Shown here piece after piece: positions 1 to 64,000 of a stretch of 64,000 bases of DNA. Positions within the stretch are counted from its first letter, which is position 1. Each line of letters starts with the position of its first letter. The stretch is from assembly GCA_019054805.1 (NCBI GenBank), contig JAHQIY010000025.1, positions 124,001 to 188,000 on the forward strand, read 5' to 3'. This stretch comes from Brachionus manjavacas. Its lineage: Eukaryota > Rotifera > Eurotatoria > Ploima > Brachionidae. Made by a program: the position numbers and the translations under genes. The notes under the pieces are model-generated. The model saw only the letters and a program-made list of their open reading frames with translations, made no database searches and was not told where the DNA came from.

Positions 1-2
1 GC

Positions 3-1190
3 TTACCAAAAATTATTGTAGCATTAAATAAGGAACGAAGAAAAGTAAGAAGACTTTTCCAAAAATCTAGATGTCTTTCTCTAAATGTAGATTTTAATAT
101 GCTAACATCTGAGCTTCGTCTCAGTCTAAAAGAATTTTGGAATCAAAACTGGCTCGAGTTCATAAATCAAACAAGAAAAAGTCCACTGTCAACTAGACCT
201 TTTTGGAGGAAAACAAATAATTTTTGGTGATCTTTTAGCAACAACCCTTAGTTCTCATCTTGATTTAATAGTGAAGATGGTAATAGTGAAGTTTCACAAG
301 AAATAAGAGATTTCTTAAAAAAAAAGGTACAAAATAATTTGAACGAGCCTTTCATTCTATCAGAAAAAACTAAAAGAACTAGCCGCTTCTGGTCTAGATC
401 GTATCCACTACCTAATGTTAAAAAACTTACCTTTAGAGACTTTATTTGAAATTAGTTTACTCTTAAACATGAGTTTGGAACTAGGCCATGTCCCAAATTC
501 CTTGAAAATATCAAATATAACCATGATACCTAAGAAATCTTCTCCCACTCAAGACCCTTATAACTATCGTCAAATTAGTATGACAAGCTGCCTCGGCAAG
601 TTACTTGAACGTATTATTTACACTAGAAGATATATAATTTTCTTGAGAACAACAAATTACTAATCCAAGAGCAATCAGGATTTAGAAAACATAGACGCAC
701 TGCAGATAATCTTTATCTTCTTATTCAAAAATTTGTAGAGTCTTTTAAAAGAATGAAAAAAGTATTTTGTCTTTATTCTTACATTTCTAAAGCTTTTGAT
801 AGAGTTTGGCACGATGGACTAAATTACAATTTTTTCAAAAAGATAAGAAAGTTTGAAAACATGACTAATAACTCCCTTAAAGAAGTTGAAAGATGGCTTT
901 TCAAATGGAAAATTAAAATTTATACTGAAAAGTCATGTTACATGATCTTAGAAGCAAAAACTAAAATAAAAATAAATCTTGACCTTAAAATTAATGGTTA
1001 CAATTTAAATAAAGAGGAAAAAGTTAAGTTTTTAGGCACCACATTGGACTCAAAACTTACCTTTGGTCCAATGGTAGATGAATTAAAAGAGCACTGTAAT
1101 TCAAGGCCTAATATAATAAAATATCTCTCAAATAGAAAATGGGGTCTACAGATTTACAAATAAATTAATAATTCCAATACTAAAATTTAA
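3..1190 (+). pseudogene. Decayed jockey-like LINE ORF2 fragment
   Basis: Reverse-transcriptase region of a non-LTR retrotransposon, broken by stops and deletions. Positions 3-227 read as the linker between endonuclease and RT (ERRKVRR, then LKEFWNQNW and RPFW), matching the longer copy on the opposite strand at 52.9-55.2 kb. A deletion near 220 joins this to a piece with GDLLATT. From about 365 the RT fingers follow (AASGLDRIHYLMLKNLP, SLKISNITMIPKKSS, NYRQISMTSCLGKLLERI), then FRKHRRTADN and SKAFDRVWHDG. The palm with the FADD box is deleted; the text resumes at SLKEVERWLFKWKIK and runs to about 1163. It is the same subfamily as the copy at 60.4-62.1 kb (-). Not functional. Confidence 0.88.
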
Positions 1191-2474
1191 ATTCTTAATA
1201 AAATTATGGATTTTGGATAAAAAACCGTCTAGTTAAAAGATAAAATAAAAAAAATTAAAGATTTAAAAGTAATAGTAATAATAACAAAAATAATAATAAA
1301 AAGTTACTACAGTAAATGACCCACGTTTGATCATTTACGAAGCTTGAAGACAGCAAAAATTTAAATTCTTAAAAAAAATATGGCTTTTGACAGATTTTTC
1401 TGTAATTTTTAAAAGGTGAAACAAACAATGTCAAAAATAGAATCTAAGAAAAAACGGTCCAATTTAAGAAAAAATTTGAATTAAAGTTTCCCAATAAATT
1501 GATAGTTTTTAATCAAATTGTTAACTTATTAAAAATGTTAACTTAAATGAAAAATAAAATTTTTACATTTGTAACGATGACAGAATTTTAACATTTAAAT
1601 GAAATAAATTTACAAAATGAAAAAAATTCTGAGTTGAAAAGATCTATGAAATAAATAAATTCCAAAATATTAATATTTTGTTTTATCATTAATAATTTCC
1701 TGTCAATAAAATTTTTCATTCTGATGAAAATACCTTTGTTTATGCGTTGCAATTTTTTATTGCTTTGAATTAAATATATCTGGCAAATAAAATGACCAGT
1801 GGGTCTCAAAATTGACTAGTCCTTAATTTCAGGGAAAAAAAAACCTTAAATTTGAATGACTTTTTGTACAAAAAATTTTGTTATTTTTAGTTATTTTTGC
1901 TTTCAAAGGTTAAAAATTAATAAAACCTTTTATTTAAAAATTGACAAAACAGATTTAATTTTTTATAAAGATGCATTACTAATATTTTGTCTCTGTTTAA
2001 ATTCATTAAATTCATTTTCAATTTTTTGTAAATTAAATTTAATAATTAAAATAGTTAATTTTTATTTTGATGCTTTTTAAACTTTTTTTATATTTTCCTA
2101 CTAAAAATAAGTTGAGTATGCGTAAACTTTGGTCAAAAATATAAATAAAATTTAAGGGTTTTTTCACTGAAATTATGCAATTAAAAATTTTTCCCATTAA
2201 TTTTAATTTTTTGAGGAAATTATAAATTTTTGTTTGTCACCAAGTTCATTAAAAAAATATCTTTAATTTACCATATTAAACGTAAAACAGGTAATTTCAT
2301 GGTGATGTACCTGGACTGTATAAGAAATTTCCAAATAATGTCTTTTTATTATTTACAGAATTTATCGATTTTGCCATTCAAAAAAATGACATTATAATTG
2401 AAGATTTGTCAATAATAATCAAGTATTTATAAATTTAAATAGAGTTTTTTATTGCTAGTTATTTTATAAATTAG
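1191..2474. other. AT-rich stretch, no gene seen
   Basis: Sequence between the LINE remnant and the first recognisable inscuteable exon. I see only low-complexity A/T runs and short chance reading frames with no family resemblance. Missing 5' exons of inscuteable could lie here or left of the window, but none is supportable. Confidence 0.5.
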
Positions 2475-5400
2475 ATTGGAAAAAGTTTCATGGCAAAATA
2501 TTGCCGGCTCTTTAAACAAAATTGTGAACAATATTCAGTTAATTATTGATTCCTTTAATAAAATAAATAGCTCTTCTTCCAAAACAGTTAGCATGACGCC
2601 GAATTTTCAAGTCAAAGATCTCGAAGACAAACTAAATTGCAATATATTGGCAATACAAAAAATTTTAAACAAGTATTTTTTTGATGCGGGGAAAAAGTGA
2701 AGTTTTGATATCATACAAAAATGTTTCTTATAATATCTTAATAAGAATTATGTTTTATTTTCGGAAATGGATCGTCATTATTATTTTTAGATTTACTTTA
2801 AAAAAAATTTTAGATGTTTTTTTTGTTTTTAAGTTATTTGATGATTTTTAATTCTACTACCAAATTTTCAAAAACCAACAAAAAATCAGACAAAAACTGT
2901 TTATATATTTTGGCATCAATATATTCTTCAAATATCTTTAAAAAATTATTATCAGGTTTTTCACCCACAAAAATCTATATTTATGTATTTAAGACATCAA
3001 ATTAGTCTTTATTTTATCCAGTTCAGAAGAAATTGGCGACTTTCTAAGTCTATAAAATCTGAAACCTTTAATAATTAAAAAATTAATTTCATTTTTTTCA
3101 AAAAAGAAACTTTAATTCCCAAATTTAACCAAAATTTGCGTAATTTTGCGTAAAATTACAGAAGAAATAGTAAGGAAGTTGGAAATTTTTAAAATAATAA
3201 AATAGATTTAATATTTTGGAAAAGAAACAATTTTAAATATTTTTACCTAAATTCTCATTTTTTTGGCCGTAAGCATTTAGGAATGATTTTACTAAAATTT
3301 ACCAATTTTAATGTAGGCTTACAAAAGATTACGTAAGCTGACGTAAAATTAATAGCGTAATTTTACCAATTCTTGGCTTCTTTAAACCACTGTATCATAG
3401 TTTTTTTTATGCCACGTATATTTATGCGGCGGTGATTTTTGGAGCAGAAAATGTTGCAAAAAATATGGTCAAATTTTTGTGTTTGAATTACAAAATGCAT
3501 CCAATGTTGAAATAACATTGAAAAAGTGCGATGTTTCAAATATTATTTTCAGTTTCAAATAAAAAAATAATTTTAAGTTAATATTTCAAACATGAAAAAC
3601 TTTGTTTTTTTTTTAAATTTAACTTTGGGTTTGTGATATGATGATTCCTAAAGATAATATTTGAAGTTTAAAAAACTATCTATGCTCTGTTTTCCATTTT
3701 TTATCAATTGAGTATTTGTTAAAAAGCACCAAACGAAAGTAAATTATCACTAAAGTCAAAATTTTATAAGATGAAAACAAAGTTTTTCGGATTTTTGTCA
3801 GTGAGGTAAACTATGGTTCACCTGTTACTGGAACGATTCTTGTTATCAGGTTTTATGAACTATTAGTTCACCTAATTTAAAAAAGCTAATGTAATTATAA
3901 AAAATAAGATAGAAAAGATAATAATATTTAAAGTTGGGCGGAGTAGGAACTAATTTTTATATTAGTTTCGAGAATAAGGCATTCTATTAAATTTTGAGCT
4001 TCACTCAATTTGTTCGCATGATCTAAAACTCTTTCGTCTATTTTGAACAAAAAATTGGGTGAACCAATAGTTCCCAAAACCCGAGAACAAAATATTTCGG
4101 ATAATAAGTGAACTATGGTTCACCTAACCGACAAAATCCAGTTTCTTAATGAGTGAATATAAAATTTAATCAAAATGAATTATTTATCTATTTTTTTATC
4201 TCTTTAATGCTCAATTTTATTTTTTATTTATTTAATTTTATATTATTAAATATATTTTTAGTTTTTTCATATGTTTCTAGTCTGAATTAGCATTTGCTCG
4301 GAAAAAAATAAATAAATGAATTATTTAAAAATTAAAAAAGAATTTTCAATATTTTTTTCAGATTTTAAAATAAAAATTAAACTCATTCTATTTCACTAAA
4401 GATTTTAATTTCAAATATGAAAACGCTTGCTATTTCAACTTAAAATTATTATTTTTTTTGAAACTGAAAAAAATATATGAAACATCGCACTTTTTCAATG
4501 TTATTTAAACATTGGATACATTTTGTAATTCAAACACAAAAAATTAAACCATAATTTATTATATTTAATTCCAGTTCTATTTCAATTATTGAAAATAATT
4601 TAAAAAATTAATGTTTTTCATTTTTTAAACATGATCTGTTAAATGTAAACAAAAGCAAAAAATTAAAAAAGAGGATAAATCGAATTTTGATTGAAACAGT
4701 ACTAAATTTTAAGTATTTTGATTTATACTTCAAAACAAAACGAAGACAAAACTTTAAAAAGCAATAATTTTTTAGTTTTTTCTTTTTGGTTGATTTGCTT
4801 TCCAAAGCATAAAATTTTTTGAACAAAATTGTTTTTTTAAATTAGAAAAATGTTTGTATGCAAATAAAGGTATTTGGTATAACAAATTTTATGCAAGAAG
4901 AAATATTGTTAGCGGTTAACTTAAGACTGGACTTAGACTTTGGCATTGGAAAGAATAGACTTAGTTTTAGAAACTTTATTAAACTCAAATCTTGAGCTAA
5001 AACACAAACTAGCTCTTCTCAAATCTCTCTTATAAATCCTTTGAATATCATTCTATTTTCCAAATTGTCTCCAAGTTCCAATCAATTATTATTAGTCAGA
5101 TACAGCCTAGTAACTACGAGTTTGGTTTAAATCTAATTCTAGCAACAAGACTAGTTACAAATTATAACTAGTATGAAAGGTCCAATATGACCATGGAGTA
5201 GAGTCAGCCTAAGCCTACAGCTCCGCCAACAATATTTTTTTAAAAATAAAGGCTATTAAATTTTGTGATGCACTGAAAATTTATCACAGAGTTTACTGAA
5301 AATCTAGCTAAGTTTGGTTAAATTTTACAAAACTTAGAAAATTTGGTAATGTTTTTGATCAAGAATACTGCTCTTATAAAAAATCATCACTTTGGTTGAC

Positions 5401-8400
5401 AGGATACTTGGCAAATTGTTCCACACATAATAAAATGTGAAGAGGATTAAAAAAAAAGCTAAATAGATCGATTTATTAAATTAATTAATTCAAGAATATT
5501 TTAGTTTTTTTTTAAATTTTTTTATTATTATTAAAATTTTTTTTTTCAAATATAAAAATACAAGATATTTTATAAATGAAAACAATTATTCAAAATTTTT
5601 TAAGAGAAGAAAAACGAAATTTTAAATTAGAAAAAAAATAAGTCCTTTTTTAGTCTGAATATAAATGGATTGAAACTATGCTTTTTACACTTTTCTTAAT
5701 TAGTCATTTCTCTAAAACAAAAATTCACAGAGCCTTAAAATATTTTATATATTGAAAGCCATTTAAAGATATTTGATTCAATTGATTTAAAACTTCACCG
5801 ATTCTAAAATTAAAAATTTTTAATTTTTAACAATTTCGAAGTTTAAAAGAGACGAACAATCATAATTTAGATACAAAATTTTTGAAAACACTAGACCAAC
5901 AATTCCACAAATATTTAAATTGTATAATTCGCATTTGTGTCAGCAGACTGCTGGAAAAACTGAATAAAAATGAAAGTTTGGATTCAATTAGGACTGTATT
6001 GAATCAAATACTGGAAATGAGTTTAAAAAACGATTTCACAAAAAAAATGATTATAAATGTAAACACAATCGTGAAGTCAACATTTAAAAAAATTAAATTT
6101 ATTAAATTAAGGAGAATGGAATTATTTGTCTTTTTAGTACTTTGAGCGATCCATTTTTCAAAGAAATTCTGGATTTGATACTTAGAACTCTAAGCATCCT
6201 ATGCTCCGATACAGATTCTTTGAAAAGTCTAAAAAAAATCAATTGTTTTAGTTATCTAACAGATATATTGTGCGATGAACAAGCTTCAGAATGGACCAGA
6301 ACTGAATGCGCAGGATGTGTTGGTAATAGAAAATATGTAAAATTGAGCTTGACTTATTAAGTCTTTTTGCTTTTAGCGCAGATAACATCACCGTATCTTG
6401 ACTTCTGTGAAAATTTAAAAGGTTTTTTGGATAATATAGAAGATCTTGTCCGTGCCCTAACAAGTAAAGAATTGTTTTGAATATTTTTTTAAATTGAAAT
6501 TAACCAAGTTTAGTTTTATGTAGAGATTCGAGTGACGTTGAAATTTTCCTTATCGGAACTGCCGCGCTGGCAAACATCACTTTTTTGGATAAAATAGCCT
6601 GCGAATATTTAAATCAATTTGGAACAGCTCAAGTTCTCATTGAAAACTACTATTTAAAACAATACAACTCGATTTTTGTCAAAGATCAGGTAAAAGAAAA
6701 CAATGAAATTAACTTTAATAGAAAATTTTAGATTTAACTCAGATTTGAAAAAGACATTTAATTAAAATTCTTTGCAATTTTCATTTACTAAATTCAAGAA
6801 GAAGAAGTCTTCATTAGAACTCTGCTTTTTATAGATTTGACACAATTATAGTTAAAAAAATTAAATTAATTTTTCTTTTTTTAAAAATTGAGTGTATCCT
6901 TATAAAAATAAAAAAAAATCAACAAATTTACGAAACTCAATTTTTAAATTTTAAAAAAGATCTTTTTCAAGAAAAAATAGTCTGATCATTCATTAATAAA
7001 TAAAAATCGGTGTCTCTAGTGATAAGTGATAGTCTTGTTTAAAAAAAAGAATATTTATTTCTTTCATTTAAATTTTTATAAAGAATAAAAATATTTTTTT
7101 TTAATTTTTGAGAAACGATTTCAACCAAAAGCCATTCGAACACTTTCTGGCCTATTACCCTCAATTTTACAACGCTATACATTTGGAGCGCTTTTTTTAC
7201 CAAGGTTTCTAATTCTCAAATCTAATTTTTATGATATATTATATGACCTCCTAAAGATAGATTTATTTTACATAACGTAATCATGCGAATTGAGTGACAT
7301 GTCTTTAAAATAGAGTACTCTATTTTAGTGACACTCTGTTATAACATGTAAATGATTCTATAGTGACATGTCACTAAATTCGGATAATTACGTTATTTGT
7401 ATTTCTAAATTTTATTTTTTTATTTTATTTTATTAAATATTATTCTGTCCCTTGGGCTTTAAATTAACTAGAATAATTTATTTATTTGTTTTATGTACCA
7501 AGCAAGAGCTTCTTAAGATAAAATTATAAAATAAAATAAAATAAAAAATCAAAATAAAGTAAATAAGCTAAAATAAAATACAAAGAAAGTTAAAAAGATA
7601 TACCGAGACCAGAGTTGTTCCTAAGGTCGCTATTTTTTAAGTCTTTCGACCAAAAAGTCATAACTTGACTTGACTTGACATTTATATCTGTACCGAGCTA
7701 GTGCTCCTTCAGAGTTATAAAAAAATAAAAAAAATTAAGTTAAATTAAATAAAAAATAAATAATGTAAGATAAAAAAAGATAGAAAATATAATAAAAATA
7801 AAGTAAAAAGGATTAAAATAAACGAAATTAAAAAAAAGATATAAAGTTACGTAACAAATTGAATTTTTATTTTTTATTTTAACATGTAGTTAGTTTAGTA
7901 AAAATAAAATCAGAAAAAACATCAACTCAAGTTACTTTTGAACTTTTTCCTGAAAAAGAAATTCAAGTCAAGTTAAGACTTGACTTTTAACTCAAAAAAA
8001 AAAAATCAAGTCAAGTCGTGACTTGGACTTGACTTCATCAGTTAAAAATTTGTAAACATTTTAACACGTCTTTCATATGGCATCTACCTTTTAATCCTAT
8101 TATATGTCTTAGTAGATTATTCTGTGAGGTATTTAGGGCCTCTTTTGCTTTTTTTCCTAAAGTTGTAGTACCGAGTCCATATGTAAATTGGGACAAGCAA
8201 TACGTTTTATAAATGAAAGATTGTAGAAAGGGTTAAATTTTACATTTTTTTAATCCTAGATATGATTATACAATTACATGAATTTTTTTAATTTACTAAA
8301 GAGATCTTTTAAAAAAATATTTATTCAAAAATTTAATAGAATTTAAAATGTTAACCCTTTATTTCTTCTATTTATTTTCCTATTAAAGATAAATAAATCA

Positions 8401-10650
8401 TTATTTATTCCCATTTCAAATCCAAAATATGAAAATTGAATAAAATTCAAATCAAGTTAGAAAATTATTTCCATGTTTTTCTTAAAGACGCTAAATAAAT
8501 ATGTATGAAAAATTAAATAGTGAATCATCAAATCTTTTGAAACTGTCTAAAAGTTTCTTATAAAGAAATATGCCTATTTTAGTATTCATTTATTTTTTTT
8601 TAAACAAGGAAAGAATATGTACTTAGAAATAAAAACAATAATTAAATGTTGCAAAATCAAAACTAAAAAATTATCCAAAAATTTCTTAAGCTTAAATATT
8701 TCTAAATATTTATTTTCATATTTTTTTTTTAAGCTAAAGAAGATTTAAAAATTAGAAAATAATTAAATTTAAACCATTAAATTTGACCAACTCTGAATTA
8801 ATGTTTATATTCTATTTTCAAATAGGAACTAAAAAAAAAAGAAGACATCCGAAACAGTCCCAGGGCTAAAAACCGCAAATTACAAGAATTGTTACAAATT
8901 TAAAAAAAAAACTGAATTTTATCAATTTGGCAGCAATCTCCTTAAATATTGAAAATCTAAGAATTAATAAAAAATCAAAATATCTTTTTTAAAAAAATTT
9001 AATCATTTGATAGTTTTTTAAGGGTTAATCGAATTTTCGTTAGTCCACCTTTTTATTTTTTATTGAAATTTTGGAGAAAAAATTTTTAGTGAATAATCGG
9101 TAAATTGAAGTTTGAGATCAAGATCAAAATATAAATTGTAAAATTTTTTTTTAATAATAGAAAATAATTTTTTTCCAAAGCAATTACTTAACATGTCATG
9201 TCAAGTTTTTAAAATTTCAAAATGTCCCTTTTGATCGCACTTTAATAAGTTTAAATATTTTAATTGATTTTAATGAAAACTTATTTTTAAAGACAGAAAA
9301 AATTTACTGTTTTAAATTAAATAATTTATTTAAGTGGAAAAATAACATTATTTAAGTTTGAGTGAGTGGATATAAAAATTATAAATTTGAATTTTTGAAT
9401 TAACTTAACTTGAATTATTTAAATTGTTGATTGTTTTTGTTAAATAAATTAGAGATCATTTATTTTGATGTTAACTTGATAATGAACCATTATTAGACAT
9501 AAAATTTCAAGTAATGTTTAGTATTTATTTCTTAAAAATTACCAAAATCCTTAGATAAATTAAGTTTTAAAATTTTAAATGATCGTTTTAAACTTAAAAT
9601 TTGATTTGAAACTTCAATTTGCCGAATAATCTGATTTTGTTGAATTTTCAATTAAATAGAGTTCAATATGTTTCAATTATTTTGTTTTTGAATTTTTTAA
9701 AAAAATTCGAAAATCAAAGTTTTTTATTTTCATTGAAATTTGGAAGAAAAAGTTGGGTGTAGTGGTTTAAATGAAGAACTTTGGTCTCAGTGGGGCCAGG
9801 TTTTTTCTTAAAAAATTTAAATCTTAAAATTAAATCAATTATTTTTATGAAATCATTTTAAAATGTAAAATAGAAAAAAATCTTGTCAAATGCAACTTCA
9901 ATTTTGCTAGAGTAAAAATTATACTTTTTTTTTTGTTAGATTACGACCATACTAGCAAATATGGCACTTTTGGAAAACTGTCGATATGACATAAGTGAAT
10001 TTAATGGACTGAACCTATTGATTGATTTTTTGAATGAACGACCTTCAAATTACATGAATTTGGATTCATCACGGAACACAATTGAATCGGAATTGAATGC
10101 ATGCGAGAGAGTGCAACAAAAGGCAGCGATTGCCATAAGCAGGTTTTGTAAGGAAGCCAAGTACACAAGTCAATTGATTGATTTAGGAGGTGAGTTTGTG
10201 TCAGAATCGGGCAAATTTTTGCGATTGAGCTAAGCGCTTTTTGAATTAAAAATCAAAAATCCTTGGAGAAATTAATTTGATAATGAGTTTTTTTATCAAT
10301 AGTGAACCATGAATTTCCATTTGAAGCATTCATTTCAATTTATTTAGCCTATTTTGATTAATTTTTCCATTTAAGTCATTTCCAGGATATCATTTTTATG
10401 TCGAAATGCAAATGAAAGGAATAACAGCGATTCAGTATTAGTGGCATGCTTAGTGAGTAAATATTCTGCAAATTTGTCTATAAAGATTAATGTTTTTTGT
10501 AAAAAGGCTGCATTAAGACAAATTGCGATTTCTTCGGAGTCATTAGAGAGTTCGGCTTTGCTGATAGAAGCCGATATTCAGCAATTGATCAAGCCAAAAG
10601 CAAATGAATCATTTTTACAATGTTCTTCTAACGAAGAAAGCTATGTGTAG
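2475..10650 (+). CDS. insc: Inscuteable homologue (ARM-repeat spindle-orientation adaptor), 5' end unresolved
   Basis: Adaptor linking the Par3/Par6/aPKC polarity complex to the LGN/Pins-NuMA machinery in oriented cell division; cortical in known animals. Exons seen: 2475-2672 (KVSWQNIAGSLNKI), about 5871-6100, 6138-6322, 6377-6463, 6524-6689, 9940-10189, 10376-10452 and 10507-10650. Junction phases agree from 6138 onward. Diagnostic blocks match INSC closely: QITSPYLDF, GTAALANITFLDKIACEYL, ITTILANMALLENC, ACERVQQKAA, RNANERNNSDSVLVACLAALRQIA split by a 54-nt intron, and a C-terminal ESYV, the PDZ-ligand position of INSC. The joins 2672/5871 and into 6138 are not phase-consistent as drawn, so an exon or splice site is missed there. 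Introns carry a foldback element (3467-4550), a small MITE and LINE pieces. An AATAAA lies at 10694. The family call is secure; the N-terminus is not. Confidence 0.88.
3110..3398. repeat. TTACG-rich MITE-like repeat, copy A
   Basis: Cluster of the words GCGTAA, ACGTAA and TTACGT on both strands, ending near CCACTG at about 3393-3398. It resembles four other clusters in the window (15.36, 17.52, 51.71 and 58.87 kb). It lies in an inscuteable intron. Left boundary uncertain. Confidence 0.5.
3467..4550. mobile_element. Foldback/MITE element, copy 1 (1084 bp)
   Basis: Non-autonomous DNA element with long terminal inverted repeats. The left end runs from 3467 through TTTGAATTACAAAATGCATC and CATTGAAAAAGTGCGATG; the right end shows the reverse complements (CATCGCACTTTTTCAATG, then TTGTAATTCAAACAC), ending TTAAACC at 4550. 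Each arm is over 100 bp. The interior holds further inverted segments around GGTTCACC. A second copy in the same orientation is at 30564-31880. No transposase is visible. The target duplication is unclear (ATAT against ATAA). It sits inside an inscuteable intron. Confidence 0.85.
7273..7397. repeat. Miniature inverted-repeat element, about 125 bp
   Basis: The left arm begins ATAACGTAATCATGCGAATT and the right arm ends with the near reverse complement (AATTCGGATAATTACGTTAT). The arms are about 32 bp and share GTGACATGTC. The interior carries its own palindrome around AGAGTACTCT. No coding capacity. Confidence 0.75.
7465..7560 (-). repeat. LINE 3' tail remnant
   Basis: Degenerate copy of the LINE 3' terminus read on the minus strand (TGTACCAAGCAAGAGCTTCT on +), followed by the A/T-rich tail word AAATAAAATAAA. 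5' truncated, non-coding. Confidence 0.55.
7680..8225 (-). pseudogene. LINE fragment: RT C-terminus plus 3' UTR
   Basis: On the minus strand, 8222 to about 8066 encodes a post-RT C-terminal segment (YKTYCLSQFTYGLGTTTLG, then NTSQNNLLRHIIGLKGRCHM) typical of jockey/CR1-like ORF2 ends. About 360 bp of AT-rich 3' UTR follows and it ends at the conserved 3' word (CTGTACCGAGCTAGTGCTCC on +) near 7690. The C-terminal text differs from that of the copy at 52.9 kb, so it is a separate LINE family sharing the same 3' signal. Inactive. Confidence 0.7.
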
Positions 10651-10699
10651 ATGTAAATTCAATTAAAATAGATTAAATTATAACTTTGATTCAAATAAA

Positions 10700-13230
10700 A
10701 TTTATTTTGTAAATAAATTTTGGAAATTTTTTTTTAAGTATTAGACTTTTAAATTAACTGTTTATGATGAACATTAATCAATCTGTTCAAGCGTTTGCGT
10801 GTCTTAATTTTGGTTGTTAAAATTAAAAAAAATTTGCATGCTACAAAATAAAAGCTGATTTGGGGCGTTTTTTTTTAATTTATTTTAATTTGAATCAAGG
10901 AAGAAATAATCTTCTAAAATGAAAGCAACTTTCTAAATTAACATTGAGTGTAAGTGGTGTCTCGAAATGAGGCCAGTTATTATGATCCTTTGGGAAGTGT
11001 TTATCTATTATCATTGTCAATTTGAAGATTTGTTGCGGCTGCTATTAAATCGAAGAATGTGTTCTTTTATTATTGATTTAAATTTAGAAAGTCGAAAATT
11101 AAAATTTTATTTATGCTTTGACTGACTAAATTTAATAAATATTTAAGCTTGGAAAATTTGAAAACAAATTTACTTTGTTTATTTCCAAAGTCCTTTTTCG
11201 TCATTGCTGTTTGTCATGAATGAAAATATTTAATTAAAATTTTAGTTAATATTTGATTCCTTTTTTCTCTCTCGCCTATTTAAGTCTTAATTTTTGTACC
11301 CATTTTGACAAATGAGTGATGGGGAGAATTTTCTCAAGGCTTCAACATAATTAATTTATTCCAGCTTTTTGAGGGTGATTTTCGGCAAAAACTCAAATGT
11401 TTTTTAAAAAAATATCAATCATTTTTTATTTTAATTTTACTACAATTATTTAAAGAAATTTTTAGAATGAATTTGAATTCATCAATAGTGAACCATGAAT
11501 TACAGGAGGGTTTCAAACGAAAGCTACAGCTTTTCGGACAAACCCTGGCAAAAGCCAAAAAATTCTGAAAAAATTCCCCTAATTAAAGAAAGGAAGCATT
11601 ATTTATCTGTTTATTTGAAGAAAATTATTGCGTAAGAAAACTCTTGAAAAAATTGAAATTTGCAAATTTGTAAAAAATCGGTTCATTTACTTTAGCTATT
11701 TTGATAGTTTATTTTGGACAAGAAACATTCAAACTAATGTTGATGATTTATAACAATTTAAATGAAAAAGAATAAATTGTTTATCGATTTTTTAATGAAT
11801 AAAAAATCTTGAAGTAACAAAAAATATTTTCTATTTTTTTTCAAAGAAAAAAAAATCAACCTTTAAATAGAAAGAAGTTTATTTAGATAACTACCTCATG
11901 TGAAAATCATTAATATCATAGTTATTTTAATTAAAATAAGTTTGATTGAATAGAATATATGCAAATTCTGAAAGATAAAAATCTCAATTAGACGTCTAGG
12001 CATTAGAAAAAGGAAGTATTATAACAATAAAGATCGCTTTACTTGTCAAGTTTTATTTATAGAAAGGCGAAAAAGATACATTCGAGTCTGTGATTAAGAA
12101 ACAATTCATTATAGAGCGCATTTTAAGCTCTAAATCAACTACCCATTTTCAGAATCTAAAATTTACTAAAGATTTTTTCTAAATTTAATTTTAAAAGTCA
12201 ATTATAATTTATACAAAAATAAAAGCAGACACACTCAATTTATTCAATTTAAAAGAGAAAAAAGAAAAATCAATTGCTGCGGCTTGGATCAGGAAAAGGA
12301 AGATTGAATTTGAGTTTATTTCAAGCTTTGATTTAGTTTGTTTGGATCATAATTTTTTTAATTTTCCTTCAAAACAGATTTCAGGTGACATTTTTTAATT
12401 TTCAATTTTTAGCAGTCAAATTGTTTCAATCAGTTATTGCTTAGATATTGATTCATTCCAATTTTAGAGGATTGGTACACTTTAGTTAATTAATATTTCA
12501 AATATCTAATAGTGCAAAACTGACAACAAAAAATAAAGATAATAGCCATTTTTCAAAATTAATTAAATTAAAACTAAACATTTGACAAGAAATCTGCTTT
12601 AAGATATATTTGTAAACTTCTAGTAATATTTAAACAAAATAGTGAAAATTCATTTATTCACTAATGGAACATTTGCGGAATAATGGTGTTTTTTGAAAAA
12701 CCTGTTTTTCCTTCTCACATTTGAATGCTTCATCGGTGAATGCATCTCTAGTCTACTCAGTTTGCGACCAAGTCATTTTAAAGTCTTTTCAAAGTAAAGT
12801 CATTTTATTTAATTTTAAATTTAAAGATTTTATTTTTTATTCGAAAAATAATTTAGGAATCGGACTCATAGATTTTTGCTTTTTTTTAAAAAAAACTTAA
12901 AATTTTATTTTAAATTTTGATTATCTTCACTTTTAGGCTTAATTTTTTTCACATTTTTTTGAGCTCTTAAATTTAGAGAAAAAATATGACTCTTTAATAG
13001 CTCAAGAGCAAACATTTTGGAAAAGCTTTCTGAATGAAATGGTTTTCTTAATCAAGCCTAATTACTAGAAAGTGACAGTTAACCATCTCAATGCAACTTG
13101 ACGTGTTCAAGACTCATGGTTTATGATTACAAAAATCTTTAATACTAATCAGTATTCCAATTAATAACTAGAATTTTTAGCAACAAAAAATTACTATTTT
13201 TTTATTTTTAATCAATAATTATTAAATGAG
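10700..13230. other. Gene-poor AT-rich stretch
   Basis: Downstream of inscuteable. I see low-complexity AT sequence and no exon with recognisable protein content on either strand. Confidence 0.5.
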
Positions 13231-13239
13231 TTGGAGCAA

Positions 13240-13368
13240 AAAATATGAATGGATGAAGTTTGGGAACTGTCTCGAGAGGTTTGGGCACAAATTGGTTCGG
13301 AAACTTGTCAATAAGTGCTAGATGCCTCGTAAAAGAGCTGTCGAAGAATGATGAACAGATTTACATTT
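13240..13368 (+). pseudogene. Tc1/mariner transposase C-terminal fossil
   Basis: A short stretch of higher GC than its surroundings reads WELSREVWAQIGSETCQ, then (after an in-frame stop and a frame change) MPRKRAVEE. This has the spacing of the Tc1 transposase C-terminus, where an acidic helix is followed by a Ser-Met-Pro-Arg-Arg motif. It carries stops and has no flanking transposase core, so it is a relic. Assigned from motif order only. Confidence 0.45.
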
Positions 13369-15357
13369 TTTCACAATATTCTAAAATTAGATAAAAAAAA
13401 CCCAGTTACTACAATATTTTTTTTTTCAGATTTTGTAAGTTTTATGCTAATTTTTTTAAATTTCATTTATTAATATTCTCATTTTGTTTTCTCGAAAAAT
13501 GCCAAAAATTCGTAAATACTGAAGAAAAATCTTTGCCAATTTCCAACGCTGGCAGAAGACTAAAAAAGTTTAAATTGCCTAATTTTAGTGACTATTATTA
13601 ATAAACAAAACTGAGAGTCTCTTTCCGATTTTATTTCGGAGTTTAAGTCAATTTCTTTTTCTAAATCCATTTTAAATACAAAAAAAACATTTTTTTTAGA
13701 ATTTTTGTATTCAAAAATTTATGGTTTAAAAGCCTTGGTGATTAGAACGATTTTTTTCAAATATAATCATCAAAAATTTGTGTTCTTTATTTAAGAATAC
13801 TGAATTTTCTAGGAAAAAAAGCGTCTTTTAATTCTTTATTTTTTTGCGTAATCTATTTAGGAACACTAAAATTTCCTTATATAAAAAAGTACACTATAGT
13901 TCCTTTTAAGTCTACTTAATAATGGAATTCAGATTTTTATCCAAACCTTTTAGTGAACCCGATTGCTTAAACAAGACCCCGTCACCTGAACCAAAGGACA
14001 CAAAAACAACAAAATTACTTTGCAGTGGCTTGAATTGAAAAATTTTCCCATTTTTTTTTTAGAAAAAATTATTAAGATTTTTGTATTTTTATTTGTAAGT
14101 AGAAATAGTTTTCAGCTAATCTTAGGGTAATTCGCTTATTCACTAGAAAATTAAATGAAAATATTATGTAGCTAATTTTCGTAATTCTATAATCAAATAT
14201 TTATTTAATTATTTGAAAAAATATCAGCTTCATTGGCAATATATGAATTACAGAAAATAAAGTTTGTGTAATTTAAGCTCTGAAGCAAAGTTTTGAAATG
14301 AGGAATTTAGCAAGTTAATTATTTTTAACAATTTAATTGAAGTTTAACAAAATACTGCCAGTGAGACATTTTGCTCTTTGTTGATAAAAATGATGGAAAT
14401 TTTTAATCAATTCTTGAAAACTAATGCACTTGACTTGAATTGTTCAAGTTTAACAACATAAACAAAACGCAATTAGGATCTATTAATCTAAATTAATAAA
14501 CACAATTTATCGCATGCAACTTTTATTTATTTAGTCAAGCAGATAACTTATTTCCATACCAGAAATTTTCGGAAATAAACTATGTAATCATCTTAAAGTG
14601 TATCAGACCATTAGGTTCCCATAAAAATCTATACATTATAAGAATAACAACATTTGATGCATTTAGATTTTTTCTACGAACAAATCCGACAATTAGTCAC
14701 ATGAAATTCTAATTAGCAGATATAACTCTTCAAAAAATAGAATATTTAAAAAGCTCTTTTAAGAAACTAATTCACTCACTATTATTTTCTCTCATAAATT
14801 TTTCAATTTTTTTAGTTCTATTTTTTATTTTTTATTTTAAATTTTAAAACAATTTTGGTTTTTTAAATGATCAAACGCACATTTTTACAAAATCCCTCTT
14901 AGAGATTTATTGATACTCATTGCGAATGCTGATCTTTAAAGAGTCTTTTGAATTCAAAAGAAAATTTTAAGCCTCGGAATTAATGGCATCCTTGGTATGG
15001 TAACATTTTTTAAAAGTTGGGATATTTCTCAAAAATTTAACAAATTGATCTTTTTTAACTTTTCAAGTTGCTGCGAAAGAAATTCTTGTCATTATATGTT
15101 TATTGTTTTTAAAGCAGAAATGATTTAGACTTTAAAAAAATTAAAGTTTTCAAGATAATTAGACTTCGTCTGATCATAAAATTAAAAGAAAAAAAGAGAG
15201 TGCAAAATTAATTAATTAAATTCTGTTCAAACTTAAAATATATTTTTTTAGATGGTAGATTATTAGGTTGCTGAATTTATTTTGATCAATTGTTTTTTTA
15301 ATTCGGAAAACAAATTCTGTTGATTTTAACTTTCAAAAATTGTATTATTTTTCATCT
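13369..15357. other. Gene-poor AT-rich stretch
   Basis: No coding exon, RNA gene or clear repeat is visible on either strand. Confidence 0.45.
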
Positions 15358-15600
15358 ACAGTGGTGATTTGGTAACAGTATTTTACGAAAAATTACGTAA
15401 AATATCGTTAATTAACAAAATTTTACCACATTTTACGTAAATTAACGTAAAATCCGAAAAGTGAGAAAGAGGTATTTTACGAAAAATTGCGTAAATTTTC
15501 AGGATTTTGAGATAATTTTGGTTAAATTTGCTAAAATTCAAAACGGCCAATTTAAAATTCAAAAATTTAATCAAAAATTTACCAAATACGAGTGGTGAAC
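15358..15600. repeat. TTACG-rich MITE-like repeat, copy B
   Basis: Starts CAGTGGTGATTTGGTAA and ends near TTACCAAATACGAGTGGTG, so the ATTTGGTAA word is inverted at the two ends. The interior repeats TTTTACG(A/T)AAA on both strands. The short minus-strand reading frame here is a by-product of the repeat. Confidence 0.6.
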
Positions 15601-16420
15601 AAGGACCCATAACCGATTTATAAAGTACTTTGGAGTCTCAACTCCAAATTTATTTTTTCAAAGACTCGATTTCATGTAAACAAACTATAAAATTTTTATC
15701 TATTATTATTTTTTAGAAGATGGAACTTAATTTCTAATCAATTCAAAAAAAAAATGAAACAAAAAAATTTAAGTTTTTAAGTTTTTTGATTCAATGAGTC
15801 TATAGACTGAATTCCTGCTAGGGATATTTCGAAATTTGCCATCAATCATCATTTGTTTCCAAATAGAGTACAATTTTTTGCCAAATGCTACATCATGTAC
15901 ATTGATACTGTAGTTCATCTATTTTCCTAAAATTCTCAACCAGGATATTTTATAGCACCCTCCAAGGACCAAAACTACTGAATGAAAATAAGCATTGAAA
16001 AATAATTTTAGCTCTCGGTTTCTCTTCACTTAAGGTACCTGTAGTTGAAAAATTCAATTCGGGATTTTTTCGATTAAAGACATTTTTTTAATTTCAGAGT
16101 GAGATAAGTTATTATTATTACTAATTGCGTGTAACAGATATGACTCCTTCAGCATAAATAAAAATTTAAAAAATATCTAGATGGAAAAATAAGTAAAAAA
16201 ATATCAGCAAAAGAGCTTCTAAAATATATTTTATCAGTTAGAACAGGTATTTAAACACATAATTGAGGTTTTAAATAATTAGTAGAAAATTAAAGTAAAA
16301 AATTTAATTTCAATCAATTTTTTATTTAATTTGAAATTTAAAATAAAATATAGAATGTTTTTGTTAGTTATTAACTTAATAATTTGATATTAATTTCGAT
16401 CAACTCAATTTTATTTATTC

Positions 16421-16430
16421 ATTTGTTCAG
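16421..16430 (+). promoter_or_regulatory. 3' splice acceptor upstream of the KCTD start
   Basis: A pyrimidine-rich tract ending ATTTGTTCAG lies 26 nt before the ATG at 16457, implying a 5' UTR intron or a spliced-leader acceptor. Confidence 0.5.
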
Positions 16431-16456
16431 GAAAAGAATTTTAGAAAAAAAATCCG

Positions 16457-17230
16457 ATGGCGGGAAGTGACGATTTAATTGTGGAATTGAACATTGGCGG
16501 CGTGTATTATACCACTACCACAAAAACTCTGTGCCATGAGAGCAACAGTTTGTTCAGTCAGATGTTTGAGACCAAGTCCCAAGTGAAAGATTCGAAAAAC
16601 CGCATCTTCATTGACAGAGACGGCCTTTTGTTTCGATATGTATTGGACTTTTTGAGGAATAGACAATTAATTTTGCCAGAAAACTTCAGTGAAAAAAAGC
16701 GCCTTAAATGCGAAGCAGAATTTTTTAGATTGCCAAATATGCTAAAATTAATTGGCGACTCGGACACAATTAATGGACATGCAATCAATGCTGCTAATTT
16801 AAAACCTGAGCGCTGCATTAGTTCAGCACCTGTTGGTGGCAGAAAGAAATTCACAAACGGCTGCATAATTGTTGGGTACAGAGGCACTTTTTCTAATGGG
16901 CGCGACGGTCTAAATGATGTAAAGTTTAGGAAAATTTCCAGAATTTTAATCAGCGGAAGGGTTCAGCTGTGCCGAGAGGTTTTTGGTGATACATTGAACG
17001 AGAGCAGAGATCCAGACCATGGCGTCAGTGACAGATACACTTCGAGATTTTTTCTCAAGCATACTTTTTTGGAACAAGCGTTCGATACACTCATAGAATG
17101 CAATTTTAGGCTGGAGTGTGTCGGGGCCACTGGAGCAAATCCTTTTTATGACAAGGACAACAAGGCACTTATTGACAATGAAGAAAACAAATGGCTGCAT
17201 TATAACGAATTTGTATTTGTAAGAATCTAG
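16457..17230 (+). CDS. KCTD12: KCTD8/12/16-like BTB protein (GABA-B receptor auxiliary family)
   Basis: Single-exon 257-aa protein. Residues about 7-105 form a T1-type BTB domain (LIVELNIGGVYYTTTTKTL, IFIDRDGLLFRYVLDFLRN, EAEFFRLPNM), which tetramerises or pentamerises in this family. Residues about 133-257 form the H1 domain specific to KCTD8/12/16 (CIIVGYRGTFSNGRDGLNDV, LCREVFGDTLNESRDPD, DRYTSRFFLKHTFLEQAFD, ending YNEFVFVRI). In vertebrates these subunits bind the GABA-B2 tail and Gbeta-gamma and speed desensitisation; the rotifer-like protein probably does the same, by inference. There is one intact ORF and the start is the first ATG in a good context (ATGG). A polyadenylation-like AATAAA lies near 17366. 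Minus-strand frames across it are shadows. Confidence 0.93.
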   Translation: MAGSDDLIVELNIGGVYYTTTTKTLCHESNSLFSQMFETKSQVKDSKNRIFIDRDGLLFRYVLDFLRNRQLILPENFSEKKRLKCEAEFFRLPNMLKLIGDSDTINGHAINAANLKPERCISSAPVGGRKKFTNGCIIVGYRGTFSNGRDGLNDVKFRKISRILISGRVQLCREVFGDTLNESRDPDHGVSDRYTSRFFLKHTFLEQAFDTLIECNFRLECVGATGANPFYDKDNKALIDNEENKWLHYNEFVFVRI

Positions 17231-17519
17231 AACTAATCACTTGCTCGATAACAAAATCAGTAATTAATTGAGTTAATATTATTATTTTTTTAGATTTTTT
17301 TAGATCAAATGTTTACTTTTTAATTTGAGCATTTTTGAAAATTTTTAGCAAAATTTAATTAATAATAAACTTTTTTTTTTAATTTTATCTCAAAATATTT
17401 AAATTCAGCTAACTGTTTATTGCCCTCTTAATTTATTAACATTATATTTAAAAATTAATTTGCCCTTACAAAAAAACTCTATAAATTTAGATTAATCATG
17501 CTAGCTAATTCATCCATGT

Positions 17520-17820
17520 ACAGTGCTGCTACAATACCTTGAATTCACCATATTTACCGTAAAATATGGTAATCTAAAAAAGGGTATTTTTCGTAAAATA
17601 ACGATAATTATCGTAAAATACCGATAATTATTATAAAATTCAGTGAAAAAAAAAATTTCCAAAATTTCTCGAAAAAAACCGATTTTCATGAAAAAAATTT
17701 TTTTTATGAACTTTTGAAAAAGGAAAAAAAAAAATTTGATTGAATTTTGTGACAAAAATTGACGTAAATTTCAGTAAATTTTTGTAAAAAAAAAAGGTAA
17801 AAAATGGTAAAAATTCAACA
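17520..17820. repeat. TTACG-rich MITE-like repeat, copy C
   Basis: Begins near ACAGTGCTGCTACAATACC and is dense in CGTAAAATA, CGATAATTATCG and related short palindromes. It lies about 300 bp downstream of the KCTD gene. Right boundary uncertain. Confidence 0.55.
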
Positions 17821-18850
17821 AAAAAGAAAAAAATGGATTTTTTATTATTTACTTCAATTTTTTTTAAACAAATTATGAAAATTAATATTCAACTATTTTC
17901 TTATCAATTTATCATTTTACAAAACAAATTAAACAAATTGATATAAAATTTGACTCAATTAGGAAATTTTGATTATTTTTTTCTTAATTCAAAAATTAAT
18001 TTCACTTTTTTTATTAAATATTAATTTATAGCAAAGTTTTGTCAAATATTTAAAAAAAAATATTAAGAAAAATGTATTTTAATTTTAAATAATTTTGATG
18101 ATTCATTTAACCTTTGAAATATAAAATATAAAAAATTGTACCTTTAAAAGATTGTATTCCATCACGAGTGCTAAGTTAAGATCTATTTTTTCTGTCTTTC
18201 TTATATATCTGCATTATTTTACGTTTTAAAAGCAATTTAATCATCAAGGTATTCTTTAAATAAATTCAGATAAATTTTTTTTTAAATTTTTTGACAAAAA
18301 TTTATCGTATGATACAGAAATCTGCGCAAAATTCACTCAAAAAATATATTGAAATTAATATTGATTTCAAAAATAAATGAAAAAATATCTATTATTTCGA
18401 AAAATACCTTTTTTTTTAATTTTTTAGCCAAATATTGCTCAATGACTTGCATTTTATAATTACCAAATTTTTAAAACTAATTTAATAATTAAAAAAAGAA
18501 TTGATAACATATACACAACTTTAAAAAAATAAAACTCAACTAAAAAAAACTAGTTATCTCAGCACTAAAATAAAATTCTCCTGTACACACAAGCCTCTAA
18601 TTGAATTTACAAATTCGAAAAGATTTCTATAAATTAAGATGTTGTTTAACTTCAGCTTGAAATTGAAAAAAAATCTCAAGAAATTTATGCATGAGCAATC
18701 TTTATTTTCAATTTTCTATAAAATTTTAAAAATGTTTTTGTATTAGAATAAATTAAGAATTTTTTTTTCAATTTAATTTCTCCATTTACTTTAAATTTTA
18801 TCAAACATTGCTTTAAGAAAATTCCACTACTCTAAATTTAATCATCAAAT
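17821..18850. other. AT-rich intergenic stretch
   Basis: Homopolymer-rich A/T sequence with no coding or structured feature that I can support. Confidence 0.45.
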
Positions 18851-18853
18851 TTT

Positions 18854-18863
18854 GCTATTTTAG
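18854..18863 (+). promoter_or_regulatory. 3' splice acceptor two bases before the start codon
   Basis: TTGCTATTTTAG ends at 18863 and the ATG starts at 18866. A cis 5' UTR intron or a spliced leader must join almost directly at the start codon. Confidence 0.5.
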
Positions 18864-18865
18864 AG

Positions 18866-19639
18866 ATGCCGTATCCTGAGCACATAATTTCGCTTGGAGA
18901 ATCGCTGGACAAGAAAAGCATCGAAATGGTACATGCTTTTTCCACAAAAAATTACGGGCCATTTCAGTATCTCAACGAAATAGATCCTTTAAATGAAGAT
19001 GAACATAAAAAACTTGTCAAAAATTTCAAAAGGGGTATTTATGCCATTGGTAAGCCCAAAAACGAATCACTTGAAATATTTCATTTGGACGATCGAAACC
19101 CGATCACGGTTTATCGTCCATTTAGATTTTTGATAGGTGAAGCTGTTTCACGTGACAATAAGACATCTTTTTTGGTTTACATACCGAATCCATACTTAAA
19201 TGAATTGAAAAATATCCAAAGTGAAAATGCCCAAATGAGGGTCAAGGAAATAAGTGCTGCGTCCAAAAAGCACAATGAATTTTTTGAAAATTTTTTCAAT
19301 AGATTACAGGAAGAGTCTCAAAAAGTTTTGGATAATTTATTTCAATCAACAAAATTAAGAGATTTGGCACTGAATGGTAATCAAAATCTAAATTTACCAT
19401 TTCAAATAATGGAAGCCATTCGTTTTAACAAAATTGGTCCTAGTGACCAATTACCAATAGGTCAATTTGTGGCCCATGAGGAAAATATTGAATTACCTAA
19501 TGGTCAAGTGAAGAAATTAATTTTGACCATTACTACCAACTATAATGGATCGACTACACAAGATTACACTGAAGAAGATTGCTATATTAAGGAAACAACT
19601 CAAAATTATTCAATTCTTTACAATTTGGTTTCAAAATAA
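18866..19639 (+). CDS. Unrecognised 257-aa protein, single exon
   Basis: I do not recognise this protein. The ORF is intact, with clearly higher GC and ordinary amino-acid composition against an AT-rich background, so I take it as real. There is no signal peptide or membrane segment. Residues about 1-115 look globular and mixed alpha/beta (PYPEHIISLGESLD, GIYAIGKPKNESLEIFHLDD, YRPFRFLIGEAVSRDNKTS). Residues about 115-165 are charged and helical (NELKNIQSENAQMRVKEI, HNEFFENFFNRLQEESQKV). The C-terminal part reads as beta strands (IGQFVAHEENIELPNGQ, KLILTITTNYNGS). The stop is followed by AATAATAAAA-type polyadenylation signals. It could be a lineage-restricted gene; no function is proposed. 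Confidence 0.75.
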   Translation: MPYPEHIISLGESLDKKSIEMVHAFSTKNYGPFQYLNEIDPLNEDEHKKLVKNFKRGIYAIGKPKNESLEIFHLDDRNPITVYRPFRFLIGEAVSRDNKTSFLVYIPNPYLNELKNIQSENAQMRVKEISAASKKHNEFFENFFNRLQEESQKVLDNLFQSTKLRDLALNGNQNLNLPFQIMEAIRFNKIGPSDQLPIGQFVAHEENIELPNGQVKKLILTITTNYNGSTTQDYTEEDCYIKETTQNYSILYNLVSK

Positions 19640-20150
19640 CCAGAAATGATAGAATTTTTATGATCATTTAAATTTTTTTTCTCATAATAATAAAAAAAAG
19701 CTCACTGTTAAATCGATCATAAAAATTTTAACTTTTTTAAATTCAAATGAAAAAATAAACTTAACTAAAAAAATCAAGAATGAAGGAAAAAAATCCTTAG
19801 CTAGTTATTAATTATTAAATAGAAACATTTCAATAATAAATAAATAAACCAAGATGTGCCAGGCACACATTTTTGATTCTAGCTCTTTTGCAATATTGAA
19901 ACTTAGAGTTAATTTGTTTAAATTAATTAAAATTTAATATTGACGTTAAATAATTTTTATCCACAAATTTAATAAAAACTACCACAAATATAATAAACGA
20001 TGAATAAAAACAATAAAAAAAGATATAAGTTATTGAATATTAATTATTTTATTTATTTCATAACAAATATAAGAAAAAAAGAAAAATAATAATAAAAAAA
20101 AACTAATTTTTATTAATTAATACAAAATTGATAATTATTTAAAAAAGAAA
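19640..20150. other. AT-rich intergenic stretch
   Basis: 3' flank of the preceding gene, with A/T-rich low-complexity sequence and nothing further that I can support. Confidence 0.4.
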
Positions 20151-20153
20151 AAA

Positions 20154-21514
20154 TTAATCTTGAGTACATTTGTTAATGCAATAATAGTACCTACGTTTTT
20201 TCATCGGCTCGTTGCATTTTTTGCAATTAACATTGGCATTCTCACTGTTAGCTTCAACTTCTACAGTCTTAGCTCTTTTATTTGGTCTTGATGTGTCGTC
20301 AAAAGTTTCATCGTTTTCAACTATAACCCCTTCGTCTAATTGTACTACATCAGAAGGCTGTTTATTGTAGCATGATAAATTTTTTCTAGACGCACCAATT
20401 TTTCTCTTTTTTTCGATTGGAACATCCATGCCAATATCTTTAAAATCAAATAAGCGCAGACGAAAACTACAAGGAATCACATGTGAACATATATAATTTT
20501 TAAGCCAATACCAACAAGTACATTTGCTTAGTTTCCAATTATCTTTGTTGGATGTTATACTCTTTTTTCAAGTCTAAAGACATTTTGAAAACCTTTTGTA
20601 ATCGCATCTGCATTATCTGCAACTAGAATCGTTGGACATATTTTGACTTCATATACATTGAATGCTGCTAATTCAACTGACCTAAAATCTTGATTATTTT
20701 CAGAAGCACATAATGCTAAACCAAAAGGATGAATTTTTTTTGCTTTATCAGTAGTACCACCTGTAAGTGCTGGATATCCACCATAGGTAATTTTATAGGT
20801 CGCATCAGATAATATGTAATTTGTCTCTAATGCGAATTGAATCAGCTTTTTCGTTGTCAAAAAAACTCTGAAAACTTGGTTCGGAAAACTTTCATATTCA
20901 AAATTTGCAACAAAAACTTGATTTTCATCATCCGGAACTTGCTCGCACCATTGTTTGAGATCATTTAAACTCGGTTGAGATGTTTGTTTTTTTGTTTTTC
21001 TAATTGATTGCAAAATATTGTTAATTTTAACTTTTGCTGGTGGTTGAATGCCGTCTCTTATCAATTGCTTGATAATACCTTCAGCTTTGACACCAAGTTG
21101 TTCTAACTCTTTAATCCTTAACATTAACCTATCTTCAATTTTTTCTCTTTCTTGCTCTGGATGATTTGAATGGTCATCAATTGAAACGAAACAATGACCA
21201 GACGAACCTTCAGTTGATTGCAAATAAAGAGATGCCCTACATCCCTTAGAAAGATACCTACAATAAAAACGATATTTTTCACCGTTTTGATGTTTAAATT
21301 GCAGGTTTTTTCCTTTTACTTCACCCCTAACAATTTTCTCAGAAAATTCATTATAATTGTCGTAGCTGCAAAAGAATTCGTATTCGATGTTTGCTCCTCT
21401 TTTTTTCGTATCAATTTGCTTTAACACGACCACGTTTTCCGCATCGACCAAGGTGTCGTCGTCAGGGTTCATCAAGGCACTCTCATTTGAAACAGTTTTT
21501 GGATCGTTTTCCAT
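20154..21514 (-). pseudogene. MULE (Mutator-like) transposase, internally deleted
   Basis: The N-terminal 319-aa piece (21514-20555) has a FLYWCH/WRKY-like finger region (YRFYCRYLSKGCRASLYLQS, then HSNHPE) and the first half of the MULE DDE core (ILSDATYKITYGGYPALTGG, then ILVADNADAITKGFQNVF). It stops at about 20555. After a frameshift, 20554-20154 supplies the C-terminal SWIM zinc finger (CTCWYWLKNYICSHVI, pattern CxC...CxH), a nuclear-localisation-like KKRK stretch and a terminal Cys motif (CKKCNEPMKK ... CINKC). The part carrying the third catalytic acidic residue is missing, so the copy cannot transpose. A related C-terminus lies at 22834-23150. Confidence 0.82.
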
Positions 21515-21606
21515 TTTTTTTAGATAAAATTAGAATTTAAATTTGGTAAAATACCAGAAGTGTAAAGTTTATAAATAGTCAACTACAAAGTTTTATCATC
21601 ATTAAG

Positions 21607-21745
21607 GTGTAGTTAATTAATTTGTTAATTAGTTGTCACAAAAAAATTAAGGGTATTCTCAAAATGTATTATTTTTTTAAGTTAATTAATTAGTTAATTA
21701 GTAAACACAAAAAAATTAAGAGTATTTTCAAAATGTATTATTTAT
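21607..21745. repeat. Tandem duplication, two units of about 80 bp
   Basis: Two adjacent near-identical copies, each containing GTTAATTA, then CACAAAAAAATTAAG and AAAATGTATTATTT. Located just upstream of the MULE remnant. Confidence 0.65.
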
Positions 21746-21960
21746 TTATTATTAATGTGCGGAATTTATTGATTTTATTATCAAATATTAAAATAAGTGT
21801 TAAAATACAAATATCAATTTTTATTTAATTACATTTGACAATTTTTAGCAAAATTAAAAGATAAACCGCAAAAAATATATTTATTACCAAATTTAATAAA
21901 AATATATCAAATAAAAAAAAATACTAAAAAGAACAAAAAATTACTCATTTTTTTTTTTAA

Positions 21961-22829
21961 CACTCAAAGGACCAATTGGTTTTAAAGACCCTTTTTGATG
22001 CTTATTTTGCTCTTTGCTCAATATATTTAATCATTTTTGACAATTTTTTTTTCATAAAATTTAAAATCAAAAAAACATAAAAATTAATTCATTTTTGTTT
22101 TAAAATCTTTTTATTTTTCTGCAAAAAAAATAATTTATACGTTAAGGCCCAAGAGGGTTTTTTGGACCGAACAGAAATATTGTCTTTTTTTTTTTAAAAT
22201 AAATTGAAGACCAAGCTAATTATGCTTTAAATTTCAAAATCTACTTAAATTAAATAATTCCTTTTATAAATTACAATTTTATGAACCATGTCTCGACGAA
22301 AAGCTGCCTTACAAGCCCCTGAACTTCTTAGAAATGCGGATGATACCCAATCAGTAGCCTCTGATAATGATTATGAGGATAATGATGACTCTGATAATGA
22401 TTTTGAAAATGAAATGGAAACAAAAAATCAGCCTAATGCTGAATATGATTCAGATGAAGAATCTGATAATGAAGAAACTGAAGAAACAAACATAGACAAA
22501 ACTTCGAAAAATGGACACTATGGATAAGATTGAAAGATGGAGAAGATAAAATAATTATTATTAAAAAATATTTAAAAAATTTAGATAAAAATATTTTTTT
22601 CTTGAATTTTTATCAAATTTTTTTAATAAATAATTTTAGGTTTTTACTTAAATCTAGACATATTTTTTTTGAAAGTATAACAAAAATGATAAAAGACATT
22701 TATTTTTGCAATCTGTAACATTTTTTAACATAATTTGAATAAATAATCTAGTTTATTTTATCTGAAAAGCAGGGGTTTTTTGGACCCCTTTGGTCCTTAA
22801 CGTAATAAAAAAAATTGGTCCTTTGAGTG
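21961..22829 (+). mobile_element. piggyBac-like element, 869 bp, TTAA duplication
   Basis: The termini are perfect 17-bp inverted repeats, CACTCAAAGGACCAATT at 21961 and its reverse complement ending at 22829. They are flanked by TTAA at 21957-21960 and 22830-22833, the signature of piggyBac insertion. Inside, 22288-22527 encodes an Asp/Glu-rich segment (SDNDYEDNDDSDNDFEN and DSDEESDNEETEE) like the acidic N-terminus of piggyBac transposases. It is followed, in another frame, by NGTLWIRLKDGEDK. The catalytic core is absent, so this is a non-autonomous deletion derivative. Confidence 0.88.
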
Positions 22830-22833
22830 TTAA

Positions 22834-23150
22834 GTTACTTTTTTTTTGTTTACATTTATTTTCTGGACAAAAATATTTTTTTTGTAAATGCTTACCACAC
22901 GTTTCACACATTTTACTCACACTTTCAGTAGTATTTTGTCGCTTGCTACTTGGTCATAGAACTGATTCATCAACGTCGAATATCAAATTTTCTTCTGGTT
23001 CTCTTAGATCAGACGGTTGAATTTGAAGACTTTTTAGAGTTTAAGCAGGAGCTTTCCTTTTTTTTTTGTTATGTATCGGCAAATCCAAGCAAATTGAGCT
23101 GAAATCCAGTTACTGGAGTCTAAACGAACACGAAATAACATGATTGCACT
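22834..23150 (-). pseudogene. Second MULE transposase C-terminus, decayed
   Basis: The minus strand reads KCNHVISCSFRL, a stop, LDFSSICLDLP, a basic KKKRKAPA, then QPSDLREPEENLIFDVDESVL, another stop, and CETCGKHLQKKYFCPENKC. The order (SWIM Cys/His, basic patch, acidic linker, final CxxC...C motif) matches the C-terminus of the MULE at 20154-20480, with considerable divergence. It abuts the right end of the piggyBac-like element. Two in-frame stops make it a relic. Confidence 0.65.
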
Positions 23151-23474
23151 TGTTTGAGGTGTTTTTTATTAAAAAAAGTATACTTTTAATCAATTAAGTA
23201 CAAAATCAGTAAAATTGATAATATTTTTATCAATTTATTATAAGATCATTAAAACAAATATTTTTTATTTGATATATAGATGTATTATTAAATTTATTGT
23301 ATTTTTTAATAAAAAAATGGGTATTAATTATATTACGCGCAAAATGAATAACAATTATTGAAATTAAAAAAAAATAAACATTTCAAATTAAATATTTTAT
23401 TCAATTATTTAGAAAAAACTCAAACTTCGTCTTAATGCATTTTATTTTTTTACTTTTTTTTTACATAGCCTTTA

Positions 23475-23600
23475 AAGCTTATGCTAAAACACCGACCCCC
23501 TGATTTTTACTAAAACACGGACCGCGGTCGGATGGTATTAGGAATGATCCTAAAACTTCCGACCACCAACCATTTTGTAGAGAATTTGATGAACTTTTAC
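23475..23600. repeat. TAAAACACGGA-containing repeat
   Basis: A GC-richer patch holds CTAAAACACGGACC and a related TAAAACACCGACC near 23480-23530, followed by GGTCGGATGG. The words match the terminal repeats of the MITE at 61395-61911. The second end is not found. Confidence 0.4.
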
Positions 23601-23852
23601 GCAAAAGAATCAGTTGGGTCACAAGACCTTGGTTTTGACTTGTAAAACTAGTTATTATTGCAGAAAAATAAATTGAACCCAAGCTCTTTTTTTTAAAAGC
23701 TCATAGCTGAATAACTAAAAGAAATAGCAAAAAATGGGCAAATTGAAGTTAATGATCAAATGTAAATTAAATCTTTTTTAAGTGTTAAATAAAATTCGAA
23801 TTTATATACAGTAAGAAATAATTTTATAAAGTATTTTTTTTCTATTTATTTT

Positions 23853-24008
23853 AGATGGTTTATTTTAGAAAATATCGATATTTACGAGAATCTTTAGTTA
23901 AAATGCCCAAAACATCAAGACGAAGACTTAAAAAAAGAAAAAATTGTTCATTAAAAATAAAAGACTCTGCAGAAAGTCTAAACAGAGTTCTGCACTTCTA
24001 CAGATGAA
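23853..24008 (+). other. Short ORF of unknown status
   Basis: A 51-aa reading frame (MVYFRKYRYLRESLVKMPK, rich in Arg/Lys) is preceded by an acceptor-like TTATTTTAG. It may be a transposon scrap; no family is recognised and nothing nearby supports expression. Confidence 0.2.
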
Positions 24009-25515
24009 GAGTCTTGAATAATCATGAAAAATAACTAAATTAATGTAAATGTTAATACCAAACTATAGTATTTAGTTTTTTATTTTTATGTAAATTTAGA
24101 ACTTAAAAAATATCTTTGAGCCTACGGTGTTAAGAAAGAGTTTAAACAAGGACGTGATAGTTTTGAATGCAAGCATAAATGTTTTATTTAGATTTATGAA
24201 GCTGCAGTACCTATAAATGGAATAAGATTATTTATTTTTTTTTATGATATGGTTTTTTGTTGTTTTCTTTTTAAAATTGAAAATAATTGTACTATTTAAT
24301 AGTTAAATTTTATAAAACATAGAATGTTACTTCTAAATAAATATTTTCAATTGTAAATTTAATTTTCCTATTTAATAAAATAAATGATTAATATTTTGAT
24401 GAGTTATCAAAATTTTACAGAAATGTTGTTATATCTTGGAAAAGGGAGAAAGAATCAAATCTTTTTGTTTAGTATTTATTTAAAAAGCTAACTAAATAAT
24501 ATCAAATAAAGTCTTTTTATAGAAGATTGTGCGAGTGCGCGCCTTCCTAATTTACAAACAACAACTATCACTAAACTAAAATATAAAACACAAACAATTA
24601 AAGTCTTTAGTCTAAAGTCTTACTAAACACATTTCTAACATTATTATTAAGTATTCAAGGATACTACAAAATGTAGCAGATTCGAATTATTTAAAAAATT
24701 CAGGTATGTCTCAGAATAAAAATTCTTAATTTGTCTGAAATGTTTCAGGTCTGACTTGTTTGCGTCACATTTATTATTTTGAATTTAAAAAAATTTTAAA
24801 AATTAATATATAAATACAGTGATAAAAATTTAAAGGAAAAAAAGAAATACATTGAAATAAAGATTACAAATAACTTATATATTTAAATTAATTATTTTTG
24901 TTTTTATCTGCACCAAGCTAAAGCATATATAGATAAAAAACAAGAAAAATTAAATTTTATTAGAATTAAAAACGAAATATTAAGATAATAGATTGTAACT
25001 TCTTTGTTCAATAATATCAATTTGATTTTTATAGATTTGAGAAAAAATTCAAAAGACTCAATTTTAATATTTCAATGTTGTACTTTTTTAAATAACTTTT
25101 TTTAAATTAATTATATAAATTTTATTTTTTCCCAATTTTTAATAATTAAATAAATGACATGGACACTAGCCTGTTGGTTTACCTTGAAATGTTAAAAATG
25201 CTAGAGATTATAAATTAAAGTTCTAAGTGGAATAATGCCCAGTATTTTTGCAATTATAAATATTGATGACAAAAAAAACTAAATGAAAATTGGAAAAATT
25301 GAGCAAAATTAAACGTCTACTAATTTCAAAGAGTCACTAAAATAAAAAATATTTTTGATCATAGATTTATCACAATGACTTTTGCTTTGCGCTTTGCTTA
25401 AAAAATATGTGTAAAAGATATTGCTTGTGAATAATAAATCAAGAAAACTGAAAAAACTTTAAGAGTGTAATCAAAAATATTACTTAAGTGTTTCAAAATT
25501 CCTGAACAATAGAGC
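24009..25515. other. AT-rich stretch with one LINE tail scrap
   Basis: Holds a degenerate minus-strand LINE 3' terminus near 24900-24930 (ATCTGCACCAAGCTAAAGCA on +, very like the tail at 38.94 kb). Otherwise I see no gene. Confidence 0.5.
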
Positions 25516-25521
25516 GCCAAA

Positions 25522-26583
25522 ATGAAATCAAATATTTGTTTAATATTTGTATTAATACAATTTCAAATAGGTATTATTTAAATGATGCCAATTTTAAAAT
25601 TAAATTACTTTAAATTTTGATAGATGGCCTAAGTTCAAGCAATTTTCAGAAAGATTCAAACTCAAGTAAATAAAGCTTAAAATATTTACTTAGAAATTTA
25701 TTAGAAAAATTTGATAAAAGTGATTTCTATAATGTTTAATTTTTAATTTTTTAATTTTTAATGTTTAATAGAAATATAAGAGTCAAATTTTCGCTTTATC
25801 TGTAAGAAAAATTAAATTAATTTTTATGTTTGAATTTTTTAATTAATTCTTCAATTTTATTTAAAATTTTTTAAAGCTATAATAAAAAATAATAATAAAA
25901 AAACTTAAAATTAAAATCAATATTATTTTAAATATCTAAGAGTACTGGTAAAGAGTTTCCAGTATATTTTTTAATTAATTTTTTGCAATTTTATTAGGCA
26001 GTGTAATAAAACGATCAGCTTTAAATCAATACACGATCAATAATAAAAAAGGTTTGTTCTTTTGATCAAGGTGATTTTTTGGCTAATTATTTTTTAGTGG
26101 TCTGCTACTACACGTCATGGTCACGGAATAGAATAGGCGCAAAATTTGAGCCCGAACATATAGACCCACATCTATGTACACATTTGAATTACGCATTTGC
26201 TAAAATTAGGTTCGAAAAGCTTGTTCCATCAGAAAAGTATTTGGAAGAGACTTTCGAGCATGGAATGGGACTTTATTCCCGAATAAATAACTTAAAGCGC
26301 ACCAACCCCAAATTAAATGTTTTGATATCAATAGGAAGTAGATTTATCTTATCAATTTTTAAAGCTCGTAAATAATCCATTTAAAAGGCTTTGATCTAAA
26401 TGGGGAACTGAAACGATTCATTTATGACAGGTCAAAACGACTCAATTTTATAAATTCAGCTTTGAATTTGGTCAAAAAATATGGCTTTAATGGAATCGGT
26501 AATATAATTATTTAAACAAAATCAAAATGACATTAATACTCTTTTTTTAAGATTTGAATTTCGATGAAAAAAAGCACTATTAA
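25522..26583 (+). CDS. N-terminal half of a GH18 chitinase-like protein
   Basis: Six exons: 25522-25570, 25624-25665, 25998-26051, 26098-26337, 26388-26498 and 26552-26583. All junctions are in phase with GT-AG sites, giving 175 aa. The protein starts with a secretion signal (MKSNICLIFVLIQFQI). Barrel strands 1-4 of GH18 follow: VVCYYTSWSRNR, HLCTHLNYAFAKI, LNVLISIGSF and KKYGFNGIDLNFDE. It then stops. The canonical DxxDxDxE box aligns as N-x-x-D-x-N-x-D, so the catalytic glutamate appears replaced. Strands 5-8 are absent here but present in the next ORF after a monooxygenase domain. The stop is 86 bp before the next ATG. It could be an inactive secreted lectin-like fragment, a uORF-like first cistron, or a decaying half-gene. 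Confidence 0.8.
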
Positions 26584-26669
26584 AGTTTTTTTTCTAATGA
26601 ACTTTTACTAATTTAAATAAATTATTTATTAAACTATTATTCATTTAAAATTCATCATAAAATACCAAT

Positions 26670-29519
26670 ATGAAAGCATATCAATTTGAGATGATACTTT
26701 TTTATTTTTTGTTGATAGTTGTTAGAGTATTGCGCGTGAGTGGCCATGGTCGATTGATCGACCCGCCAGCAAGATCTTCGTGTTGGCGCGAATTTCCCAG
26801 AATATGCAAAACTGACTTCACTGATAATCAAATGTTTTGCGGTGGAAAAGAAACTCAATGGAATTCAAATGGTAAACAAAAGTGTAAAGATTCATTTAAA
26901 CTAAATTTTTTTAAAAAGGCGGGAAATGTGGAATATGCGGCGATAGTTATTCGGGGCCTAGGAATTATGAATTTGGTGGCAAGGGATACACGGGATTTGT
27001 GGTCAGAAATTACTCCCAGGGAGCAATTATTAGTGTCAGAGTTGAAGTAACACAATAGTAAAAATTAAAATATCTTTAGTTTTGATATTTATTTTTAAAG
27101 TTAACTGCAAATCACTTAGGATGGTTTGAATTTCGTATTTGTAATGCAGACCACTTGATAGCACATGGTCAAGATGCAAGCCAAAATTGTCTCAACCAAA
27201 ATTTACTCAAAGACCAGTTTGGAAATTCAAAAATGCTTGCTACGCCCGGAATGGGATCTTTTTACACTTATAAACTTATCCTACCGCCTGGACTTATTTG
27301 TCATCGATGTGTTTTTCAGGTTAAAAAAATCTTTTTCTCTCATCTTTCAAGTCGAGATTTTTTCTTTAGTTTTTTAGTTTCTTTTTATAAAATGAAACTG
27401 ATTGACTTCGATTGAAATTATATTCATTCCGGGTTCAAAAACAAGTTTTTTTAAAAAAATTTTTTTTCAAATTTATTTTCTTTTTTAATTTAATTTTTTT
27501 TTGTTAAGTCAAATCAATGACTTAAAATTTTTTTTTAAGTGAAGTTTAGTCAAGTGAACTAATTATCTGATTTTTAAACTAAAAAATAAATATGATTTTT
27601 TATTTTAATCCAAAAAAAGTTTAGTTTTAAAATCAGAAAATTAGTTGACTCGACTAAAAACTTCACTAAAAAAATGAAAAAAAATTTTAAGACATAGGCT
27701 TTGACTTAAAAAAAAAAAATTTAAGTCAAGTCATAACTTTGACTTAAATTTTTGTGACTTTGACTTAACACTGTGACTTAAAAACAAGTCTGCCTAAATC
27801 TCAAATTTTGACTTTTGCCCATGTCTGCATTTTTTTCATTTTTTATAAAAATTATCAATTTTTTTCATAGTGGAAATATCGTACAGGAAATAGCTGGGGT
27901 GTTAATCCAATAACAGGAAAATCTTGCCTGGGTTGTGGTTCCCAAGAGGAGTTTTATGGTTGCTCGGACATAAGCATTGGATACAGTCAAACTTCGACTC
28001 AATTTTATCAACCCTTTTACTTTTCGACAACAACTCTTGCAACAACCTCAATCAAAACTTGGCAACTGTCCACTGTTACCTATCAGACTACGGCCGTGCC
28101 AAATTATTTTTTTGAATCCAACTCAAATGTTTCTTTTATATGTCCAAACAATGGTTTGTATCCAAATTATCAAACCGGTTGTAGAGAGTTCTACTCTTGC
28201 TGGCATGTTGGCACTAGATGGGAAAACGTGGTTTCTATGTCCTGTCCGGCAAAACTCATTTTTGACAACCGCGTCAAGTCATGTAATTACGAGCAGCTGG
28301 TTGACTGTTTTGCCAATAAACATCTTGATTACTTGGATAATATTGACAACTTTAGAGACATACTGGGTGATTTTATATACGAATTAAAGACTGCCCTGCT
28401 CCGTCATAATCTAATTCTATCAATAACTATTCCATCTGAAAAGAATTTGCCGAAAAATAGGCAAAAAGCAGCTCAAATAATAAAGTTGACTACATCTTTT
28501 TTTATTTTTTTGTAAAATAAAATTTTTATTTTTTTTGTTCAAAGCAATGTTGATTACATAAACTTAATAGGATATGTAAGTTTGAGATTAAGTGTAAAAC
28601 TGACAGAAATAAATTTTGAGCAAAATAGGACATTCATGGTTCATGGGAGTCAGATATTCGGCATCACTCGCCGCTATTTGGAGATCCGAGTTTTGATGTC
28701 AATAGTCTGGTGAAGGGAATGCTTAATTATGGTGTACCGAGATCAAAGCTAGTTCTCGGAATGGCCCTTTATGGAAGAACATTTAGAAAAAAATATTTTC
28801 CATTTATTAAAGCTCAAAGTATATCAATCGAATCTGGAATATCGGGAAAGGTAGACTTTACTGTTGTTCTCAAAATTCAGCATAAATTTAACAAAAATGT
28901 TTCCTTTTTTTCAACAATTAAAATTTAAAAAATGCAAAATGCTTTGTAGCACCTTCTTTTTTAAATCAATCAGACTAAATTTTATTTATGATTTAATTTT
29001 AGTCTTTTTAACAAAAATGATATTCAATATTAAAAAAGATATTTTTTTTTAAATTAAACCTTAATTTTCTCAAAAGGAAATATTTTTGTTCAATTTTTTA
29101 TTTATTTAGTTAAATAGACAAAGAATCCATTTCTTTATTTTTATTTTGAAACAAATTTATAAAAAAAAACTAGTATTCAAAGTCATCGGGCATGATCGGA
29201 TATTTTGAAATCTGCGAATTGACAAAATTGTACGGATGGACCCGCATATGGGATAATGATAAACGAGTGCCCATTCTTTATAAAGGTAATGATTGGATCG
29301 GGTACGAAGATCACCAAAGTCTAATTCATAAAGTATTAACCAATTTTTTGAAATATTCAATTTTTAATCCTTGAAAAGACTAAGTATGTTAAATACAATC
29401 AATTGGGTGGGGTGATGTTTTGGGATCTCAGTTTAGACGACTACAGTGGAGCCTTTTGCAACAAAGTATTAGAAAATAAACAAAAATTTTTGCTAGAAAT
29501 TAAACATTTTTTAAATTAA
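26670..29519 (+). CDS. Secreted AA15 lytic polysaccharide monooxygenase fused to CBM14 and the C-terminal half of GH18
   Basis: Eight in-phase exons: 26670-26871, 26919-27046, 27101-27319, 27871-28484, 28545-28575, 28629-28850, 29174-29332 and 29379-29519, giving 571 aa. After the signal peptide the mature chain would begin with His (SGHGRLIDPPARSSCWRE), the first copper-brace ligand; the second is in LTANHLGWFEFR. GGKCGICGDSY and CLGCGSQEEFYGC are AA15 hallmarks. AA15 enzymes oxidatively cleave chitin or cellulose. A Ser/Thr-rich linker follows, then a six-Cys CBM14 (about 28130-28310). The text then runs directly into GH18 strands 5-8: NIDNFRDILGDF, NNVDYINLIGYDIHGSW, KLVLGMALYGRTF, GMIGYFEICEL and GGVMFWDLSLDDYSGAFC. 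The GH18 N-half and its catalytic Glu are missing. The monooxygenase should be active; the chitinase part is probably structural or binding. Confidence 0.87.
27500..27725. repeat. Palindromic MITE in the monooxygenase intron 3
   Basis: An inverted repeat of about 225 bp. Inner arms TTTTTAAGTGAAGTTTAGTC (27531 on) pair with the complement near 27620-27676. Outer arms carry TTAAGTCAAA at the left and TTTGACTTAAA at the right. AAGTCAA/TTGACTT words continue to about 27800. A related repeat is at 7658-8040. Confidence 0.7.
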
Positions 29520-29574
29520 GGGCAGATATCATTTAATAAATAGTGTAAAAAATGAATTATTTTCGAATATTAGA

Positions 29575-29808
29575 ATTAAAGCTCAAAAACCTGTGACGTT
29601 CCATAAGCAAATTTCAAATAGAGCTCATTGCTGGAATGGCGATGGCTTCTATCCTGATTACAATTCACGTTGCACTCGATATTATCGATGTTCTAACTCG
29701 TACACCAAGCATAGGCGCATAGAATATTTTTCATGTCCAACATCTACTCTATATGACGAAAGATTGAAAACTTGTACTTATAAAAACTCAGTTGTATGTA
29801 AGAAGTAG
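29575..29808 (+). CDS. CBM14 chitin-binding exon after the GH18 end
   Basis: An open segment (HCWNGDGFYPDYNSRCTRYY, FSCPTSTLYDERLKTC, SVVC) has the six cysteines of a peritrophin-A type chitin-binding domain. It begins after an acceptor-like AATATTAG or AATTAAAG and stops at 29808 (KK*). It lies about 60 bp after the stop of the preceding gene and is probably an alternative 3' exon or a domain cut off by a new stop. I could not find a phase-compatible donor with confidence. A further possible terminal exon lies at 29950-30057 (VSEIDDHFYMEAIKKLNF); a donor-like TAT|GTAAGAAG at 29796 could lead to it. Confidence 0.6.
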   Translation: MKAQKPVTFHKQISNRAHCWNGDGFYPDYNSRCTRYYRCSNSYTKHRRIEYFSCPTSTLYDERLKTCTYKNSVVCKK

Positions 29809-30563
29809 AAAATTGTTTAATTTTTTGTTAAAGAATTTTATTTTCTTAAATTTTTATAAAGATCAATTATTTAAAAAAAATATTCAAAAAACCGATTTAT
29901 TTACAATAAAATCATTTAAAGTTATATTTTTTAATAATTTTTCTCAGATTTTAGTTTTACAGTATCGGAAATCGATGACCATTTTTATATGGAAGCTATA
30001 AAGAAGCTGAATTTCAAAAGACCATCATTTCCAAAGACCGGAAATAATAACAACTAATGCTAGAATTTAATTTTTTAATTTTTAATTTTTTTTCAAATTA
30101 ATTTAAACAATTAAAACTTTTCATTTTTCATTTTATTTAACAAAACAAATAAAAATTTTTCGAAAAATTTTTCAATTTTTGTTAAAAGATCAAGTTAAAT
30201 TTAGTTGCTGAGAGAAGGATGATAAGCAACTGCCGGTCATGATTTAGAATGAGTCACGGGAAATTTCTAAAGAGTCAAGAACAAAAATAGGTTTATGGTT
30301 CTATTCTTAGTTTAAAAATAGTGAGAGCATTTTTTTTTCATATTTCCAAGTTTGTCAATAAAGTTGATCTTTTTCGAACAATTCTAAAATTTCGTACCCT
30401 AAAATTTTCAATTTTTAACAACACCAACCTAATTTTTCAATAAAGGTATTCAAATTTCTCAAAAACATGTTTTGTTTTAATATTTAATTTATTAAATCAA
30501 ATCGATTTAACTGTTAAGTTTTTTTAAAATAAAGTTTTGGTTTCAAAAATTTACACAACATTT

Positions 30564-31880
30564 GGTTTAATTTTTTGTGTTTGAATTACAAAATGCATCC
30601 AATTTTGAAATAACATTGAAAAAGTGCGATGTTTCAAATATTTTTTTCAGTTTCAAATAAAAAAATAATTTTAAGTTAATATTGTAAGCTTGAAAAACTT
30701 GTTGTTTTTTTATGAATTTTGACTTTAGGTTTGTGATATGATAATCCTTTAGATAATATTTGTAGTTTAAAAAACCATCTACGCTCTGTTTTCCATTTTT
30801 TGAGTATTCGTTAAAAAGCACCAAACGTAAGTAAATTATCACTAATGTCAAAATTTTATAAGAAGAAAACAAAGTTTTTCGTGTGTAGTCCGATAGGTAG
30901 ACTATGGTTCACCTGTTACTGGAACGATTCTTGTTCTCAGGTTTTATGAATTATTAGTTCACCAAATTTAAAAAAGCTAATGTAATGAAAAAAATAAGAT
31001 AGAAAAGATAGTTACATAGAAGATTTAAAGTTGGGCGGAGTAAGAAAATTTTGCGAAATAGATGAATCTATGTTCTCCAAAGTCAAACTCTTAAAGGGTG
31101 AACAATTTATTTTTATTTTCTTTAATTTTTATTATTTATGCTGAAAGGCAAAGATTTAAGAAGAGAGCGCATTTAGGTATTTGGAATTATGGAAAGAGTG
31201 ATACCAAGTCAACCAGATCACAGCAAATGCTATTTCTAAAGCTCCTCAAAAAAAAAAAACCTAAAAAGCCATTAACTAATTTTTATTTTAGTTTCGAGAA
31301 TAAGGCATTCTATTAAATTTTGGGCTTTTTTCAATTTGTTCGCATAATCTAAAACTCTTTCGTCTATTTTGAACAAAAATTTGGGTGAACCAATTGTTCC
31401 CAAAACCCGAGAACAAAATATTTCGGATAATAAGTGAACTATGGTTCACCTAACCGACTAGATCCAGTTTTTTAATGATTGAAAAAAATAAAATTAAATC
31501 AAAATGAATTATTAATCTATTTTTTTCTTTTTAATTCTCATTTTTATTCTTTTTATTTATTTAATTTTATATTATTTAAGTATGTTTTTAGTTCTTTCAT
31601 ATGTTTCTAGTCTGAATTAGCATTTGCTCGGAAAAAAATAAATAAATGAATTATTTAAAAATTAAAAAAGAATTTTCAATATTTTTTTCAGATTTTAAAA
31701 TAAAAATTAAACTCATTCTATTTCACTAAAGATTTTAATTTCAAATTTGAAAATGCTTGCAATATTAACTTAAAATTATTTTTTTATTTGAGACTGAAAA
31801 AATAATTTGAAACATCGCACTTTTTTAATGTTATTTCAAAATTGGATGCATTTTGTAATTCAAATACAAAAAATTAAACC
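30564..31880. mobile_element. Foldback/MITE element, copy 2 (1317 bp)
   Basis: Same family and orientation as 3467-4550. The left arm starts GGTTTAATTTTTTGTGTTTG and the right arm ends TTAAACC at 31880. It holds about 200 bp (31045-31280) absent from copy 1, including a 72-aa open frame (AERQRFKKRAHLGIWNYGKS) of unknown meaning. The flanking ATTT on both sides is a possible target duplication. Confidence 0.85.
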
Positions 31881-33240
31881 ATTTTTTTAATAAATTAATT
31901 TAATTTTTTTATGGCCAAAGAATGAAAACATTCTTTTTAAAATTAATCTTTTTTAAATTCTTTTGAGCACTTAAGATTTATACTTTATGTTTAATTAATT
32001 TTTTTTGATTTTGATTACAAGTATTTTTTTAAAAAATTTAAATGTGTCTTTTACGGTTTTGTGATAAATAATTATTATTAAAAAGTATTATAAATAATGC
32101 ACAAATATCGGATGAGAAAGAATTATCAACAATTTTTAGGGAAAAAATTCTTACATCTTTGATTAAAATAAAATGTGCCATTTTATTTCAGAAAATTTAG
32201 TTCCAAAAAGAAATAGACTATAAGGAAACTCGTTTTACTCATGTCAAGAGAAACTAAAATTATTTAAAATTATCAATTCCATTCATCCATGGCTGTTAAT
32301 ATAAATCCACTTTAACATAACTACTTTATTTTTGTGAAATACAAAGTAATAAATTGATGTTAAACTCATTTTTTTTTGTTAAAAAATTAAATTTTTATGA
32401 ATAGTTTTTTTAGATTTTTAGCAATGTTATTGTAAAAAAGCGGAAAAGTTCATTCTAAAAGCTAATTGAATCTCATCATTTAAAAAACATCTTCCCCAAT
32501 ATTTGCCTAAAAGATTAATTCAACCAAAAATGAACATTTGTTTTAGTAATTGGATATTATTTATTAATTTTAGATTGTGTAAAATATTAAACCAAACGTC
32601 TAGTTAAAATGAGCTTCTCCGAGTATTAAATATTTTTCAGAATTTGAAATTATAGTCTAAAATTCAAATTTTTTGTTAGAATTTTTGGAATTTCGCAGCT
32701 TTATTTTTCTCTTATCATTCCAAAAGATATAAATGTTGGGACAAAGTACAAATGCAATTTATTGTTAAAAGTTTTCCTTATCTTTAGGGAATTAATGTAG
32801 ATATTTTTTGTGTAATTGCACTGACTTTTCGTTTATAAAATTACTGCCTTTTCAAACAAATTAAAATTAAAAATATTTTTTTACATTTTATCTGAGCTTA
32901 TTTGAACAAATGCTTTTTTTTAATTCTAAGAAAGTCTGATGGCTGATTCTCTAGAAATTAATTACTCTAATTTGAATATACACTAAAACTCATTTAATGC
33001 ACTTTTATGATTTATCTCCTCTACCAACTGATAGCAAGCTTTTTGCCTAAATATTCAAATTCTCCTAGAGACATAATGTTCAAGACATACTCTTGTTAAA
33101 TTATCTCATTTTAAATTAAAAGGGAATTGCATTCATATTAACATTTTCAATTCGACTTTGAATTCTAATTTCAATTGTTTTCATGAATCTAAAGCTATGA
33201 CAGACAATAAAAAAAAAAATTCGTAGATAATATATTTTTA
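31881..33240. other. AT-rich intergenic stretch
   Basis: No recognisable coding sequence or repeat; ordinary AT-rich spacer before the next gene. Confidence 0.45.
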
Positions 33241-33249
33241 TTTTTACAG
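33240..33249 (+). promoter_or_regulatory. 3' splice acceptor upstream of the 247-aa ORF
   Basis: ATTTTTATTTTTACAG ends at 33249, 15 nt before the ATG at 33265. Strong pyrimidine tract; either a 5' UTR intron or a spliced-leader site. Confidence 0.55.
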
Positions 33250-33264
33250 TCTATAAAGTAGAAA

Positions 33265-34008
33265 ATGAGTATTTTTATAAACCGGATAGACAGCGGGTTG
33301 CGCAAAATGGAACCAAGTGAATATTCAGACAGAGTGATGAATTTGAACAAGCTCGAGGAGAAAACTCTGGAGAACAGGATCAAGTATATTGAGAAAGAGC
33401 GGGCATTTTCTTTAAGGAAATACAATAGAGAAATCCGCAAGCTTTCTCTTGAGCTAGAGGAAAGAGAAAGCGGACTAAAAGCTAAAGAAAGAGAGAAACG
33501 CATTAAATACCTGAACGATAATCTTCAAAATAAACTGTTGAAGACAAGATCGTTTAACAAATTGGTTGGCGACAAAACAAATGAAGCAATTCAAATTAAT
33601 TTTGAGCTTGACAAAATGAGAAAAAATTCAACCGATTCGGCCTTGTTACCCACTGATAAATTAATTCAAATACCACGATCAAAATCAACCGGCGATTTCC
33701 GACAAGAAATCGACTACATGGTCAGCTTTTCGCCCACAATTTTAGACAAAATGAATTCAGAACTGGAATTAAGGCCAAACTCGAGTAATTTGGAAAAACG
33801 GTCATCAAGAGGAAGCGAAAAGCTCGGCAATTTCGAAGACAACATTTTGCCTATTAAAAAACCTATAACAATCAACGAGAGGATAGTGAAAGCAAGGTTA
33901 CATGACCATCGGTCGTTCGAGTCAAATGCTCCAAAGGAAGAAGATAGAAACTTTTTTTCTTCATCTAATTTATCTTTAGCAAGCCAGAATATTTTGCCAG
34001 AATTATAA
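33265..34008 (+). CDS. Unrecognised 247-aa coiled-coil protein
   Basis: Intact single-exon ORF in a good ATG context. I do not recognise the family. Residues about 25-95 are strongly charged and heptad-like (NKLEEKTLENRIKYIEKER, then LSLELEERESGLKAKEREK) and should form a coiled coil. Residues about 110-247 are hydrophilic and Ser/Asn/Lys-rich, probably disordered, with basic-Ser stretches that look phosphorylatable (PRSKSTGDF, KRSSRGSEK). There is no signal peptide or membrane segment, so it is presumably cytoplasmic or cytoskeletal. GC content is higher than the flanks and codon use is ordinary. The opposite strand has a shadow frame at 33195-33503. Confidence 0.75.
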   Translation: MSIFINRIDSGLRKMEPSEYSDRVMNLNKLEEKTLENRIKYIEKERAFSLRKYNREIRKLSLELEERESGLKAKEREKRIKYLNDNLQNKLLKTRSFNKLVGDKTNEAIQINFELDKMRKNSTDSALLPTDKLIQIPRSKSTGDFRQEIDYMVSFSPTILDKMNSELELRPNSSNLEKRSSRGSEKLGNFEDNILPIKKPITINERIVKARLHDHRSFESNAPKEEDRNFFSSSNLSLASQNILPEL

Positions 34009-34340
34009 TTTTGTTGAATTTAGTAATTCTTTTTTTTTGGAGCTTAACTTTTTTAAAATTTAATCTTTTTATTGTGTAATTTTTAATAAAATTCAAGAGA
34101 CTATATTTATGTTTGTCGTTATCAAGAAGTAAATATGACATAATTGCTCTTGGTAACATTTTTTTATTGAAATGAATTTTTTTTAATAATTATTTTGCAT
34201 CATTTTTACCAGGTCAAAATTTTAAATTTATCATTTAAAATATTAATTTTAAAAATTTTTCCATTTTTTTTTGGGATAATATTAAATGCGCTCATTCTAT
34301 TACTGAAACTGCCTCATAATTTGGACTCAATAATTTATTA

Positions 34341-34396
34341 ATTATCGGATATATTATTTAATTATCGGATATATTAATTAATTATCGGATATATAA
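34341..34396. repeat. 20-bp tandem repeat, three copies
   Basis: The word ATTATCGGATATAT recurs at exactly 20-bp spacing (34341, 34361, 34381) with small changes in the spacer. Confidence 0.8.
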
Positions 34397-34559
34397 TTAC
34401 TACTTTGGACTCATCTATTAATAATTTTTGGCCTCTAAAATTACTAAATAAGAGCTAAGAAATGACTTAAACGGTAGCAATTTTTATTTTAATATTTATT
34501 TATTTTTTAAATGAAATAAAAAAATTATGTTTTGAGAAAAATATTTTATTATTTTTTAG

Positions 34560-35271
34560 CCTTAAGAAGAATACTGAACACGACTTTTCAACTGATATCT
34601 TCATTTTCCATTTAATAAGCCATTGTTCTAGTTCGTTCGTGTATTTATCTATCTTATTTTCTAGGTTCCCCTTTTTGTTATAAATGAAGAATGTAACTAG
34701 ATCATATGCGAAAAGCTGGGAGTATTCATTATTTGTTTTGTTTCTTTTGGGTATGTCACTAATATATATATTAAATAAAAGAGGACTAATTACTGAGCCT
34801 TGAGGAACACCTGCAGTTATTTGATATTCTTCGCTCAGATGATCATTCACATTTACCTTAAATGTCCTAGAGTCTAAAAAGGATCTAATCCAGATAGTCA
34901 AGTAATGAGGTGGATTTATTTTAATCTATTTAAAAAGTAAACCTTCATGCCAAACCCTATCAAAGGCTTTAGAAATATCAAAAAAAAGGCTGCAAACTCT
35001 TTTTTTTCTATTAAATGATTCCACAATTTTTTGAATTAAAAAGAAAAGATTATCTGATGTTCGCCGGTGTTTCCTAAATCCAGATTGCTCCTGGATAAGG
35101 AGTGAATTTTGTTCCAAATAATTGTATAATCTTGAATATACTATGCGTTCCAGTAGCTTTCCTAAACAACTCGTTATACTAACTGGTCTTTAATTTAAAG
35201 GATCTTGTAAAGAAGAGGCTTTTTTTTAATCGTAGTAATGTTCGATGTTTTCCACGCTTTAGGGACTCAAG
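34560..35271 (-). pseudogene. Internal LINE RT fragment, truncated at both ends
   Basis: Nearly identical to the RT of the copy at 52.9-54.8 kb: [40 protein letters not shown] and DISKAFDRVWHEG all appear. The palm box reads FAYDL where the longer copy has FADDL, and there are frameshifts near 34910 and 35120. It lacks both the 5' region and the 3' end with its conserved tail, which is unusual for LINE integration. Confidence 0.88.
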
Positions 35272-36630
35272 CTAAAAATGATTTCGAAATCCATATCTAA
35301 AGTTAGTGTGGAAGTTTTGCATCGCGCGAACTTTAGCTTGTCATCGTTTCTGTCAGAAACCTGAGCTATTTGATCATGAATCAAATTAAATAGGCAAATA
35401 TTCTAAAAGTCAATATTCTTAACAAAATATTCAAACTTTTTATCCTAGGAAAAATGTGCATTATAACGGTAAAATCGAATCTCTTCCTTCAAAATACCCA
35501 TTACCCCCAAACTTTATTATATATTCTAATGCTAGACAAAAATCTAAAATACAAAAAAAAGTTAATAAGAAATTTAAACTTAAGTTTTTTTTAGCATTAG
35601 ACATTTTTAAGTGCTTTTGATTTTTTAATTGATTTTCCGCAAAAATATCTAGTAAAAATTTGTTCAAAGCTTAAATTGGTTTAGAAAAAATAGTTTAAAA
35701 TTAATTAGACGATTTTGGTACATAATAGAGGCATTCAAAAAATATAGAACAATTATTTAATAAAAGATACAGAGTTGGTCAAAAGTCAAAATGGTGAAAA
35801 ATTCAACAGGCTTTGACTCTTAAAATGGAAAGTCAAGTTTCATTACAAACAAGAATTATGAGAAAAAAAATAATTTTAATCGAATATAAGTTCCCATAAA
35901 TTTTAAACGTTGCCTTAGTATTAAGGAATTTAGCTTTGTATTGAATTTGTATAAATTTTTGTTTTAGATTTTTTATTCTTAGTTAACTTCTTTTTTATTA
36001 TTGTATTTGTCTGCTTTTCTTTGATGAAAACTTAAACTTATCTTTGGAGAATTTCTTAACATAGACGCTTTTTAAAATTAATTATTTTAAATATAAGAAA
36101 ATTTGTCATTGTTTTTTATCAGCATTTTTTTTATTTAAAAAAATTAAAAATTTTCTAGAATATTTCGAAATTTAAATTTATACCTTGATAATTAAGAAAT
36201 TAAATAAAAATAAAATACTTGTATAATTTGGTAACTTATTTAATTTATATAAGATAAAATGAATTTATTTATATAAGATAAAATGAACCATTTTAAATGC
36301 TAAAGATTTAATGGGTGTAGAATTTTTTTTTGATTAAATTTTATTTTTTTCTAAAATAAATTATAACAATCTCTTAACTTATCTCTTAATTATTGACCCT
36401 AAAAAATCCTAATGTTACAAAATTTACTAATTTTTTTTAGATTACGCTTTTTTAGATAACAAAATTAATCAATTTTTTTCAATTCCTTACAAAGAAAAGA
36501 CAATAAAAAAAATGCACAAAGTCAAATTTTTATACTTTATTTCAGTCTAGAAAAAACTTGAAGCTCAAACTTGACTTGAATAAAAATAAAATTTGAAGTC
36601 TTAGTTTTAATAAATAAATAGTTTAATGAA
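35272..36630. other. AT-rich stretch with a short duplication
   Basis: No gene seen. A 26-bp unit (TTTATATAAGATAAAATGAA) is duplicated at about 36242-36293. A 68-codon minus-strand frame at 35461-35667 has no recognisable content. Confidence 0.45.
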
Positions 36631-36636
36631 CTTCAA

Positions 36637-36645
36637 CTATAGCTT

Positions 36646-36676
<31 letters not shown>

Positions 36677-36975
36677 TTTGACTGTAGCTGGCTAGCCAGC
36701 GAGTGTGCTGAATTTTGAATTTTAAAATTTGCTTTGTTTGTAGCCTCTATCACTTGATTTTTCCATTTGAGATTTGTATTGAAGATAGCTCCAAGATCTC
36801 TTTCGGTTTTTGACGTTGATAACTGTTTACCATTAAAAAAATAAGTGAATTCTTTGTTTTTATGACCGTAATGCATAACCACACATTTTGATGCGTTGAA
36901 GAGAAGAAGCCAATCTTGAGTCCACTTGAAAATTAAATCTAAATTTTGTTTGGAAAAAAAAAGCTCAAAAGTCAA
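36637..36975 (-). pseudogene. CR1/jockey-like LINE RT C-terminal fragment
   Basis: The minus strand encodes the post-FADD part of a different LINE: LDLIFKWTQDWLLLFNASKC, VVMHYGHKNKEFTYFFNGKQ, STSKTERDLGAIF and LKWKNQVIEATNKANF. It degenerates into a CTA microsatellite that adds a run of leucines (36643-36677). 5' and core RT parts are absent. Confidence 0.8.
36643..36677. repeat. TAG/CTA trinucleotide microsatellite
   Basis: About eleven tandem AGT units interrupting the end of the RT fragment. Confidence 0.9.
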
Positions 36976-37464
36976 TTTTTATGATCTTTTAAATTAAATA
37001 ATTATATTTTCCGGGAAATTAATATTGTTTAAGATTGAGTGTTACTTCACTGGTAGACAAGACCGTCTTGCTAGTATAGCTCTTTTGGCAAAAGAGCTTT
37101 GAAATAATATTTTTCAAATATTTAAAATTTAATCTAAAAGATCTTGACCCTTATCCGTCCAACATCGGGTCAAAAATGACCCAAGCAAATTTTTCAAAAT
37201 TTTATTTTTGTTGGATTGAATAAAAAAATATTGAAAATCCCTTAGAATTGATTTTCTGTTGTCTTTTTCTTTAAATTTTTTTCTAAAATACCGAAAACAG
37301 AAACTATTTTTTTAAAAAGTTTATTGTCCAAAAATAATATTGTTTTAATATTTTCGGTTTTTTAAAGCTTAATTAAAATTGAAAATAATTGAGTCTTTTG
37401 TTTTATAAACAATGCTTATTGATAAAAAAATTGATATAAAAACTTTAAATGTTTCACAATTTAT

Positions 37465-38990
37465 AATGATCTAATTAATCCCCAAAAAGATAGAGAAATA
37501 ATTGACTACAATCTTGAGTTTTTTAATAAGGAAAGTCAATGAAAATTTGACGAGTCCGTTAGCACTAAAGAGATTACATCAGCGATAAAAAGGTTAAAAG
37601 AAGAAACAGCTTCGGGCCAGACCAAATTCATAACTATATGTAAAAAATTTTCCTCAAAATATTCTAAAAGACATAATGTATCTTTTTAGTTTAATTCTAA
37701 GAGAAGGTAAAATACCGAATGCATGGAAATCTGCTAACATTACTATGATACCTAAAAAGTCAATTTAAAACCTTCCCTCTTACCTAATACATTCGATTAA
37801 TTCTTTTTTAGGCTCAAGATCATTTAAAGTAAATGTAAATGGTCATAAGTGATGAATACCTCATTACTGCAGGTGTTCCTCAAGGCTCGGTAATTAGTCC
37901 ATTACTTTTTAGTATTTTTATCAATGATATTCCTAAAAGAAATAAAACAAATAGTGAATATTCCTTCTTTTTGCTGATGACTTGGTTACATTTTATATTT
38001 TTAAGAAAAAAGGAAATCTAGAAAATAAGATAAACAAATACTTAGACAAACTAGAAACATGGCTCTTTAGGTGGAAGATGAAAATATCTGTTGAAAAGTA
38101 TGTTGCTTCATTGTCTTCACTAAATATAATAAGAAAAATAATGACTTAAAATTAAAAATATATGAAAATAAAATTGAGAGTCAAAAGAAAATTAAGTTTT
38201 TAGGTGTAAAATTAAATTCAAAATTAACCTTTACCCCAATGATTGATGAAATAAAACAGCGTTGTAGTTCACGGTTGAACTTAATAAAAATATTGTCAAA
38301 CAAAAAATGGGATCTTAATTATTACACACTAGAAAACCTATTTATTGCGGGCTCAAACGAAGGTCTTGAACCATTCGGACGTTCCCTGGGGTCACCCCCT
38401 AAATTATTTAAAAAATAAATAAAAAAATAGAAAACCTATTTAATTCTTTAATCGAATCTATAATTGATTACTCTTTTCCGTGTCTAAATTCATTTTCGGA
38501 GACAAACATTAGAAAAATTCAGTCTTACCAAACTGAGCATTTCGTTTTATACTTAAACTAAAATATGATACTCCTTTTAATATTCTGCATCATGAGGCCT
38601 TTAATAAACTTAAATTTTTAACTGTCTCGAGTCGAATTTATGAATTGAGTGAAAGATATGTAGCGTCATTCTGTTGATTGTCAAGCTGGTTGACGAATAT
38701 AAAGCGGGTTTTGAATCAAGATATGTTGAATACCCGACTCAATTGTGTAATTGCTATCTTACTATTTCTTCTTTCTTTCCTGAAATGTTCAATACTTAAA
38801 TTCATTGCACATGTCACCTCTTAAAATTTATCAATTTTTAATTGTCTTTTTATTAAATTTAAACTTATTTTTAATCTTTCTTATATTTTTTTTACATTTT
38901 ATTTTGTCTTAATTTTAATTTTAATTTTTTTTAATCTGAAGGAGGTTTAGCTCGGCACAGATAAAACAAATAAATAAATAATAAACAACT
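37465..38990 (+). pseudogene. Decayed LINE copy inside the piggyBac element
   Basis: Reads from DLINPQKDREIIDYNLEFF through [45 protein letters not shown] and SIIDYSFPCLNSFSE, with several frameshifts and deletions. It ends at the family 3' word (CTGAAGGAGGTTTAGCTCGG at 38937) and an AAATAAATAAATAA tail. It is 5' truncated. An 83-bp insertion at 38345 breaks the ORF. Confidence 0.85.
38330..38442. mobile_element. 83-bp retroposon with 15-bp target-site duplication
   Basis: TAGAAAACCTATTTA occurs at 38330-38344 and again at 38428-38442. The text between (38345-38427) is absent from related LINE copies, whose reading frame continues across the join. The insert is GC-rich at its start (GCGGGCTCAAACGAAGG, GGACGTTCCCTGGGGTCACC) and ends in an A/T-rich tail. 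GGTCTTGAACC faintly resembles a tRNA B box. Confidence 0.85.
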
Positions 38991-39390
38991 TATCAATTAA
39001 ATACTTATTAACTTAATTTGGATTAAATAAAATGAGTAACCAAGAATTTAATTGAGTGGTTTAGAAGAACCGGCGTTAAAAGCCAAAAAATAATCCGACA
39101 CAGAACTCGTCTAATACAAAAAAAAGAGGAAGATGTTTTATTTGTACTAAATCCGACAATAAAGGTTCCGAAACATGTTCTCATTGTGAAGGGTTTGTTT
39201 GCAAAAATCACTCGGAACAAATAATAACTGTTATTTATCAAAACTGTTTAAATATTTAATTTTGTAATTTAATTTTTTAATCGCTTTTTTTACATAAAAT
39301 TTTATAAATAATAATTTTTTTTCCTCGGGTCCAAATTGACCCATCTCAGACGTTAACGCTATTTTTATATCTTCGACAGAGAAGGGTTAA

Positions 39391-40055
39391 GCTGGATACC
39401 GAGGCACAAATAGATAAATTAAATTATTTATTGAAAAAAATGAGTGATAAATGAAAAATGAATTGTTTTAACTTTCACACATAAAAATTCTGTCAAAAAT
39501 TATTTTTTCCTAAAAAATATTATAAAAAGATGGACTTTGTAATTCAAATCGCGTTTAAAAAAAATAATACTTTTACAATCTTTATTTTTCAAAATTTTAA
39601 AGCCTCATAGGCAAATTGAAAAATAAACATAAAAATACAAATTACAATTAAAAAAAAAAATATATGATAAACAAATCGCATTAATTTTCATAAATAATTA
39701 ATCAATCCATTTAAAATTTTAAATTTTAAAATTCTATTTGAAAATGAAGTGAATTTTCTTCTTTATATGTTTGAAAAAATGCTCATTTTTGAAACGCTGT
39801 AACATTGAGGTAAGAAATTTTCAAGAAACTTCTAGCCTTAAGGAAAACCTACAGAGACTGCCTCGTACTAATCTAACATTTTTTTAAAAACTTCTTTCAT
39901 TGAACTTTGTCAAATTATTATAAATTCATTTGAAAGTTGATAATTTAAATAAATAATCTCTCAGACAAGTCAGCAAAAATTGATAAAAATTTTGAATTTT
40001 AAAAATAAAGGTTTTTAAAGAAAATTTCAAGCTCTTAAAAAGAAAATTCATTTAT
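39391..40055. other. AT-rich spacer
   Basis: No supportable feature beyond low-complexity sequence. Confidence 0.4.
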
Positions 40056-40059
40056 ATTC

Positions 40060-40275
40060 CGAGCTCGGTAAAACATCACTTTCTTCCTCAAAATTTGGCA
40101 TTTGATCGCCAAGAGTAACTGGCTGTTTTTTACATATCAAACTAGTCAAGGCATTCTTCGAAGAAATCATAAAATTTCAGCTCTATTAAGAGTTTTTGAT
40201 GGGAAGCCTTGTCAATGTCTTTGGATGAGTCAATACATTATTCCTTTGGCATCCTGTCTAAAATTTCTTTAGAAT
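40060..40275 (-). pseudogene. Ancient RT fossil of another LINE
   Basis: The minus strand reads SSKDIDKASHQKLLIELKFY, then in a shifted frame LTSLICKKQPVTLGDQMPNF and EEESDVLPSS. The order resembles RT block (D-SKAFDKVSH)-(LL-KL)-(V-VG-)-(GVPQGS). It carries stops and a frameshift and is much more diverged than the other LINE copies. Confidence 0.5.
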
Positions 40276-42830
40276 TTTCGCTGTGCATGATTTAAACTAA
40301 GCATAGATCCATCGATCCAGTATGAACCCTAAAATTTACTTTATGGTCATTTCATAAATAACTAAGCCTTCTATTTTTTTTACCAAATAAATTCTGAAAA
40401 AAATTTCTAGTTTAAAATATAATTAAATTTTATTTATTTAAACTGTAAAATAATCGTAAATTTTTTTTTTTTAAATGTGGCAATCGTTTTTATTTCATTT
40501 ATTTATGACCAGGGTTTCTAGTGATTTTTTTGACTTATTCACAAAAATTGACTCTCGGTCTTTTTGAAACTTGATAATTTTTTGTGCAAATATTGATAGA
40601 AGTTATCGAAATTTAAATGAAAAAAATGAGAAATTTAAATTCACCATTTTATGTGTTTCCATAGAGTTAACTATTTTAAATTGTCTTTTTTAGAATTTTC
40701 AATATGTCAGTTTGTTTTCATAAATATTAACTAGGTTTCACATATATTAGGGATTCCACGTTAAAGAAGTAATTGCTTCTCATAATTTAAATAAGATCCT
40801 ATTCTTAAATTCAAAAATTTAAATTTAAAGCTAATAATTTAAAATTTCCTAAAAATTGCAAATATTTTCTCGCATTATTGTTCACTGGAAATATTCAAAT
40901 TTTGAAAATTTTATTTTGAATTTTGGTTTGAAGAAAGGTTAGCCAAAAAGCTCGGAATTGATGAAGCCCTTCACATTCGTAGACGATTTTTATTTTCTAC
41001 AATAAATAATAATTCTAACTTTTTTTCACAGTTTATTATAATTTAAAACTGCTTTGGGTTTATAGAAAAAAAATTTTTAATTTAATCAAATTTTTTGGTT
41101 CTTTTATTTCAAATTTTGACAGCAATGTTTTTTCTTATTACAGAACTAACTCTTGTTCTAAATTTCATTTAAATTTGATAAACAAAGCGAATTTTAAAAT
41201 AAATTTAATTTCGTAGCTAAGTAAATAATTAGATTAATTAGAATTTTGCATGAGAACATTAGCAAGATATGCCACGAAACCAAGCGTTACATAATAGTTT
41301 TTCCCTTTTAAACTTTCTTTTTTCAATTTCATGTAAAAAATTGTCAGATTCACTCAATTTAATTCTATCTTAAAAATAATAAAATTAATCAAATTAAAAT
41401 ATGAACAGTTTAATAAAAATAAAAAACAAAAATTGTGATTTTAACTGTTTACTTAATAATTTATCCTTTAAAAATACATTTTCTACATGGCTAATAAATG
41501 TCTTGTTTATTTTCATGATTTTCAGTTTTTCTAGAGGTTTTCGCGATTTCGATGAAATTATATGCTAAAACAAACTTCAGGTGACGCTTTGGTAGTGAAG
41601 CAATTTTAGGAATTATTAAGCCTAATCAAGAATCATATAAATTAGACACGAACAACTTTTAGAGCTTATTCAGTCGGAGCTTCAACATTTTCTTCATACC
41701 AGCTTGGTAAGAAATAAAAGACATTAGAGCACGGATCAAATTTATCAATATTTGATATGACATTTTTAAATATTTAAAAGATTCTTAGCGCAAATATTTT
41801 TACTAAATTCTAGGAAACTTTTTGGAAATATAGAGCCATTTTTCAAAAATTCTGTATTCCATCATACTGCGACCGGTTGGGAAAAATTTGGCAGACTTTT
41901 GAAAAACTCTTTTTTGTCAAAATGGTTCTGTGATAGCCACGAAGAAGTGTTGCGCAATGTTTGTTTGATTTTAAGAGTCAACAGCAAACATCAACAATCA
42001 AAATTACATAAGAAATTAGCTTTTAATTAAGTTATGCTTAAATCTGTAACTATAGTAAAAATTGCGTGTGTGCCACTGGTAACTAATGTAAATTATAAGC
42101 TGGAAAAAGTTATTGATGAAAAATTAATTGCTAGTTTAAGTTACTCCGAAATGTAAATGTGTAAAAGTTAATATTTACCAAGCTATAGTAATTCTAAGAT
42201 GCCAAAGCCCGAAAAATACTCGAAAACTTGGTTTCTAGGCTTTTGATTTGAAGCAAATAGCTCATTTGCCTAAAGCTGATTATATCATTAAAGTATGATG
42301 TTTGTCAAGAGAAACATTTATCGTAAAATTATAAAAAGCTTGCTAAATTAAGATTATAGTAAATTTATTAGGAAAAAAAATTTTAAAATAAAAAATTCTT
42401 AGAAACGTGTTGCCAAGTTGAATTGTACAAATCTTTGAGCAAATGCTACATTAAATTTTGGCAATCGGTAAATTGTCGTAAAAAAAGGTGAACACATTCA
42501 AAGTAACTAAGAAATCACATACAAAACACTTGAATAAGTGTGCTGCGATTTCTTTTGTACGGGTTTGTGCTAATTTGATTGTAAAATTTGGCAAAATTCT
42601 AAATCTAAATAGCTTGTAACATTTTTGTTTACAATTCTAATATTTAAATCGAGTTTGGCCGCGAGGAAACCATTTGGTAGATGGAGAATATCAGATTCAA
42701 TAAAGAGTTGTATTCAAGCGGATTGCATAACCATTTGTTATGAAATTTGGTTGAATTTAAATTTTTTTTTATTAATGTTTTTAATGTTTTAATTATAAGT
42801 GAAAGCTTAAAGTATGTTTACTCAATAGGG
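40276..42830. other. AT-rich stretch upstream of the coiled-coil gene
   Basis: No exon or repeat recognised on either strand. Probably 5' flank. Confidence 0.4.
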
Positions 42831-42836
42831 AGCCTT

Positions 42837-42848
42837 TATATATAAATA
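42837..42848 (+). promoter_or_regulatory. Possible TATA box
   Basis: TATATATAAATA preceded by a slightly GC-richer CTCAATAGGGAGCC, 160 bp before the start codon at 43008. In so AT-rich a genome this is weak evidence. Confidence 0.25.
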
Positions 42849-42987
42849 AGTTTAATTCGAGCAAGAATTTAGCATTGTTTTTTTTTGGTTAAAAAAAGTT
42901 TCTCACTCAGAAACTTCTGGTCAGCGCATTTTAACAAGAATTCATTATTTCTAAAATTAGCTTTAGATTAAGTGAATTTAAGTAAAT

Positions 42988-42996
42988 TCTTCTCAG
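42988..42996 (+). promoter_or_regulatory. 3' splice acceptor upstream of the 525-aa ORF
   Basis: AATTCTTCTCAG ends at 42996, 11 nt before ATG at 43008, the same arrangement as at three other genes. Confidence 0.5.
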
Positions 42997-43007
42997 AACA
43001 ACCAAAG

Positions 43008-46000
43008 ATGGCACGATACGGCATTGGTCGATTGATAGACTCACAAGAAATTCCTTCCATGCAAAGAAAGCTAGAAAATCTCTACGACAATTACAACGTG
43101 AGTGTTTTTTTTATTATTTTTATTTTTATAAAATTTGCATGCTTCTGCCTCTGATTCTGCATCTCATGACAATAAATGTAACATGATAAGGTACTTGTGT
43201 ATAAATAGAACTGAGTATAGTAAAAATACAGTTCAATAATGAACCAGGATAGAATTTATTTCGAAAATTTCGTTCTTAAAGATGCTTTATTTTTGGCGCA
43301 TTTTTGGACACTTTTGAAACTTAGAAGACACTGGGAAGTAATTGAAATAATTGCAAGAAAAAATCTTAAAATTTGGAATTGTGAAATTTGTACAAAAAAG
43401 AAAAGAACAAAATGATATGAATTTTCGAAAATTTTTCTATAAATTTTGTGAATGCAGCATGGTGCTACATACATAGTTGCATCAACTCTGCGAAATCTCT
43501 GCTGAATTTCTTAGAATTTGGTCAATAATGCAGTTATGAATGCTGTCCATTTTGGATTCACATTTTTAATTTTTAATTAAAAAAAATTTTAAAAAAAGTT
43601 TTTTTTTTCAAAAATTACTATGAAAATGGCTAAAAAGAGGGATTTAGCCGCTCGAAGCTGCCCTGGAGTCCAACTCCTAAATTTTTTTCAAATTAAAAAA
43701 TAAATTGGATTCTCATAATTAATTTTGAAATCCTTGAATAAGAGTTTTCGAATTGTTTTCTATTTTTTTATGTTCTTTTGTACTGATTTCTCACATCCAA
43801 AAATTAAGAAAAATAAATTTTTTAAATTTAAGAAAATTTTTTGATGCTAAAAGTTTGCTTGCAAATTGATTTTAAATTTATTCACGCATCCGTATTATTA
43901 ATTTTTATTTTAGTACAGCTCAAATTTGACAAACTATTTTAAATGTTCCGAAATTATTGAACAAAACTCGGATGTTCAGCGAAAATTGGTCGGATCACTG
44001 TGCGATATTTCAAGTGAAAGTAAGTTTTTTTTACTTTTTTATGCATTTAAAATAGAACAACTCTTAAACATAAAATTGGCTGTGTGAAATTTTTTGCTTG
44101 AACTACAACTATTTAAATTAATATTAGATCGATATTGATAGATTATTTAAATCATAAAATTTGCTTTCTTTAGACTAAATATCACAGACCCTTTGCATTT
44201 TAGAATCTGACAGATTTTAAAATATCTTCATAGTTTTTTTTAATTTTTCGCTTTAAGACAATTTTTAAGATAATAAAAGACAATAAATCTTCCAATTTAT
44301 TTAAATTTTTTTTTCGAAAAATTTTAATTTTCAAGAGTAAATAAGTCATTAAATGTTTTTTTTTTCGTTTTTATTTTATTTTTGCTAATCTAAAGAGTCT
44401 AATTAATGGCTATTTAATTTAAAAAAATCTTTAGAAAAATTTAAGAATGTCAAATTCATTAGAAACAAGAAAATGTCAGTGTGTGTAATCGATTTAATTT
44501 TTTTAAAATAGAAAATCAAGTAGCACTTAATTTAGATCAACTTCACAGATCCTTAAATGTGCTTAGTCAAGCATCTAAAAATTCTGAAATTATCTAATAT
44601 AACTGTCTTTTCAATGAAGTACTTTAATAAAATTTAGAAATTCATAAATGCAAGTGAGCTTTTGTGAATTATTCGCTTCACCGGATGTTCATTCAAACAA
44701 AATTTTTTTCAAATTTTAGTCTAGAAATGATGTACGATCAAAAGATTAAAAAATCTAATATCATATATCTAGATTTATTAGAAAAAATATTAAAATTATA
44801 ATTAAAAAATAAGGAAAAATATCTAATTAATTTATTTATTGAGTAATAAAATTAACCCATTTAAAGCTCAATTTTGTCGTCCAAAAAAGCATTAACTCCA
44901 TTAAGGAAATCGTTGACGAGAATCTTTGATTTTTCCTCATGCAATGCATCTTTTCTATCAATCTATTTCAAACTATTCTATATAAAAAAAATAATTATTT
45001 TTTTCTAAATTTTAAAAAATTTTATCAATTAAAATTTTTTTTAATTTTAAATTAACTAATTTTGGAGTTATTATTATTTATTTATTTCTTGTTGCAAGTT
45101 TTTGATTTAGCTTTTAAGAAAAAAAACTTGATTTTGTCGCGGGTAATTTTTAAAATGAGACACGTTCTTTGGTGATAAGGCCGACTTTACTTGATTAGGA
45201 ATTTTAGTTCTCAGCCACAATTATTTAATTAACTAACAGGTAAAAGAAGGAAATTAATTTAATTAGTATGTTAATGCTCATGGGTGTACGGATATGAGCA
45301 TACAGGATTCAATAGGAAGCCTATTCACCTTTTTTAGCTCCAAAAATTAAAAGGCATTTAAAATGAGCACAAAAGCGAGATAATTTTGACAAGATCGTGT
45401 CATAATTACTAAAAGGATTTCAAATCCCCTCCAACAAAATTAGAATTAATTTTTTGTTCTTGTTGCAAGCTTCCTTTTTAATTGAAAAATTAATTGAATT
45501 TTTTCTCATTTTTATGTTCTCTTCTCTTGTTGCATTATTCTTTCCACAAACTTGTAATTATATAAAATGAAATATTAATAAATTTCATTAATAATAGTAA
45601 TCTTCATCAAGCTTTAATGATTTATATAAATACTATAGGTTGTGGAAGATTTTTTTCTTTACAGAAAAATTCAACTAAAGTAAATTCATTTATTTAGTGT
45701 CTCATTTTTCTATAAATTATTTAGTCTTTGTTCTCATAATCACAAAAGCTTTTTAATTTAAAATTTATCTTCTAGAGAAACACAAATTTTTGCTTTCTTT
45801 CTATCCTAGTAAATGGAAATGAAAATTTTGGAAAACTCTTTTTGGCAAATTTTATTTGAGGCTTCTTTTATTTTCGACATTTAAGTTTTTTAGGAATTTT
45901 TTGTCCGGATCCTTTGCCTTTTTTGAGCATCCTTAATTATTTCCAAGGATTTTCTGATTCTTTTTTGAGGAATTTTATTTGAGTCATTATTTTCCCGACC

Positions 46001-49000
46001 CTTAGTTTTTTGAGGAATTTTTTGTCCGGATTTTTTGCCTTTTTTGAGCATCCTTAATCATTTCTAAGGATTTTCTGATTCTTTTTTGAGGAATTTTATT
46101 TGAGTCATTATTTTCCCGACCCTTAGTTTTTTGAGGAATTTTTTGTCCGGATTTTTTGCCTTTTTTGAGCATCCTTAATCATTTCTAAGGATTTTCTGAT
46201 TCTTTTTTGAGGAATTTTATTCAGTCATTATTTTCCCGACCCTTAGTTTTTTGAGGAATTTTTTGTCCGGATTTTTTGCCTTTTTTGAGCATCCTTAATC
46301 ATTTCTAAGGATTTTCTGATTCTTTTTTGAGGAATTTTATTTGAGTCATTATTTTCCCGACCCTTAGTTTTTTGAGGAATTTTTTGTCCGGATTTTTTGC
46401 CTTTTTTGAGCATCCTTAATCATTTCTAAGGATTTTCTGATTCTTTTTTGAGGAATTTTATTTGAGTCATTATTTTCCCGACCCTTAGTTTTTTGAGGAA
46501 TTTTTTGTCCGGATTTTTTGCCTTTTTTGAGCATCCTTAATCATTTCTAAGGATTTTCTGATTCTTTTTTGAGGAATTTTATTTGAGTCATTATTTTCTC
46601 GACCCTTAGTTTTTTGAGGAATTTTTTGTCCGGTTACCTTGCTTTTTTTGAGCATCCTTAATTATTTCTAAGGATTTTCGGATTCTTTTTGGGGAATTTT
46701 TTGTCCGGATCCTTAGTTTTTAGAGGATTCTTAATTTCTTTTTGAAGAATTTTTAAGATCATTTGGAGAGAAAAATCAATATTTCTAATTAAAATCTTGA
46801 GATAAGTAGAATTGTCCCGGATTTTGATTATAGGTATATATCGATTTTTTCCAAAGTAAATTGTGAAAGTAAAAAAGCTAATAGTCCTTAAGAATTAGAA
46901 GGAATAAAGATTCCATTTGCATTTGCGATTCCTTTTGTTGTTTTTGAAGATGCCGTGTGAAGCAAAAATCAAATTTAATAAAAGCTTAGCAGGGTTTAAG
47001 TTATTTGAGCGTATTGTGGAGTTCGCGTGACTGGCGTGCTGATCATTCCAAAAGCGGTCTCCATGAGTGTCAATATCTAGATTGAATTTTGCTCAGAATC
47101 ATTTCCTCTTTTGGCCCAAATGAAAATTCGATTCAATCAATTTAAAGAAATTTTGTTGTTGATGCATTTAAGGACAATTTTGCTGATTGTGCTGGAATTA
47201 ATTGCAGCATTTTTTGGCCAAGATTTCAATCGGGAAAATTTCAAATCGATTACTTTACATTCATTTAGTCGATGACAAATTTAGAAAGATTTGAACAATT
47301 TATTCACAGAGTAGTTTATTGGATAGAAAAGCTTTCTTCTAAATTGATTAAATATAGGCTCACGAAAAATGTCAATTTATGAATCGAAATTAGTGTCTAA
47401 GTCCCTTGGTTTATTCCAGCCTCAGTTTTTACTTCTATCGATTTTTGTGATATATAATAATTTATGATTATTTCTGGTATTATTTTTTGCTTCTAAAATA
47501 AAAAAAAAAAAGAAAGAAAGAAAAAAAAACTAGACGAAAATTCCATTTCACAAAACAAAACAAAAATTAGCAATAACGTCAACAAAAATCTAATTTTAGT
47601 TCCAAGAATATTTTGTAGATCCTGTCGCGCTTAGGTCCAGCCAATCTACTAAAACCTACTAACCATATTTACGAGATTAGCTGATATACATGGTGTATTG
47701 TTAGTATTGAAAAGCTTGTTGCCAAAGTTGAATCTTCTTACAAGCACCAGGTAATATCAGCTGACTCTAGTAAATGCCTGCCTTCTAACAACACCCGACG
47801 CCCATTTTTAAACTATTTTAAATGCATTTATTTGAATTTTTATTTTTTTTAAATAAAATATTTTGTAAAATTTTTTCATTTTCTTTCAGGTCCAATTTAC
47901 AGCACATCCAGAAGCTGGTGCCGCTATCCATACTATTCGTACTACTATCCATACTATTACTACCCATATGCATCGGCATCGGCTGCTGCAGCTGCCGCCG
48001 CTTCGGCAGCGTTGACCACCGAATTGACTTTGAGTAAAACAATAGCCAGAAAAAATGCCGAACTGTCTGATTTGTCATACAGATACGAGAGAGAACTCGA
48101 CGGTCTTGAGACCAATTTGAATTGTGCTAATATAGATAACAGACATTTAAAATCTAAGTTAGTACTTTTTGCTTGACATTCAATTTAAACTTTAGATTGA
48201 ATTTAAAAGTTTGCTGAATTTAATTTTTTGAGTCTTTACTATTCATTGCTGTTTCTTTATTAAAAAAAATATGTGACATTTTTAGAATTAAATCAGCAGT
48301 CAATTGCTAGACTCTATTGAGAATAGAATTTTACATTTTAATTATTTAACTTTGGCCAAAAAAGCACCTTTGAATTAGCTTTTAAAAAAATAGTCGCCCT
48401 TTGAATAATTATTTTGATGATTGCCATCTGATTTTTAAAGATTAATAACCTTCTTAGCACGCTACTTTTTGAATTTACTGTTTTTTTTTCAAATCCTTTT
48501 AAGCTCATTTTCAAAGGGATTTTTTCCTATTTTAAGTTGAATTTTTTGTCAACTAAAATATTAATCCTATGCAAGCAAACTCTTAATTTCGCATTTAAAT
48601 AAAATATTTTTACATCAAAACATAGTCTTTAGATCTGATAATTTTTCTATTAACAGAAAACAAGGCGTTCAAAGCATTAATTTTTAAGTTAACAAAATAA
48701 AAATTTTAAACTATTGATAGTTTTAAATATCTTTTTTTTTTACTATTATCACTATTTATTTGTTTTCTGTTCGAGCTCCTTCTGTTAAAAAAAATAAAAT
48801 AATTAAAAAAGTTTTAAAGTAAATTTTGTTCATTTATTAATGAGAAGATGAGAGACAAAAATAGTAGTTAAAGAATTGTTTAGTTACGAAATAAAAGGAG
48901 CTGGTAAAATAAATGAATAAAGATAAAGAAAAAAAGACAAAAATTTTTTTTTAATTAATCAAAATCTATTTAAAATCAAATATATAAAAATTATTTAAAT

Positions 49001-50792
49001 TACTTATTATTTAAAATTTTAAATATTTAAGATATAATCATCAGTGTTCAAATTTTTTTCCTAACATTGATTCTTTATTATTAAAACCTTGCATAAAATT
49101 AATGTCAACTTTTGCTTGATTCATTAGTAACTTTTGGACCCTGTTGAGCGTTCAAATGTCTTTTCCAAATTCATTTGTCTTCTGGTGACTATTTCTGCTT
49201 GATTCCGTGTAGGTTTCATTTCTTTCAACTGTTCTCCTTCAATTAATCTTTGGTCCTCCTGCATAAATATTAAAGATAATAAATTAAAAGTAATTACATG
49301 ATTGGAAAAATCGTGGTCAAAAATCAGAATATTAAAATTTAAAAGATTTTAACAAAACAAAATTAAAAAAAAATTACAAATTAAAAAAAAAGCTCTATAT
49401 TTTTACTTTATTATGATTTTGTCAAAAATTAAACTTTTAAAATTTTTAAAAATCAAATTAAATTTTTTTTTGATGACTAGTCCAAACATCTAAGATTTTG
49501 TTAGCCCAAAAAAGATATTTGGTATAAAAATGTTCTTCTTCTAGGTTGAACGAGACAAAAGATGAACTAATAAATGAAAGAGCGCGATCAGCCTCGCGTA
49601 ATTTGGCATGCCAAGCTGATATAGCTGCACTAAAGGCAAAGTAATTAAAACCAAATTTAGTACTAATCGAAAAATCTATTTTTGGATAATTAGGCTGTCA
49701 AGAGCAGAGCTGAAACTGAGTACTTTGGAGCCGCGAGCCGAGTTTGCTCGACAATTGGAACGAGAAATATGTGATCTAAAGGATGAAATACGCAGAGTTA
49801 GGTGCGATAATGCCATTCTAGCTGACCATAATGAGTTTCAAGCCGAGGTAATACGCTCCCGTGCTGTCTCGCCTGTTTGCTACTGGTCGCGTCCATGCTC
49901 GCCTGTTCGTTCAAGACCAATTTCTCCATGCAGATCGAGGCCTCTCTCCAGATCATGTTCACCTTGCAGACTTCCATCCGACTCTCCATTGTCTCCAAAT
50001 AACTGCACTCAAGTAGTGCGGCAAGAGTCGCTCACTGCCAAATTTAATGATTTGTACACTTGTGAACGACTCAGTGCCATGGACACGTTGAGAAACTTTT
50101 GCGATGATTACGAAAATAACCAAAGAATAATTTTTGCTTCAGTACAAGAGGCGTTTTCTGTGGCAAAAAGAAATTTTGCTGATTGGAAAATCAGGGCCAG
50201 ATCAACAGTGGCTTTGACTCATTTGGGCCCCGAGACTCTTGAAGAAGCGGTCCAAAATTACATCAATCGCAATATGGATCTCTATGATTTGCCATGCATG
50301 ACTTCGGTAATTTTTATCTTAATTTTTAGTTTAATAAAAAAAATATATTAAATAATGAAAGATAAATTTATTTTATTTTTTTAACAGGAAGTAATTTGTG
50401 GTTTGAACAACAATCCAAAAATTTGTCTACCCACTGGAGTCAGTTATTCAATAATCAGCTCTTTTATTCGCGAAGCATGCCGTATAGCTTGGGAAATGTC
50501 CACTTTAGCTTATCCATTGGACACAGCGTTGGCTATTGATGCAGAAGTCATGGACGAAACTAAATATAGAAGGACTTATGATAGTGAATACAGCGCACCA
50601 TTGGTAAATCATCACGTTTGGCCATGTCTCATGCAAGGAACAAGAGTTATTTCAAAAGGCGAAGCGTGCACCAAACGTGGAGCTTCTTTGAACCGATCAA
50701 GGCAAAGAAATTGTTCCCCATTGAGAAGTTGCCTGAGAAATCGATCTTCTTCACCAGTGCGAAGAGCTAGATCGTGTTACTCAATGTATTAA
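43008..50792 (+). CDS. Unrecognised 525-aa coiled-coil protein with Tyr/Ala-rich and Ser/Pro/Arg segments
   Basis: Six exons join in phase: 43008-43097, 43914-44019, 47890-48157, 49545-49640, 49694-50306 and 50388-50792. The start is the first ATG (AAAGATGG) after an acceptor. Order of regions: a helical N-terminus (IPSMQRKLENLYDNYN), a Tyr-rich stretch (YPYYSYYYPYYYYPYASAS), a run of alanines, and a long coiled coil over exons 3-5 (ELSDLSYRYERELDGLETNL, LNETKDELINERARSASRN, FARQLEREICDLKDEIRRV). Next comes an SPVRSRPISPCRSRP-type basic Ser/Pro/Cys repeat, a more globular helical region (ACRIAWEMSTLAYPLDTALA) and a second RSCLRNRSSSPVRRARS tail. It is reminiscent of filament or cuticle-associated structural proteins, but I do not recognise the family. 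Intron 2 (3.9 kb) carries a satellite. AATAAA follows near 50982. Confidence 0.8.
45890..46740. repeat. 121-bp tandem satellite, about seven units
   Basis: The word TTTTTTGTCCGGA recurs near 45903, 46024, 46145, 46265, 46386, 46507 and 46628, i.e. a 121-bp period with one 120-bp unit. A shortened unit follows at 46703. Middle units are almost identical; edge units diverge (GGATCC against GGATTT). Located in intron 2 of the coiled-coil gene. Confidence 0.95.
48765..48800 (-). repeat. LINE 3' tail scrap
   Basis: TTGTTTTCTGTTCGAGCTCC on the + strand is the reverse complement of the LINE 3' word, followed by an A-rich tail. In intron 3 of the coiled-coil gene. Confidence 0.5.
49129..49266 (-). 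other. Antisense exon-like ORF in intron 3
   Basis: A 45-codon minus-strand frame (QEDQRLIEGEQLKEMKPTRN, then AEIVTRRQMNLEKTFERSTG) is preceded by an acceptor-like TTTATGCAG and also has an ATG. Its GC content is clearly above the AT-rich intron and its amino-acid mix is normal. It could be the last exon of a gene nested on the opposite strand, or a retrocopied scrap. No partner exon found. Confidence 0.35.
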
Positions 50793-51705
50793 ACTAATTG
50801 ATTATCTGATACTAGAAGATGTCTTTTATTTTCAAGAGATCTTCATTCTTTTTTCTCCATTTTCTCTAGCAATTTTTGATTAAAATTGAATATTTTTCTG
50901 CGATAGCTTAATTTCGTTAAAGAAATAATATTTTTTAAACGAAGATAAATTTAAAGCTTTTAAAATAAATGTTTATATGAAAATAAAGCGCATAAAATAA
51001 TATCAGAATAGATAAATATAATATTAATGCTTTCTTCTTTTTTTTAATTGATGTTTTTTATGCTTAAAATAAATAAAAATTACAAAATTATTTTTTTCTG
51101 TCTTTAATTTTGGCGACATATTGGTCCACATCACTGAATTAATTAAATTAACTTACCATGTCTAATTTAGCTAATAAAAAGCTGCCACATAATTTCGGTC
51201 AAAGGGATCAGATAGATGAGCCCAAAGGCACTTTTCTAAACATAAGACTACTAAAAGGGTAGTTGGTTTTATTGTACGTGCAAAGGCTATATTACTAGTG
51301 TCACTAAGTACCAGGAAATAACTATAGTCTTTAAGTCGTTTCGGTTATCGGTGGCTCGGCATTGATCACAAAAATCAGAAATGCATATTTTTGAACAAAA
51401 TAAAAAACAGAACAAAAATATATTAATAACTTTTTTAACAAAAGTAAAAAATTAGCTCTACAAATTGTATCAGCTGATCCATTCAATGCATCCCTCAAAT
51501 CAAGGCTCTGAAAAAACCAAAAACCATAAAGACTCATTGGTGTCGGCAAGATTAAGCAAAAGACCCTAAAAATAAAGATGTCATGTCACATTTTGATATC
51601 ATAAAATAAATTTTAATTAATCTTTTTATATTACTTAAGTACTTTTTTAAAACTTAGAAAAAATAGAAATATATTGTCGCAAAAAATTAATTTTTAATAT
51701 CAAAT
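50793..51705. other. Intergenic, no gene supported
   Basis: 3' UTR and AT-rich spacer. Around 51170-51550 the base composition rises (for example TCGGTTATCGGTGGCTCGGC) but no consistent reading frame is found. Confidence 0.4.
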
Positions 51706-51711
51706 TTTATA

Positions 51712-52195
51712 CAGCACTGATTTACTACGAGGATCTGACGGTAATCAACGTAAATTAACGCTATTTTTCATTAAAAAATATAATTTTATGATAAATTTCG
51801 TAAATGACGTGTAATCACTTTTGCAAAATTAAGATAATTAACGATAAATAACGTTAATTTACGTAAAATTAGCGATTATCAAAAAATGCCAAAAAGTCAC
51901 TAGATTTTGGCTCTTTTTCGAAGTTTTCCGTTTAAAAATTTTACTTTTCAATTTTTTTTGATTAATTTTTCAACAAAAGATAAATTTTGTAAAAATTACG
52001 TAAAGAATTATATTTTTGAGGTAAAAAATCGTAAAAAGATTTTGAATTTCGTATAAGTCTAACTATTTAATTTATTGTTAATTATAATTATAATAATTTT
52101 AAAAATTTATTAAAAATTTTTTTAAAATCATAAAAAATTATCAAATATCAAAAAAATTACCGAAGCATTAATTTGCCTAATAATCTAATTTTAGG
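51712..52195. repeat. TTACG-rich MITE-like repeat, copy D
   Basis: Starts near CAGCACTGATTTACTACG. The interior is dense in ACGTAAATTAACG, TTAACGATAAATAACG and TTACGTAAAATTAGCG. It ends around TTTCCCAGATTTAGCTG. No coding capacity. Confidence 0.6.
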
Positions 52196-52419
52196 AGGTT
52201 TCCCAGATTTAGCTGTGGTATATTCACTACTGTTATATTTTATATTTACCGAATCTTGAAGTTCATTATCATGATCACATAATAAAAATTAATTGATTAA
52301 ATCTTAATAAAAATGATGAAATATTTTTTTTAATCAAACATACAGTCAATCCTCCGTACAACGAAACCCCTTAGAACGAATTCGATTATCAGAACCGATT
52401 TCGATCAATTTATTTTATT

Positions 52420-55195
52420 TTTTTGTTTTCTGTACCGAGCTAGAGCTCCTTCAGAATAAGTTAAAAATTAAAAAAATAAAATAAAAATGAAATAAAATAA
52501 AATAAAAATAAAATTAAAGTTAATAAAATAAGATAAAAAAAAAAAAAAAAAAAAGAATTAAAAAAAAGTAAATAAGCTAAATAAATGAAAATTAAGAATA
52601 TATAAAATTGGAAAAGATTGTTACATGTGGCTCATGTTTAAATAGTTCAAGTTTCAGGAAAAAAAGAAGAAATAGTAAGGTAGCAATTACACAATGGAGT
52701 TGGGTAGTCAATATATCTTGATTCGAAACCTTCTTTGTATTCCTTCACCAGTCTTACAACCAATGGAATAGAATGACTCAGTCCTGTCCCAACATATTTC
52801 TCGCTCAACTCAAAAAGACGATTCGAGACTGTTAGTAATTTAAGTTTATTAAAAGCTTCATGATGCTGGATGTTGGAGGGAGTATCATCTATCCTTATTT
52901 TAACTTAAGGATAGATCTTACTGATGTATTCTGAATTGCTTGTAGTTTTTTGATATTATTTTCTGAAAATGAATTCAAGCAAGGAAAAGAATAGTCTAAA
53001 ATTGATCCGACTAAAGATTTATATAGATTTCCTAGTGTGTTCTGATTAAGACCCCATTTTTTGTTTGACAATATCTTAATAATATTTAGCCTTTTATTGC
53101 AGCGCTCTTTAATTTCATCTACCAGTATATTAAAGTTTAATTTAGAATCAAATTTAATACCAAGAAACTTGATTTCTTTTTGTCTCTCTATTCTGTTTCC
53201 ATAAATTTTTAAGTTAAGATTATCACTCTCTTTTTTGTACCTAGAAAAGACTAATGAACACGACTTTTCAACCGATATCTTCATTTTCCACTTAATAAGC
53301 CATTGTTCTGATTCGTTGAGGTATTTATTGATCTTATTTTCTAGGTTCCCTTTTTTGTTATAAATGAAGAATGTAACTAGATCATCTGCAAAAATTAGAG
53401 AGTATTCATTATTTGTTTTGTTTCTTTTAGGGATGTCATTAATGTATATACTAAATAAAAGAGGACTAATTACTGAGCCTTGAGGAACACCTGCAGTTAT
53501 TTGATATTCGTCGCTCAATTGGTCATTCACATTTACCTTAAATGTCCTAGAGTCTAAAAAGGATCTAATCCAGATAGTCAAGTAATGAGGTGGATTTATT
53601 TTAATCAATTTAAAAAGTAAACCTTCATGCCAAACCCTATCAAAGGCTTTAGAAATATCAAAAAAAAGGCCGCAGACTCTTTTTTTTCTATTAAATGATT
53701 CCACAATTTTTTGAATTAAGAAGAAAAGATTATCTGATGTTCGCCGGTGTTTCCTAAATCCAGATTGCTCCTGGATAAGGAGTGAATTTTGCTCTAAAAA
53801 ATTGTATAATCTTGAATATACTATGCGTTCCAGTAGCTTTCCTAAACAACTCGTTATACTAATTGGTCTATAATTTAAAGGATCGTGTAAACTAGAGGCC
53901 TTTTTTTGAATCATAGTAATGTAAGATGTTTTCCACGCTTTCGGGACTCTACCTTCTCGAAGAGTTAAATTAAAAAGTTCTATGATTTCTATTAATGAAT
54001 TTCTAGGTAAGTTTTTTAACATTAAATTATGAATTTGGTCAGGTCCTGATGCCGCTTCATTTTTTAATCTCTTTAAAGCCATAATTAATTCATTTAAGCA
54101 TATTGGATCATTAAAATTAGACTGGTTATAATTCCTAAAGAAAACAGAGTTAGAATTTAGAATTTCGATATCTTTCTCAGTATCAATTAAATCAGAATTA
54201 GGACTAAATATTGACGATAAGAGTTCTCCAAAGCATTTTCCCTTTTCTTCATTAGTTTTGAATTCCCTTTCATTTAAAATCAATTTAGGAATTAAATTTG
54301 ATCCTTTTTTTGTTCTAAATTTATTTATTTTTTTCCAAAAAGGTCTACTTGTCAGTGGGTTTTTTCCCATCTTCTCAATAAAATCAAACCAATTTTGATT
54401 CCAGAATTTTTTTAAAGAGGCGTTTAACTCAGATGTAATTTGATTAAATTTTTGCTTGAGCTTTTGACAGCGAGTTTTCTGGTAATTTCTTCTTACTTTC
54501 CTACGTTCTTTTATCAAATTAACAATGTTTGGCGGAAGACTCGTTTTGTAGATTTTCTGAGAAAGATATGGAATGCTTTTATGTGAAGCAGAAATAATTT
54601 TTTCTGTTATTTTATCATTTAGTTGATCTATTGTGAGGGAACTTTCAGTGACATTCACTATTTGAGAATTTAAAATCTCGCTGAATAATTGCCAGTTTGC
54701 TTTCTTATAGTTAAGCCTTTTAGCTGCTGATTTATTTTCTAATTGATAGCCCATAGAAATCGATGCTTCGATTGGGAAATGGTCACTAGTCATGTCTTGA
54801 CTATTTAAGACACTAAAGTCGGTAATTTTGTCAATCAATGAAGATGAAACTAAAAAAGGTCAAGAATTTCAAAGTAATTCTTATTAAAAATATTGAAAGT
54901 AGGATGCTTATCATTGATTACTGAAAAGTCTAGCTCGTTGATTATTCTTTCTAATATTATCCCGTTTTCATTTTCCCCTACGCAGCCTATTTGCTTTGTT
55001 CTAGCGTTTAGATCACCACCTAAAATGTAGTTTCTACATGTTTTATTTACTGTTTTAAAAAACTCAAAGTTCAGAAGCACATTAGGTGGATTATAAAGAC
55101 TAAATACAAACAGTTCATTATTCTTTCCTAAGTTCATTTTTATACAAAGGAGTTCGGAATTGAATTCCTCGTCAATGGAAAATGAATACTTTTTA
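52420..55195 (-). pseudogene. Longest LINE copy: endonuclease C-terminus plus full RT
   Basis: Jockey-like non-LTR retrotransposon, 5' truncated. On the minus strand, 55195-54850 encodes the C-terminal part of an APE-type endonuclease (YNPPNVLLNFEFFK, GGDLNARTKQIGC). A one-base shortfall in a T run near 54845 breaks the frame. From 54838 the text continues with SDHFPIEASI (endonuclease end), the RT fingers (ASGPDQIHN, NYRPISITSCLGKLLERIV), [45 protein letters not shown], the catalytic FADD ([11 protein letters not shown]) and KFLGIKFDSKLNF, to the stop at 52895. A 3' UTR of about 450 bp ends in the family 3' word at 52435. One frameshift and the missing 5' end make it inactive, but it is the best reference copy here. 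It is inserted in the Tigger element. Confidence 0.92.
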
Positions 55196-55394
55196 TCTTC
55201 TATAGAACGAATTTCGATGTAACGAAAACCCGAGACAACAAGGTTCTTCTAACGAACCAATTAATCTTTTTCTTAAGAAATAAAACTTCATACAACGAAA
55301 AATCAAAAAAAAATTCGCACCTTTATATTATAAAAAAAATCTTGACATTTAATTAACTAATTGGAAATAAAGCAAAAATTTAATTTTTTGAATA

Positions 55395-55655
55395 CCCAAC
55401 TCCATTGTGTAATTTCTACCTTACTATTTCTTCTTTTTTTCCTGAAACTTGAACTATTTAAACATGTGCCACATGAAACAATCTTTTCCAATTTATGTCT
55501 TTTCAACTTTAATTTTTTTTAGCTTATTTACTCTATTTTGATTCTTTTTTTTTTATCTAATTTTATTAACTTTAATTTTATTTTTATTTTATTTTTTTAT
55601 TTTATTTTTAATTTATTCTGAAGGAGCTTTAGCTCGGTACAGAAAACAAATAAAA
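55395..55655 (+). repeat. LINE 3' UTR copy in the Tigger element
   Basis: 5'-truncated copy of the same LINE 3' UTR (AATACCCAACTCCATTGTGT to CTGAAGGAGCTTTAGCTCGG plus tail), in opposite orientation to the long copy beside it. It is almost identical to 61465-61675. Confidence 0.85.
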
Positions 55656-56599
55656 TAATTCTTTATTTGACTTTATCTTTATTCTTTCAATAAAAAATAT
55701 ATATTTTTACAGGTAAAAATTTTATCTGTTAATCTTTTTATTAAAATGAGTGAAAATTTATCTAATCCTGTCCCAAAAAAACGAATTTAAAGAATTATCT
55801 ACATTCGAAAAAAAAATAGATTTCGAAAAATATGCTTATGTTTCAGTCGACTCAAATTTAGCAGCACGTGGTTCGCTTTCTGATTTATGATTCAAATGAT
55901 TTATGAAGAATATGATTCATCAAATATCGTTAACTTTTTGTTTAATATTGAAAATTTGGTAATTGAAAAAAGTTGTAATAAACAAACAACTATTACTTAG
56001 TATGTTAAAAAGGATTAATTTTTCTTTTCATTTTATTTTTTTATAAAATTTTTCACCTTTTTCATTTATTTTAATAAAAATTCAAAATAATAAATCTTAA
56101 AATTTATTCAATGCTTTTGTATGGGATTTTCGATAGAACGAATTTCGATACAACGAATATAAAAATTTCCGCCCAACTTTGTCGTTATATCGAGGATTGA
56201 CTGTATAATGTTTATTATTTTATTATAAAAAAAAACTTCAGATAAAAATTCATATGATTTTCTTCTTAACTAAAGTATGAACATAAAATGTTTGAAGTTT
56301 AGTCATTGAAAAAATGACAACAATCTAATCCAGTAGCAAAAATAATTAAACTAGTAGCAAATTTAATGAAAAATCGTAGAAAATATTAAATTAAATAAAA
56401 AAGTAGTAAAAAAAAGGTTGTAAATAGTAAAATAAACTTATTAGTAGCAAAAGTAAATTTTCAGTAGTAAATATAATTTAATTTAATTTTTGATTGATAA
56501 ATATCACTTATTAATGTATAAAATGTACAAAAATTTAAAAAATTTAATTTAAATTTACAAATCTGAAAATTTGATTTTTTTCTTATTTAGTTTATTTTT

Positions 56600-56670
56600 A
56601 ATTCTATTTATTTTTGAAGGAGCATTAGCTCGGTACAGATTCACAAATAGATGAACAAATAAATAAAATA
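56600..56670 (+). repeat. LINE 3' tail scrap
   Basis: TTTTTGAAGGAGCATTAGCT then CGGTACAG and an AAATAAATAAAA tail: the LINE 3' terminus with little else. Confidence 0.7.
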
Positions 56671-56756
56671 TTTAAAATATACAAATCTTAAAATTTAAAA
56701 ACTAAAAACGAGCTATACCGAATCTTTATCTAAATCATTTCTCGTAGCAAAAAGAA

Positions 56757-57170
56757 ATGAAGAGCACACCGAAAATGATACCGAAAAAGATGAAATTCCC
56801 GTTAAATAAGCAAAAAAAGCAAGAAAAGCAAAAATCGTCAATAGCAGACTATGAATTTTTCAAATGTTCAAGTTTTGATAAAAGACTTTTTATATTCAAG
56901 CCGAATACAAATTCAAGTGCATCTATTTTTGTTGAAGAAGAACACGTTCACATATCAAAAACAAGAGGTGTTCCTAAATAAACCAAGCGAATCATAATTC
57001 AAAAATACTTCGAAGAAAACAAAAGCCAAAAGAAACTATGAGATGGTTGAGATCAAATACAGAAAATGGATTCGTGGAAGTTGACTCAGTTCAGTTAAAC
57101 AATGTAATTCAAATAAACAAAAAAAAACAACAACTCAAAAAATATCGGAAAACTGAAAAATTTGGTTGAG
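56757..57170 (+). pseudogene. Lys-rich ORF and degenerate extension, unknown
   Basis: 56757-56981 encodes 74 aa: a Lys-rich start (MIPKKMKFPLNKQKKQEKQK) followed by FFKCSSFDKRLFIFKPNTN and VEEEHVHISKTRGVPK. After the stop, exon-like text continues in other frames (RWLRSNTENGFVEVDSVQ at about 57040-57100). It looks like the remains of an element-encoded protein, possibly a zinc-finger transposase leader, but I cannot name a family. Confidence 0.35.
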
Positions 57171-57659
57171 CCATGAATTGTTATTCCAGATGGAGTAACA
57201 CTAAAAAACATCTCTAAGTAATGTGTAAATTTTTTTATTAACAAATATATGATAAAATAATTTACTATTTTATTAATTTTTTTTTACCACTGATAAATTT
57301 ATTTTGCTACTTTTACTAATAAATTTTTGCTGTTATTTTTAAATTTTTGGCTACGAAAATAATTTTTAGTCTTAAAAAAATACCATTATTTTTAAATCAA
57401 AAACTAAAAATTTTGGTTTGAAATTTTCTTTTTATCATAAACTTCAATTTGCCAAATAAAAAAATTCAATAAAAATAGTCTTTTTTTTCTTCAAATCCTT
57501 TTCAGCCAGAATATTATCGGCAAAAAATTATAATCTTATCTCGTTCTCAAAAGAATTCAAGATATTTCAAAATAAATGAAAGAGATTTTTAAAAAAAATT
57601 TATTAACAAGGCTGAATTATGTAACAAACATGAATTTACATCTTTAATTTTGATTATAA

Positions 57660-60044
57660 TTAATCATATTTAAAAAATTTCATATATGATTTATTAAAAT
57701 CTGCATTTTTCTCAATCCATTTGCTTTTCATTATTTGTTCAATGCTCAATCGTTCAACTGGATTGAAAACCAAAATCTAATATTATTTTTTATTTCATTT
57801 ATCCTAAATATTGAAAAGACAAATTTACCATTGAAATTAATTCTTTTAAATTATCACTAAAACAATCCGAAAATTTGTAATTGACCATTTTTATTCTCTC
57901 TATTGTTTCGTTTTGATCATCGCTACAGAATGGAGCTTGACCTGACAAGAGCTCATAGCACAAAACACCTAGACACCAAATGTCAACTTTTTCACTATGG
58001 GCTTCACGTAAAATCACTTCTGGACATAAATAATCAAGTGTTCCCACTAAACTATGGCATACATTCTCTTCTGATAAGCTAAAATAGAAATTTTAACCTT
58101 TGGTCCACTATTGAATAAATTAGTATACTCTGAATCTCTTATCTTGTTAGCCCATCCGAAATCAGCAATTTTAATTTCACCAAGTGAGCCTATTAAAATA
58201 TTTTCTGGTTTCAAATCTCTGTGAATTATGTTCTTGGAATGGATATGCTCGAGGGCCCAGCATATTTGAAGAATACACGTAGCAGCGTGTTTTTCTTCAA
58301 TTCTTTCTCTAGATTGTATCAATTTATATAAGTTTCCTCCTGAAGCGTATTCCAGAATGAAATAGATTTTGTTGCTGTCATGAAACCAGCCATAAAAACT
58401 GACTATGTTCGGGTGCCTTTGGAAAAATGTCAAAACAGTGATTATTTAGTCAGATAAAGTTCCTACTTTAATGATAAGTGTAATTCACATTCTCGCTTAA
58501 AATTTTCGGTTGTTTTGTTTTTTACAATGTAATTTTTGGACATGATCTATTAAAAATAAAAAGATAAGCAAAAAAAATTTTAAATTAGAAAAATTTGTAC
58601 AAACTTTTATGGCAACTAAATGTTGATAATCTGTTCTTTTTTCTTTGGCCACATAGACTCTTCCGAATCGTCCTCTGCCCAAAGGCTTGCCAAAACAAAA
58701 ATCGATCAAAGTCCATGTTTTTTCTCTGAAAACCAAATCAAATATTTCAATCAAAAATCAAGCGTTTTGTCTTTTTTGTCAATTATAAGAAATAAAATTT
58801 TCACTCAAAGCAAAGCATTTTTTTTTGATTTTACATCAAAATTTTTAAGCTAATTCAAAAGTGATTCTGAGGTAAGATTATCTAATTTTTTGTAAAATTA
58901 AGCAATTTTACCAATTTTTAGGTAAATAATGCTAAACCAAAAAGGGTCTCAAAAAGATCATTTTTTACGTTTTCTAATAGAATTTTCCAAAAAATGAAAA
59001 AAAAATATTTCTACTTTTCAAAGCAACAAAAAAATAATCTACCAAATTTTACGTAAAACTACTATTTTTCGAGATAAAAAATCGTAATGGAAAGTAAAAA
59101 AATCATAAGTAGACTTTGAAAGTTAATGCAACTATGAATTGGCATCAAATTACTTAAGAAGCTCTTTCACATAAATGGCACTGCGGGTAAAAAAAAAGAA
59201 AAATAATTTGTTAAATGTCAAAGCTTAATTTTTTAAAATTCTCTTCATAATCGTTTACTAAGAAGTGACATTTTTTAATTTAAATTGAAAACTTTTTTTT
59301 AATAATTTAATTGAAAAACCCGATCGATCATTGAAAAATTAGTAAAGATTAAAAATTTCTTTTTTTTTAAAAACTGACAATTTTTGGTAAAAATTTGTGG
59401 AGAACATTTAAGTAGAATTCAGATAGTGGTGTAGTTTTGACCCGTGCAAACCTCAGCTGATACTAAATAGAGGTAATCCTAGAAATTAAAATTTCTTATT
59501 CGCATTTTATCTTCTCTTAAAGAAAATTAGTAAAAATACATAAGTTAAAAAGGATATATTTTTTAGTTTTGGGGGAATTTAGATATTATTATATAAAAAT
59601 AAAAATTATTTAATTGATATTTTGAAATGCTTACTCTTGCAAATAAGATCCCATCGACTTGACTGATTTTATCAATTTTTTATTAAAATTTTCAAGATTA
59701 GTCTAAAAAAAAACTTAATTTCAAATATTGAAAAAATTAAAAACATAATTATTTTTAAAATATAAACTGCAACTCAGTTTATATCTAAGCTTGTTGATGC
59801 TTCATTATTGTCTTAATAAAAATTCTGTAATAAAACAATAAATGAAATTAAGAGTTGTAAAGTCTCTTTCAATTCAGCTAATTTTAATTTTCAATTGATT
59901 TAGATTAAGTCTGAAAGAACTTCACTTTATCTCAATGAGTGCACAATTGACATTACAAAAATAAAATAATTCCTTTCGAAAAACTTACCTTATGTTTAGT
60001 ATCACTGTAGATTTCAAGGATCGAATTGAGCAGCTAGTCAACAT
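57660..60044 (-). CDS. AURK: Aurora family mitotic kinase
   Basis: Ser/Thr kinase of spindle and chromosome-passenger functions. Six minus-strand exons join in phase: 60044-59989, 58725-58605, 58546-58467, 58416-58129, 58078-57829 and 57776-57660, about 303 aa. The first exon gives only MLTSCSIRSLKSTVILNI, so the N-terminus is short, as in Aurora B/C. Landmarks: TWTLIDFCFGKPLGRGRFGR (P-loop), HLVAIK (Lys), FKRECEL (alpha-C Glu), HPNIVSFYGWFHD, HRDLKPEN (catalytic loop), ADFGWA, GTLDYLCPE, VDIWCLGVLCYELLSG and a C-lobe end NPVERLSIEQIM then KWIEK. The activation loop depends on the acceptor chosen: 58078 gives SEENVCHSLVGT, 58051 skips nine codons. Either way the usual Arg-Arg-Thr-Thr is missing. 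Whether it is A or B type cannot be said. Confidence 0.92.
58866..59185. repeat. TTACG-rich MITE-like repeat, copy E
   Basis: Lies in Aurora intron 1. Holds GGTAAATAATGC, AATTTTACGTAAAACTAC and CGAGATAAAAAATCG, and ends near GGCACTGCGGGTAA. Boundaries approximate. Confidence 0.45.
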
Positions 60045-61394
60045 TGAAGCTGCACTCAATCGAAAGTAAGTTAACTACCCAAACAGAAAGCAGAAATTAA
60101 ACAAAAAACCAATCCTTTTCCAAATTTTTTAAATCATATTTTTGTAAATAACACATAAAAACCTAGTGCCATTAAAAAAATTCCTATCATTTGACATAAT
60201 CAAAGACCAATTTACGGCACCCCAAAATATCACTCAAAAGAAAAAAAATAATATTTTTAGATGCATGTGCCTAAATTATTTTTTTAATAATAATAATAAA
60301 ATAAAAATATTTGTATTGATGCTGATTATGCGATGGCTAATAGTCAATCAATATTAATTGTTGGTTTCACCTAAAATCAAATATAATCTTTTCTTTTTTT
60401 TATTTGTAAATCTATACCGAGCTAATGCTCCATCAGAATAAAAATTTATAAAAAAAAATTAAAAAAAGGTTTAAATAATGAAAAAAAAATAAAAACTAGA
60501 GGCTAGAATTGTTTAAACTTTTGATAGTTAAGGAAAAAAAGAAGAAATTGTTATGTAGCAATTAGATTTTAACTTTGGTTTTTTTCCCAAAGATCTTGTA
60601 ACATGACTTTTCATTAGAAGTTTTCACTTTCAATTTCTTTGGGGTACTAATTTATCATATTTTAAAATTTTCGATCTTTTTGAAAATAAAAAAAGTAGCC
60701 AAATCATCTGCAAAAAGAAGTGACTGTTGTTGGCTGTTTGTTTTATTTCTTTATGGTATGTCATTTATAAAAATGCTAAAAAGAAGTGGGCTAATTGCTG
60801 ATCCTTGTGAAACTCCTGCTTTAATATTGATCTAAAAGATCTTGAATACAGAAACGATCGTTTCCAATAGATAGATAAGGAGGTAGATTAATTCAAATCA
60901 GCTTGTAATTTTGTCCATCGTGCCAAACTCTATTAAAAGCTTTAGAAATTTTAGAATAAAGACAAAAGACTTTTTTCTTTCTATTAAAAGACTCTACCAC
61001 TTTTTGAATAAGAAAATAAAAATTATCTGCAGTGGAGATATTTATTGTTTTCAAGAAAATTTTATCTTCTAGTGTAAATAATACGTTCAAGTAACTAGCC
61101 AAGGCAGCTTGTCATACTAATTTGACGATAGTTATTAGGGTCTTGAGTGGGAGAAGATTTCTTAGGTATCATGGTTATATTTGCTATTTTCAAGGATTTC
61201 GGGACACGGCTTAGTTCCAAAATCATGTTTGAGAGTAAACTAATTTCAAATAAAGTCTCTAAAGGTAATTTTTTTAACATTAGATAGTGGATCCGATCTA
61301 GACCAGAAGCGGCTAGTTCTTTTAGTTTTTTTAAGGCACTTGACATTTCTGATAGAATGAAAGGCTCGTTGAAATTATTTTGTACCTTTTTTTT

Positions 61395-61911
61395 GGTTAT
61401 CCCTAAAACACGGATCCGGATCGCCGGATTAAAACACGGATATTATTTATTTATTATTTATTTATTTGAAACATGAAACATGAAACAATCTTTTCCAATT
61501 TATGTCTTTTCAACTTTAATTTTTTTTAGCTTATTTACTCTATTTTGATTCTTTTTTTTTTTATCTAATTTTACTAACTTTAATTTTATTTTTATTTTAT
61601 TTTTTTATTTTATTTTTAATTTATTCTGAAGGAGCTTTAGCTCGGTACAGAAAACAAATAAATAAATAAATAATTTAACACACTTAATTGTAATTGAGTT
61701 TGACACAAACTCAAACCATTTTGTAGTCCTAGAGTATCAACTGAAACTGAAGGACCAAAAGTTACAATTTCAAATAGTGTTGATTTTAAATTGTCTTTTT
61801 CAATTTTTTTCAATCCGCATCTGTGTTTTAGGCTCCGACAAAAATCCTTAAAATCGATCCGTGTTTTAGGTACCTAATCCGGCGATCCGGATCCGTGTTT
61901 TAGGGATAACC
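61395..61911. mobile_element. MITE with 37-bp terminal inverted repeats, itself invaded
   Basis: The left end GGTTATCCCTAAAACACGGA continues TCCGGATCGCCGGATTA; the right end is its reverse complement ending at 61911 (with two small internal differences). The motif TAAAACACGGA is repeated inside each end. It interrupts a T-run of the LINE (T8 left, T7 right), so the duplication cannot be read exactly. A + strand LINE 3' UTR (61465-61675) is nested inside. Confidence 0.88.
61465..61675 (+). repeat. LINE 3' UTR nested in the MITE
   Basis: About 200 bp virtually identical to 55470-55650, ending CTGAAGGAGCTTTAGCTCGG, TACAGAAAAC and an (AAAT)n tail. It is the youngest layer of a three-level nest. 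Confidence 0.88.
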
Positions 61912-62095
61912 CTTTTTTTAAGAAATCTCTTATTTCTTGTGATACTTCACTATTATCACCTTCACTATTAAATCAAGATGAGGACTAAAGCTTGTTGCTA
62001 AAAGATCGCCAAAATTTTTTCCTTTTTCTGTATCTGAATTATATATCTCGCCATCTTTAAATAGTGAAGGGTTTAGTCTTGTAAGTAGTAACTTT

Positions 62096-62920
62096 ATAAT
62101 AATAATAAAATAAGTTACAACAAGCTAGACAGTAGGATCCCATCTATGCTAACTGTGGTATGTAATAATAACAATAACAAAAAAAAAAAAATTTATATAC
62201 TACTTCATATTTTCATATACTACATATGCTAGATCATGATTGCATTTTGAATTTTAAATTCATCTTTTTCCTTTTACCTTTTTTTCTTTTCTTCTTTTTT
62301 TTTCTTTCTACTAGTTAGATTTTTAGACTGATCCAATCGAGCAAATTAACCAGATTAATCAAGCTTCATAAAGATCCCAATCAAGGTAACTCAAATTCTT
62401 TTATTTTTTTTTTTTAATCCGATCTGGTGGTATGGCTCATTCCTGTTCTAGTTGCCAAGCCTTCCCACCACTGTGTTTAGAGCACAGTCACTTCCAGCTC
62501 TGTCTTTACAAATTTCATTTTTTTTTAATTGACAGTTTTTTTATTGAATTTTAAAGATGCAGAAATTCAAAACTTAAATGCTTTTTTAATTTTTGACTTG
62601 AAATTCGTAAGCTAAATTTCTCAATTTCATTTTTTTTTCAGTTTCAAAAAAACTAAAAATTTAGCATAACTAACCCTTTAAAAAGTTGTAGTTCGTTCGG
62701 ACCTAGGAATTCATTTAAAAAAAAATGCATATCCGATAATTTCTTTCACGTTACTTTTTAAAAAAAAAGTTGACATATTTTAGATCGAAAATCAAAAGCT
62801 GTTTATTCAAATATCGATAAAGATTTAATATTTTTAGGATGTTTTTTTTATTGAAATAAAGCCTGTTTTAAAAAAAATACGAATAAAAAAATACAAATTT
62901 ATGATATCAAAAAAATTTAT
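62096..62920. other. Intergenic, with a GC-richer patch at 62425-62515
   Basis: Mostly AT-rich and pyrimidine-rich. 62425-62515 (GATCTGGTGGTATGGCTCAT, AAGCCTTCCCACCACTGTG) stands out in composition but shows no long ORF or RNA-gene boxes that I can support; it may be a retroposon fragment. Confidence 0.4.
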
Positions 62921-62927
62921 CTACATT

Positions 62928-64000
62928 TTATTTGACAATCATACTTTTGGCTTTTCGCACTGGTACACTTTTTGTTCTATTTAAATCCTCTTTCAAGCTA
63001 TTCTTGTATTTTTTCTGCTGGTAGCTTTTAAAATTGTTAGCATTACGAACTGAACAAGCCGGATTGTTGATATAAACATTTGACATGTCTTGATCTGTAC
63101 CGACCATCAAGCCCGAATAGCTGTTCTTTTTGGGACCACAACAACATTTACTCAGGCAAAATCTGGTCCGACTATACACTTTATACAATATTGACTTTTT
63201 GACTAAAATTTTGAGACAATTTTTGAATTTTTTATTACAAAAGCAATAAATTAGAAAATTTGCCATGCAATTGAAATAGATCAATATGATGGCGATTCTG
63301 TTTCCAATGGCCTTTATGATAAAGGGCCTAATGGCCTCTTGTGTCGCTGAGTCATGCGGACCAAAAATGAAATCAGCCAGCGACTCTTCGAACAAAAAAC
63401 TGGGCAAATAGCAGACCAACAGCAAGCACAAAATTATGACCAAAGTTATGGTCAGTTTTTTCTGGTTTCTCATTTCTCTGATGTTAGACGAGCGATGATA
63501 CAGTGACATTGTTTTAGAGGACTTGGATGCTCCAGACAGCCGAGTTGCGGTGTGGAAGCTGGCGTTGGTACATATGCTGTTAGACGTGTTCGAATGAGGA
63601 ATTAACTTGGAAGATTTGTTCTCTATTTGAAAACTTAGGGCCGATTTGCAGCTCAGCTTTTTTTTGCTCTCACCCACAGCTTCATACTCATCGCCATTTT
63701 TGGCACTAATGCTGCAAGCACTGTTCGACACCGGTATGCTCATCAGGTTGTTCTGCTTTTTCAGGCTAATTATCAACGATATGTTGGCTATGAAAATTAA
63801 TGTATAGGGAACAGCTAGGCTGATCAAGAATTCATACAGATCAAGAAGATTGTGCTTTTTTTGACTAAATCCACTCCAGCAATTCTGAGTGTACATCATT
63901 GGCAAATAGGACGATCTCAGGACAGAAAACAAAAAAATCAGACAGCAGACTTTGCGCGCAATCGACTTGCGGCATATGGTCATTGCTCTGAATGGGGAAT
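62928..64000 (-). CDS. Rhodopsin-class peptide GPCR, C-terminal part (continues past the window)
   Basis: The frame is open to the window edge; the visible piece starts in intracellular loop 2 (FPFRAMTICRKSIARKV), so the receptor N-terminus, TM1-3 and the DRY motif lie beyond 64000. TM4 is CCLIFLFSVLRSS; extracellular loop 2 holds a Cys (YTQNCWSGF) that would pair with TM3. TM5 is LISLAVPYTLIFIANISLII. A long, Ser-rich loop 3 of about 90 residues follows. TM6 is KLTITLVIILCLLLVCYLPS and TM7 has NCMANFLIYCFCNKKFKNC, where the NPxxY motif reads N-x-x-N-F-L-I-Y. A Cys cluster (SKCCCG) may be palmitoylated. The pattern fits invertebrate FMRFamide- or related neuropeptide-receptor families; the ligand is not determinable. 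Stop at 62928-62930. Confidence 0.85.
   Translation of the reverse strand, partial: SPFRAMTICRKSIARKVCCLIFLFSVLRSSYLPMMYTQNCWSGFSQKKHNLLDLYEFLISLAVPYTLIFIANISLIISLKKQNNLMSIPVSNSACSISAKNGDEYEAVGESKKKLSCKSALSFQIENKSSKLIPHSNTSNSICTNASFHTATRLSGASKSSKTMSLYHRSSNIREMRNQKKLTITLVIILCLLLVCYLPSFLFEESLADFIFGPHDSATQEAIRPFIIKAIGNRIAIILIYFNCMANFLIYCFCNKKFKNCLKILVKKSILYKVYSRTRFCLSKCCCGPKKNSYSGLMVGTDQDMSNVYINNPACSVRNANNFKSYQQKKYKNSLKEDLNRTKSVPVRKAKSMIVK

Follow-up and report, generated by a model that had tools for sequence, protein, structure and literature searches.

The closest described case of a gene divided by an insertion with both halves kept is mitochondrial cox2 of Campsomeris wasps, described as split into cox2a and cox2b, whose products apparently form a heterodimer (PMC5374615). 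Among chitin-active proteins, AA15 lytic polysaccharide monooxygenases (LPMOs) have been reported in combination with CBM14 and, in Chlorophyta, Bacillariophyceae and tunicates, with GH18 (Sabbadin et al. 2018, PMC5823890). YKL-39 is a pseudo-chitinase that retains chitooligosaccharide binding, as the title of PDB entry 4ay1 states. Laboratory half-barrels have been derived from (β/α)8 glycosidases by cutting near the middle and studying the halves apart (PMC4591997, PMC5770038).

The locus described here lies in Brachionus manjavacas (assembly GCA_019054805.1, contig JAHQIY010000025.1, positions 124,001 to 188,000 of the forward strand; this whole stretch of 64,000 nt is the window). As with cox2a and cox2b, one gene appears to have given rise to two genes for complementary polypeptides, with other coding sequence between them. 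However, cox2 is mitochondrial and described as having a nuclease-bearing ORF cluster between its halves (PMC5374615), whereas the rotifer locus is nuclear and intron-rich, with the insert joined in one reading frame to the downstream half. The locus is thus a nuclear, intron-bearing animal candidate for such fission, apparently older than the divergence of two Brachionus species and conserved since. Known AA15-GH18 fusions are reported to carry GH18 domains (PMC5823890), whereas the rotifer chain has only the second GH18 half, the first being encoded by the upstream gene. With YKL-39 it shares the GH18 fold and a hydrolytic activity that is lost in YKL-39 and expected to be lost in the rotifer; YKL-39-type proteins, however, form a single-chain barrel, whereas the rotifer barrel would come from two genes and be tethered to an LPMO. 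The laboratory half-barrels are constructs (PMC4591997, PMC5770038), whereas the rotifer cut, between β4 and α4, arose naturally. In the open-licence PMC literature, no paper was found that treats rotifers and AA15 together and no report of a naturally split, two-polypeptide chitinase TIM barrel; a query for rotifer LPMOs returned only papers that look unrelated, and one for Brachionus GH18 chitinases only a review.

Exon modelling fits two plus-strand genes to the locus. All 13 introns are of the GT-AG type, and the 15 exons contain no stops and no frameshifts. The upstream N-gene (25522 to 26583, 6 exons, 175 aa) encodes a signal peptide and GH18 strands 1 to 4 and then stops. Its ATG is at 25522, as the sequence-only reading had proposed, and its stop codon ends at 26583. 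Exon 1 (25522 to 25570) encodes the signal peptide (MKSNICLIFVLIQFQI) and aligns with the start of P0121, a predicted protein of Brachionus calyciflorus; exons 2 (25624 to 25665) and 3 (25998 to 26051) encode the leader. Exon 4 (26098 to 26337) covers β1 to β3 (VVCYYTSW...VLISIG), as placed by Pfam and the AlphaFold model of the orthologue. Exon 5 (26388 to 26498) reaches the start of β4 (..YGFNGI), with intron (83,1) at its start and intron (121,1) at its end (alignment position, phase). Exon 6 (26552 to 26583) consists of DLNFDEKKHY and the stop, a degenerate catalytic motif; P0121 ends in DLNFDEKKNY.

The C-gene (26670 to 29808, 9 exons, 649 aa) encodes, in this order, a signal peptide, an AA15 LPMO, CBM14, GH18 from helix 4 to strand 8, and a second CBM14. 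Its AA15 part requires introns at 26872-26918, 27047-27100 and 27320-27870. Exon 1 (26670 to 26871) carries the signal peptide and the mature AA15 start HGRLIDPP, exon 2 (26919 to 27046) continues AA15, and exon 3 (27101 to 27319) contains the second copper histidine (TANHLGWFEF); both histidines were placed by alignment to 5msz. Exon 4 (27871 to 28484), the fusion exon, is supported by Pfam and by the B. calyciflorus protein P0001 and runs from the AA15 end through a linker and CBM14 unbroken into GH18 α4-β5 (FANKHLDYLDNIDNFRDIL..). The next four exons, all GH18 and consistent with paralogue introns, are exon 5 (28545 to 28575; β6, NVDYINLIGY), exon 6 (28629 to 28850; DIHGSWES...YGRTF...SGK), exon 7 (29174 to 29332) and exon 8 (29379 to 29465; β8, GGVMFWDLSLDDYSGAFCNK). 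Exon 9 (29521 to 29808) holds the GH18 end, a linker, the second CBM14, found with Pfam, and the stop. The earlier reading had correctly put the GH18 half after AA15-CBM14 but ended it at 29519; the gene extends to 29808 and includes the second CBM14. Transposon-like ORFs are found near the locus. Scans of the window with Rfam at the gathering threshold and for tRNAs returned nothing.

Pfam coverage of GH18 (PF00704, 317 positions) is complementary: the N protein matches positions 1-114 (E 3.8e-23) and the C protein positions 127-317 (E 1.7e-41). Only the two jointly match the family over the whole barrel; no single polypeptide does so, as the N model stops after its degenerate motif and P0121 ends alike. 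The C protein also matches LPMO_10 at residues 26-217 and CBM14 (PF01607) in two stretches (E 1.2e-15 for the whole protein). Complementary, non-overlapping coding halves with an insert between them are the arrangement expected of insertional fission, and the proposal of a GH18 gene split around AA15-CBM14 is borne out by the gene models and Pfam. The added claim that the halves neither overlap nor miss a segment holds for overlap, but about 12 Pfam positions (115-126, the β4-α4 loop) are absent from both.

Intron positions point to the origin of both parts. All six introns within the GH18 parts of the split gene, (83,1) and (121,1) in N and (181,2), (192,0), (271,0) and (323,0) in C, have counterparts of the same position and phase among the GH18 paralogues of this genome. 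Intron (147,0), which 15 of the 23 models have, is absent at the fusion point, which falls within a GH18 stretch that forms a single exon between introns 121 and 147 in the paralogues L028, L030 and L081. Two of the three AA15 introns, those flanking C-gene exon 2, match the C16 AA15 gene L085 in position and phase. Paralogue-type introns in both parts indicate that the locus was put together from DNA copies of two genes of the usual intron-bearing kind, which supports the earlier view that an AA15-CBM14 gene was inserted into, or exon-shuffled with, an ancestral chitinase gene. Telling insertion from another kind of rearrangement would take an unsplit orthologue.

Both pieces of the split form, which the sequence-only reading had suggested looking for in related rotifers, have counterparts in B. 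calyciflorus. P0121 is a predicted stand-alone N-half of 174 aa with the same ending, aligned over 100% of the N length at 56% identity. P0001, a partial protein that begins at the last AA15 exon, has the same fusion (AA15 end, CBM14, GH18-C, CBM14). In B. calyciflorus the pieces come from contigs of different length (6,856 and 14,535 bp), adjacency being known only in B. manjavacas. Judging by these predicted proteins, the shared arrangement predates the split between the two species. Between the species the GH18 parts align without gaps at 69% identity for N (89/129) and 71% for C (160/225). The N leader has about 9/45 (by subtraction), and another AA15 gene has 70% (128/184) with P0004, which matched better than the second B. 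calyciflorus AA15 compared. In neutral simulations run to 56% identity, only 15 of 2000 runs stayed stop-free, and both pieces are, on these comparisons, conserved beyond neutral drift. Trees with 21 comparison rows (9 of the 23 modelled loci were left out as copies, partial or too divergent) join the split pair as a clade at 100/100 and contain no supported sister paralogue. Change on the stem is unequal, 0.88 for N and 1.84 for C, so equal constraint on the halves holds only since the species diverged. With the halves joined as query, a search of 3755 candidates, covering proteins of about 272 to 864 aa that share exact words, found no unsplit orthologue among the 120 listed of 193 proteins at E ≤ 0.001; P0001 had 62% identity and all others listed had at most 37%. 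Non-self pieces in the B. manjavacas genome reach at most 52% identity (66 aa).

The AlphaFold model of P0121 has four barrel-type strands (residues 49-53, 76-85, 121-126 and 163-166) and an extra short strand (88-91), and the 50 PDB matches listed for it are chitinases or chitinase-like proteins. In the P0001 model the GH18 part, residues 211-400, is confident (pLDDT 82-97 in all but one of its 19 ten-residue blocks, the exception being at 55). Residues 1-102 have pLDDT below 50, and the whole-chain PDB match is therefore left out of the argument.

The GH18 catalytic motif, DxxDxDxE with its glutamate, is not preserved in the N-half, and its end is missing in both species. Of the 38 GH18 rows that have a residue in the glutamate column, 35 have E; P0121 has D there, and N and F in the D and W columns before it. 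The window carries the same DLNFDE. By hand count, P0121 retains 23 of 28 family-conserved columns between C50 and D165 and none of the five at the catalytic end (N167 F168 D169 E170 K171). Of the family-conserved cysteines, C50 and C74 are in N and C311 and C377 in C, each set within a single half; each pair presumably forms a bond in chitinases. The AA15 part aligns with Thermobia 5msz (E 1.6e-41) and has both copper histidines intact by sequence: HGRL follows a signal-peptide-like stretch with presumed cleavage, and ANH aligns with APH. Phe seems to take the place of the axial tyrosine (EEF vs EEY). The ligands described for AA15 are His1 and His91 (PMC5823890).

What the sequences establish is the anatomy, the origin of the introns, that two species have both pieces, and that both are conserved beyond neutral drift. 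By a slight balance of probability, these findings reflect a nuclear GH18 gene broken by an insertion into genes for two secreted chains that form a docked, non-hydrolytic barrel tethered to an LPMO. In a Brachionus ancestor, a copy of an AA15-CBM14 gene would have landed inside a chitinase-type GH18-CBM14 gene, in the β4-α4 loop stretch. The upstream part would have been left as a short gene that ends at a separate stop and encodes secreted chain N (strands 1-4), and the downstream part would have been fused to the AA15-CBM14 frame, giving secreted chain C, AA15-CBM14-[α4 to β8]-CBM14. Two separate proteins would be made, and chain N would dock on chain C, supplying the missing half of a GH18-type barrel. 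As the catalytic glutamate is missing, this barrel may hold chitin without hydrolysing it and thereby position the predicted-active LPMO on the polymer. That the fission products reassemble in at least two Brachionus species as one barrel, with an active LPMO covalently joined to its second half, is a tentative claim, somewhat doubtful as it stands. If true, these species would have a natural split-barrel, two-chain chitin-attacking machine. The locus offers a natural test of whether two chains can rebuild a barrel that is severed after strand 4, ahead of helix 4, and of what use a dead hydrolase fold may be to an LPMO.

The halves might instead be two functional, independent genes, N with a job of its own, e.g., as a small chitin or ligand binder, and the C-half GH18 as an additional chitin-binding domain of the LPMO. 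Both halves begin with a separate signal-peptide-like sequence and end at a separate stop, the conserved cysteines are confined within the halves, and the halves changed unequally on the stem. However, both retain most columns of the whole-barrel fold and are equally conserved, and a lone half barrel would expose a large hydrophobic face; independence is accordingly unlikely, while being the most serious competitor of docked chains.

The gap between the N stop and the AA15 ATG (26584 to 26669, plus strand) is 86 bp, with one AATAAA (26616) and a single AG, at 26584 just after the stop. Putative UTRs of B. plicatilis average 52 (5') and 94 (3') bases (PMC1925144), and 86 bp leaves little room for a 3' end and a second promoter, which speaks against two separate genes. 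The AATAAA is uninformative as a poly(A) signal, being found in 39% of background 86-bp windows. A trans-spliced operon was considered and set aside, since the gap has no AG beyond 26584; an acceptor could lie farther upstream. B. plicatilis ESTs are described as having no spliced leader, rare cases being allowed by the authors (PMC1925144).

A splice scan paired the GT donors of 26440-26669 with the AG acceptors of two ranges, 26600-26959 and 28150-28419, and listed 14 in-frame joins, those into GH18-C being weak. One long protein of about 800 aa, with AA15-CBM14 inserted in a GH18 loop, would arise by splicing 26498 to 26719, with exon 6 as an alternative terminal exon. The reading frame is kept across this join, whose acceptor lies within the AA15 signal-peptide region and scores 7.5, ordinary for this gene (of the 13 modelled acceptors, all score 6.1-10.6 except one at 0.8); the join to 26919 (10.3) is also in frame but loses the N-terminal histidine. 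Such a protein is improbable: it omits DLNFDE, yet B. calyciflorus has DLNFDE followed by the same protein end, and in it the N-terminal histidine that binds copper, His1 of the described AA15 site (PMC5823890), would sit in mid-chain.

Less probable still is alternative splicing that skips AA15-CBM14 and restores an intact GH18. A splice from 26498 to about 28320 had been named earlier as a possible refutation; from that donor the only in-frame join into GH18-C itself is to 28358, whose acceptor scores 2.2 and which removes LNFDE and NIDNFR. The join to 28187 lands in CBM14 (-2.3), and four joins to acceptors from 28279 on start at donor 26470, which scores 1.4 vs 4.1-9.8 for modelled donors.

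An assembly error or a decaying pseudogene, to which the nearby transposon-like ORFs and a dispersed repeat inside the third AA15 intron could point, has a negligible chance, as the fusion and the N-half ending recur in B. calyciflorus predicted proteins, contradicting the assembly error once raised against the split, the exons are open, and cross-species conservation and the neutral simulation argue strongly against a pseudogene. The repeat, identified by genome matches and an inverted-repeat search, is about 290 bp long (27500 to 27793), has inverted arms and matches at least 39 further places in the genome with 87-95% identity, 40 of 847 candidates having been scored.

The split locus sits in a genome of 114 Mb in 61 contigs and comprises two plus-strand gene models with 13 introns, all GT-AG, and no stops or frameshifts. 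The upstream gene (N-gene, 25522-26583) encodes 175 aa that span positions 1 to 114 of the 317 in the Pfam GH18 family, whereas the downstream gene (C-gene, 26670-29808) encodes 649 aa with an LPMO_10 (AA15) domain, two CBM_14 stretches, and GH18 positions 127 to 317. This coverage agrees with the sequence-only reading, in which a GH18 chitinase is split into complementary halves around an AA15-CBM14 cassette. An 86-bp gap separates the stop of the N-gene from the ATG of the C-gene.

The same reading looked to related rotifers for the split form, and both pieces are present in Brachionus calyciflorus. A search with the N protein leaves a sole match out of 54 candidates, P0121 (174 aa), which aligns with it end to end at 56% identity (98 of 174 residues) and terminates in GIDLNFDEKKNY, with GIDLNFDEKKHY as the corresponding end in the window. 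On the AA15 side, the 133 matches are headed by P0001, a partial protein that runs from the last AA15 exon through CBM14, the second GH18 half, and another CBM14. The two B. calyciflorus genes lie on different contigs, of 6,856 and 14,535 bp. Gapless GH18 identity between the species is 89/129 for N and 160/225 for C, and the N leader thus retains, by subtraction, about 9 of 45 residues. As a yardstick, a different AA15 gene of the genome (L085) shares 128 of 184 residues with P0004, which was the closer of the two AA15 proteins from B. calyciflorus used for comparison. When the N coding sequence is made to drift neutrally down to 56% identity in simulation, 15 of 2,000 runs stay free of stops (mean, 5.6 stops). 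Chance or artefact is very unlikely in view of the P0121 and P0001 matches, the GH18 conservation, and this simulation. No unsplit relative with more than 37% identity is among the 120 matches listed for the two halves joined. In trees, the window and B. calyciflorus sequences form a clade (support of 100/100 joined, 100/99 for N, and 100/100 for C) on a long stem of 1.56 changes per column joined, and no intact sister to the pair is supported. The unequal stems of the halves (0.88 for N and 1.84 for C) speak against their strictly joint evolution before the two species parted.

Splice-pair enumeration, scored roughly with a matrix from the 13 introns of the locus, makes an in-frame fusion of N to AA15 plausible through a 26498-26719 join (acceptor score, 7.5). 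A 26498-26919 join is also in frame (acceptor score, 10.3) and would lose the AA15 N-terminal histidine. A spliced-leader operon is unlikely, since B. plicatilis ESTs yielded no spliced leader (PMC1925144) and the N-C gap contains no AG after 26584. The enumerated joins of N directly to the second GH18 half, a kind of splicing that the sequence-only reading had named as evidence against a split, all score poorly.

A purpose-made spliced alignment covered 23 GH18 loci of the genome; none is curated, some are partial, L020 and L078 are one gene, and L002, L006, and L010 seem to be almost identical to one another. Positions are codons of the GH18 domain of P0123, the B. plicatilis "putative chitinase 3"; judged by eye, part of L025, a GH18 gene of the genome, is nearly identical to this protein. 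Introns of the N half (83 and 121, both phase 1) recur in 2 and 5 paralogue models, respectively, and those of the C half (181, phase 2; 192, 271, and 323, phase 0) in 8, 5, 6, and 3. Intron 121 is clean in L028, L030, and L081; in L024 and L060 the exons that accompany it are too small to be plausible, which may point to a modelling error. An intron at 147 (phase 0), found in 15 of the 23 models, would fall in the fusion exon and is missing from the window gene. The break thus falls in the stretch bounded by introns 121 and 147, within the loop that follows the catalytic strand, and intron 147 has disappeared. One paralogue (L004) has an intron at 126 (phase 1), and insertion into an intron at that codon could be envisaged as well. 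Two introns of the AA15 part, one following TQWNSN (phase 1) and one following VRVE (phase 0), have the places and phases of those in L085, so this part was not acquired as an intronless retrocopy.

The AlphaFold model of P0121 (mean pLDDT, 84.5) has four barrel-type strands, and first among its PDB matches comes 5wup, an insect chitinase (42% identity; rmsd, 1.2; TM-score by query length, 0.68). Conserved GH18 columns were defined at 80% or more among 39 comparison rows, one of which (P0168) is a C-terminal fragment. From C50 to D165, P0121 keeps 23 of 28 such columns (hand count from the printed list), but all five at or around the catalytic glutamate are altered (D to N, W to F, E to D, Y to E, and P to K). 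The C half retains YD.HG.W and the strand-8 tryptophan. The barrel fold thus appears conserved, whereas hydrolysis has probably been lost. Aligned with the Thermobia AA15 structure 5msz, the AA15 domain has both copper histidines, with phenylalanine at the axial tyrosine position. The simplest functional reading would be an LPMO directed at chitin that carries two CBM14s together with a non-hydrolytic GH18 barrel, which the separately encoded N partner would complete. Such partnering is suggested by the complementary coverage, the equal between-species conservation of the halves, and the expectation that half a barrel would fare poorly alone.

Reported combinations include AA15 with CBM14 and, from green algae, diatoms, and tunicates, AA15 with GH18 (PMC5823890). 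Insertional fission into complementary genes is described for wasp mitochondrial cox2 (PMC5374615), and half barrels have been studied in the laboratory. Among the matches listed from open-licence PMC papers, none describes a GH18 split in nature or this rotifer gene.

Intron 3 of the AA15 part (27500-27793) holds an approximately 290-bp, MITE-like repeat with inverted arms, found in at least 39 further genomic places at 87 to 95% identity (40 of 847 candidates scored). Roughly 4 kb ahead of the split gene is a minus-strand MULE transposase-like ORF (20555-21529; PF10551, under the Pfam cut-off). ORFs that by eye resemble fragments of LINE reverse transcriptases are at 343-1163, 34500-34925, 36637-36978, 38095-38418, 52895-54859 (654 aa, matching RVT_1), and 61095-61442. 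Ordinary host genes of the window encode a KCTD8/12/16-like BTB protein (16445-17230, plus strand), a MIEAP-domain protein (49620-50351, plus strand), and a protein kinase (58047-58445, minus strand). Elsewhere in the genome, L031 (C40:37535-41101) combines an intronless LPMO_10 match with an ORF resembling, by eye, a bacterial ABC-transporter substrate-binding protein, so contig C40 may be bacterial rather than rotifer. L008 and L070 (C12:1231180-1261600) form a tandem of three similar GH18 units, in each of which 7.7 to 9.4 kb lie between the portions on either side of about codon 181. One open frame of 383 aa in L070 runs from the last part of one GH18 into the beginning of its successor; this frame and these separations suggest a multi-GH18 protein whose gene has very large introns.
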